Source: Promethearchaeota archaeon
GTDB taxonomy: Archaea; Asgardarchaeota; Lokiarchaeia; Sigyniarchaeales; SOKP01
Length of the DNA: 40,558 bases
Direction: 5' to 3'
Assembly: GCA_019058425.1 (NCBI GenBank)
Contig: JAHPYZ010000043.1
Coordinates: 1 to 40,558 of the forward strand
Numbering within the stretch: position 1 is the stretch's first letter; each line of letters starts with the position of its first letter. Position numbers and translations under genes: made by a program. Of this stretch, positions 1 through 40,558 are shown piece after piece. The notes below the pieces were generated by a model, which had not been told where the DNA came from, searched no databases, and was given only the letters and a program-made list of their open reading frames with translations.

Positions 1-1
1 C

Positions 2-814
2 CCTATGATTATTGAAGGGACATTTTCTGAAATTACAGAGAAATTTAGATTGGAACAAGAATTAAGGGAATCAGAGATGAAATTACGACAACAGAATATT
101 GAATTGAGGAAAATCGATAAAGTTAAGAATGATTTTATAACAATGGCAGCCCATGAATTAAAAACTCCCCTAATATCAATTTCTGGATATACGGATTATG
201 TTCTAATGAAATATCGAAATCAACTTAATTCAGAGATTACAAGAGATTTATTGACTGTGCAGAGGAATGTGAATAGACTAGAAATATTAATGGATCAACT
301 CTTGGAAGTATTAAAAATAGATGAAAATGAATTAAAATTGCAGAAAGAGTCAACCAACGTTAGCAAAATCATAAATGATTGTCTTGATGAATTAAGTTAT
401 TTAATCAATGAAAAGAATCTTGAGATAATACTAAATATTGATCACGAAATCATTTTAGATGTAGATCATCCACGAATTTTCTCAGTTTTTACAAATTTAC
501 TTTCAAATGCGATAAAATTCACTCCAGATTATGGATGGATAAGGATATCTTCTGAGAAAAAAGAAAATCATTATTTATTTGAGATTAAAGATAATGGAAT
601 TGGACTAGCTCAAGATGAGATTAGAAGATTATTTAAAAAATTTGAGAGAATAAAACCTCCCATTATTAATGATCATATAAATATTAAGGATTCAGGAACG
701 GGATTAGGCCTTTATATCACTAAAGGAATAATAATCGCTCATGAAGGTAAAATTTGGGCGAATTCTGAAGGTGATAATAAAGGATCAACATTTTCATTTA
801 CGCTACCAGTTTAA
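2..814 (+). CDS. Sensor histidine kinase, 3' part (cut by window edge)
   Basis: This is the C-terminal part of a two-component sensor kinase, which autophosphorylates on histidine and passes the phosphate to a response regulator. The reading frame is open to the window edge. The first residues (GTFSEITE, just after the ATG at 5) look like the end of a PAS/PAC domain, so the gene almost certainly begins upstream and the ATG at 5 is not the true start. A coiled linker leads to a HisKA domain with the H-box AAHELKTP (phospho-acceptor His at residue 50, counted from that ATG). The HATPase domain follows, with N-box FTNLLSNAIKF (162-172), G1 DNGIG (196-200) and G2 GTGLGL (231-236). No membrane segment lies in the visible part, and no response regulator is adjacent. 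Family assignment is firm; the signal sensed is unknown. Confidence 0.93.
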   Translation, partial: PMIIEGTFSEITEKFRLEQELRESEMKLRQQNIELRKIDKVKNDFITMAAHELKTPLISISGYTDYVLMKYRNQLNSEITRDLLTVQRNVNRLEILMDQLLEVLKIDENELKLQKESTNVSKIINDCLDELSYLINEKNLEIILNIDHEIILDVDHPRIFSVFTNLLSNAIKFTPDYGWIRISSEKKENHYLFEIKDNGIGLAQDEIRRLFKKFERIKPPIINDHINIKDSGTGLGLYITKGIIIAHEGKIWANSEGDNKGSTFSFTLPV

Positions 815-953
815 TTCTAATATGATCTTAACTATTTTATTATCTAAAAATTACTAATTCAATCATAATACAATAATTAAAAATCAATAATATCTATTTT
901 TCCTTTAATAATAACCAGAAATTTATTTAACTGTAATGAAATAATATTATTTC

Positions 954-961
954 TTTATAAA
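954..961 (+). promoter_or_regulatory. TATA-like box upstream of topoisomerase
   Basis: TTTATAAA matches the archaeal TATA-box pattern. Transcription would start about 26 nt downstream, near 983, which favours an ATG start for the topoisomerase over the TTG at 980. The surrounding DNA is very AT-rich, so chance matches are common. Confidence 0.4.
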
Positions 962-1000
962 ATAAAATAAAGCATTCTATTGCATTATTGCATGGTAATA

Positions 1001-3145
1001 ATGGCAACATTAATAATCTCAGAAAAAAATAAAGCTGCAGAAGCTATAGCAAAAACATTAGGCCCTGTAATAGTAATAGAAAAGACTAAACAACTTAAAG
1101 TCTATTTTATACCTTCGAAAGATATTTATGTAATTCCTTTACGAGGACATATCTTAGAATATAGAAATACAGATGCTTTTAAGAGTTGGACCAAAACTAG
1201 TCCACGAGACATTATTACTAATCCGTCTGCTATTGATAAAGTACCTAATAATTCTGCTTACTCATATATAAAAACTTTAAAGGAATATTCAAAAATTACT
1301 GATCATTGTATTATCGGAACTGATGCTGATATTGAAGGGTGTAATATAGGTATTTTTGATGCACTTCCATTTGTAAAACAAATGAATCCAAATATTACAG
1401 TATCACAAATGTGGCTAAGTTCGCTTCAAAAAAATGAAATTATTAATAAATTTAAAAATCTAATAGCTCCCAAATATTCCTGGGGCGAATCTGGAGAAGC
1501 AAGAGCAATTATCGACGCATTTATTGGTTTTTCTGCTACTAGGGAAGTAACAAATACACTACGCTTATTATTAAACAAGTTTAAAATTAGGTTTACATCT
1601 ATAGGTCGTGTCCAGACTAGTCTCCTCTATTTAATTTATCTTAGAGAACAAGAAATAATTAACTTTATTCCCGAACCATATTTTCTAATTGATGCTGATT
1701 TATTAAATGGAAGTATTGTTATTCAAGCTCATCATCAATTTAATCCTTTCAAGAAAGATCAAGAAAGCAATGCGAGAAAGATATTTCAGAAAATCAAAGA
1801 TGAAAGAGTTGGAAAGATCATAGATAGTTCGAAGAAGATTATTAGAAAATCTCCACCAATGCCCCTAAATACATCTAAAGCTTTAGTTCTTTTAACTAAA
1901 AAATTAAGAATTCCTGCAAGTTTAGCAATGCAAACAATGAACACATTATATCTAAATAAAATAATCTCTTACCCAAGAACGGATAGCGATATTTATAAAT
2001 TAGATTTTAATCATATTGATATGTTACAGAAATTTACATCACATTCACAATTTCAAAATTATACTAAAAACTTGTTGAAGAACAATAGAATAAATCCGAC
2101 AATAGGAAAGAGGGATATGGGTGATCATCCTCCCATTACTCCCTTAGAGAGCCTAGAGCTTAATAATTCAAGACTCGAAAGTGATTTGCAAAAAAAAGTC
2201 TATAATATTCTTGCTCGCCATTATCTTGCACTTTTTGGAGAAGATGCTTTGGAATCGAAGCAAAATTTAGAAGTACTAATTAAAGATGAACCATTTAAAT
2301 CTCAAATAGTATCGCTAATTTCACCAGGATTCTTAGAGATTGTTCCTTTCCTTAAATCAAAATATGATACAGAAATTCAAATCGTAGGTGATGAACTTCC
2401 TATAAAGGAGATAAAGCTTCTCGAAAAAGAAACAACTCCATCACCTAGATATACAGATACATCCTTGCTTAAATTAATGGAAAAGAATCACTTAGGTACA
2501 AAATCAACTAGACCTGTTATTATAAAATTATTACAAACTCGTAGATTAACAGAAAGAATTAAGTATAATTATAAGATAACAGATTTAGGTAAATTTATCA
2601 TTGAAAATTTAATTGAAGTATGGTTACCATTTCTAAAACCAGAATTTACCAAAAGTGTGGAAGCAAAGCTAGAAGAGATAAAAAATAAAAAAAGGGGTAT
2701 GAACGATGTTGTAAATGAGATAAGGCATGAGTTTCTACAACTTTTTGATAAATTTCTAATTAATAAACACAAGTTAGTTTCAAAGATTAATAATTATAAG
2801 ATTGATTATAACATCCCACTTACTACTTCAAGTTGCCCCTTTTGTAATACAAATCCAATGAAATTCATAAATTTAAAAAATAAAAGGTTTTTGGTATGTT
2901 CTGATGATAACTGTAAGCAGTATTTATCTTTACCAAAGAATGGAACATTAAAATTATTAGAATCTGTGTGTTCAATTTGTAATTTTAATATTTTTAAAGT
3001 TGTACTTAGGAAAAACAATAAACCTCTTACATATTATTTATGCCCTAAATGTTGGAATGAAAGCTTTAAAGAGAAATCAAGTAAAGGATTCTGTTCTAAT
3101 TGCGAAGAATATAGGATTTTTAAAGGGAGATGCATAAAAAAATAA
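1001..3145 (+). CDS. topA: Type IA DNA topoisomerase, archaeal TopA-like
   Basis: This cytoplasmic enzyme relaxes negatively supercoiled DNA by transient single-strand cleavage through a 5'-phosphotyrosine. I chose the ATG at 1001 because the protein then opens with MATLIISEKNKAAEAIA, the usual Toprim start with its catalytic Glu in SEK. In-frame TTG (980) and ATG (992) are less likely. The Toprim acidic motif TDADIEG is at 107-113 (D108, D110, E112). The active-site tyrosine is in ISYPRT (Y324). The C-terminus from residue 612 carries several Cys pairs (CPFC, CSIC, CPKC, CSNC and single Cys), consistent with about three zinc fingers. There is no helicase domain, so it is not reverse gyrase. 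At 714 residues it is a normal length for the family. Confidence 0.93.
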   Translation: MATLIISEKNKAAEAIAKTLGPVIVIEKTKQLKVYFIPSKDIYVIPLRGHILEYRNTDAFKSWTKTSPRDIITNPSAIDKVPNNSAYSYIKTLKEYSKITDHCIIGTDADIEGCNIGIFDALPFVKQMNPNITVSQMWLSSLQKNEIINKFKNLIAPKYSWGESGEARAIIDAFIGFSATREVTNTLRLLLNKFKIRFTSIGRVQTSLLYLIYLREQEIINFIPEPYFLIDADLLNGSIVIQAHHQFNPFKKDQESNARKIFQKIKDERVGKIIDSSKKIIRKSPPMPLNTSKALVLLTKKLRIPASLAMQTMNTLYLNKIISYPRTDSDIYKLDFNHIDMLQKFTSHSQFQNYTKNLLKNNRINPTIGKRDMGDHPPITPLESLELNNSRLESDLQKKVYNILARHYLALFGEDALESKQNLEVLIKDEPFKSQIVSLISPGFLEIVPFLKSKYDTEIQIVGDELPIKEIKLLEKETTPSPRYTDTSLLKLMEKNHLGTKSTRPVIIKLLQTRRLTERIKYNYKITDLGKFIIENLIEVWLPFLKPEFTKSVEAKLEEIKNKKRGMNDVVNEIRHEFLQLFDKFLINKHKLVSKINNYKIDYNIPLTTSSCPFCNTNPMKFINLKNKRFLVCSDDNCKQYLSLPKNGTLKLLESVCSICNFNIFKVVLRKNNKPLTYYLCPKCWNESFKEKSSKGFCSNCEEYRIFKGRCIKK

Positions 3146-3201
3146 AATATTATTTATTATTATTATAAAAATGAAAAATTATTCTATAATACACTTTTAA
3201 A

Positions 3202-3702
3202 ATGAATAAATTTGGATTTCTTTCATTAATTCTAACATTAGCTTTATTGTTTATGCAATTCATTCCGCTTGGTTTTTATTTTCAATTTCAAAATCCTTTC
3301 GTTAATTTCTATACGACAATACCGATTCAATTAATATCATATCAAAATAGTCACTTGTTTTTTTTAGGCATAATTACAAATGGACTATTCCAAACATGGT
3401 TTAAAGTTAATTTACTAACTGGAGTTTTCTTCATTGTGCTAATGCCATTAGCAGCGGTTTTAGTGTTATTAGGTTTTTGCAAAGAAAATCAAACTGGTAG
3501 AAAGTTAATACTAGTGAATTTAATCATTTTATTGGCAATTATTTTATACTTAATCATCGGAATTCCAATCTTAAGTCAAGGGATTTTTGGAACTCTGATT
3601 GACTATTTGGAAATTTTTATACATTTTAATTATGGATTTTATGTTTTGTTATTGAATTTAATTATTGCAGCAATAAGCTATTGGAAACACCCAATTGAAT
3701 AA
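3202..3702 (+). CDS. Small integral membrane protein, paralogue A
   Basis: I do not recognise a family. The 166-residue protein has about four hydrophobic helices. A loop after the first helix contains FFLGIITNG, after which come TM2, a short charged turn (KENQTGRK), TM3 and TM4. The next gene (3719-4195) has the same layout and a matching FFWGYLING sequence in the same place, so the two look like diverged tandem duplicates. The gap between them is 16 nt, which suggests co-transcription. It begins 56 nt after the topoisomerase stop, but a functional link to that gene is not indicated. No catalytic motif is visible. Confidence 0.75.
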   Translation: MNKFGFLSLILTLALLFMQFIPLGFYFQFQNPFVNFYTTIPIQLISYQNSHLFFLGIITNGLFQTWFKVNLLTGVFFIVLMPLAAVLVLLGFCKENQTGRKLILVNLIILLAIILYLIIGIPILSQGIFGTLIDYLEIFIHFNYGFYVLLLNLIIAAISYWKHPIE

Positions 3703-3718
3703 AAAAGAGATATAATTT

Positions 3719-4195
3719 ATGACAATAAAATCAGGGATAATTGCAGGAATATTCGCTCTATTATTAGCATTCCTCGCGAAAATTCCAATTTATCCTCCAG
3801 AGAATTTAGCATTATCATTTAACATTTTTGCTATAGATAATTTAGAATATTTTTTTTGGGGATATTTGATTAATGGAAATATCGCATATACAGCTGTTGG
3901 GGGGTCTATCTCAGAAGTTATTATTTCTGCTTGTGTATGGTTAATGATTTTTTATATTGGCTTAAGCTCGATATTTGCTTCAACTAGTAAAGCCAAAATT
4001 AATAACTCTATAAAATTATTTCAAATTAATATCCTACTCTTAAGTATAATTCTGTTAGTATTTGGGATCATTATTTTCTTTATACTCTTAGAGAATTTCG
4101 CTTTATTTCTTTATGTAATAGGATTTGGTTATTATTTTGTTATCATGATTTTAATATTAAATGTAGCAGCATTAAAAATTCTAAAGCAAGATTAG
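3719..4195 (+). CDS. Small integral membrane protein, paralogue B
   Basis: This 158-residue protein of unknown family has about four predicted membrane helices. It is probably a diverged duplicate of the preceding gene: both place an aromatic FFxGxxxNG sequence shortly before TM2 and carry a short polar turn between TM2 and TM3 (here SKAKINNS). It follows that gene by 16 nt on the same strand and faces a winged-helix gene tail to tail. No conserved charged residue suitable for catalysis or transport is obvious. Function unknown. Confidence 0.75.
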   Translation: MTIKSGIIAGIFALLLAFLAKIPIYPPENLALSFNIFAIDNLEYFFWGYLINGNIAYTAVGGSISEVIISACVWLMIFYIGLSSIFASTSKAKINNSIKLFQINILLLSIILLVFGIIIFFILLENFALFLYVIGFGYYFVIMILILNVAALKILKQD

Positions 4196-4230
4196 ATTTT
4201 TCTAATTTGAATTTCAAAGTAGGCTTTTCT

Positions 4231-4572
4231 TTATTTCAGAAAATCATTTGAATCAAATCTATAAGCTGCTCTAGTAAGCCCTACATAATTATCTGATATT
4301 TTATAGTAAAGCTTGCCATTTACAATTTTTTTCTGCAGATAATTATTTTTAATAGTATGATTTAGACCATGAATCATAGTTCCTAATGTTACAGGACCTA
4401 CAAAACCATGCTGCTTTTTTGTAACTCTTATTAATTCTAATTCAGAATGCCAATGACCATCGAGGAGGGCAATCAAAATTTCATTTTTTATGGGGGTTTT
4501 AATGTCTTTTATTTTATTAAATAAATGTGAATAGCTTGGTTTATAATACTTATTATCATTAAATTTTTCCAT
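4231..4572 (-). CDS. Winged-helix DNA-binding protein
   Basis: The 113-residue protein carries a probable winged helix-turn-helix at about residues 27-95. Helix 1 is NEILIALLDG, followed by HSELELIRVTKK, a candidate recognition region around GPVTLGTMIHGLNHTIKN, and a beta-wing (KKIVNGKLYYKIS). There is no ligand-binding domain, so it may act as a small transcription regulator or a DNA-binding accessory protein. It lies on the minus strand about 120 nt downstream of the actin gene and could be read from the same transcript or its own. The target is unknown. The fold call rests on the helix/wing pattern only. Confidence 0.65.
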   Translation of the reverse strand: MEKFNDNKYYKPSYSHLFNKIKDIKTPIKNEILIALLDGHWHSELELIRVTKKQHGFVGPVTLGTMIHGLNHTIKNNYLQKKIVNGKLYYKISDNYVGLTRAAYRFDSNDFLK

Positions 4573-4691
4573 ATTTACTTATCCCTTTAAAAAAAGTGGT
4601 AATAATATGATTTAATATTGAGAGTTTTTATTTAACAAAATGTAATATCTTAATGTTATATGGATATTCCACCAGTATAAATTAGGTTATA

Positions 4692-5813
4692 TTAGAGAAG
4701 ATTAGGTGGTATTCCTTCATTATAATATTTTGCCCGAGAAATCCAATTCTGTGAAAATTCAGGGATCATTGCTAAGATGGATCCTCCAATCCAAACAGAA
4801 AACGTCCGTTCCATTGGAGCAATAATTCGAATTCCTTGATTCTTCTTTTTCCGCCTTGCTAATTCTAATTCTAATTCTTGATACATACGAGATTTCATAT
4901 TAGGGAACATAGAGGAGCCTCCTGAAAGAAAAATATTATTTAATAAATCTGGACGAATATCTAAATCACAATCTTCAATAACATCCATGATAGCTACTTG
5001 TAATGCATCTTCTTCTAATTCTGAAGCAGGTGTGAATAATATTTCTGGGACAATAAATCTTTCTTTATTAAGTGAGATTGTTGAACCATCTGGAAGAGAA
5101 TATTCTTTTTCATATTGTTCACTTCGCTTCAGATCTTCTTTATAATCTAAAGATACAAAGCAGGCTTTTTCCTTTAAAACTCTAACGAGTTCTCTTCTTA
5201 TAGAAGAATCGACAGACCAACCAATGGATTCTAAAATATGTTCCATATGATGAGTTAACACTCTCCCGCCGATGTCTAAAATTCTGACCGCGTGTTCTAA
5301 TTTATATCCTTCATAAATTGGTACTATTCTGGTATTGCTATCACCTATCTCCACAATCAATCCTGTTTGAAAACCGCCGGAATATAGCGTTAACATCGAA
5401 TCTAATACAGGATAAAAAGCCATACATTGATATTGTTCTAAAAATAACTGAAATATTTTCTCTAAGTCTTTATGAGGAAATAAAGGATGAACAGCTAATA
5501 AAACATTAACAAGAGTCGGATCTACTCTCAAATTATAAAAGATATAATCAATAATATTCCTAAAATGATTCCAATCTACAACAATTCCTTTTTCAATTGG
5601 ATGAGAAATTTTATATAATCCAATCGATTGAATTTCATCTCCTACATAAATCTCATCTTCTCGAGAATGTTTGGATTCATAACTAACATCAACATTTTGA
5701 TATTTAGGCTTTCCCACCATTGTTAAAAATACTTGAGATGGTGAATCTTCGCCCGCGAATCCAATTTTTGTACTGAATTGACCAATATCAAGTACAACTG
5801 TTAAATTTCCCAT
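4692..5813 (-). CDS. Actin-family protein (Asgard actin/ARP) with altered catalytic site
   Basis: The 373-residue protein is collinear with eukaryotic actin (375) from end to end. Shared segments include GFAGED (18-23), YVGDEIQS (56-63), PIEKGIV (72-78), VPIYEGY (164-170), LPDGSTIS (240-247), the adenosine-site SGGSSMFPN (297-305), IIAPMER (330-336), SVWIGGSILA (339-348) and WISRAKYYNEG (357-367). Actins are ATP-binding filament formers. Several nucleotide-site residues differ: phosphate loop 1 reads DIGQF rather than DNGSG, the position of Gln137 is Asp138, that of Asp154 is Glu155, and that of His161 is Arg162. Gln137 and His161 position the attacking water in actin, so hydrolysis may be weak or lost, as in some actin-related proteins. 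It is therefore more ARP-like than canonical lokiactin. The ATG start aligns with the family start. A PIG-L deacetylase and a polyproline protein lie upstream on the same strand. Confidence 0.95.
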   Translation of the reverse strand: MGNLTVVLDIGQFSTKIGFAGEDSPSQVFLTMVGKPKYQNVDVSYESKHSREDEIYVGDEIQSIGLYKISHPIEKGIVVDWNHFRNIIDYIFYNLRVDPTLVNVLLAVHPLFPHKDLEKIFQLFLEQYQCMAFYPVLDSMLTLYSGGFQTGLIVEIGDSNTRIVPIYEGYKLEHAVRILDIGGRVLTHHMEHILESIGWSVDSSIRRELVRVLKEKACFVSLDYKEDLKRSEQYEKEYSLPDGSTISLNKERFIVPEILFTPASELEEDALQVAIMDVIEDCDLDIRPDLLNNIFLSGGSSMFPNMKSRMYQELELELARRKKKNQGIRIIAPMERTFSVWIGGSILAMIPEFSQNWISRAKYYNEGIPPNLL

Positions 5814-5905
5814 GCCTTAATATATTTAAAATTAATTTTAAGATATTTAGCCTAAACTATTATATCTAATATATTGTTTTAATTATTAAAAAAATCTCCG
5901 TACTT

Positions 5906-6652
5906 CTATATTAATAGAATTTTTAAAGGAGTATAGGTAGTCTCTGGTATATAAGCTTCACCATACCTAGCATTAATTTCATTTCCCCTCAAAATGGCAG
6001 TATCCTCTGCCCAATCTAAGACACGTTCTAATACTTCTTTTTGAGATGCATATACTTGATTAAAAATTCCTTTTTTTTCATTCCAGAAATTCTCAATGTT
6101 AACTATGATAAAGACTGATCCCTCTATATATTGAAATTTGCATGATGGAGATTCATAATAATATACACCTAAAGGAGTCCAATTTCGTTGATGACCACCA
6201 TATGCTTTTCCAGTAGAGCAATGATATATAGCTTCTCGAGCGATTAAAGATAAATTTCTGTGTACACGGTGAAAATCTGAATAATGGGGCAGTAAGATTA
6301 CTTGAGGTTTATAATTTCGTATTAGGTTAGTAACTCGTGAGATTTTAGTTCTATCAATTTGTAAATCTGAATATTCTAATTCGATTATTTCACAATTTAA
6401 AACAGTTTTGATTAGCTTTAATTCATTTTCTCTTCTCTCTCCGATATTATTTTTATGTTTTTCCTTCGCATATCCTCCTAATCCAGTAGTAGCAATAACA
6501 ATAATTAACTCTGTTCCAAGCTTTTTGTATTTTAGAAGGGTTCCACCGCAAGATATTATTTCATCGTCTGGATGGCCAGCAAAAACCATCATTCTTTTTG
6601 GAACAACTTTAGGAATTTCATCATCATATATTAAATTTGATTTATCAGACAT
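5906..6652 (-). CDS. PIG-L / LmbE-family zinc-dependent N-deacetylase
   Basis: Members remove an acetyl group from N-acetylglucosamine-type sugars, for example GlcNAc-PI in GPI synthesis or GlcNAc-inositol in mycothiol synthesis. The 248-residue protein has the hallmark zinc motif HPDDE at residues 27-31 after a hydrophobic strand (MMVFAG), and the second metal-binding region PHYSDFHRVH, with H128 and H131. There is no signal peptide or membrane anchor, so it is probably cytoplasmic. It sits between the actin gene (92 nt downstream) and the polyproline gene (about 100 nt upstream), all on the minus strand. Substrate cannot be told from sequence. An A-run just left of the stop (T-run on the coding strand) could terminate transcription. 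Confidence 0.9.
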   Translation of the reverse strand: MSDKSNLIYDDEIPKVVPKRMMVFAGHPDDEIISCGGTLLKYKKLGTELIIVIATTGLGGYAKEKHKNNIGERRENELKLIKTVLNCEIIELEYSDLQIDRTKISRVTNLIRNYKPQVILLPHYSDFHRVHRNLSLIAREAIYHCSTGKAYGGHQRNWTPLGVYYYESPSCKFQYIEGSVFIIVNIENFWNEKKGIFNQVYASQKEVLERVLDWAEDTAILRGNEINARYGEAYIPETTYTPLKILLI

Positions 6653-6750
6653 ATATTATCGCTCTCTAATTGGAAACTCAAAATCCTTATTAATTCTATA
6701 AATAGAAAATAGCAAATATATCAGAAAAGAGAAAGTATTAAATTATTTTT

Positions 6751-7485
6751 TTATTCTCCTCTCATTATTTTCTTCAAGCGATTCAATTCATCAAGCATTT
6801 CATCTCTAAGCGATCCTAATCCTCCTCCAGGTTGTGGTGCTACTGCAGGTGCTGAGGGAGCAGGAGGAGCTGATCCACCAGGTGCTTTTGGAGGTGCACC
6901 AGGGGGTGCAGCAGGTCTTTTTGCAAATGCGGGTGCTTTCGGAGGTCCACCACCAGAAGGTGCTTTCGGAGGTCCTCCTCCTGGAGGCGCTTTCGGAGGT
7001 CCACCACCAGAAGGTGCTTTCGGAGGTCCTCCTCCAGAAGGTGGTAATTTTGGAGCAGGTGGTAAACCTGAGCGTTTAGGAGGTCCCCCGCTAGCGGGTG
7101 CTTTTGGAGGTCCCCCTCCAGTAGGTGGAGCGGGAGCTGCGGTTGCGGTTGTAGGTACAGTACCAGGAGTAGCAGCGGGAGCTCCTCCACTACTACTTAA
7201 TAATGAGAACAAAGTACTTGCTGCAGCAGTTTTTGCACCTTCACTTGTAGGCGCTACTATTTTTTTAGAGGAAGTACTTACAGTCTGAACTTCTTCAACA
7301 ACGGATACTTCTTTCAAATCTTTTTGAGCTTTAGCCAATGATTTGATAAAGTCATTTATTCCTTTAACAGTCTCCTCTAGATCATCAGCAAGGGAGGTTA
7401 ATCCCTTTTTCATAAAATTAATAACACGTTCTATTTTTTTTTTGTTCTTTTGAAACCACGTTCTACTCAAATCCTCTAATATCAA
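6751..7485 (-). CDS. Polyproline-rich protein with helical ends; candidate actin/profilin partner
   Basis: The 244-residue protein has three parts. Residues 1-70 are charged and helical, likely coiled coil (FQKNKKKIERVINFMKKG and onward). Residues about 95-220 are low-complexity Gly/Pro with repeated GGGPPKAPS/P units, giving many PPxAP and PPP tracts. The last 22 residues form an amphipathic helix (LRDEMLDELNRLKKIMRGE). Proline-rich tracts followed by a short actin-binding helix are typical of eukaryotic actin regulators of the formin, WASP and VASP type, and a heimdallarchaeal profilin has been reported to bind polyproline. The terminal helix ends in LKKI, loosely like WH2, but its spacing is shorter than a true WH2. 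The start is a TTG; no in-frame ATG lies between it and the upstream stop. The actin gene is two genes downstream. Molecular function is inferred, not shown. Confidence 0.82.
   Translation of the reverse strand: MILEDLSRTWFQKNKKKIERVINFMKKGLTSLADDLEETVKGINDFIKSLAKAQKDLKEVSVVEEVQTVSTSSKKIVAPTSEGAKTAAASTLFSLLSSSGGAPAATPGTVPTTATAAPAPPTGGGPPKAPASGGPPKRSGLPPAPKLPPSGGGPPKAPSGGGPPKAPPGGGPPKAPSGGGPPKAPAFAKRPAAPPGAPPKAPGGSAPPAPSAPAVAPQPGGGLGSLRDEMLDELNRLKKIMRGE
6932..7048. repeat. 27-bp tandem repeat encoding GGGPPKAPS units
   Basis: About 4.3 copies of a 27-bp unit occur in register, with GGTGCTTTC or GGCGCTTTC starting at 6932, 6959, 6986 and 7013. Each unit encodes nine residues of the proline-rich domain on the minus strand. 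Two alternating versions are visible (CCACCACCAGAA and CCTCCTCCTGGA types), as expected of slippage or unequal exchange. This is the most GC-rich stretch in the window. Confidence 0.9.
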
Positions 7486-7690
7486 TGAATATTTGATAAA
7501 AATAAAAATTACTAGTTATAATCTTTATATTTTAATTATATTAATAAGTATATATAATTTTATTCCATTCTTGTTTGACTCTATATAGTGGAATATTACG
7601 TAAAACGAAAAAAAAGTTAATTATTAAAAAACCTAAACTAATAATATTATATAAAATATTTCATTAGTAAGGTTAAAAATTATTAATAAT

Positions 7691-7706
7691 TCAATTTTCG
7701 AATTGA
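7691..7706. promoter_or_regulatory. Perfect inverted repeat with TTCG loop upstream of the small orphan gene
   Basis: TCAATT-TTCG-AATTGA is a perfect 6-bp dyad with a 4-nt loop, 25 nt before the ATG at 7732 and directly before a TATA-like GATATAAATT. It could be an operator overlapping the promoter region or a UUCG-capped RNA hairpin in the leader. Short AT dyads arise often by chance in DNA of this composition. Confidence 0.35.
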
Positions 7707-7731
7707 TATAAATTAAGAAGGTTTGTAAAAA

Positions 7732-7998
7732 ATGCCTAAGCGTGAACTATTTATAAAAAGGGTGTATGAGATAGTAAACGAGCTTAAGATTCCTTTAATC
7801 GATGAGCGCGTATACGATAAAGTTGCATTCAGCACAGGGTCTGCTATTGCTTCTGTAATCTTCAGATTCGAGGAGGATGAATCTGTTATTCGTGGTTTCC
7901 TCGGTCTTGCTGAGTATTTCCATACGGTAGTCATAAAGAAAAAGGACGAGTTCTATATTCCTCACTCTTCTATCTTGTTCAAACTGGAAAGTGCTTAA
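7732..7998 (+). CDS. Small soluble protein of unknown family
   Basis: I do not recognise this 88-residue protein. It is mixed alpha/beta by eye: an N-terminal helix (KRELFIKRVYEIVNELK), a central STGSAIASVIFRF strand, then charged and hydrophobic alternation ending in PHSSILFKLESA. It has no Cys, signal peptide or membrane segment. Its codon choice differs from its neighbours: it uses CGT, CGC, GAG, TTC and CTC/CTT, which raises GC well above background. That is typical of highly expressed genes, though recent acquisition is another explanation. An AAGG sequence about 10 nt before the ATG may be a ribosome-binding site. It stands alone between the polyproline gene (divergent) and the phosphoribosyltransferase (convergent). 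Confidence 0.8.
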   Translation: MPKRELFIKRVYEIVNELKIPLIDERVYDKVAFSTGSAIASVIFRFEEDESVIRGFLGLAEYFHTVVIKKKDEFYIPHSSILFKLESA

Positions 7999-8004
7999 CT
8001 TATA

Positions 8005-8012
8005 TTTTTTTT
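8005..8012 (+). terminator. T-run terminator after the small orphan gene
   Basis: Eight consecutive T residues begin 6 nt after the stop at 7998 and are followed by further T-rich sequence (ACTTTTCTTTT). Oligo-T on the coding strand is sufficient for archaeal intrinsic termination. Confidence 0.5.
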
Positions 8013-8068
8013 ACTTTTCTTTTATTCATGAGTTTTTTTCTTCTCTCATTGCTCCTTTAAATATCTAC

Positions 8069-8779
8069 TTATTTTAGACGGGGAATATAATACTTAGAAT
8101 TACTTATTATCTTTAATACCTCAGATTCTGGAACATCATACCAGTTCTTATATGCGTCAGCAACAGCAAACCACATCACTTGCCGAATATTTGGGCAAAA
8201 AATTTCGTTTACTTCAACTTCAACTTTCTTTATAGTTCTTAAAGGTGCTGTTGGAATAGAGATGATTATTTTTTTAGGATGATATTTCTTAATCATATTG
8301 ATTGCAGCAAACATGGTAAATCCAGAAGCTAAGCCATCATCAAGTATGAAAATATACTTATTTTTAATGTAATGGAAATAAATTTCTTCTAAATTTTGCT
8401 CCTTTTTATAAAATTTTAAACGATCATGAATCTCTTTTTTAGTTAAATCTATAGCGTCATTAACCGCTTGTTCTGATAAATTTAATTGAGACAGAAGTAA
8501 TTTATTAATTAACACAGTTCCATCGGTAGTTACTGAACCAAAACCAGCTTCAGTATTGTAAGGTATTTTAATTTTTCGAACTATGAGGATATCATAATTC
8601 ACGTCAAATTTCGAACAGAAACCCTCAGTTACAGGAACTCCTCCATTTGGAATTGCAAAACACAAACATTTATCCTTATTTTCAAGAATAAAATTATTTA
8701 AATGCTTATTCTTGTGATTGATATACTCTGCTAATAATACCCCTGCTTCAAATCGAGATTGATATCTAACAAACTTCAT
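8069..8779 (-). CDS. Phosphoribosyltransferase-family protein
   Basis: The 236-residue protein has the type I phosphoribosyltransferase fold signature. The PRPP-binding loop FILDDGLASGFT has its acidic pair at D147 and D148, close to the family's VVDDGiATG. The earlier IPNGGVPV (about 43-50) corresponds to the pyrophosphate loop region, and RKIKIP (68-73) to the segment usually seen in this predicted PRTase group (VRKLGxP). Family members bind PRPP and salvage nucleobases or act in regulation; the base specificity is not clear and the protein may not be a purine or pyrimidine enzyme at all. It is convergent with the small orphan gene and divergent from the exported repeat protein. Confidence 0.85.
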   Translation of the reverse strand: MKFVRYQSRFEAGVLLAEYINHKNKHLNNFILENKDKCLCFAIPNGGVPVTEGFCSKFDVNYDILIVRKIKIPYNTEAGFGSVTTDGTVLINKLLLSQLNLSEQAVNDAIDLTKKEIHDRLKFYKKEQNLEEIYFHYIKNKYIFILDDGLASGFTMFAAINMIKKYHPKKIIISIPTAPLRTIKKVEVEVNEIFCPNIRQVMWFAVADAYKNWYDVPESEVLKIISNSKYYIPRLK

Positions 8780-8891
8780 TATTATTATTAAATAGCAAAA
8801 GTGTTTATATAAAAATTACAGTTTTAGGAAAGCTATATCAAAAAGAGTTCTTTTTTTATTAATAAATTATATACTTATCAAGTCAACATAA

Positions 8892-8900
8892 CTTTAAATA
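8892..8900 (+). promoter_or_regulatory. TATA-like box upstream of exported repeat protein
   Basis: CTTTAAATA lies about 70 nt before the chosen ATG at 8971. It would place transcription start near 8922 and leave a leader of about 50 nt. Tentative, because AT-rich matches are common here. Confidence 0.3.
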
Positions 8901-8970
8901 CTAAAATTTGAATGATTATTATAACAATTCAATTTAATATAACAAATCTACAAATTTGATTGTTCGAATT

Positions 8971-10638
8971 ATGAGAAAAAAGAAAATTTTGGTTATTTTA
9001 GTATTACCACTATTTTTCTTACTTCCATTTGGAAATTATGCATATGCGCAAACTCCTGATTATGTCGGTGTAGCTCCGGGAGAAACTTATACTTGGAAAG
9101 CTCGAGTAAATTTTGGAGCTGTTGATGATTTACTAGATAATGTTAGAGATATGCTCGTCGATTGGAAAGCTCAACTTCCATCAATTGATTTATTCGGATT
9201 GGAATCATCAACAATTGCAGAAATCTATGAACAAATAGCGAACGTCTATCTCGACGAAATTCTTCCAGCGGGGTGGGACAGTTTGAATATGACAGAATTA
9301 ATAGAAGAGGTTGTTGAGGATTATGTTAAGCATTTTAATTCAACAATTCTTTCAGGAATGATTCCATCAAACTGGCAAGCTCTCAACTTTTCAGATTTTT
9401 ATACTCTAATGTATGATGGACTAAACACTACTTTACCAACTAGTTGGGAAGATAATCCAATACCAGAATTATATAAAATGCTCATTAATGAACTTAATTC
9501 TACTTTATATTACGGACTAATTCCTGCTGATTGGGAGACAATGACGTTAATAGATATGTATAAATCAATGATTATGATGGCAGCTCCCGCTATGGGGGAA
9601 AGTTTTGCTCTTCACACTATGATTGATACGATAATGGGGATGGTCTTGCCAACTGAAATGTTGACTGATACAATGAGTGATTTACTTGATGATTTTGCAG
9701 CCATTATAGGGCCAATAAATGCATCAACAATATTTGAAAATTTATATTTTGAAATCAACCAAAGTATGCCAGGTGGTTTAGAATCTGAATCTATGTCAGA
9801 TGTGATCGACTTTCTTAGTAATCAGACAGTTTATGGTTTGAATATGTCATTACCTTTTGATTTTTATGGCATGAATATGTCAACATTCCTCGAATTAGGT
9901 ATTGACATGATGATGTCTGAAATGCTACCAGTAGAATTAGAGGGCAAAACAATCATTGAAATTCTTGATTTAGGATACACTGAAGCGATAAATATGCTTA
10001 CAGGTACAATTATTCCGTCATGGGATAGTATGTACTTATCGTTTCAAGCAATGGGGATGACGAGTTATGAAATCGGTTTAAGACTAGTCATCAATTCTAT
10101 AGGTTCTGAGGTTGCAGCATATCCCGGAGGTCCAATGGGTGTCCCTATTAACACAGATTCATTAATTTCCATGGATTTTGAAGAATGGGTTGATTTGGAG
10201 ACAATGCTGGGTACAGGAGCAGGTTTCAGCCCAATGTTATTCTATAACCTTTTATATGGATCTATGGGAGCCCCGTCAGTAGACCAATATATAGTTGATC
10301 CCTCTACTTATACAGCATCTCCAACAGCTTTGATGGATCAATTTCTATATAGTGGTACACTAATTGTTGCTGATAATTATGATTGGAACGCCATTCAAAC
10401 TGAAATGGCAATCGCAACTACAGGAAATCCTGATGCAATTGAAATGACAGTAGAATGGAATAACAAAGGTGTTATGTCAAAAGCTGAGATCAAGGTTGAT
10501 GGAGGGGTTCTTGCAGCAGTTAATATTGTTGGCCCTGAAGCAGAAATTCCTGGTTATGAGATTCCAATTATTTTAAGTATTACAAGCTTAGCAATAATTG
10601 CTATAGTTCTCTTTGGAAGAAGAAGAATAAAATTATAA
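8971..10638 (+). CDS. Exported repeat protein with signal peptide and C-terminal membrane anchor
   Basis: The ATG at 8971 gives MRKKKILVILVLPLFF and an N-terminal signal peptide ending near AYAQ; the in-frame TTG at 8956 only adds five residues. The mature protein (555 residues with the signal) is acidic, has no Cys, is rich in N-x-S/T sequons suited to glycosylation, and has an unusually high methionine content. It carries loose repeats of roughly 35-40 residues marked by LP or IP, then x-x-W, a hydrophobic residue and TEL/SDF (for example ILPAGWDSLNMTELIEE and MIPSNWQALNFSDF). The C-terminus is IPGYEIP, then a hydrophobic helix and RRRIKL, the tripartite form of a surface-anchoring tail. 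It is therefore a cell-surface or S-layer-associated protein. I know no family for the repeat. Confidence 0.85.
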   Translation: MRKKKILVILVLPLFFLLPFGNYAYAQTPDYVGVAPGETYTWKARVNFGAVDDLLDNVRDMLVDWKAQLPSIDLFGLESSTIAEIYEQIANVYLDEILPAGWDSLNMTELIEEVVEDYVKHFNSTILSGMIPSNWQALNFSDFYTLMYDGLNTTLPTSWEDNPIPELYKMLINELNSTLYYGLIPADWETMTLIDMYKSMIMMAAPAMGESFALHTMIDTIMGMVLPTEMLTDTMSDLLDDFAAIIGPINASTIFENLYFEINQSMPGGLESESMSDVIDFLSNQTVYGLNMSLPFDFYGMNMSTFLELGIDMMMSEMLPVELEGKTIIEILDLGYTEAINMLTGTIIPSWDSMYLSFQAMGMTSYEIGLRLVINSIGSEVAAYPGGPMGVPINTDSLISMDFEEWVDLETMLGTGAGFSPMLFYNLLYGSMGAPSVDQYIVDPSTYTASPTALMDQFLYSGTLIVADNYDWNAIQTEMAIATTGNPDAIEMTVEWNNKGVMSKAEIKVDGGVLAAVNIVGPEAEIPGYEIPIILSITSLAIIAIVLFGRRRIKL

Positions 10639-10645
10639 AACAGTC

Positions 10646-10656
10646 TTTTTTTTTTT
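10646..10656 (+). terminator. T-run terminator after exported repeat protein
   Basis: Eleven consecutive T residues start 8 nt after the stop at 10638, with more T-rich sequence after. This fits an archaeal oligo-T terminator. Confidence 0.6.
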
Positions 10657-10720
10657 ATTTTTATTTATGAAAATACTGATTATTCAAAGATTTATATTAC
10701 TATAATTCTTCTAATACATT

Positions 10721-10972
10721 ATGGAATTAGAAATTGCAGTACTCTTTATTATTTTCATTATACTTATTCTTTGGGAAATCAAAGCTGATTTTGTATTATT
10801 AATATTTGGATTTGCTGCCTATTTATTTCTTTTATTTTATATTGGAGTATCTGATCCTATAGGAAGTCTTATTTCGATTATAGAATTTCTAATATTCAAT
10901 CCTTTGGGATTGATTTTACTAATTATTCCTATGGGAATATATAGTATAAAAAAATATAGTAAGAAAAAGTAG
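10721..10972 (+). CDS. Small membrane protein, three helices
   Basis: The 83-residue protein is almost entirely hydrophobic, with about three membrane helices (5-18, 25-42 and 60-74) and a basic tail (KKYSKKK), which predicts a cytoplasmic C-terminus. No family is recognised and there is no catalytic or metal-binding motif. It lies between the exported repeat protein, which is followed by a T-run, and the convergent ABC-2-like permease, so it is probably transcribed separately. Its coding status rests on the ATG, the length and the membrane pattern. Confidence 0.6.
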   Translation: MELEIAVLFIIFIILILWEIKADFVLLIFGFAAYLFLLFYIGVSDPIGSLISIIEFLIFNPLGLILLIIPMGIYSIKKYSKKK

Positions 10973-11026
10973 AGAAAAGCTCTAGTAAAGTAAATTCTCC
11001 CATTTATTAAATCAATAGCAATATAC

Positions 11027-12658
11027 TTATTCTAAATTGCGTAACTTACTTAGACCTATATAAAATATCAACACTGAAAATCCAGACGTAATGATTAAAT
11101 TAATTAGAAGTATAAATAATAAACCTAGAGAACTATTTACTGTATCTGGAGCAAATGGAATAACAATAAATAGTGCGATAAAAAATGATACAATTTGTAA
11201 TAAAATAATAAAATAGCTAATCAAATAGGCATTTTTTCCTCTTTCTCCAAATAAAGGATTAAAGCATTGTACTCCAATAGCTTGTAGTTTTATTACAATG
11301 CAATACAACATAAAAGCAGTAAAAAAAATCAGTATATAAATTATTTCTAATTGAAAGACTAGAGCAAAAAAGATAGAAAGAACGATATCTAAAATTAGTA
11401 TTAAGTAAAAAATTTCATAAATATATGAATATACAAGTGCTTTAATTCCTCTAATTGTACTTTTGTAATGAAATAACAATTCCTTTGAATCAATAAAAAT
11501 ATTTAAACCCATTAAAATGCCAAAAAGTAAACCTCCAACCCATGATACTATTAAGATAACCAAGAGTTTAAGATTTAGAATGTCATAAGTTGCTATTGAA
11601 GGATTTTCAAGAGAAAATATTATTATTACACCAATAACAGCAATTAAGGAACAGATATAAATTAATTTGAAGAGATTTTCTTTTTTCCTTAAAAATTGCT
11701 TAAATTGTGTAATTATTAAACCCTTCCACTTATTAGGAGTAATTTTCCTTATAATTCTATAAAATCCGTGTTCTTCTATACCAATAAAAACTTGATTTTC
11801 TGTATAACCTTCTAAAGTATAAAAATAACTAGCATTCTTATATGAAAAATAAAGAATTATTAGCGGTATAATGGTACCTAAAGAAATATTGGCAATAACA
11901 TATAAAATATTTGATAGTACATTAAAGAGAGTTAAGGAGGGATCAATTGTATATAAAATTATATTCGAATACCAAAATGAAGGGTAATACATTAACCAGA
12001 GTTTATACATCGGATTTGATAAAATATAATTAAATAGAAAACGCAATATATAAAATACAGCAATAACGATAATTGATAATAAAAGTAAGAATGATTTACC
12101 TAGATCTTTTGCTACTTTACTTTTAGTCATTCTATGTTCAAGCAAATTCGCTAATATTGTACCAATTAGAAAGCTAAAAGCCAATAGCATAAATAAGCTC
12201 AAATAAATCAGAAAATACTGCAAAATATTCAAAACTCTAATTTGATTCAACAAACTGATAATGACGGGGCCCATCCCTAAAATAAGTAAGTAATAGAAAA
12301 TTAACTTGCCTAGATATTCTCCAATAAAAATTTCTCCTGGTTTAATAGGAGAAGCCAGTAATACTTCACTATGTCCAATCTCAGCTTTTCTATAAAGATT
12401 ATAAAGAGGATATACAAGAATTATTAAAAAGAAGGAAGTTAAGAAATATTCAATAAAACTAACAGAAAAAGACATATATTCATTTGGTATATCTAGAGCG
12501 ACTTTGGAAATAATTATATCAAATAAATTTGGTCCTAAGTAAAATCCCCAATATAGAAAAATCGCATAAACGATTATTAAAAACAATTTCCTATTTTTTC
12601 GTTGTCTATATGTCTTTAGACGTATTTCATGTTTTACAATAGTCTTCCAAAGGCTCAT
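11027..12658 (-). CDS. ABC-2-type permease-like polytopic membrane protein
   Basis: The 543-residue protein has about twelve predicted helices arranged as two groups of roughly six, separated by a cytoplasmic stretch near residues 280-320. The N-terminal MSLWKTIVKHEIRLKTYRQRKNRK followed by a first helix, and then EVLLASPIKPGEIFIGEYLGKL around residue 100, is the typical pattern of ABC-2 exporter permeases (LLxxPIxxxxxxxGKxL). Such permeases need an ATPase partner, but none is encoded nearby. The ATG overlaps the stop of the phosphoesterase gene by 4 nt (ATGA), which implies translational coupling. The substrate is unknown. Confidence 0.78.
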   Translation of the reverse strand: MSLWKTIVKHEIRLKTYRQRKNRKLFLIIVYAIFLYWGFYLGPNLFDIIISKVALDIPNEYMSFSVSFIEYFLTSFFLIILVYPLYNLYRKAEIGHSEVLLASPIKPGEIFIGEYLGKLIFYYLLILGMGPVIISLLNQIRVLNILQYFLIYLSLFMLLAFSFLIGTILANLLEHRMTKSKVAKDLGKSFLLLLSIIVIAVFYILRFLFNYILSNPMYKLWLMYYPSFWYSNIILYTIDPSLTLFNVLSNILYVIANISLGTIIPLIILYFSYKNASYFYTLEGYTENQVFIGIEEHGFYRIIRKITPNKWKGLIITQFKQFLRKKENLFKLIYICSLIAVIGVIIIFSLENPSIATYDILNLKLLVILIVSWVGGLLFGILMGLNIFIDSKELLFHYKSTIRGIKALVYSYIYEIFYLILILDIVLSIFFALVFQLEIIYILIFFTAFMLYCIVIKLQAIGVQCFNPLFGERGKNAYLISYFIILLQIVSFFIALFIVIPFAPDTVNSSLGLLFILLINLIITSGFSVLIFYIGLSKLRNLE

Positions 12659-14022
12659 TTCTCACGTCTTTTAAGATTTTCTATATGAATTTTTGAATAA
12701 TTTAAAATTATTATAGCTATGGATATTAAAACTATTATTAAAAAGATCAAATTTATTGAGAATTCAAATTCCAAACCACTTCTCGAAATAATTATCACTT
12801 CTTTTATAATTTGACCTGAACCACCGTCAATTTTAACTTTTAATATATATTTTCCATTAAATTGAAAATCAGAAATACCTTTCCATAAAGGATCATCCAA
12901 ATCGAGATTATCCAATGCTTTCCAACTAGTTATTTGAAATTCCTTTTTAACACTATGAAGAGACCATTCAACGGAATTTATTCCATTTGGATCCCAAGCT
13001 AAAACTCGTAATTGAGTCAAATCTTCTACTATAGGGTGTTCAGTTGAAGGATAAGTAATAACTGCTTGAGGCCAAGTATCAATTTTTTCAATCGAAGTAG
13101 ACAAGTAGTTATGATCTAAACTCATTATTCGGTATGTGCCACCATGAAGGTCAAAATTGCTTGTAGTAATCATTAATAAGTTCTTAGCTTTTTGGATGGA
13201 ATGAACATGAGCATGACCGGAAAGATAATAGTCTACATTATACTCCTCATTTAAATCAAAGAAAGTTTTACCACTAGTGCTCAAATTAGATATTATTGAG
13301 AATGGAGGGGGATTATTATGAGGATGGTGTCCAAAAACAAATATACGGTCAAAATTCTTATATTTTTCTAGTTCATTTTCATACCAATCTAATTCAGTAG
13401 TATTTAATGAACCTAACAATGCAAACTCATACAAATTGTATGATTCCTTAGCTGTATTCAGCCCTATGAATGCGTATTTTCCAAATGAAAAAGACTTATT
13501 AAATGAAAATTGTAAAGAATTGAAATTTCTTCCAATCATAGAGTAATTAAGATAATAGCTAAAGTTAGGATCATTAGCAGCATCGTGATTACCAATAAGG
13601 TCTATGTAATTTGATGAGTTCATATTATTATCTTCTAAGGCTGTTCGATAAAGTTTCCATTCCTCGACATCTTGGCCCACACCTCTATTTGCATCAACAA
13701 GATCTCCTGTATTATATATGAAAAGAGGCCTAATTTCATGAAATGTTTCATTTAATAATTGATTAAAACTATCAATACTATCATTTGTAGACCAAACAAA
13801 TTGAGTATCTGATATATGGATAAACCAGAATAGTTTTTGTTCACTATAATTAATAAATCCTTGATTTGAGAGATTGATTTTACTTAAATCTAGTTTGTGA
13901 TTTTTCTTTAAAATATTAAAATTACTTAATGAGAATAAAGGAGTACTCCCAATACACAGATCTATTCCAATAACTAATAATATAAATGCGAATTTTAATT
14001 TCAATTTTTTACTTTCAATCAT
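12655..14022 (-). CDS. Membrane-anchored metallophosphoesterase, TMEM62-like
   Basis: The 455-residue protein starts with a hydrophobic segment (about residues 9-25) that acts as an anchor or signal. A calcineurin-type metallophosphoesterase domain follows, with all metal motifs in order: HISDTQF (D72), NTGDLVD, IGNHD, FGHHPH and SGHAHVH. After it comes a beta-rich region beginning WPQAVITYP, then an Ig-like segment, and finally a C-terminal membrane helix followed by basic residues. This order (phosphoesterase, the WPxxxITxP region, Ig-like domain, membrane helix) resembles eukaryotic TMEM62. Several N-x-S/T sequons suggest that the catalytic domain is outside the cell. It overlaps the ABC-2-like permease by 4 nt. 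The substrate is unknown. Confidence 0.85.
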   Translation of the reverse strand: MIESKKLKLKFAFILLVIGIDLCIGSTPLFSLSNFNILKKNHKLDLSKINLSNQGFINYSEQKLFWFIHISDTQFVWSTNDSIDSFNQLLNETFHEIRPLFIYNTGDLVDANRGVGQDVEEWKLYRTALEDNNMNSSNYIDLIGNHDAANDPNFSYYLNYSMIGRNFNSLQFSFNKSFSFGKYAFIGLNTAKESYNLYEFALLGSLNTTELDWYENELEKYKNFDRIFVFGHHPHNNPPPFSIISNLSTSGKTFFDLNEEYNVDYYLSGHAHVHSIQKAKNLLMITTSNFDLHGGTYRIMSLDHNYLSTSIEKIDTWPQAVITYPSTEHPIVEDLTQLRVLAWDPNGINSVEWSLHSVKKEFQITSWKALDNLDLDDPLWKGISDFQFNGKYILKVKIDGGSGQIIKEVIIISRSGLEFEFSINLIFLIIVLISIAIIILNYSKIHIENLKRREK

Positions 14023-14475
14023 TTTTGTGAAATAAAATTTGAGAATGCACTGCTTATATTCTTATTTTAAATTTTGGTATAAAAAATTAATTAGTTATTA
14101 AAAATTCTTTGAACATTCTCCAGTTAAAATTCAAATATTAATTATTTAAGTAGAAATGCAATTTAAATGAAAAAATTAACTCCTATGAAATTATAACAAT
14201 AATTAGCAAATAAGTTAAAATATTTATTAAACTTTATGTAATACTCCAAATATTATTTAAGCAGGTCATTATAGTTTGGAAATTTTTCTCTTTGAATAAA
14301 TTTACATTAGAATTTCGATAAAAAAATATTTAAATTAGTCATACCTAAATAATTATAGAATAATTAACTTATTATAGAAGTATTAATAAATTTTTAAAGA
14401 CAATTACAATAGATTATTATTAAAAATGACAGATAAAGAACAATTAAAATCAACGGAATCTGATGAGGATGGTAT
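14023..14475. other. AT-rich intergenic region between divergent genes
   Basis: These 453 nt separate the phosphoesterase (minus) from the split MgtE genes (plus). They are close to 80% A+T and hold several TATA-like sequences, for example ATATTTAAATTA near 14327. I see no tRNA, convincing hairpin, repeat or homologous coding frame. It probably carries both promoters. A 40-codon out-of-frame ATG reading frame at 14426 overlaps the start of the next gene. Confidence 0.5.
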
Positions 14476-15030
14476 ATGGTGTCACAAGATACTAAAGGTA
14501 AAATCGTTAAAGAAACCTTCCCATCAGAAGTTGTTTCGATCGTGGGTGATCTCCTAGCAGGAATAATTCTGTCACTTTTAATTATACGGTTTGCTAGTTT
14601 TCTTGTTTTAATATTAATGGTTCCAGCTCTTTTATCTCTAAGAGGCAATTTAAGTGGCCCATTTATAGCAAGGACATCTCGAGATTTAATTATCGGTGCG
14701 TTTTCTAAAAAATCATGGTTTGAAAATGTTCTTGCTACATATTCACTTTCAATTATCACCGCATTTTTCATCGGTATTTTTTCTCTTCTCTTAAATTTAA
14801 CTTTTTTCAAATTAACTATTCTTCCTATTCTGGATTTCATTCTTATCCCAATTATTTCAATTATCTTAACTCTTTCTATTTCAATTCCCTGTTCAACGGG
14901 GTTAAATTATTTAGCTTTTAAGAAGGGACTAAATCCAAATAATGTTATTAATCCAGTGATGACCGCGATTGACGATTTTTCTACTGTTTTGTGCTTTTTA
15001 TTAACAATAATATTGTTGGGGGTGCCTTAA
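14476..15030 (+). CDS. MgtE/SLC41-type cation transporter, half 1
   Basis: The 184-residue protein has five predicted helices of the MgtE integral-membrane domain. The family signature appears as PALLSLRGNLSGPFIAR (about 50-66), where MgtE has PxxxxxGGNxGxQ, and again as STGLNYLAFKKGLNPNNVINPVMTAIDDF near the end, matching the conserved region with acidic residues that line the Mg2+ pore. The soluble N and CBS domains of bacterial MgtE are absent. Half 2 follows after 12 nt, so the two are expected to pair. A GAGG about 8 nt before the ATG supports this start. Substrate is probably Mg2+ or another divalent cation. Confidence 0.82.
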   Translation: MVSQDTKGKIVKETFPSEVVSIVGDLLAGIILSLLIIRFASFLVLILMVPALLSLRGNLSGPFIARTSRDLIIGAFSKKSWFENVLATYSLSIITAFFIGIFSLLLNLTFFKLTILPILDFILIPIISIILTLSISIPCSTGLNYLAFKKGLNPNNVINPVMTAIDDFSTVLCFLLTIILLGVP

Positions 15031-15042
15031 ATCAAATATTAT

Positions 15043-15582
15043 ATGAAGATAATCAAGGAATCTATAATTATTGTAATTCTCTCTTCATTAATGGGTTTGA
15101 TTTCTGGTACTTTACTCTCTTCAAATGAAGAAATTTTGTATACTATTCCTATAACGCTCCTACTGATTCCCGCTTTGAATTCCTTAATTGGTGACATCTC
15201 TACAGTTCTTGTATCAAGATTAACAACACATCTTTATATTGGTACATTGCCTCCTCAAATTCAGAAATCTGATCGTTTAAAAGAAGATTTTTATGGGTTA
15301 TTAATAACTTTATTATTAAGCTTAGTCGCTTTGTTATTTTTAGGTTACTTAGTGGGTATAATTTCAGGCATCAGAATAGTAAATCCCATTTTAATGATTT
15401 TAATTATCCTTCTTACAGTTTTAATAATCTTCTTTATGATGTTTGCAACTTTATTTATCGGGGCTATTTTCTTATTCAAACGTGGTATGGATCCAAATAA
15501 CTTTTTAATTCCATTTGTTACCTCTCTAGCGGATTTTCTGACGCCTCTATTCTTAATTGTATTTATAACAATATTTATATAA
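15043..15582 (+). CDS. MgtE/SLC41-type cation transporter, half 2
   Basis: The 179-residue protein is a second five-helix MgtE-type membrane domain. PALNSLIGDISTVLVSRLTT (about 44-63) replaces the GGNxG motif with a weaker IGDIS, and KRGMDPNNFLIPFVTSLADF (about 146-165) closely matches the C-terminal signature of half 1 (KKGLNPNNVINPVMTAIDDF). It is therefore a paralogue of half 1, and together they resemble the two MgtE repeats of eukaryotic SLC41, split into two genes. The next gene, encoding a PhoU/TrkA-C protein, follows after 19 nt and probably regulates the transporter. Confidence 0.82.
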   Translation: MKIIKESIIIVILSSLMGLISGTLLSSNEEILYTIPITLLLIPALNSLIGDISTVLVSRLTTHLYIGTLPPQIQKSDRLKEDFYGLLITLLLSLVALLFLGYLVGIISGIRIVNPILMILIILLTVLIIFFMMFATLFIGAIFLFKRGMDPNNFLIPFVTSLADFLTPLFLIVFITIFI

Positions 15583-15601
15583 AATCAAATTTATATCAAA
15601 C

Positions 15602-16870
15602 GTGAGTGAAAAAAACAATATGACTAAACAGCGTAAAAAATTTAAATATAAGCCACTTTCCCTCAAGGATATCATCAGAGAAATGAAACAAAACATAGAT
15701 TTAATGATAGACCTGGCTTATAGTGCATTAAAATTCGGAAGCAAAGAACTTGCGGATGAAGCTTATAATATGGAACAACGGATTCATGAATTAACATTTT
15801 TACTTAATTTCCAAATTATTCAAGCGCATCCAAGAGGATTAGATGGAGCCAAAAAGCTAGAACCTATCGTTGTTATGGGATATGCTATTGATAAAATATC
15901 TGATGCTTTATCAGATATTGCTCGAGTTGTTTATGTCAATAATGATATTCCTTACTTTATCCAAATGTTTAGTGATATTAGTTATGTACCTGAACCAATA
16001 GTAAAAATTGTTATAAATAAAGATTGTAGCTTTATAGGACAATTTAGAAAAGATGTACATTTTCGATCTATTCACGGAGTAGATTTAATAGCTATTAAAA
16101 GAGGTAATGAATGGTTATTTGATAGGGATGAGACAGTAATACTTGATGATATTTTAATTGTTAAAGGAGAGATCCAACCAATTATTGAATTGAAAAAATT
16201 AAGTAAAGATTTAGAGCCTTTTTCCTTTGATATTGAAGAAAAGCAAAAAGATCAATTAATTGATCTAGAAAATCTAGAAATATGTGAAAAAGTTGAGGAA
16301 ATCCAAAGAAATTATGTTTTAATAACAGATATCTCAGAAACGATGATAGAATTGGCGTTAGCCGCATTATTCTTTAATAATGAAGAAGTAGCAGAAGATG
16401 TATTAGAAATGGAAGAATTTATGGACGGTTTGAATTTAGCCCTCGAAAAGGATTTACTCGATTTATCACATTTAGTAGAATATCCTCGTCATCTTACTGG
16501 AATAATGAGAATTGTGTTTAGTTGTGAATTAATATCTGATGCAGCTGCTCATATTGCAGAAATTATACTTAAAGGATTCGAACCTCATGCAGTTCTACAG
16601 CAAGCTATTAGGGAAACGTCAGAAATTGTGGTAAGAGAAACTTTATCTGAAGATTCGTATTTTAAAGATAAAACTTACAATGAGTTACAAGATAAACGTT
16701 ATAAACGAGGCTTCCATATAATTGCCTTGAAAAGAGAAAATAAATGGATTTATAGATTCAAACCTGATTTCGTATTTGAAAAAGGTGATTTGCTTATAGG
16801 TTTAGGCCCTATAGAAACTGTAATGCAATGGCGTAAGTGTGTAAATCCAGAAAAGTATAAAGAAGAATAA
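15602..16870 (+). CDS. PhoU/TrkA-C regulatory protein, duplicated domains
   Basis: The 422-residue soluble protein contains two copies of PhoU-like helical bundle plus TrkA-C (RCK_C). PhoU-like helices lie at about 20-110 and 232-335, with MDLAYSALKFGSKELADEAYNME-like and MIELALAALFFNNEEVAEDVLEME-like cores. The TrkA-C domains are at about 128-195 (DVHFRSIHGVDLIAIKR) and 345-415 (KRYKRGFHIIALKR). Such proteins sense ligands and gate cation channels. Its place directly behind two MgtE halves suggests that it replaces the missing soluble gating domain of those channels. The start is GTG at 15602; the ATG at 15620 is an alternative. Confidence 0.85.
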   Translation: MSEKNNMTKQRKKFKYKPLSLKDIIREMKQNIDLMIDLAYSALKFGSKELADEAYNMEQRIHELTFLLNFQIIQAHPRGLDGAKKLEPIVVMGYAIDKISDALSDIARVVYVNNDIPYFIQMFSDISYVPEPIVKIVINKDCSFIGQFRKDVHFRSIHGVDLIAIKRGNEWLFDRDETVILDDILIVKGEIQPIIELKKLSKDLEPFSFDIEEKQKDQLIDLENLEICEKVEEIQRNYVLITDISETMIELALAALFFNNEEVAEDVLEMEEFMDGLNLALEKDLLDLSHLVEYPRHLTGIMRIVFSCELISDAAAHIAEIILKGFEPHAVLQQAIRETSEIVVRETLSEDSYFKDKTYNELQDKRYKRGFHIIALKRENKWIYRFKPDFVFEKGDLLIGLGPIETVMQWRKCVNPEKYKEE

Positions 16871-16890
16871 ATAATACTAACATCATTAAT

Positions 16891-17478
16891 ATGACTTCTG
16901 AAGATAATCAAGAAAGATTTTATAATACAATGTTTGAATTAGCAAGCCAGATAAAACTAAATGCTGAAACTATTAAGAGTGAAACTATTATCAATACAAT
17001 TGATTTAATTCAACAAATTAATCATGATAATAATATAACTTTTGTGTATGGCGCGGGACGTTCAGGTTTTATTGGAAGATGTTTTGCTCAACGATTAATG
17101 CATATAGGTATTAACTCATGTTTTGTCTCGGATGCTGTAACCCGCCAATACACAAATAATGATCTTTTAATTTTAGTAAGTGGGAGTGGAGAAACAACCT
17201 CGACAGTCGCAATCGCTAAGAAAGCAAAAGAAATCGGAGGGAAACTCATCTCTTTAAGTAATAATCCAAACAGTACAATAGGTAAACTATCTGATTATGT
17301 AATTGAAATAAAAGGCAAAAGTAAAGATATCGCTTTAACTCAAGAAACTCTTGCACCCTATACTAGCCTTTTTGATATTTCCGCTTTAGCAGTCTTAGAT
17401 TCGATAGGAGGAATATTGATGAATAAAATGGGAATGACTGAACAAGATATTGATAAAAGACACGCTACAATAGAATAA
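16891..17478 (+). CDS. hxlB: 6-phospho-3-hexuloisomerase (SIS domain)
   Basis: This enzyme interconverts D-arabino-hex-3-ulose 6-phosphate and fructose 6-phosphate. In archaea it works with hexulose-6-phosphate synthase in the ribulose monophosphate route, mostly to make pentose phosphates. The 195-residue length is typical. The SIS domain shows YGAGRSGFIGRCFAQRLMHIG (about 54-74), the phosphosugar loop SGSGETTS, LISLSNNPNSTIG, the family-specific LAPYTSLFDISALAVLDSIGG, and the C-terminal RHATIE with its catalytic-type His. No synthase gene is in the window. It is third in a tight plus-strand series and is followed after 2 nt by a SET-domain gene. Confidence 0.92.
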   Translation: MTSEDNQERFYNTMFELASQIKLNAETIKSETIINTIDLIQQINHDNNITFVYGAGRSGFIGRCFAQRLMHIGINSCFVSDAVTRQYTNNDLLILVSGSGETTSTVAIAKKAKEIGGKLISLSNNPNSTIGKLSDYVIEIKGKSKDIALTQETLAPYTSLFDISALAVLDSIGGILMNKMGMTEQDIDKRHATIE

Positions 17479-17480
17479 TC

Positions 17481-17876
17481 ATGCACGAATTTATAGAAAT
17501 CAAACCTATTTCTGAAAAAAAAGGGAGAGGAGCTTTTGCTAGAAAGCCAATAAAAAAAGATACAGTTATTGATGTGGCTAATGTAGTCCCTATTCCTAAC
17601 AAAGAATACAAGAAAGTATGTCGAACAATTCTGTATAATTACTGTTATATTTGGGAAGATCCAGAACATATGCCAGCATTTAAAAATGCCATAACTCTTA
17701 GTATAAGTCAATTTATCAATCACTCTTATGAACCTAATGTTAAATATCTATATGACTATGAGAATAAAGCTATAGAATTTTCTGCCATTAGAGATATTTC
17801 AGAAGGGGAGGAATTAACAGTAAATTATAATGGACTTATTGATGATAAAAGTCCTATGTGGTTTGAAGTGGAATAA
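17481..17876 (+). CDS. SET-domain protein (putative lysine methyltransferase), copy 1
   Basis: SET proteins transfer methyl groups from S-adenosylmethionine to lysines. The 131-residue protein is a bare SET domain: KKGRGAFARKPIKKDTVI is the N-terminal strand pair, SISQFINHSYEPNV contains the NHxxxPN cofactor motif, and EGEELTVNYNG holds the catalytic-type tyrosine. There is no pre-SET or Cys-rich post-SET region; the end, SPMWFEVE, is shared with copy 2. It starts 2 nt after the hexuloisomerase, so the two are co-transcribed. The substrate is unknown; a small basic chromatin protein or a metabolic enzyme are both possible. Confidence 0.88.
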   Translation: MHEFIEIKPISEKKGRGAFARKPIKKDTVIDVANVVPIPNKEYKKVCRTILYNYCYIWEDPEHMPAFKNAITLSISQFINHSYEPNVKYLYDYENKAIEFSAIRDISEGEELTVNYNGLIDDKSPMWFEVE

Positions 17877-17906
17877 TTCATTTTTTATTTCAAAAAGACT
17901 TATCAA

Positions 17907-17914
17907 TTTAAATA
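17907..17914 (+). promoter_or_regulatory. TATA-like box upstream of SET copy 2
   Basis: TTTAAATA sits 33 nt before the GTG start of the second SET gene. Transcription would begin near 17937, leaving a leader of about 10 nt, so copy 2 may have its own promoter despite following copy 1. Confidence 0.45.
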
Positions 17915-17946
17915 CTTTTTATTAAAATCATAATATAATCCTTAAG

Positions 17947-18354
17947 GTGAATTCCACGAAAAGTCTTATAGAAGTAAAATTCATATCAAAGAGAAAAGGT
18001 AGGGGTGTATTTGCTAAGAAGAATATCGCAAAAGATGTGATTATAGATATTGCATATATAATCCTTATCTCTAACAAAGATTGGGACTTAATCGAAGACA
18101 CTATTTTATCTAATTATTCTTTTGAATGGGATGATCCTAAGTGCATTGGAGAATATGATTCCGCAATCTCCTTAAGTGTTAGTCAATTTATAAATCATTC
18201 ATATGAACCGAATATAAAATATGACTATGATTATAAAAATAAATGTATCAAGTATATCACGCTTCGAGAAATTTCTAAAGGAGAGGAAATTACTGTAAAT
18301 TATAATGGTGAGCCATCTAACGATTCACCTATGTGGTTTGAAGTAGAGGATTGA
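17947..18354 (+). CDS. SET-domain protein (putative lysine methyltransferase), copy 2
   Basis: This 135-residue SET protein is a tandem paralogue of copy 1, with roughly half of positions identical by eye. It shares KGRGxFAxK, SQFINHSYEPN, GEEITVNYNG and the terminal SPMWFEVE. Differences cluster in the middle (residues about 40-65), the region that usually forms the substrate-facing SET-I insert, which suggests different targets. The GTG start at 17947 overlaps an AAGGTG sequence, so initiation may be leaderless. Its stop is one base from the stop of the convergent endonuclease IV gene. Confidence 0.87.
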   Translation: MNSTKSLIEVKFISKRKGRGVFAKKNIAKDVIIDIAYIILISNKDWDLIEDTILSNYSFEWDDPKCIGEYDSAISLSVSQFINHSYEPNIKYDYDYKNKCIKYITLREISKGEEITVNYNGEPSNDSPMWFEVED

Positions 18355-18355
18355 T

Positions 18356-19225
18356 TTATTTATTTCTTAATGATTTTAAGGTTTTTAGATTCATAATATC
18401 TTCTTTCATATCTTTGCCTTTCGGAGTTTCCAATATTCCTGGCATATCTTTAAATCTTTCATCATTAACTAAAAAGGAAAATGGTTCTTTCCCAATTTTT
18501 CCTTGAGCAATATGGGTATGTCTGTCAACTCTAGAACCACATTCCTTATCAGTATCATTCAAATGGAATGCATACAAGTATTTCAGCCCAATTACATCAT
18601 CGAAATCATTCCACATCTCTTCGTATCCTTTTTTTGTTCTATAGTCGTATCCTGCCGCGAAGGAATGAGCGGTATCAAAGCAAATACCAATCCTATTCTT
18701 ATTTTGTATTTTATCAATTATTGTCCTGAAATGATGGAATTTATTTCCTAATCCTTTTCCTTGTCCTGCTGTTGTTTCAAGTAATATTATAACTTTTGAA
18801 CTTTTAGTAACCTCCATGAGCATATTTAATTGTTCAGCAATTTGAAAGAATGCTTCTTTTTTAGTAATTTCCTCCTTGTCACTAATTGGGATGACTCCAG
18901 GGTGCATATTTTCATATTCTATAGTTAATTGCTCAACTTTGGTAAGCTCATCAAGCATGGCATTATATGATTTTTCTAATTTCTCTTTATCTAAACTTGC
19001 AAGATTTACTAAATAGCTATTATGAGATACGACAGGCCAAATTTCATCTTTCAACTCCTCCTTCTTATTTATAAAATCATCAATTTCTTTTTGCTTTAGA
19101 GGCCCAGAATTCCAACCACGAACATTCCTAACAAAAACTTGTAATGTCTCACAACCCAATTCTTTACCTGTCTCAAATGCCTTATACTTACCGCCAGAAA
19201 CACTCATATGTGCACCGATTCTCAT
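18356..19225 (-). CDS. nfo: Endonuclease IV (AP endonuclease)
   Basis: This zinc enzyme cuts DNA 5' of abasic sites in base-excision repair. The 289-residue TIM-barrel protein has all nine metal ligands of the family in order: H68 (SHNSY), H108 (MHPG), E150 (LLETTAGQG), D184 and H187 (CFDTAH), H221 (HLND), D234 and H236 (RVDRHTH) and E266 (LETPKG). The N-terminus MRIGAHMSVSGG and the loop QVFVRNVRGW are typical. It ends one base from the second SET gene (convergent) and is transcribed away from the next small membrane protein. Complete and normal in length. Confidence 0.95.
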   Translation of the reverse strand: MRIGAHMSVSGGKYKAFETGKELGCETLQVFVRNVRGWNSGPLKQKEIDDFINKKEELKDEIWPVVSHNSYLVNLASLDKEKLEKSYNAMLDELTKVEQLTIEYENMHPGVIPISDKEEITKKEAFFQIAEQLNMLMEVTKSSKVIILLETTAGQGKGLGNKFHHFRTIIDKIQNKNRIGICFDTAHSFAAGYDYRTKKGYEEMWNDFDDVIGLKYLYAFHLNDTDKECGSRVDRHTHIAQGKIGKEPFSFLVNDERFKDMPGILETPKGKDMKEDIMNLKTLKSLRNK

Positions 19226-19311
19226 TTAAATCTCCTAAAAACAATATTTAATAGAATAGTTTGGAATAATTTAATATATCTTAAAAATTGGACTACTCAT
19301 TATTAAAAATG

Positions 19312-19320
19312 TTTATATTT
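19312..19320 (+). promoter_or_regulatory. TATA-like box upstream of small membrane protein
   Basis: TTTATATTT lies about 46 nt before the TTG at 19366. A start site near 19342 would leave a leader of about 24 nt carrying the GAGGTG ribosome-binding sequence at 19351-19357. Confidence 0.45.
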
Positions 19321-19365
19321 AGTATTATAAGTTACCTTTTTAACATATAGAGAGGTGTAGATCTC

Positions 19366-19572
19366 TTGGAAGTTGACCAACAAATTTTAAAGAGTGCAAT
19401 AAAATTTTTAGGACTCATATTTATGATATGTGGGTGTCTTTTATTTATTGACTATTTGTTTATACCACCAAATGCTATTTTATTCGGCTTAGTTTTCTTA
19501 CCACAAATAGTATCCCCAATATTAATTGCTTCGGTTGGAATTGCGTTAAATATGATTTCTAAAGCATTATAA
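19366..19572 (+). CDS. Small membrane protein, two helices (TTG start)
   Basis: The 68-residue protein starts with a short polar segment (MEVDQQILKSA) and has two hydrophobic helices (about 12-30 and 37-62), joined by IPPNA. The TTG start is supported by a GAGGTG Shine-Dalgarno-like sequence about 9 nt upstream and a TATA-like box at a sensible distance. There is no recognised family or catalytic motif. It stands alone between the divergent endonuclease IV gene and the charged-helix protein. Confidence 0.65.
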   Translation: MEVDQQILKSAIKFLGLIFMICGCLLFIDYLFIPPNAILFGLVFLPQIVSPILIASVGIALNMISKAL

Positions 19573-19589
19573 AAAAAATATTAAATTCA

Positions 19590-19597
19590 TTTTTTTT
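19590..19597 (+). terminator. T-run terminator after small membrane protein
   Basis: Eight T residues occur 18 nt after the stop at 19572, followed by ATTTACTTC. It fits oligo-T termination but is not accompanied by a hairpin. Confidence 0.4.
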
Positions 19598-19749
19598 ATT
19601 TACTTCTAAACAGATTCCTATAAATTTTAAAGAGTTTATATTTTTAACTCAACTTATATAGAAAAAATCATAAATTATTAGTAAACGAATAACTTATGTA
19701 AAAATTATTTGTTATTTAAAAATCAAAAAAAGTATTTGGTGTTTATATT

Positions 19750-21708
19750 ATGGAAATAGAAAAACCGAACGATGAACAATTAGAAAAAGAAAGGATAGAG
19801 AGAGAACAACTTGAAAAAGAGCAACTTGAAAAGGAAAGAATGGAAAAACAAAGAAATGAGAATAAACTATATCCCCATGACTCACTGTTTATGATACCTA
19901 GTTGGAGTGATTTATTAGGTTATCCAACCTTAGGAACTTATGTTCACCATCCCGTTTCAAAAATAGTTTCAGATCCAGTTATATTTCTTAGTGGTTACGA
20001 TTATTCTATTGAGACTCCAAAAGGAACACTTCATTACCTCTTTGGTTTAGGATATTATTATCTAAAGTTTGAATTAGAATCTGGTAAATATATTACCGAC
20101 AATCGAATATTAACAGGATTAGTACTTTCTGACTTTGTGTATGACCACATGGCTACTTCAGAAAATATAACATTAGAAGAAGATAAAGATGTTATTATAG
20201 CAGAAAAAGTGATTAAAATTCCTATTAATTTGTCATACAAATCAGAAGAGCATTTATCTTTCATAAAGGGGGTATTAATGAGAAATGTTTTCATACCAAA
20301 TAAAGATATATTTATGGAGATGATGGAAAGAATCCGTCAGGATGATTCATATCAAATTAATAAAGAGGGGCATATGCTTTTGAGTACTCATTGGGATTAC
20401 TACAATCAAATTTTAGTTTCTGAAAAGATGAGAGAAAAGACGGATAATTCTTACCTAAATTCAACCGCTGGATTAGATGGGATTAATTTTGGTGTAGATC
20501 ATCATTTACAGGAAACCATTTCTAATGTAAACCTAAGTATTATAGAAGGTAATATTGACTATTTGAGAAATGTTTATTCTAATCTTGAATTTGATCCAAT
20601 GTATATCTTCTCCATTATAGAAAATGCATCAATAATGCTAGATTCCAATATACCACAAATCTCTTCGAATAAAAGAGAATCAATAAATAAAATGTCTTCT
20701 AAGGAGTCGATTTTTACTTCCGCAGAAGACCGTTTGTATTCATTTATCAGTTGGCCAGTCCAATTTAGAAGAAAGGCAGAAAAAGAGCTTCCAGTTTTGT
20801 CTAAAAAGGAAAAATACCCCGCATACGTTCTTCAAAATGATGTTCAAAAGCCTAGTATCAGTCCCACAAAAATATCTGACGCCGAACAAGAAAAATTTGA
20901 GATCGACACATTAAAATCAAAAAAAGTTGAGTCTAAACCATTACCTAATCCCCCAAAACCTGATTTTAAACAAATTTTCTTATATCTAAAAATAGTACTT
21001 GATGAAGATTATGAAATGAGATCTATTGGACAAGCATTTGAAATCGCCAGAGAAAGTATGAGGCAAATTGGAGTTAGTGCAACCACAACTGAGCAGAGCA
21101 AAATTTGGGAAATGAGTAAGTATGCTAATATTTACATGAAAAAGGAACCAAATTTTGGTTTACCTTTAAAAGAAAAACAAGAACTGCTTCAAAAGGTTAT
21201 TAAGTGGATATTTGAGCTTGAGGAAGAAGAACGAAAGGAAAAGGAAAGGTTAGAAAGAGCTCGTTTAGAGAAAGAGAGAATAGAGAGAATGGAGAGGGAG
21301 AGAAAAGAAAGAGAAAGTCAAGAAAAGGCAAAGCAAGAAAGAGAACATCAAGAGAAAATTCGAAAAGAAAGAGAGAGGGTAAGGCAAGAACAATTAGAAA
21401 AAGCAAGGTTAGAAAAAATCGAAAGAGAAAAACAAAAAGAAATCAGATTAGAACGAGAAAGGATAGAAAAAATTGAAAGAGAAAAGCAAAAGGAAATCAT
21501 GTTAGAACAAGAAAGGATAGAGAAGGAGAAAAAAGAATTAGAAGCCATCCAAAAAGAAAAGCAAGAACTTGAACGGTTAAAACAAGAGAGAAAGCAAAAA
21601 GAAAAAGAAGCGAAACAAGAAATCAAAAGAAGAAAAAAATTAGAAAAACAAAAGAAAAAATTAGAAAAAAAGAAGCAAAAAGAACAAGAAAAGATGAAAA
21701 ACCTCTAA
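19750..21708 (+). CDS. Large protein with unknown globular core and long charged single-alpha-helix tail
   Basis: I do not recognise the core of this 652-residue protein. Residues 8-37 are an EQLEKER-type charged helix. Residues about 40-330 appear globular with aromatic-rich segments (SLFMIPSWSDLLGYP, LFGLGYYYLKFEL, STHWDYYNQIL). Residues about 395-490 form a second helical domain (PDFKQIFLYLKIVLDEDYE and onward). From about 490 to the end, more than 150 residues are almost only E, K, R, Q, L and I with i/i+4 acidic-basic pairs, as in single alpha helices of caldesmon, ezrin and myosins, rather than a clean coiled-coil heptad. There is no signal peptide or membrane segment. A scaffold or cytoskeleton-linked role is possible but inferred. 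Confidence 0.8.
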   Translation: MEIEKPNDEQLEKERIEREQLEKEQLEKERMEKQRNENKLYPHDSLFMIPSWSDLLGYPTLGTYVHHPVSKIVSDPVIFLSGYDYSIETPKGTLHYLFGLGYYYLKFELESGKYITDNRILTGLVLSDFVYDHMATSENITLEEDKDVIIAEKVIKIPINLSYKSEEHLSFIKGVLMRNVFIPNKDIFMEMMERIRQDDSYQINKEGHMLLSTHWDYYNQILVSEKMREKTDNSYLNSTAGLDGINFGVDHHLQETISNVNLSIIEGNIDYLRNVYSNLEFDPMYIFSIIENASIMLDSNIPQISSNKRESINKMSSKESIFTSAEDRLYSFISWPVQFRRKAEKELPVLSKKEKYPAYVLQNDVQKPSISPTKISDAEQEKFEIDTLKSKKVESKPLPNPPKPDFKQIFLYLKIVLDEDYEMRSIGQAFEIARESMRQIGVSATTTEQSKIWEMSKYANIYMKKEPNFGLPLKEKQELLQKVIKWIFELEEEERKEKERLERARLEKERIERMERERKERESQEKAKQEREHQEKIRKERERVRQEQLEKARLEKIEREKQKEIRLERERIEKIEREKQKEIMLEQERIEKEKKELEAIQKEKQELERLKQERKQKEKEAKQEIKRRKKLEKQKKKLEKKKQKEQEKMKNL

Positions 21709-21739
21709 TTCAAATAGAGAATATAGAAATCGTAAGTAA

Positions 21740-23470
21740 TTAAAACTCATATTTTTCCAATCTCTTCCAAAAAGATTTTAATTCTTCTACCTTGAAAGTG
21801 AATTTCATCTCTACTGGGTCTGAGGCTTCTTCTCTGAAAAAATCCGGAACATTATTCATTTCTTGAGTAATTCCTGCTCTTTCATTAAATGCAAGTTCAA
21901 TTCTTATGATATCAATACCAATTTTAATTATATCATCTCTTGTTAGATTTAAATCATACATAGCATTAATTGCATTAGCTAAGATTTCCATATTTTCATA
22001 ACTAGGACCTATAAAATAGCAACATCCCATTGAATCCATTATTGCCGTGTAAATCTGTAATTCGAAAGATAAATCGAGTTTATTCTCGTTTTTCGTTAAT
22101 TCTCCATAGTCTTTATGTAAACTTGGAACTCGGTTGGCGATAGCTGCTCCAGCAGTATGGTCAGCCCCCATTGGTGAAGTTGCATAGGTAGCTCCCATCG
22201 CTTTAAAAACTCTACTATCATACGCCGAAATTCCTTGGCCTTTCACTTGGGGAATTCGCTTTGCACTCAGTATCTCTCCAATATTTTTAACGCCATTGCC
22301 ATATAATTTTCCCTCTTCAGTATTGTTCCGAATTTCAGTATTCAAAATTTCAAAAGTTTTTTCAGCATTTCCCCATTCTATGTTTCCACAATCCATAGTT
22401 ACACCCACTGTTCCACCAAACTCAATAGTGTCAATACCTACATCATCACATAAGTGATCTATTTTAGCCAAACTATCTAAATCGTCAATCATCAAGTTAC
22501 TGCCATTTAGTGCCATAGTTTCATATTCTAAACTTGATGTTATATGATTCCCTTGCTCATCGACAACTAAATTTGAACATTTTATTACGCATGTGGGAGA
22601 ACAAGCAAGTCTATTTTTACCTCCTCTCGCAACCACAAGTTCATGAAGTTTTTCTCCTGAAATATTTTCAATCTTATCGTAAGAGCCCATATGAAAATTC
22701 TTAGTTGGTATACCTCCATATCCACTCATGGCTGCCATCATCATTGGAGTTCCAAATATTGAGAATTTTTCCTTAGTTTCAGCTAAAGTTTTCGCAAATG
22801 GAGTTGATACTTCTCTGAATTTCTTAATGTCATGCATTTCTGCTTTTGAAGTTTTTGAGGGAATTATAACTATTGCTTTTATTTTTTTTGAACCCATTAC
22901 AGCTCCTAATCCACCTCTAGCAGCATGTCTACTTGGGTATCCTTCCATATCATTTGCCCCAACTGTTGCTGATTTCATTAAGTATTCACCCGCAGGGCCA
23001 ATAGAGTAAATGCCAATTTTTTCTCCATATTTTTCTTTCAATCTCGAATGAAGTTCATAATTACCTAAACCTTCATATTCATCTGCGGGTAGTATCTTGA
23101 TATTTTCCTCATTAATTAAAATAAATTTTAATGTTGATGATGTATCTTCTAAAACTATAGCTCTAATACCATATCTTGCTAACATCCAACCAGGTCTTCC
23201 ACCTACATTGGCTTCTTTTATCCCATTAGTTAAGGGACTTTTCGCTCCTACAGATGTACGGGCAGAACAAGGAAATGGACTACCAGCAAGAACTCCATTG
23301 GCAAGAATTAGTTTATTTTCCCTTCCTAAAGGATCACATAACGGAGGGACTTCATCATGAATAATCTGAGAAGTTAATGCTCTTGCTCCTAATAAAAAAT
23401 ATTTTGAATCGGAGGTTATCCCTTCAAATTGAATTTCTCCGTTCTCAACATTTATTCTCGCAATTTTCAT
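21740..23470 (-). CDS. Aldehyde:ferredoxin oxidoreductase family protein (tungstopterin, 4Fe-4S)
   Basis: Family members oxidise aldehydes to acids using a tungsten bis-pterin centre and pass electrons to ferredoxin. The 576-residue length fits. N-terminal pterin-binding motifs include SARTSVGAKSPLTNGI (69-84) and VGGRPGWMLARYGIRAIVL (89-107), then AARGGLGAVMGSKKIKAI (183-200). Cluster cysteines are C290, C294 and C298 (ACSPTCVIKC), with the distal Cys in MGCCYF at 483/484. The first pair is spaced C-x3-C, where the Pyrococcus enzymes have C-x2-C. Which of the aldehyde, formaldehyde or other substrates is used cannot be told. No maturation gene is adjacent; a QueG-like 4Fe-4S protein lies upstream on the same strand. 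Confidence 0.93.
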   Translation of the reverse strand: MKIARINVENGEIQFEGITSDSKYFLLGARALTSQIIHDEVPPLCDPLGRENKLILANGVLAGSPFPCSARTSVGAKSPLTNGIKEANVGGRPGWMLARYGIRAIVLEDTSSTLKFILINEENIKILPADEYEGLGNYELHSRLKEKYGEKIGIYSIGPAGEYLMKSATVGANDMEGYPSRHAARGGLGAVMGSKKIKAIVIIPSKTSKAEMHDIKKFREVSTPFAKTLAETKEKFSIFGTPMMMAAMSGYGGIPTKNFHMGSYDKIENISGEKLHELVVARGGKNRLACSPTCVIKCSNLVVDEQGNHITSSLEYETMALNGSNLMIDDLDSLAKIDHLCDDVGIDTIEFGGTVGVTMDCGNIEWGNAEKTFEILNTEIRNNTEEGKLYGNGVKNIGEILSAKRIPQVKGQGISAYDSRVFKAMGATYATSPMGADHTAGAAIANRVPSLHKDYGELTKNENKLDLSFELQIYTAIMDSMGCCYFIGPSYENMEILANAINAMYDLNLTRDDIIKIGIDIIRIELAFNERAGITQEMNNVPDFFREEASDPVEMKFTFKVEELKSFWKRLEKYEF

Positions 23471-23577
23471 ATTTACATAATAATAGTTGGGACTATTTTA
23501 TTTTTACCTTAATTTGATTAATGAAGTTTTTAAGCGTTTTTTTAATATTCAATGAAAGTTATTTCTCTTAGATAAGA

Positions 23578-23585
23578 TTTAAATA
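23578..23585 (+). promoter_or_regulatory. TATA-like box upstream of small membrane protein
   Basis: TTTAAATA lies 43 nt before the ATG at 23621. A start site near 23608 and a GGTGAT sequence just before the ATG make a compact, plausible promoter with a leader of about 13 nt. Confidence 0.5.
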
Positions 23586-23620
23586 TCTAAAAAGTCTAGT
23601 GAATTAGTGGGTGATTATGC

Positions 23621-23863
23621 ATGATAGATAATAAACAAAAAGAATTGATTAAAAGAAAGGAATTCTTACATTACGAAGGGCACCTGGTATATTTAATTTT
23701 AATTGTCGTATATTGCATTTCTTATCCATTATGGAGTCTATTACCCTCAAATGAATTTACTGGATTTGTATCATTTGGTATATTTCTAACACTCTTCGCA
23801 ATTATTTGGAAGCTTTTATTTAAATGGAATTTCAAGAAACTAAAATTTCGAAAAAAAAACTAG
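23621..23863 (+). CDS. Small membrane protein, two helices
   Basis: The 80-residue protein opens with a basic, polar segment (NKQKELIKRKEF), has two hydrophobic helices (about 21-39 and 48-66), and ends in a strongly basic tail (KWNFKKLKFRKKN). Basic residues at both ends predict that both termini are cytoplasmic. The start is supported by the TATA-like box and GGTGA sequence upstream. It lies between the divergent aldehyde oxidoreductase and the convergent QueG-like gene. No family recognised. Confidence 0.65.
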   Translation: MIDNKQKELIKRKEFLHYEGHLVYLILIVVYCISYPLWSLLPSNEFTGFVSFGIFLTLFAIIWKLLFKWNFKKLKFRKKN

Positions 23864-23906
23864 CATTTAAATCTTTTTAACTGGAATTTTCATTTATGTT
23901 CTTTTA

Positions 23907-24752
23907 TTATTTTTTTTTTGGAATACCATCCGAGCAAGCAACGCCAACTTGGCACAAACCACAGGCATAAATATTGATCCCATAAGTTTTATTAATGAAA
24001 GGAATTGTGCTTGTTACATGTGAAGCACAAATCATTTTATCATGCCGATTTTCAAAAGATATAGCATTAACAGGGCATTTAATAATACATTCTCCACAAT
24101 TAATACAGAATTCATAAGGATCTGAGGGTCGATTTTGAGCATCAGACGGGAGTTTTAAATCAACTATAAGACTACCACACCTCATTGCTTTTCCTCGTGC
24201 ATTAATAAACCCATCAGATAGACCAAATGAGCCCAAACCTGCGGCATAACAATTATGTCTATGAGACCAGTTTGATGCCCATATTTTCCTGTTAGTTCTA
24301 AATAATTTCTTATCAAGAGTAGGAGCAAATGCATTAATTCCAAATTTTTCTAATTCCTCTACTAAGAAATTCTGGATGTTCATATTTGCCTGTTCCCCAA
24401 AAAGCCTTGTATGAGCCCATCTTACAGAGGGCATTGTTTTTGAACAATTAAGATTCTCAGTTTTAGTTGATTGATTGATAGGTAAGATATAGGCGACTAC
24501 GTTTAGATTTTTATTATTGAATTCTATATTACTCTTCTTACAATACCATTCATAAGCCTCAGAAGGAGTCAGATGAAATTCACCGATAATATTTTTATAC
24601 CTATTATAAATAGTATCATTCCCATCAGCAATACCAACTAATACATTTGGTTCAAAAATATAAGAGCCGTCAACCTTACTCATTTTATTACTTTCGTCAT
24701 TATCTAGGAATCCATTGATTTTATTGATAAACCATTCTTTATTTATATCCAT
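23907..24752 (-). CDS. QueG-like 4Fe-4S protein
   Basis: The 281-residue protein resembles epoxyqueuosine reductase and reductive-dehalogenase-type Fe-S proteins. The middle segment HRHNCYAAGLGSFGLSDGFI (about 164-183) followed by GKAMRCGSLIVDL matches the conserved xAAGLGxxGxxxxxxxxxxGxxxRxxxIxT region. Two ferredoxin-type clusters follow: CINCGECIIKCP for the first, with the later CASH and CGLCQVGVAC supplying the rest. The N-terminal region (1-130) differs from standard QueG, so the substrate is probably not epoxyqueuosine; a corrinoid-binding role is possible but not shown. There is no signal peptide. The Lrp-type regulator gene is divergent, 146 nt away. Confidence 0.8.
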   Translation of the reverse strand: MDINKEWFINKINGFLDNDESNKMSKVDGSYIFEPNVLVGIADGNDTIYNRYKNIIGEFHLTPSEAYEWYCKKSNIEFNNKNLNVVAYILPINQSTKTENLNCSKTMPSVRWAHTRLFGEQANMNIQNFLVEELEKFGINAFAPTLDKKLFRTNRKIWASNWSHRHNCYAAGLGSFGLSDGFINARGKAMRCGSLIVDLKLPSDAQNRPSDPYEFCINCGECIIKCPVNAISFENRHDKMICASHVTSTIPFINKTYGINIYACGLCQVGVACSDGIPKKK

Positions 24753-24898
24753 ACTACTAGCTTAAAGTTGTTTTAATTTCATAATTTAATTCCCAAATTT
24801 TTAAAAGCTAATTAATTTTTGTCTTATAGTCTGGAGATTAATAACTGAATAATTAATTCTACTAAAGAAATTTAACCAAAATTTAATTGTAATATATT

Positions 24899-25810
24899 AT
24901 GGATGAAATCGATCTCAAAATTATTCTGCTGTTAATGAATAATTCAAGATTAACATATAGAGAGATTTCAGACCATTTAGGATTATCGGTCAATGCAGTA
25001 TATAAAAGAATACAGATACTAATAGATCTTAGAGTTATAGAAAAATTTGCAGCAAGATTGAAGCCATATGCAATAAATGCTATCTATACATTTATTTTTG
25101 GACAAAGTAATGCTCAAGATATGGATGAAGTCATAGCTGAATTAGAAAAACATGATAATACTTGGCAGATTGTATTATCAAGTAGAAATTATATGTATAT
25201 AGGCGCAATGTTAGAAAATATTCATCAGTTAGATGATTATTCTTCTTTTATATCCCAAGCTGCTAAAATCCAATCACCAAAGGTAGGACTGCTTTCAGGT
25301 GTACATTATACCGCACCAATCCCTTATATTGTTCCAAAGTCAAGGGCAATGAATTATGATAAACTAGATTTAGAAATTATTCGATCATTACATAATGATT
25401 CAAGGAAACCTATATCAGAGGTAGCAGATGAAGTTAACAGCACTTCAAATACCATTCGACGACGTTTAACTCGAATGATTGAGGAAGGGATCATTGAATT
25501 ATCCATCGATTTTAATCCTGAAGCTTCAAGCGATATTTTTGCTACATTTCAAATAACAGTAAAACCTTCTGTTGATAAGAATGAAATTGCTCACCTATTA
25601 AATGATAAATTTCATCCAAATCTTTTTTATTGCTGGACATTTAGCAATCTCCCCAATATTATTTTATGTTGGGTCTGGGCTAATAATACCAAAGAACTCA
25701 CTGAATTAGTTGAGGATATTAAAAAAGAAAATATTGATTCAATTGTTTTTGATATCATGTATAAAGTATATTATTTTGATACTTGGAAAGAAAAAATTTT
25801 ATATAAATAA
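24899..25810 (+). CDS. Double-module Lrp/AsnC-family transcription regulator
   Basis: The 303-residue protein is a tandem duplication of an Lrp/AsnC unit. The first AsnC-type HTH is residues 1-50 (MDEIDLKIILLLMNNSRLTYREIS, with recognition helix SVNAVYKRIQIL), followed by a RAM-like alpha/beta region to about 140. The second HTH begins near 157 (DKLDLEIIRSLHNDSRKPISEV, recognition helix TSNTIRRRLTRM), again followed by a RAM-like region. Typical Lrp proteins are about 150 residues with one unit, so this is a two-in-one form. Such regulators respond to amino acids or similar small ligands. It is divergent from the QueG-like gene and may control it or itself. Confidence 0.87.
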   Translation: MDEIDLKIILLLMNNSRLTYREISDHLGLSVNAVYKRIQILIDLRVIEKFAARLKPYAINAIYTFIFGQSNAQDMDEVIAELEKHDNTWQIVLSSRNYMYIGAMLENIHQLDDYSSFISQAAKIQSPKVGLLSGVHYTAPIPYIVPKSRAMNYDKLDLEIIRSLHNDSRKPISEVADEVNSTSNTIRRRLTRMIEEGIIELSIDFNPEASSDIFATFQITVKPSVDKNEIAHLLNDKFHPNLFYCWTFSNLPNIILCWVWANNTKELTELVEDIKKENIDSIVFDIMYKVYYFDTWKEKILYK

Positions 25811-25851
25811 AAAAAAGTTAGTAAATTTTTATTGAGAATGGGTTCTATCAT

Positions 25852-26193
25852 TCATAAACTTAACCAAATCGCTACTCTAATAAAATGAATTATATAGGTA
25901 CTAATACCTACAAACAAGACTATCTTTTTCAAATTTTTTTTATATTGTAATCTTACCTGATTTAATTCTCTTTTCCATGATATTAAGCCTACAATCCATA
26001 CACTTCCAGCGATTCCTGATAAGCTAATTTCTGAAAAGAGGAGAAACCAAGAAAAAACTGGATTTACTGTGCTAAAAGTATCCCCTCCAGTGCTTGCTAA
26101 ATATAATGCTCGCACAAAGAAAAAAATTGGACCACCCCCTAAAAGGATCCATTTCGCTTGATTTAAAAATAGTATAACACTTGATTTGTTCAA
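25852..26193 (-). CDS. Small membrane protein in flavodoxin operon
   Basis: The 113-residue protein has three predicted helices (about 9-30, 43-66 and 88-108) and no recognised family. The loop between the first two (ALYLASTGGDTFSTVNPVFS) is likely external. Its ATG overlaps the flavodoxin stop by 4 nt, so it is the last gene of a three-gene translationally coupled set: Cys-rich protein, flavodoxin, membrane protein. This arrangement suggests a membrane partner of a small redox system, though no cofactor ligands such as paired histidines are evident. Confidence 0.75.
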   Translation of the reverse strand: MNKSSVILFLNQAKWILLGGGPIFFFVRALYLASTGGDTFSTVNPVFSWFLLFSEISLSGIAGSVWIVGLISWKRELNQVRLQYKKNLKKIVLFVGISTYIIHFIRVAIWLSL

Positions 26194-26684
26194 TTTTTAC
26201 TCCTCCTGTTAAGTTTCGATTGAGAATTGCTATTATTTACCTTATCTGAGATATTTAATCCCACCTGCTCCATAAAATCTAGAGTAGCGTCTTTTAAAGG
26301 ACCTTCCTGATCAAGTACTATCCCGGTAATAGTTGGATGGACAATTTTTAAATTTATCTTATTTAAGTATCTTGTTATCCTTTTAGCAGCAGATCCTGCC
26401 AATCGGAATTCTCCTTTTGTTTCAAAAGCAAATCCATATTTACCTTCCATTTTGAGATGTTTAATCTTATTTAAAAATGATTTCATCTTTTTCGAAGCAC
26501 CATGATAGTGTGTTGGCCCTCCAATACCAATAATATCATAGTTATTTAAACCTCTTATATCAAAATCTTCAATGAAATTACTATCCACATAAAGGCCTCC
26601 AGCTTCTAATCCACGACTCAATGACATAGCAACTTTCTTAGTATTTCCATATACTGAATCATAGAGAATTAATGCTTTTTTCAT
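26190..26684 (-). CDS. Flavodoxin-family protein
   Basis: The 164-residue protein has the flavodoxin FMN-phosphate loop LYDSVYGNTKKVA (about 7-19), a second flavin-contact loop IGIGGPTHYHGASKK (about 52-66), and a third near YGFAFETKG. Flavodoxins carry one or two electrons between redox enzymes in the cytoplasm. It overlaps both neighbours by 4 nt, downstream of the Cys-rich protein and upstream of the small membrane protein. The tail (about 150-164, SNSQSKLNRRSKN) is polar and basic. Confidence 0.9.
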   Translation of the reverse strand: MKKALILYDSVYGNTKKVAMSLSRGLEAGGLYVDSNFIEDFDIRGLNNYDIIGIGGPTHYHGASKKMKSFLNKIKHLKMEGKYGFAFETKGEFRLAGSAAKRITRYLNKINLKIVHPTITGIVLDQEGPLKDATLDFMEQVGLNISDKVNNSNSQSKLNRRSKN

Positions 26685-26878
26685 ACTTTTCCCTCCCTTT
26701 TTAAAGTTTGTAGCATTTCATAGCTTTTCCGGTAAAAGACTTTTGTGAAAAATCCGTGTTCCCGTTGACAAAAAGGTAAGCTATTTGAAGTTGAATGATG
26801 CTTTTTGCATTCCTCACAATTACCATGATTCGAACATCCTGTTTTAGGACATGGGCAATTAAAACTAATTAACATCAC
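26681..26878 (-). CDS. Small cysteine-rich protein, DUF6485-like
   Basis: The 65-residue protein contains the pattern CPCPKTGCSNHGNCEECKKHH followed by LPFCQR, a compact metal-binding arrangement (about six Cys and several His in 40 residues). I associate this pattern with a small domain of unknown function (DUF6485-type) found in anaerobes; that assignment is from memory. The start is GTG at 26878 or the adjacent ATG at 26875; an AGGTG sequence overlaps them, so the ribosome-binding site is unclear. It is the first gene in the set with the flavodoxin, overlapping it by 4 nt. Confidence 0.75.
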   Translation of the reverse strand: MMLISFNCPCPKTGCSNHGNCEECKKHHSTSNSLPFCQREHGFFTKVFYRKSYEMLQTLKREGKV

Positions 26879-27160
26879 CTCATATATTTTTAATTAAAGT
26901 ATGGAAAGCACAGAGATATAATTCTAAGTTTAAATAAGAGCAAATAAAATACTAAATTTCAATATCAAATCTAGCTGATTTTTCAACTATTTGGTTGATA
27001 AATATTCTATCAAATCTGTTATTTTTTTGCGTTTTAATTAAAAATACTATTCTTTCTACAAGTAATTATTGTTATTTTATTCAATTCTTAGCATACAAGG
27101 AAATATATGAAGAGAATAGAGTTTTTCAAATTAACTTAAAATTATATGAGGTGAAAATTA

Positions 27161-27466
27161 TTGGAAATAAATATAAACTCAATAAAAAAATACTCACAAA
27201 AGATTATTAAATCAATCCTATTTTTACTCTATATAAGTTTCATAGGTTCATTAATATTCGGGGGAATTATTCCAGGAATTATGACTTTAATTCCAGATGA
27301 AGCTAGTAAACCATGTTATTTAGGATATTACGCTCATTGTTCATTTACCCCTTACAGTACGTTGATTTTATTTGCAATGGCAATAATTGGAACAGTCTTG
27401 CTTCTAAAACTTATAAAATATGTTAGAAGGCAATACAATAAATTTAAAGAAGCAAAACCAACTTAA
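27161..27466 (+). CDS. Small membrane protein, two helices (TTG start)
   Basis: The 101-residue protein has two hydrophobic helices (about 18-44 and 68-84) with an external loop that contains two cysteines (PCYLGYYAHCSF), perhaps forming a disulfide. The tail is basic. The TTG start is supported by a GAGGTGA Shine-Dalgarno sequence 6 nt upstream (27148-27154), one of the clearest in this window. No family recognised. It precedes the first TFB gene by 274 nt, with a T-run in between. Confidence 0.7.
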   Translation: MEININSIKKYSQKIIKSILFLLYISFIGSLIFGGIIPGIMTLIPDEASKPCYLGYYAHCSFTPYSTLILFAMAIIGTVLLLKLIKYVRRQYNKFKEAKPT

Positions 27467-27504
27467 TAGAACTGAAATTAAAAACCAAATGTAAGATTAA
27501 TTCC

Positions 27505-27516
27505 TTTTTTTTTTTT
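27505..27516 (+). terminator. T-run terminator after small membrane protein
   Basis: Twelve consecutive T residues lie 38 nt after the stop at 27466. A second weak candidate follows: TGGG at 27567 pairs with CCCA at 27579, then T6 at 27586-27591. Confidence 0.55.
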
Positions 27517-27627
27517 GACAACAAATTAAACATTTATACAGAATGTTCACATTTATTTTTAAAAACTGGGAAAATGTACCCATCCTTTTTTAATTTAATA
27601 GAAAAAAATTCAGCTTTTTTATCAAAA

Positions 27628-27639
27628 TATTTAAATATA
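27628..27639 (+). promoter_or_regulatory. TATA-like box upstream of TFB 1
   Basis: TATTTAAATATA is a strong match to the archaeal TATA pattern and lies about 100 nt before the TFB ATG. Transcription would begin near 27660, leaving an 80-nt leader. Confidence 0.4.
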
Positions 27640-27740
27640 CAACTTTGATCTATTAGCATATCACCTATTATTAATAATTTAATAGCCGTGATATAACGTA
27701 ATCAGCGCTTTTTTAACAATTTATTTTATTGTGAATAAAC

Positions 27741-28667
27741 ATGAATGAGCAGTATCGTGACCGATTTTTTAATAATAAATTCGATGAAAATCAATTACCT
27801 CAATCGAAATGTTGCACTAATCCATTTATTGAAGCTCGGGATGGGAATAAAGTTTGCTTAAATTGTGGTGTGATTTTTGAACGAACATTTGTTGGAAATG
27901 AAAGGAGAGCATATACTATCGAAGAAATTCAAAATCGTCGCAGAACAGAACCTAGATGGAGAGACTTTGGACCGAGGACAATGCTTCCGAACACTAAAAC
28001 AGATAGTAAAGGCAAATCTATTGGCGCAAAAGAGCAAGCTCTCTTCTCTCGCCTTTCAAAAATTCAAAATTCATTAATCTCAAGTATAGAGCGTAATTTT
28101 TGGGAAGCAAAACCAAAATTAAAAATGTTAACTTCAAAACTTAACATACCAGAGTATATTTCCGAAACGGCGTGGAAAATATACAGTATAGTAGCTAAAA
28201 AGAAATTAACCATGGGGAGGTCAATCAATGGGTTTATTTCAGGTTCATTATATGCTGCTATCCGTGTTCATGATTTTCCACGATTATTAGATGAAATCTG
28301 CGAAGCTTCATTAACCCCTCGGAGAACAGTCCATAGAAGTTTGGCTATGATTATTCGTGAAGTACTTCCAGAACTTAATTTAAGGTATCAACCTATTACA
28401 GCTGAAAGTTTAGTATTTCGATTCGGTAATGAGTTAGATCTCCCAATTCAAATTCAGAAAAATGCTATCAATATGCTTAAAGATGCGTCAAGAAATGGGC
28501 TCAAACGGACAGGAAAGGATCCTAAAGGATTAGCAGCGGCTTGTATTTATATAGCTAGTAAGAATGGAGGCATCCGCAAGACCCAATCGCGTGTGGCGGA
28601 GGTTGCAAAGATTACAGAAGTGACTTTGCGAAGTCGAGCCAAGCAGATAAAAAGCAAACTTATTTAA
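27741..28667 (+). CDS. tfb: Transcription initiation factor TFB (TFIIB homologue) 1
   Basis: TFB bridges TBP-bound promoter DNA and RNA polymerase. The 308-residue protein has an N-terminal zinc ribbon (KCCTNPF followed by VCLNCG), a B-reader/linker region with RTEPRWRDFGPRT (about 68-80), and two cyclin folds at about 110-205 and 215-308, including RSINGFISGSLYAAIR, and DPKGLAAACIYIASKNGG with the C-terminal HTH. The first zinc pair is CC rather than the usual C-x2-C or C-x2-H, so ribbon zinc coordination may be modified. The C-terminal repeat is well conserved, so the protein is likely functional as a promoter factor. Confidence 0.92.
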   Translation: MNEQYRDRFFNNKFDENQLPQSKCCTNPFIEARDGNKVCLNCGVIFERTFVGNERRAYTIEEIQNRRRTEPRWRDFGPRTMLPNTKTDSKGKSIGAKEQALFSRLSKIQNSLISSIERNFWEAKPKLKMLTSKLNIPEYISETAWKIYSIVAKKKLTMGRSINGFISGSLYAAIRVHDFPRLLDEICEASLTPRRTVHRSLAMIIREVLPELNLRYQPITAESLVFRFGNELDLPIQIQKNAINMLKDASRNGLKRTGKDPKGLAAACIYIASKNGGIRKTQSRVAEVAKITEVTLRSRAKQIKSKLI

Positions 28668-28696
28668 TTTATTTTTTATACTTTTTTGAAAAAAAC

Positions 28697-29254
28697 TTAC
28701 TCGTTTACTTCTTGCTCTTGAAGAAGAGTATATTTAATTCCAATTGCAGTTATTACTAATCCAGAGATTAGAAGAGCAATATTTACTGATATGAAGAAAA
28801 CCCAAATAATTGCAGGCATAATTGGTGTTATATACATATCATAGAGTGCATTTTGAAAAGTAACGATAGTTATAGTTGAAGTAATTCTCGTCTTTCCTAA
28901 ATTTACTAAATAGTTCATTTTTACGAAACCCGCCATTAAAACCACCATACCAATAACGACCAGAAACTTAGCTAATGGAATGCTTTCTATTTTAGTTTTC
29001 GAACCTACTCTAAACATAAAAAAGCCAATAATTCCATAACAAACCATAGAGCTTATCAAAAATAACCATAATAGCGTTCCTGAAAACGGAAATATTGAAG
29101 AGGAATAAACAAATTCGCTTAATAAGTAAGAGTTCCCATCAATAGTAAAGTATACAAAATTCATCAAAACAATAAAGACGATTTCGACCAAAGAAATAAG
29201 AATAAATATAGAACCAATGATTTTGAGAAATTTCAGCACTTTTTCATATATCAT
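28697..29254 (-). CDS. Four-helix membrane protein of unknown family
   Basis: The 185-residue protein has four predicted membrane helices (about 8-32, 52-76, 91-113 and 143-176). External loops are polar (DGNSYLLSEFVYSS; LGKTRITSTIT). The tail LLQEQEVNE is acidic. No family or catalytic motif is recognised. It lies on the minus strand between the two TFB genes, convergent with the first and divergent from the second. Confidence 0.75.
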   Translation of the reverse strand: MIYEKVLKFLKIIGSIFILISLVEIVFIVLMNFVYFTIDGNSYLLSEFVYSSSIFPFSGTLLWLFLISSMVCYGIIGFFMFRVGSKTKIESIPLAKFLVVIGMVVLMAGFVKMNYLVNLGKTRITSTITIVTFQNALYDMYITPIMPAIIWVFFISVNIALLISGLVITAIGIKYTLLQEQEVNE

Positions 29255-29406
29255 ATTTAATACACTTAAATTCTTTAAAAAAGCAAGAAAATTTTTTATG
29301 CAATTAATCTTATTATTGTTTTTGAAATTAATAAAAATTTTTAATATTATTGTTTTTTACCCATATTTTAGTTAATCATAATTAAACAATTTGGATTGAT
29401 TATTTA

Positions 29407-30378
29407 TTGAAGAAAAAGAAGAATTTAGCACCAGAAATCTCTGAATGTTCACATAGAAACATCAAACAAGACAAAGGATTTGTTGTTTGTCAAGATTGCG
29501 GCCTAATAATGGACGGCAAAACTTTTGAAAATACAAGTTCTACAAGTGACTTCTTTACAGATTCACAAAGAGACTATGAAAGAAGAATAAGGATAAGCGA
29601 TTCCAAAGCACTCCAAGATCCTGTGATTAAAGAAAAATATGAGAGAATTAAAACTCTTGAAAAATGGTTCCGTGATTATAAAAGTGAATTTACTGAGCAA
29701 AAGAAGACTATTGAATTATTAAAGAGCCATAGTATTGGATTGAACATAGATAACGTAATGTTTAAAGAAATTAAGGATAGATATCTAAAATATAATAAAT
29801 ACCACCGACATAATTACCAGAATATGATAATAATTTTTCTCGCAATCGTGTGGATGCAAATAAAGGATACTACTCACATTAGAATAGAGGAATTTATTAA
29901 AATCTCGAGAGAATTGGGACATAAGATAAACAAAAAGATGTTGAATAATGCAATGCTGAAAGTGAAAAGAACAGAAAATATGTTAAAAGAGAAAAAAACT
30001 ATTGCAGATATTGAAAATGAGATAAAAAGTAGAATAAAGATTGTTTTTCAAAAAGATCTAAATAATATAACATACGAAGAAGTTCAGGAGTTCTTTTCTG
30101 AAAAGATCGAATATGAGAAAATTAAAATCGAAATGCTATTATTAGCCGATAAGATATTGAATAAAATTCCATACAGTCAAATTCAGAATCGTAATTATAA
30201 AGCATTTACAGCAGGTCTAATTTACTTTGTTGGTCAAACACTTGAGAATAGGAAAATTTTTACTCAAAGTATAGTAGAGAGAACGAGTAAATTTTCAAGT
30301 ACTACTATTCGAAAGAAATACCACGTTTTAAAAGATTTGTTGGGAGACCCGCAAGAACTTGAATTGAAAGCTCAATGA
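29407..30378 (+). CDS. Divergent TFB (TFIIB)-like protein 2
   Basis: The 323-residue protein keeps a TFIIB-type zinc ribbon (ECSHRN, then VCQDCGLIMDGKTFE) but is otherwise strongly diverged. The B-reader region is replaced by a polar, helical linker (residues about 45-110). Two all-helical regions at about 110-195 and 215-310 can be matched to cyclin folds, the second ending in a plausible HTH (SIVERTSKFSSTTIRKKYHVL). Lys/Glu content is high. It starts with TTG; the only upstream in-frame option is not an ATG. It is probably a specialised or alternative initiation factor, or a TFB-derived regulator. Confidence 0.75.
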   Translation: MKKKKNLAPEISECSHRNIKQDKGFVVCQDCGLIMDGKTFENTSSTSDFFTDSQRDYERRIRISDSKALQDPVIKEKYERIKTLEKWFRDYKSEFTEQKKTIELLKSHSIGLNIDNVMFKEIKDRYLKYNKYHRHNYQNMIIIFLAIVWMQIKDTTHIRIEEFIKISRELGHKINKKMLNNAMLKVKRTENMLKEKKTIADIENEIKSRIKIVFQKDLNNITYEEVQEFFSEKIEYEKIKIEMLLLADKILNKIPYSQIQNRNYKAFTAGLIYFVGQTLENRKIFTQSIVERTSKFSSTTIRKKYHVLKDLLGDPQELELKAQ

Positions 30379-30461
30379 GTATTTGCTAAATCAAATACAT
30401 TTATACCTTAAAAACAATATTAAATAATATCAATATTAAACTTACAGCTTAAATAATTAAG

Positions 30462-33332
30462 ATGTCATCAACAGAGTTAAGAAGTGAAATCAAATATTAT
30501 AATCAACCTATTGAAAATCTAATCAACACTTTTAATACGGATATTGATCATGGATTAAAATCATCCGAATTGAATGAAAGATATTTAAAATTTGGCTATA
30601 ATGAACTACCAAAGATAAAGAAATCAATTTGGAAGATATATTTAGCTCCAATTTTCAACTTCCTAATTCTTATTCTTATCATAACAGGTGTTATTATCGT
30701 AATTTTGGGTTCTGCTGAAGACACTATTATTACATTTACTGTTGTATTTTTGAATTCTGCGACAGTTGTAATTCAACAATTTCGTGCTCAGAAAGCTTTA
30801 GAATCCTTACGTCAAATCTCCGCACTAAAAGCGACAATAATTAGAGATGGAAACCAATTCGAAGTACCTAATAGAGAATTAGTTCCTGGAGATATTGTGG
30901 TATTAGAACAAGGAGATAAAATTCCAGCTGATGGGAGAATTATAAGTCACGTAAATCTTACTATTGACGAAGCTCCATTAACTGGAGAAAGTGAACCAGT
31001 AGAAAAAATATCTAATAATATCCAAGATAAAGAAGTTTCAATACAAAAACAATCTAATATGGTATTTATGGGAACATATATTTATACAGGAAGAGCAAAA
31101 GCATTAATTACAGGAACAGGTATTAATACAGAGATTGGGAAAATATCTGAAACTCTAAATGAAATGGGAAGTATTGAAGATATTCCACTTACAAGAAAAT
31201 TAAACAGATTGGGGTATATTCTAGGAACAATTGTGGTAATAAATTTGATTATCTTAATTATTTATAAATTTACTTTATTATTGATTGAAGGAAATTTCAT
31301 TCAATCAGAAATTAGTAGCGCTCTTGTTAGCTCTATTTTAAGGGCTACTAATGTCTTACCTATTAATCTTCCAATATTATCAACACTCGTTTTAATTACA
31401 GGTGTATTAAACATGGCTCAAAGTGGTGTAATCATTAAAAATCTCTCTTCAATAGAATCACTTGGTAGAGTTTCTGTAATTTGTTCAGATAAAACAGGTA
31501 CTATTACCAAAAACGAAATGACAGTTGAAAAGCTCTGGATCAACGAGAATGAATATGATGTAACCGGTTCTGGCTATGATATTGAAGGAAAAATATATCA
31601 AAATGGTACTCCAATAAGCTTGAAAGAAAATCTTACATTTATTAAATTTATAGATTCAATGGTGTTAAATAATAATGCACAACTTGTATTTGAAGATGTT
31701 AAAATCCGATTAAGAGAAAAACGAGAAATGGCAGTAAGACGAGCTTTAGGTTCTCCAACTGAAGCTGCATTATTAGTGCTAGTTGAAAAAGCGGGATATA
31801 TCCCCTATGATATTAAAAAGAAATATGAATTTATTACTGAATTTTCTTTTAGTTCTGAATTAAAACGAATGAGCTCAATATGCAAGTCCAATAGTAATGA
31901 AGGTGATATATTTGTATTTACTAAAGGAGCTCCTGAAAGAATTATTGATATTTCTTCAAGCATTGATATAAATGGAGTTATAAAACCTTTAGATTCAAAT
32001 TTTAGAAAAGAAATTTTGAATAAAATAGGATTGAGTGCAAATCAAGGATATAGGACTCTTGCGTTATCTTATAAAATGCTTTCTGACTTTAATAACGCCA
32101 AAAGAGAAGACGTAGAAAAAGAATTAATTTTATTAGGATTTGTTTCAATTATGGATCCTCCAAGAAAAGGAGTTAAAGAGTCTATTGAACAATGTCAAAA
32201 TGGAGGTATAAGCGTTAAAATGATTACAGGTGATCATCCGGCAACGGCAAAAACAATCGGTTCACAAATGGGAATTTATAAACAAGGAGATTTAGTTGTC
32301 GAAGGTTTTGAATTAAAAAATCCATCTATGTTAGATTTTGAAAAAATATCTGTTTTTGCTCGTGTAGAGCCCTCAGATAAGGAAATCATTGTTAAACATT
32401 ATCAAGATAAAAAACAAGTAGTTGCTATGACAGGTGATGGAATAAATGATTCACTAGCTTTAAAGCTCGCCAATGCAGGTATAGCTATGGGGATTACAGG
32501 AACAGATGTTGCAAAAGAAACTGCTGATATGGTTATATCAGACGATAATTTTACTTCTATTGAAAAGGGTGTTAGAATCGGTCGTGGTCTTTTTTCGAAG
32601 ATTAGAACTATTATTTATTTCTTCATTTGTTTGAATATTATGGAGGCTATTATTTTTTTTACATATGAATTTATACCCACATTTGAACTGTTTAGTTCAG
32701 AATGGCAACATATTTATATCTTTGGTATAGTGCATTCTCTTCCTTCATTAGCTTTAGTGATCGATAGACACCCTAAAGATATTATGCTTGAACCTCCTAG
32801 AGATGAACAACAGATATTAAATAGAAATATGTGGATAATGTTATTAATTCAGGCTTTTCTCATGGGTTTGGGATTAGTTTTAGTTTTACAGTTGACTATA
32901 TGGCAGGTAATTCCCTTGAATGAATGGAATCTGAATCCTACTATTAGTTATATCAATCCTGCTAGTCCTTATACTGAACTTGTAGCTCAAAAAGCAAGAA
33001 CCATGTTTATTACAACAATCTTCATTGTTGAAACTAATTTCATTTGGACATTTAGAAGACCAAATAAATCTCTCCTTAGAAGTTTCAAAGAAGAATTTAG
33101 CCTTTCTTTACTGGTTATATGTTTATTCACATTGTTATTGCATTTTCTCTTTATTACATTCTCATATCTCGTTAATCATTATGTAAATGATGTTTTCGGG
33201 TTAGATTTACAGATAAATTTCATGTTCCTTAGCGGAACTGATTGGATATTATGCATCTTATTTGCTTTACCTGGAATAATTGGCATTGAAATAATGAAAT
33301 ACCTTGCACGCGAGAGAAATATACAATTCTAA
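30462..33332 (+). CDS. P-type cation-transporting ATPase 1, unusual ion site
   Basis: P-type ATPases pump cations by way of an aspartyl-phosphate. The 956-residue protein has an N-terminal cation-ATPase domain (1-60), an A domain with LTGESEP, the phosphorylation motif DKTGT (D343), KGAPERI in the N domain, MITGDHPATA, TGDGINDSLA, and about ten membrane helices. Overall similarity is to the P2 (Ca2+, Na+/K+) and P3A (H+) classes. The ion-site motifs are different, however. TM4 reads PINLP (300-304) where Ca2+ pumps have PEGLP and H+ pumps PVALP. TM5 keeps N725 and E728. TM6 has H758 where P2 pumps have the key Asp. A sister gene follows 122 nt downstream with the same replacements. The ion transported is unknown. 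Confidence 0.93.
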   Translation: MSSTELRSEIKYYNQPIENLINTFNTDIDHGLKSSELNERYLKFGYNELPKIKKSIWKIYLAPIFNFLILILIITGVIIVILGSAEDTIITFTVVFLNSATVVIQQFRAQKALESLRQISALKATIIRDGNQFEVPNRELVPGDIVVLEQGDKIPADGRIISHVNLTIDEAPLTGESEPVEKISNNIQDKEVSIQKQSNMVFMGTYIYTGRAKALITGTGINTEIGKISETLNEMGSIEDIPLTRKLNRLGYILGTIVVINLIILIIYKFTLLLIEGNFIQSEISSALVSSILRATNVLPINLPILSTLVLITGVLNMAQSGVIIKNLSSIESLGRVSVICSDKTGTITKNEMTVEKLWINENEYDVTGSGYDIEGKIYQNGTPISLKENLTFIKFIDSMVLNNNAQLVFEDVKIRLREKREMAVRRALGSPTEAALLVLVEKAGYIPYDIKKKYEFITEFSFSSELKRMSSICKSNSNEGDIFVFTKGAPERIIDISSSIDINGVIKPLDSNFRKEILNKIGLSANQGYRTLALSYKMLSDFNNAKREDVEKELILLGFVSIMDPPRKGVKESIEQCQNGGISVKMITGDHPATAKTIGSQMGIYKQGDLVVEGFELKNPSMLDFEKISVFARVEPSDKEIIVKHYQDKKQVVAMTGDGINDSLALKLANAGIAMGITGTDVAKETADMVISDDNFTSIEKGVRIGRGLFSKIRTIIYFFICLNIMEAIIFFTYEFIPTFELFSSEWQHIYIFGIVHSLPSLALVIDRHPKDIMLEPPRDEQQILNRNMWIMLLIQAFLMGLGLVLVLQLTIWQVIPLNEWNLNPTISYINPASPYTELVAQKARTMFITTIFIVETNFIWTFRRPNKSLLRSFKEEFSLSLLVICLFTLLLHFLFITFSYLVNHYVNDVFGLDLQINFMFLSGTDWILCILFALPGIIGIEIMKYLARERNIQF

Positions 33333-33454
33333 TATTCCTTTTTGATAACAAATATTTAATTTTTTAAATTATGGTTATTATAGGTTATTTATTACATTGA
33401 AATTTCAACTTTAATTATTCTTAATTTATATTAAAAATTCAAGGAAGACTAATT

Positions 33455-36370
33455 ATGGAATCTACAGAAAAAGCTTATTATAATATTGAACTAAGCGAAA
33501 TCTATAAAGAATTTCAAGCTGATCCTGAGAAAGGGTTATCGGCAAAAGAAGCTGCGAAGAGATTAGATAAATATGGCTTAAATGAAATCCCAAAAGTTTC
33601 TAAAGGTTTTATTAAAATATACCTTGCACCATTATTTAATTGGCTGATCGTTATATATCTAATAGGTGCTGTAATATTAATTTTAGCATGGGCTTTCGCT
33701 GGAGAAGGAGATTTAGTAACTGTTGCATTGACATTATTCATTGTTCTTCTAAATTGCTTAGTAGCAATTGTTCAACAATATCGTGCAACTAAGAAGCTTA
33801 AAGCCTTACGTGAATTGACAGCTCCGACATCAACTATTATTAGGGATGGACAGAAATTAGAAGTACCAACCAAAGAAATAGTTGTAGGTGATCTATTAGT
33901 TTTAAGTCAAGGGGATAAAATTCCAGCAGATGCAAGAATCATAAAATCATTTAATCTTGTGGTAAATGAAGCATCCTTGACAGGTGAAAGTGAACCTGTA
34001 AGAAAAACTGAACTAGGAGATGCGTTAAAAAACAGAGATATTTCTATAGGAGAACGTAGTAATATGGTATTCTATGGTACTTTTATTTCTACAGGAACAG
34101 GGAAATCAATTATAGTAAAAACTGGGGGTAATACTGAAATTGGGAAGATTTCTCATGGTTTGGAAGAAGCTGGTACAAGTGAGATTCCAATTAGACAGAA
34201 GATGAATAATTTTGGAAAAATTTTAGGGATTATTGTTTTCATATTTTGGTTTATTACATTGCTAATTATTTGGGCTGCAAGAGGGAGACCCGAAATTGTG
34301 GAAAGTTTAAACTCTGCTCTTGATCTAATGCCTATCAACATACCGTTATTGGTTACTATTATTTTAATAACTGGAGTTCTTGCAATGGCACATCATGGCG
34401 TAATAATAAGAAACCTTGCTTCAGTCGACAGTCTAGGACGTGTCAGTGTTGTATGTTCAGATAAAACAGGTACACTAACAAAAAATCAAATGTCAATTCA
34501 ACATGTCTGGACAAATGGTTCGATTTTTAGAGTAACAGGTAGTGGTTATACTCCTGATGGAGATCTAGTTCTTATGGATGATCCAAAAAATCACATATAT
34601 GTTAAACATATTGATGAATACCCACACCTTAAATTACTTTTAACTTCTGGTTTTTTAAATAATAATTCTGCTTTAGTTAAAAATGAGATTGAAATAGGAG
34701 GAAAAACCCTCTATAATTGGAATGTAATTGGTTCTCCTACAGAAGGAGCACTTATGGTTTTATTCCAAAAAGGTATGGGTGATTACCTTCTTGAAGATTA
34801 TGAATCCATTACAGAATATCCGTTTGATTCTTCTTTAAAACGAATGTCTAAAGTCTATAAAAGAGATCAAGTATATCTTTCCTTCACTAAAGGTGCAAGT
34901 GAAATTCTAATGCCTCTTTGTTCAAAAGTAATATATAATGATAGTGAAATTGAATTTACTGATGAGATTAAGAAGAAGATTTTAGAGATCGTTGATTTAT
35001 ATGCTAATCAAGGGTATAGAATTCTAAGTTTATGCTATAAAGAAATGAATCAGATCCCTCCAGAGGGAAATGAGGGTAGAGAAATCAGTGAATCAAATCT
35101 AACATATATCGGATTCGTGACAATTTTAGATCCTCCAAGAGAAGGCGTAAAAGAATCGGTAGAAGAATGTCATGAAGCAGGGGTTGATGTGGTAATGATC
35201 ACAGGAGACTCTCCTGCTACTGCGAGAGCAATAGCTTCTCAAATTGCTATAATAACTGATGAGAGTGAGATTGCTGTAGAAGGAAAAGATGTCAAAAACA
35301 TCGAAACATACGATGAATTTGCTCGAGTACGTGTTTTTGCTCGGGTATCTCCTGAACATAAAGAAGATATTGTAGAAAAATATCAAGAGCAAAAGAAAGT
35401 TGTTGCAATGACAGGGGATGGAGTAAATGACGCGCTAGCATTAAATATGGCTGATGCAGGAGTAGCTATGGGAATTACAGGAACTGATGTTGCAAAAGAA
35501 GCTTCAGATATGGTAATTTCTGATGATTCGTTTAATTCGATAGTGACAGGTATTCATGAAGGTAGAGGAATATTCGCAAGGATCCGGGCTGTTGTATTTT
35601 TTTATATTTGTATTAACATTTTTGAAGGTATTGTTCAATTTATATTGGCTATTATATTAGATTTACCTTATTTCTTAGATGAAGCTTTCTATTATCAATG
35701 GGTTTTTCTTTCATTAACTTTGCATATATTTCCTGGTTTGATTCTAACATTTGATACTACTTCAAAAGATGTAATGAAGCAAAAACCTAGGGATTCAGAA
35801 GAGATTCTCTCAAAAAATACATCTAAACTTTTATTAATATTTGGCGCTTTTCTGTCGTTAAGTATGATAATAGTATATTTCATAACAATTACTGGTTTTT
35901 ATCCTGTTTTTCCTGAAAACTTAGTTCCAGAATATCTATATTATGATGATACTTTAATACCTCCGCATGTATATGATATCCCTGCAGTTATGTATGCAGA
36001 AGCCGCTCAACAATTAAATGTGATTAGAACTATCGGAAAAAGTTTAACAATGATGATGTGTGTTTTATATTTCTGTGAAACTTTTCTTGTATTCCAGATT
36101 CGAAGGCCTAATAAATCTTTGATAAAAAGTTTTATTGAAGATAGTAACAAATTTATGTATCTTTTAATTGGATTTTTATTCTTTCTATTTATTGCATTAC
36201 TATATATTCCCGGAGTGCAAGTGTTCTTAGCCGAAGAATTAGGAATCAATTTTATGTTTATGCCTTTGACAGGATTAGATTGGTTAGTTTGCTTTTTGAT
36301 TTCTCTGATTTGTATCGTTTCATTTGAAATAGTAAAGTGGATTACGCGTAGTAGAGGGATTGAATTTTAA
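33455..36370 (+). CDS. P-type cation-transporting ATPase 2, unusual ion site
   Basis: The 971-residue protein is a full paralogue of the preceding pump. It has LTGESEP, DKTGT (D336), KGASEIL, MITGDSPATA, TGDGVNDALA and about ten membrane helices. As in the first copy, TM4 is PINIP (293-297), TM5 has N721 and E724, and TM6 carries His757 (LTLHIFPG) in place of Asp. A longer external loop between TM7 and TM8 (about 815-850) distinguishes it. A TATA-like ATTTATATT at 33424-33432 suggests its own promoter, and an AAGGAAG about 8 nt before the ATG is a possible ribosome-binding site. The ion is unknown. Confidence 0.93.
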   Translation: MESTEKAYYNIELSEIYKEFQADPEKGLSAKEAAKRLDKYGLNEIPKVSKGFIKIYLAPLFNWLIVIYLIGAVILILAWAFAGEGDLVTVALTLFIVLLNCLVAIVQQYRATKKLKALRELTAPTSTIIRDGQKLEVPTKEIVVGDLLVLSQGDKIPADARIIKSFNLVVNEASLTGESEPVRKTELGDALKNRDISIGERSNMVFYGTFISTGTGKSIIVKTGGNTEIGKISHGLEEAGTSEIPIRQKMNNFGKILGIIVFIFWFITLLIIWAARGRPEIVESLNSALDLMPINIPLLVTIILITGVLAMAHHGVIIRNLASVDSLGRVSVVCSDKTGTLTKNQMSIQHVWTNGSIFRVTGSGYTPDGDLVLMDDPKNHIYVKHIDEYPHLKLLLTSGFLNNNSALVKNEIEIGGKTLYNWNVIGSPTEGALMVLFQKGMGDYLLEDYESITEYPFDSSLKRMSKVYKRDQVYLSFTKGASEILMPLCSKVIYNDSEIEFTDEIKKKILEIVDLYANQGYRILSLCYKEMNQIPPEGNEGREISESNLTYIGFVTILDPPREGVKESVEECHEAGVDVVMITGDSPATARAIASQIAIITDESEIAVEGKDVKNIETYDEFARVRVFARVSPEHKEDIVEKYQEQKKVVAMTGDGVNDALALNMADAGVAMGITGTDVAKEASDMVISDDSFNSIVTGIHEGRGIFARIRAVVFFYICINIFEGIVQFILAIILDLPYFLDEAFYYQWVFLSLTLHIFPGLILTFDTTSKDVMKQKPRDSEEILSKNTSKLLLIFGAFLSLSMIIVYFITITGFYPVFPENLVPEYLYYDDTLIPPHVYDIPAVMYAEAAQQLNVIRTIGKSLTMMMCVLYFCETFLVFQIRRPNKSLIKSFIEDSNKFMYLLIGFLFFLFIALLYIPGVQVFLAEELGINFMFMPLTGLDWLVCFLISLICIVSFEIVKWITRSRGIEF

Positions 36371-36446
36371 TTCTTATTTTTTCTCTTTTTGTTCCTAAAT
36401 AATGAAAAAGCATAATTTTTTATTGTAAAGCGGATTTTCTTCTTTC

Positions 36447-36992
36447 ATGTTAAAGGGAGAGCGAGTAATACTAGGTCCAGTTAAAAGGAAATATATCGAA
36501 TCTTTCTTAAAATGGTTTAATGACTCAGAGATTAATCAATATCTTGTCATGTATCGTCCAATGACAAGGATGGAAGAAGAAGAATGGATGGAGAATTTAA
36601 AAGATAGAGAAGATACCATTCATTTAGCTATTACAATTCCTAATGAAGATGGATCAGAGAAGCTTATTGGCAACTGTGGTATTCATAAGATAGATTGGAA
36701 GAATAGATCAGCAGAAATTGGAATTGTGATTGGAGAAAAAGAGTATCAGAATAAGGGATATGGTACTGAAGCCATAGAATTATTATTAGAATATGCTTTT
36801 AACACTGTTAATTTAAATAGAATCGAACTAACGGTATATGAGTACAATGTTAGAGCATTTAAAGTTTACAGTAAAATAGGATTTATTGAAGAAGGACGAA
36901 AAAGACAATTTATGTGGTTGAGAGGAGCATATCATGATGCGATCGTTATGAGCATTTTAGCTGAAGAATGGAATGCTAAATCTAAGAAATAG
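36447..36992 (+). CDS. GNAT N-acetyltransferase, RimJ/RimL-like
   Basis: The 181-residue protein transfers acetyl from acetyl-CoA to an amine. It has the RimJ/RimL-type start (LKGERVILGPVKR), then FLKWFNDSEINQYL, the acetyl-CoA loop EYQNKGYGTEAIE (about 108-120), and the C-terminal ELTVYEYNVRAFKVYSKIGF (about 135-154), which is the standard Nx3AxxxYxKxGF motif. Targets of close relatives include ribosomal protein N-termini and small amines such as spermidine; the target here is not known. It stands alone on the plus strand between the second ATPase and the DUF362 gene. Confidence 0.92.
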   Translation: MLKGERVILGPVKRKYIESFLKWFNDSEINQYLVMYRPMTRMEEEEWMENLKDREDTIHLAITIPNEDGSEKLIGNCGIHKIDWKNRSAEIGIVIGEKEYQNKGYGTEAIELLLEYAFNTVNLNRIELTVYEYNVRAFKVYSKIGFIEEGRKRQFMWLRGAYHDAIVMSILAEEWNAKSKK

Positions 36993-37111
36993 ACCTTCTA
37001 ATATTAAATTATATTTTATATTGTTAAACTATTTTTTAGAGTAAATTAATTTTTAAAATATATTTAATTCAAATCATTATTATAGAACAAAATGAAATTA
37101 GGTGTAATTAT

Positions 37112-38434
37112 TTGAACAAATCTATAGTATCGATTGTTAAATATGAAGAACCTTTAGAATCATTACGTAAGGCAATTCAGCTTTCAAATGGATTTGAACA
37201 ATTACCATCAAAAGCGAAAGTGTTTATAAAGCCGAATATAGTCTATTGGAATCGACATTGTGATATTCCAAAATGGGGAGTTATTACAACTTCCCGTGTT
37301 ATTGAAGATGTCATTATTCTACTCAAAGAAAGAGGAATAGATGATATTACCATAGGAGAAGGAATAGTATCAGAAGATCCTAAAGATACAGAAACTGCTA
37401 TGGATGCTTTTGAGAAACTTGGTTACAATAGTCTAAGAGATAAATATGGAATTAAGGTGATTAATACATTTGAAAGACCTTTTGAAAAAATTGAGCTTAC
37501 CGAAGGCTTAACAGCTAAAATGAATGCTGATATGCTCCATTCGGATTTTCTAATTGATATACCTGTTCTTAAAACTCATGCACAATGCGTAGTTAGTCTA
37601 GGAATTAAGAACTTAAAAGGGTTGATCAATATTGCCTCACGTAAGAAATTCCATAGTGCAGATCCGATTAAGAATCTTCATTACAATGTTGCTCAATTAG
37701 CAAACAAAGCACCTCCTTGCTTGGCGATTATTGATGGGATATATACTCTTGAACGTGGTCCTGCTATCGATGGAAAAGCTCATCGAGGTAATATCTTAGT
37801 CGCATCAACTGATATTTTTTCCGCTGATGTTGTTGGAGCTAACCTTTTGGATATTGATCCATCAGTAGTTCCACATCTTGTACAAGCAGCAAAAGATAGA
37901 AACCGTCCTTTAGATCTTTCTGATATTGAAATTGTTGGTGAAAAGATTGTAGATTTAGCTTCCCCTCATGAATGGGATTATATCTATTCCAATAATAACA
38001 CCTTACCTCTTCCATATCAAAAAGCAGGAATCTCAGGTATTAAGTATCATAAATATGATGAGACCATGTGTACATACTGTTCAGGATTAAATGGAATCCT
38101 GTTAACAGCAATAAAGCAAGCATGGAAGGGAGAACCTTATGATGATGTAGAAGTTTTGACAGGAAAAGTTATGAAACCTACCCCTGGCATGAATAAAACT
38201 ATTCTTGTAGGCCAATGTATATACAATGCAAATAAAGACGATCCTAATATCAAGGAGATGATTGCTATTAAAGGATGCCCCCCATCAGTTGAAGAAGTAC
38301 AAAGTGCGTTAAAACAGGCAGATATAAAAGTACCATCATACATTTTTAAAAATATCGACAAAGCACCGCTACTTTTTATGGGGAGATATAAAGATAATCC
38401 TGAGTTTGAAGAATCCTTTTATCAAGTAAATTAA
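37112..38434 (+). CDS. DUF362-domain protein with C-terminal Cys motifs
   Basis: The 440-residue protein has the DUF362 layout: KVFIKPNIV (about 36-44), DITIGEGI, a DIPVLKTHAQ motif, LGIKNLKGLI, then IIDGI and a later DVVGANLL segment. DUF362 proteins are often linked to Fe-S proteins in anaerobes, and their biochemical role is unclear. This one lacks the standard ferredoxin domain, but the C-terminal 130 residues contain CTYC, GQC and KGCPP, which could bind a cluster or metal. The TTG start is supported by TAGGTG about 8 nt upstream. The luciferase-like oxidoreductase follows after 35 nt and is probably co-transcribed. Confidence 0.85.
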   Translation: MNKSIVSIVKYEEPLESLRKAIQLSNGFEQLPSKAKVFIKPNIVYWNRHCDIPKWGVITTSRVIEDVIILLKERGIDDITIGEGIVSEDPKDTETAMDAFEKLGYNSLRDKYGIKVINTFERPFEKIELTEGLTAKMNADMLHSDFLIDIPVLKTHAQCVVSLGIKNLKGLINIASRKKFHSADPIKNLHYNVAQLANKAPPCLAIIDGIYTLERGPAIDGKAHRGNILVASTDIFSADVVGANLLDIDPSVVPHLVQAAKDRNRPLDLSDIEIVGEKIVDLASPHEWDYIYSNNNTLPLPYQKAGISGIKYHKYDETMCTYCSGLNGILLTAIKQAWKGEPYDDVEVLTGKVMKPTPGMNKTILVGQCIYNANKDDPNIKEMIAIKGCPPSVEEVQSALKQADIKVPSYIFKNIDKAPLLFMGRYKDNPEFEESFYQVN

Positions 38435-38469
38435 TTTCATTTTTTAAAACAAAAAATATGTGAGGTTAT

Positions 38470-39594
38470 ATGGATATATCTGATATAAAAATAGGAACTG
38501 AAAGTAGTATTTTTGGACCAATAGGTAAGGGAATTGATCAAATAAAAAGGTTAGAAGAAATTGGTTATGATTCTGTGTGGATGGCAGATCATTTGATGGG
38601 GTGGACTCCAGAATCTATTTGGACTCCAGATCTTATAAAATCTGCTGCATTTCAAAAGGATCCTCATATTTTTCATGAAGTATATTCTATAATGGCGGTA
38701 GCAGCTTGGAATACAAGTAAAATATTATTAGGAACTAGTGTAACAGAGACGTTTAGAAGACATCCAGCGGTTTTAGCCCAAACTTTAATTACCCAAGACA
38801 ACATCTCTAAAGGTAGAGTTATTTTAGGAATCGGAACCGGTGAGGGAGAGAATGTCATTCCATATGGAATTAAATGGGATAAACCTGTAAGTAGATTGGA
38901 AGAATCTATAAGGATTATAAAACTTTTATGGGAGAGTGACAAAAAAGTTGATTATGATGGAGAATTTTGGAAATTAAAAGACGCAGTACTAACAATAAAA
39001 CCTTTTGAAAAAGATAAGTATCCACCTATATGGATTGCTGCTCACGGACCAAAAATGTTAGATCTAACAGGAAGGCTTGGTGATGGTTGGTTACCTGGAT
39101 ATTCAGATCCAAAAGCCTACAAATACCGTTTAGATCACATTCATAATGCAGCAAAAAAAGCTGGAAGAAATCCTGAGGAAATCACACCCGGTTTTTATTC
39201 ATATATTGTTATCGATGAAGACCATAACAAATGTGATGAATTAATCGGAAGTCCATATCTTAAAAATATGTTGTTAACATTTCCAAACTCGGTTTTTCAA
39301 GAATATGGAATGGAGCATCCCTTGGGTAAAGAATTTTATGGATTACTTGATTATATCCCAACTCAATATGATCGGGAGACAATATTGGAAGCTATTAGTA
39401 AAATTCCACATAAAATGTGTAATGATAATATCTTACATGGTACACCTGATGAAATCATAGGAAAAATTGAAGATTATGCTAAAGTTGGCATGAAACATAT
39501 TGTTCTTACAAACTTAACATTTATTAATGATATAACCAAAGTTAAAAGTTCTTATAAAAATATGCAAAAAGTACTTAATTATTTTAAAAATTAG
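38470..39594 (+). CDS. Luciferase-like (LLM) probable F420-dependent oxidoreductase
   Basis: The 374-residue TIM-barrel protein belongs to the bacterial-luciferase-like superfamily. Typical segments are KRLEEIGYDSVWMADHLMGW (about 26-45), LLGTSVTETFRRHPAVLAQ (about 86-104), ISKGRVILGIGTGEGEN, RLEESIRIIKLLW, and PPIWIAAHGPKMLDLTGRLGDGWLPGY. This pattern is closest to F420-dependent glucose-6-phosphate dehydrogenase and methylene-tetrahydromethanopterin reductase (Mer)-type enzymes, but the substrate is not clear. A GAGGT sequence about 5 nt before the ATG supports the start. It follows the DUF362 gene closely and converges on the HDAC-like gene, with a 20-nt gap. Confidence 0.9.
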   Translation: MDISDIKIGTESSIFGPIGKGIDQIKRLEEIGYDSVWMADHLMGWTPESIWTPDLIKSAAFQKDPHIFHEVYSIMAVAAWNTSKILLGTSVTETFRRHPAVLAQTLITQDNISKGRVILGIGTGEGENVIPYGIKWDKPVSRLEESIRIIKLLWESDKKVDYDGEFWKLKDAVLTIKPFEKDKYPPIWIAAHGPKMLDLTGRLGDGWLPGYSDPKAYKYRLDHIHNAAKKAGRNPEEITPGFYSYIVIDEDHNKCDELIGSPYLKNMLLTFPNSVFQEYGMEHPLGKEFYGLLDYIPTQYDRETILEAISKIPHKMCNDNILHGTPDEIIGKIEDYAKVGMKHIVLTNLTFINDITKVKSSYKNMQKVLNYFKN

Positions 39595-39614
39595 ATTTTT
39601 TCAATTCTTTTTAT

Positions 39615-40385
39615 TTATTTGAATCCTTGGCAAAAAGAATCTACATTATTAGGTATTACATTGTGATTATATCCTCCTTCCAAAAGAGCATATCTTTTGC
39701 CCTCACATAATTTCTCTGAATACTTTTTCATTAATCTACCCAATTCGGTGTAGTCTTCTGGGTACAAAAGATGCCCCCAATCATCAATACCTTGGTCAAA
39801 TCCAGCTGAGGCTACGAAAATGTCGATATCTTTCAAACCTTCCATAAATGATTTCACTTCTTTAATATAACCGGTTCTTCCGGAAGAATCAGGATTAAGA
39901 ATTTTGACTCTGAAGCCATCATTTCTATTTGATAAAATATTTATGTTTCCATCACCAGTGTGTAAGTCAAAATCTAAAACAAATGCCGATTTTATTTTTC
40001 CTTCGGAATATAACTTTAAGAGACTTATACTTATATTGTTGAAATAACAGAATCCCCAACATGAATCCGCTGAAGCGTGATGACCAGGAGGTCTGATAAC
40101 TGCAAATGTAGGATTTCCTTTATATCCCTCTTCTGCCGCCAAGATCGCTCCTCCTGCTGCTAATGAAGCTAATTCATATAATAAACTATCCTTTTTAATG
40201 TTTTGAACATGTCTATGTGTATGAGCTCTCATAATGTCTTCTTCTGTTGCGGGATTAGGTGTAATAATTTCATATTCTTTATTTTCTGAAATTTTTTTCA
40301 TTATTCCTTCTAATCGTCCTGGAGAAGCAGCAGGATCCCACGCATATTCAGAATTATAATATTTTTCATGAAATACAATTTTCAT
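39615..40385 (-). CDS. Short histone-deacetylase-family protein
   Basis: These zinc enzymes remove acetyl groups from lysines or from polyamines and related small amines. The 256-residue protein shows the catalytic His pair in RPPGHHASADSCWGFCYFNN (H102, H103), the metal ligands in VLDFDLHTGDGN (D140, H142) and AGFDQGIDDWG (D197), and the C-terminal LEGGYN (Y239). It is about 80-100 residues shorter than typical HDAC or acetoin-utilisation proteins; the usual long segment between the DxH motif and the AGFD motif is reduced to about 50 residues. The catalytic core seems complete, so this is probably a compact form rather than a broken gene. The physiological substrate is unknown. Confidence 0.9.
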   Translation of the reverse strand: MKIVFHEKYYNSEYAWDPAASPGRLEGIMKKISENKEYEIITPNPATEEDIMRAHTHRHVQNIKKDSLLYELASLAAGGAILAAEEGYKGNPTFAVIRPPGHHASADSCWGFCYFNNISISLLKLYSEGKIKSAFVLDFDLHTGDGNINILSNRNDGFRVKILNPDSSGRTGYIKEVKSFMEGLKDIDIFVASAGFDQGIDDWGHLLYPEDYTELGRLMKKYSEKLCEGKRYALLEGGYNHNVIPNNVDSFCQGFK

Positions 40386-40424
40386 AGTTTTATCATCCGC
40401 TTATAATTACACTTAAAAAAACAT

Positions 40425-40558
40425 ATGATGAATATTAATTTAATCAATATATTAGATTTACTGACTTTTTTAAATTATAAGAAAATGCTCGAAGAAAATG
40501 ATATATATCGTGAGTTGCAGATACATTTAGATCAATTTCCAGTAGGATTTCCTGCTAC
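40425..40558 (+). CDS. Start of a protein with a PVGFPAT motif, cut by window edge
   Basis: An open frame starts at ATG 40425 (or the adjacent ATG at 40428) and runs off the window after 44 codons. The visible part is a helical N-terminus ending YRELQIHLDQFPVGFPAT. That RELQxHLDxxPVGFPxT pattern is one I associate with the N-terminal, winged-helix-like region of certain 4Fe-4S proteins of anaerobes. It is divergent from the HDAC-like gene, 39 nt away. The identification is tentative because the cluster-binding part lies outside the window. Confidence 0.55.
   Translation, partial: MMNINLINILDLLTFLNYKKMLEENDIYRELQIHLDQFPVGFPA

Follow-up and report, generated by a model that had tools for sequence, protein, structure and literature searches.

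POLYP, a proline-rich Asgard protein with a nearly invariant C-terminal helix and a possible docking role, encoded beside a divergent actin-related protein

We analysed a 40,558-nucleotide stretch of DNA from Promethearchaeota archaeon (contig JAHPYZ010000043.1), referred to here as the window. Between positions 4692 and 7485, three open reading frames encode an actin-family protein (ARP), a PIG-L deacetylase and a proline-rich protein (POLYP), all on the minus strand, as an earlier sequence-only reading had claimed. Table 1 lists these genes, their neighbours and the parts of POLYP. The PIG-L protein passes the Pfam PIG-L cut-off (84 bits against 28.2) and contains AGHPDDE, HPDD being the motif of PIG-L deacetylases. 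It also matches BshB1 (9.6e-21, compared with 1.6e-23 for PIG-L), but with a score of 74.5, well under the 182.5 cut-off of that model.

Table 1. Features of the POLYP-ARP locus, in window coordinates.
Feature	Position	Strand	Remarks
113-aa protein downstream of ARP	4231..4572	-	present in 45/45 family loci
ARP, actin-related protein with altered catalytic residues	4692..5813	-	373 aa; Pfam Actin E=2.8e-91
PIG-L family deacetylase	5906..6652	-	248 aa; Pfam PIG-L E=1.6e-23
POLYP, helix / Pro-rich disordered linker / C-terminal helix protein	6751..7485	-	ORF, 244 aa; matches in 49/58 genomes
POLYP C-terminal docking helix (putative), residues 223-241, LRDEMLxELxRLKKIMRG	6763..6819	-	AlphaFold2, pLDDT 80-95
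POLYP disordered Pro/Gly linker: GGGPPKAP repeats, LPPxPKLPP, FAKR	6823..7188	-	low pLDDT
POLYP short mid helix, residues 89-97, motif AAxTLFxLL	7195..7221	-	AlphaFold2
POLYP long N-terminal helix, residues 2-64	7294..7482	-	AlphaFold2
S88, divergent 88-aa neighbour	7732..7998	+	present in 41/45 family loci

The gene order is conserved within one Lokiarchaeial family (f1): in 45/45 loci, ARP follows POLYP downstream, in the same orientation. The block around the pair is equally syntenic in this family. The PIG-L gene separates POLYP from ARP in 33 of the 45 loci, in one case as a 70-aa piece, and the 113-aa protein gene is on the ARP strand and less than 700 bp from ARP in 41. The 113-aa protein has no Pfam or NCBIfam match; by eye, it is winged-helix-like. 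The four loci lacking S88 are those in which the contig ends just upstream of POLYP, and S88 also adjoins POLYP in two Helarchaeota loci. The AlphaFold2 model of S88 has a pLDDT of 87.8, and PDB searches by sequence and by fold give no match at E<=0.001, nor does S88 match a known family. Conservation of the gene order does not extend beyond f1: scanned for any actin, and not just for ARP at >=45% identity, the 8 other POLYP loci (six with 9.6-10 kb of downstream sequence, two with only 2-4 kb) contain no actin gene of any kind. These counts are based on 53 POLYP loci, after leaving out two zinc-ribbon protein loci (L157 and L161, in genomes G048 and G045). ARP may take part in the same process as POLYP, and the two genes have kept their linkage within one family.

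ARP passes the Pfam Actin cut-off (306.6 bits against 27) and thus belongs to the actin family, like Lokiactin and other Asgard ARPs, but it differs from them in several respects. It is 41% identical to the organism's Lokiactin, and in our tree it forms its own clade, apart from Lokiactin, with support of 100/100. Three catalytic positions are substituted (Gln137->Asp, Asp154->Glu, His161->Arg, in what we take to be actin numbering, anchored on Lokiactin motifs), and so are two cleft positions (Thr351->Glu, Met355->Asn); the D-loop is also altered. We reject 4692-5813 as Lokiactin on account of the separate clade and of the Asp, Glu and Arg at positions 137, 154 and 161. The sequence-only reading had spoken of POLYP and "its actin"; as the organism's main actin, this does not hold. 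ARP is a lineage-specific and probably hydrolysis-deficient actin paralogue, which looks incapable of working as ordinary actin does.

The POLYP ORF is a real gene: at E<=0.001 it is matched in 49 of 58 genomes, among them the source genome, although the weakest of these matches may reflect low complexity. Identity reaches 87% across residues 12-244. No Pfam or NCBIfam family matches significantly (the best Pfam match, E=0.022, is far below its cut-off), the best PDB match has E=0.71, and we did not find the family described in a literature search of open papers. The N-terminus as called, at a TTG at 7485, is doubtful from the sequence. The start used by relatives (ATG/GTG GTT TCA AAA) is found at 7457-7459, but it is out of frame because a run of ten A at 7434-7443 is one base longer than in five relatives; the extra base may be a sequencing error or a real change.

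The layout put forward from the letters alone, a coiled N-terminus followed by a GGGPPKAP proline domain and a terminal helix, agrees with sequence and AlphaFold2, which predicts a helix at either end and mostly disorder in the middle. The mid helix motif AAxTL[FI]xLL is present in 21/21 f1 homologues, and its looser form L[FIVW]x[LMV]L in 33/34 homologues overall. The linker motifs LPPxP[KR]LPP and FAKR each occur in 17 of the 21. As to the proposed polyproline domain, the Pro/Gly linker with its GGGPPKAP repeats is there, but proline runs never exceed 2 in this protein (4 at most across the family). The linker varies in length and repeat number, while the C-terminal helix (C-helix), with consensus LRxEMLxELxRLKxIMxG, is nearly invariant. 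Eight of its columns do not vary when 11 divergent members are aligned, and 8 of its 19 positions are invariant in 34 homologues, three of the eight being fixed by the anchoring pattern; the invariant charged residues are Glu, Arg and Lys.

The C-helix extends well beyond POLYP. A 24-position profile of the helix, searched against 227 Asgard genomes, matches 193 of them at E<=0.05, a level at which about 11 chance matches are expected. Twenty hit regions were fetched, which comprise 16 full-length Pro-rich proteins, two partial C-terminal pieces and two Loki proteins with an internal helix. In the 16 full-length proteins, all from other Asgard families, the helix begins 20-26 residues before the C-terminus, and a membrane-spanning stretch occupies the position of the POLYP N-terminal helix: a 19-residue hydropathy window above 1.6 lies in the first 100 residues of 16/16 of them, compared with 0/34 POLYP. 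The genes for this membrane type are mostly close to rpiA, a PIN/secretion-type ATPase and EndA. Because EndA is near both types (14/18 membrane-type loci, 3/8 POLYP loci outside f1), the two may be positional equivalents. In a second protein family, from Lokis, the C-helix is located before a zinc-ribbon-like domain; with the zinc-ribbon part alone as query and the helix left out, the helix motif lies upstream in 25 of the 29 loci checked, and some of these proteins hold several helix copies per chain. In the PDB, the C-helix profile finds short coiled-coil-like matches, M protein among them, at a best E of 0.059, and Pfam gives no family match at all for 11 C-helix peptides.

The explanation that we favour, and to which we give an even chance of being correct, is that POLYP serves Asgard archaea as a tether or scaffold whose C-helix docks into a widely conserved partner. 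The N-terminus would cluster the protein or hold it at the membrane, the Pro/Gly linker would provide reach, and the C-helix would dock into one partner common to most Asgard archaea, so that several different proteins could be brought to the same partner by a shared helix. Near-invariance of the C-helix next to a changing linker, the breadth of the profile matches and the recurrence in the zinc-ribbon family all argue for docking; from its recurrence on other proteins in many Asgard genomes, the C-helix looks like a general docking tag. Against this, amphipathic helices of 19 residues can evolve more than once, and the hydrophobic moment of the C-helix, reached by 14% of shuffles, is ordinary for its composition. 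Two additional families also have the helix, but sporadically. About 5 of 14 homologue rows of Sec23/24-like proteins, all from f1, show it recognisably (one such protein, L232, matches Sec23_trunk at 1.1e-11 and Sec23_BS at 8.7e-10), as does 1 of 12 aligned rows of DUF4140-like proteins (L248), besides L222, L227 and L231, which the helix search itself had found. We set both families aside as support, since these sporadic occurrences may be due to chance.

A rather unlikely alternative is that the hydrophobic cleft of either Lokiactin or ARP is the binding site of the C-helix, and that POLYP or its membrane-anchored relatives sequester, nucleate or anchor actin. The invariable presence of ARP downstream of POLYP in f1 fits this proposal, and there is an archaeal precedent: in the Pyrobaculum arcade cluster, the C-terminus of arcadin-2 binds the cleft of crenactin with a Kd of 31 nM (PMC5173319). 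Like arcadin-2, POLYP is archaeal and encoded close to a relative of actin, and on this proposal it would likewise work by a helix at its C-terminus, but it occurs more widely than the linkage to actin does; we claim no sequence relation. C-helix proteins and actin are also both nearly universal in Asgards, as our scans and PMC9834061 indicate. On the other side, POLYP is more widespread than ARP, occurring in families f4, f7, f9 and f10, where the best ARP-matching actin is at most 44% identical, which is Lokiactin level; loci L163-L182, like the POLYP loci outside f1, have no actin gene; and the two substituted cleft positions of ARP argue against binding there. WH2 domains combine a helix core with an LKK at set spacing, and the sequence-only reading had noted an LKK with the terminal helix. 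The N-terminal half of the pattern, [RK]..[LM]L..[ILM], is present in 34/34 POLYP and in 10/16 membrane-anchored proteins, but the full pattern with LKK at WH2 spacing is present in 0/34 and 0/16. Pfam WH2 (PF02205) is not among the families listed (25 of 28) for 16 POLYP members and does not match the 11 C-helix peptides, and a whole-genome WH2 search gives a single match, located elsewhere (E=1.9). One POLYP member has a non-significant match (E=0.012) to CCDC53, which belongs to the WASH complex.

The C-helix could instead self-associate, as a short oligomerisation domain that makes POLYP a fibrous cross-linker and lets different proteins sharing the helix co-assemble. VASP tails are such a short oligomerisation domain, and POLYP is likewise predicted to end in a helix, as Ena/VASP does in its tetramerisation helix. 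The hydrophobic positions are spaced 4-4-3-4 by eye, the confident helix prediction (Table 1) fits, and so do the multiple copies in some zinc-ribbon proteins. However, the helix is very short for a stable coiled coil, and its invariant Glu, Arg and Lys suggest a specific receptor; we regard self-association as improbable.

An ESCRT link, in which the MIT domain of Vps4 would bind the C-helix as a MIM-like ligand, appears very unlikely. The helix is terminal, amphipathic and Leu-rich, and Asgard Vps4 MIT is reported to bind MIM1 and MIM2 (PMC7240154), but the MIM1 consensus occurs in 0/34 POLYP and 0/16 membrane-anchored proteins, and we reject the C-helix as a MIM1. That consensus is [DE]xxLxxRLxxL[KR].

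Least probable of all, and in our view scarcely credible, is the mechanism first proposed for this locus, in which the proline linker recruits profilin-actin beside an actin-binding helix in the manner of formin FH1, VASP or WASP. Ena/VASP, WASP and formin FH1 proteins share with POLYP a general layout in which a proline-rich linker precedes the terminal helix, and LPPPP occurs in 5/34 POLYP. Profilin-binding polyproline has runs of 5 or more prolines; five-proline profilin-type motifs are found in three membrane-anchored proteins of family f15, but in 0/34 POLYP homologues. FH2 and EVH1 are absent from the Pfam matches of POLYP and from the families listed (25 of 28) for 16 members, and with WH2 unmatched as well we reject FH1/VASP/WASP membership. 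The genome does encode a probable profilin, a 123-aa ORF (PDB 5zza chain P, E=3.2e-6), but on another contig (C43). According to PMC8410842, some Asgard profilins bind polyproline, but Loki profilin-1 and -2 do not bind VASP polyproline, the authors allowing for possible weak binding.

We return to POLYP as a putative tether with a docking helix. If the C-helix is one module with one receptor, it would mark a protein hub common to most Asgard archaea, of a kind that did not turn up in our literature search of open papers, and the 19-residue helix would serve as bait for finding it. Having lost catalytic residues, the ARP clade offers a clear example of an actin paralogue that became non-canonical outside eukaryotes. 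We hold it to be quite unlikely that the C-helix acts throughout the Asgards as a module for docking to the actin system, with Lokiactin as receptor and ARP as its modulator in one lineage. If it were true, Pro-rich tethers, whether anchored in the membrane or self-clustering, and zinc-ribbon proteins linked to GTPases would all reach the cytoskeleton through the C-helix, and the linkage of POLYP to ARP would give a view of that system. Asgard archaea are microbes related to the ancestors of eukaryotic cells, and with actin as the receptor, this archaeal membrane-to-actin tether would be directly relevant to the origin of the eukaryotic cytoskeleton.

POLYP, a protein rich in proline, is encoded in the window (contig C44 of a 4.64 Mb genome in 143 contigs, whose named relatives are Lokiarchaeia MAGs) on the same strand as an actin-family gene (Pfam Actin, 2.8e-91) and a PIG-L deacetylase gene (Pfam PIG-L, 1.6e-23). 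The ORF calls confirm the positions and the single strand that the sequence-only reading had proposed for the three genes. A Pfam search assigns POLYP to no significant family, and it is a conserved gene, with matches at E<=0.001 in 49 of 58 genomes (own genome counted; the weakest may reflect low complexity). AlphaFold2 run on 21 sequences predicts helices at residues 2-64, 89-97 and 223-241 and disorder elsewhere, with a mean pLDDT of 62.6. The start codon of POLYP in the window is uncertain from its sequence. Relatives start at ATG/GTG GTT TCA AAA, and the same sequence is present here but lies out of frame, since the ten-A run that follows directly has one base more than its counterpart in five relatives.

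Coordinates of features in the window and at related loci
Feature	Location	Strand	Remark
113-aa gene	window 4231-4572	-	downstream of ARP
Actin-related protein (ARP)	window 4692-5813	-
PIG-L deacetylase	window 5906-6652	-
POLYP	window 6751-7485	-
Ten-A run	window 7434-7443	-	after the relatives'-type start
S88	window 7732-7998	+	88-aa neighbour of POLYP
Two adjoining small proteins	window 17481-17876, 17947-18354		SET-domain-like by eye
652-aa protein	window 19750-21708		C-terminal part very long, charged and rich in Glu/Arg/Lys; by eye like a single helix
Two TFIIB-like proteins near each other	window 27741-28667, 29407-30378		by eye
Two tandem P-type-ATPase-like proteins	window 30462-36370		after the TFIIB-like pair, by eye
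PIG-L beside ARP in f2	L080:8814-9566
PIG-L beside ARP in f2	L082:6031-6780
Zinc-ribbon-like family member	L107:1366-1821		own-genome contig C36
Other zinc-ribbon-like family members	L182, L217, L220, L262-L291

Four ORFs of the own genome belong to the actin family. Lokiactin is the ORF on contig C126: it keeps Gln137, Asp154 and His161 and clusters with main actins sampled from ten Asgard families. The window gene had been called actin, which holds for the family but not for the identity of the gene, since the genome's Lokiactin is the one on C126 and the window gene (ARP), 41% identical to it, falls in a separate clade. This clade has 15 rows including the window's, from families f1 and f2 only, with support 100/100 and a stem length of 1.15 in a 37-row tree in which several rows outside the clade have long branches and poor placement. 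An f3 fragment, omitted from the tree, carries the ARP signature Gln14, Asp137, Arg161. Within the clade, position 137 is Asp, Gly or Glu (Gln is kept in 0/15), His161 is Arg in 15/15, and position 14 (Ser/Thr) is Gln or Glu in 13/15, Ala in one and Ser in one. Relative to Lokiactin, the window ARP also has two cleft changes, Thr351 to Glu and Met355 to Asn, and an unlike D-loop sequence. The residue changes of the clade make actin-like ATP hydrolysis unlikely, judging by sequence. Asgard ARPs are already known, as PMC9834061 describes one Lokiactin and three ARP-like homologues in Ca. L. ossiferum, with severalfold higher transcription of the Lokiactin.

Scanning a single genome of each species for POLYP gave 55 loci, whose titles are all Lokiarchaeota, Lokiarchaeia, Helarchaeota, Sigynarchaeota or Harpocratesius; 53 hold POLYP and two (L157, L161) zinc-ribbon proteins. 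In 45 loci, all of the f1 type, POLYP is followed on its own strand by an ARP of at least 45% identity, at 129-5,890 bp (median 952), with PIG-L between the two in 33 of the 45 and extra genes inserted in several genomes. The remaining 8 POLYP loci have no actin gene of either kind in downstream sequence of 9.6-10 kb in six and of 3.7 kb (L158) and 2.1 kb (L159) in the other two. The proposed gene order is thus conserved inside one family but not outside it; the POLYP-ARP linkage is real, and seen in one family. In f1 the whole block is syntenic: topoisomerase, 113-aa gene (in 45/45 loci), ARP, PIG-L, POLYP, S88 and phosphoribosyltransferase. S88 is highly conserved beside POLYP and found in 88/227 Asgard genomes; AlphaFold2 predicts its fold with confidence, and searches of Pfam, NCBIfam and PDB give it no significant match. 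In three loci of genus g7 (L145-L147) S88 is replaced and POLYP, PIG-L and ARP are still together, and the topoisomerase is likewise replaced in the two where it is visible, a hint, from what is one turnover event, that the trio is bound more tightly than its flanks. In f2, PIG-L adjoins ARP in 2 of 6 ARP contigs examined (in L082 their longest ORFs share one base), and POLYP lies ~70 kb (G040) and ~44 kb (G042) away from ARP, so PIG-L may be an older neighbour of ARP than POLYP is. POLYP is also present in f4, f7, f9 and f10, incomplete genomes in which the best actin match to ARP has at most 44% identity.

The C-terminal helix (C-helix, LRxEMLxELxRLKxIMxG) has eight columns that never vary among 11 divergent members, and 8/19 positions are invariant in 34 homologues, three of the eight being set by the anchoring pattern. 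The linker, unlike the C-helix, varies in length and repeats. A profile built from the 11 divergent C-helices (A2) finds matches at E<=0.05 in 193/227 Asgard genomes, with ~11 expected by chance. We retrieved 20 match regions, of which 16 are full-length proline-rich proteins of 254-556 aa (families f8, f13, f15, f18, f20, f27) with the C-helix starting 20-26 residues from the C-terminus; the others are two partial pieces and two Loki proteins with an internal C-helix. All 16 full-length proteins, and 0 POLYP, have a strongly hydrophobic N-terminal stretch, which gives the membrane type its name here. Near 18 membrane-type loci (L163-L180; Pfam names taken from L163 and L170) we find ribose-5-phosphate isomerase (rpiA) in 16, a PIN/T2SSE-type ATPase in 15, the tRNA-splicing endonuclease EndA in 14, and an actin gene in 0. 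EndA is also near POLYP in 3/8 non-f1 loci (L151, L154, L162), and its presence near both hints that POLYP and the membrane type occupy the same ancestral place. We found no description of the POLYP family or the C-helix in the open literature covered.

A Loki-type zinc-ribbon-like family (CPxCGxxNH ... CCxC) also carries the C-helix motif, from one up to three times per protein. When the ribbon domain is searched alone, helix excluded, the motif lies upstream of it in 25 of the 29 loci returned. The L182 member is extended in front by a Ras/Roc GTPase domain and proline runs, and a 265-aa paralogue nearby is GTPase-like by eye. Occurrences in Sec23/24-like and DUF4140-like proteins are sporadic and may be chance. 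Sec23/24-like proteins (L232-L238; Sec23_trunk and beta-sandwich domains in L232) have relatives in 14/39 genomes searched and none in the own genome at E<=1e-20.

Which partner might the C-helix bind? Actin is a candidate, to which two observations point: the gene linkage in one family, and a half-match to WH2, the core pattern being present in 34/34 POLYP and 10/16 membrane-anchored proteins and the LKK tail at WH2 spacing in 0/34 and 0/16. Arcadin-2, whose C-terminal helix sits in the hydrophobic groove of crenactin (PMC5173319), is an archaeal precedent. A WH2 search of the whole own genome gives a single match (E=1.9), not POLYP, and also gives matches in 8/14 control genomes. The suggestion that POLYP follows the logic of formin FH1, VASP or WASP is not supported: a run of five prolines occurs in 0/34 homologues, in which runs are mostly of two or fewer and three or four in a few (LPPPP in 5/34), and EVH1, FH2 and WH2 are not among the Pfam matches of POLYP (25 of 28 families listed in the member search, none significant). 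One member matches the WASH-complex CCDC53 at a non-significant E=0.012. A MIM1 reading of the C-helix is dismissed, with its pattern in 0/34 POLYP and 0/16 membrane-anchored proteins. The own genome probably encodes a profilin on a contig other than the window's, by its similarity to chain P of PDB 5zza (E=3.2e-6; annotated there as uncharacterised) and a Pfam Profilin score of 16.5 bits, below cut-off. We take chain P to be a Loki profilin. That Asgard profilins include at least one polyproline binder is borne out: PMC8410842 reports that one Heimdall and one Thor profilin bind VASP polyproline and that Loki profilin-1 and -2 do not, and the authors consider that weak binding might be general.

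We have established the conservation and distribution of POLYP, its predicted anatomy and the sharing of its C-helix, and the simplest reading of the protein is a tether. The N-terminal helix would oligomerise, or be replaced by a membrane anchor in other Asgard families, and a long flexible linker would join this part to a C-helix that would dock onto one conserved partner.
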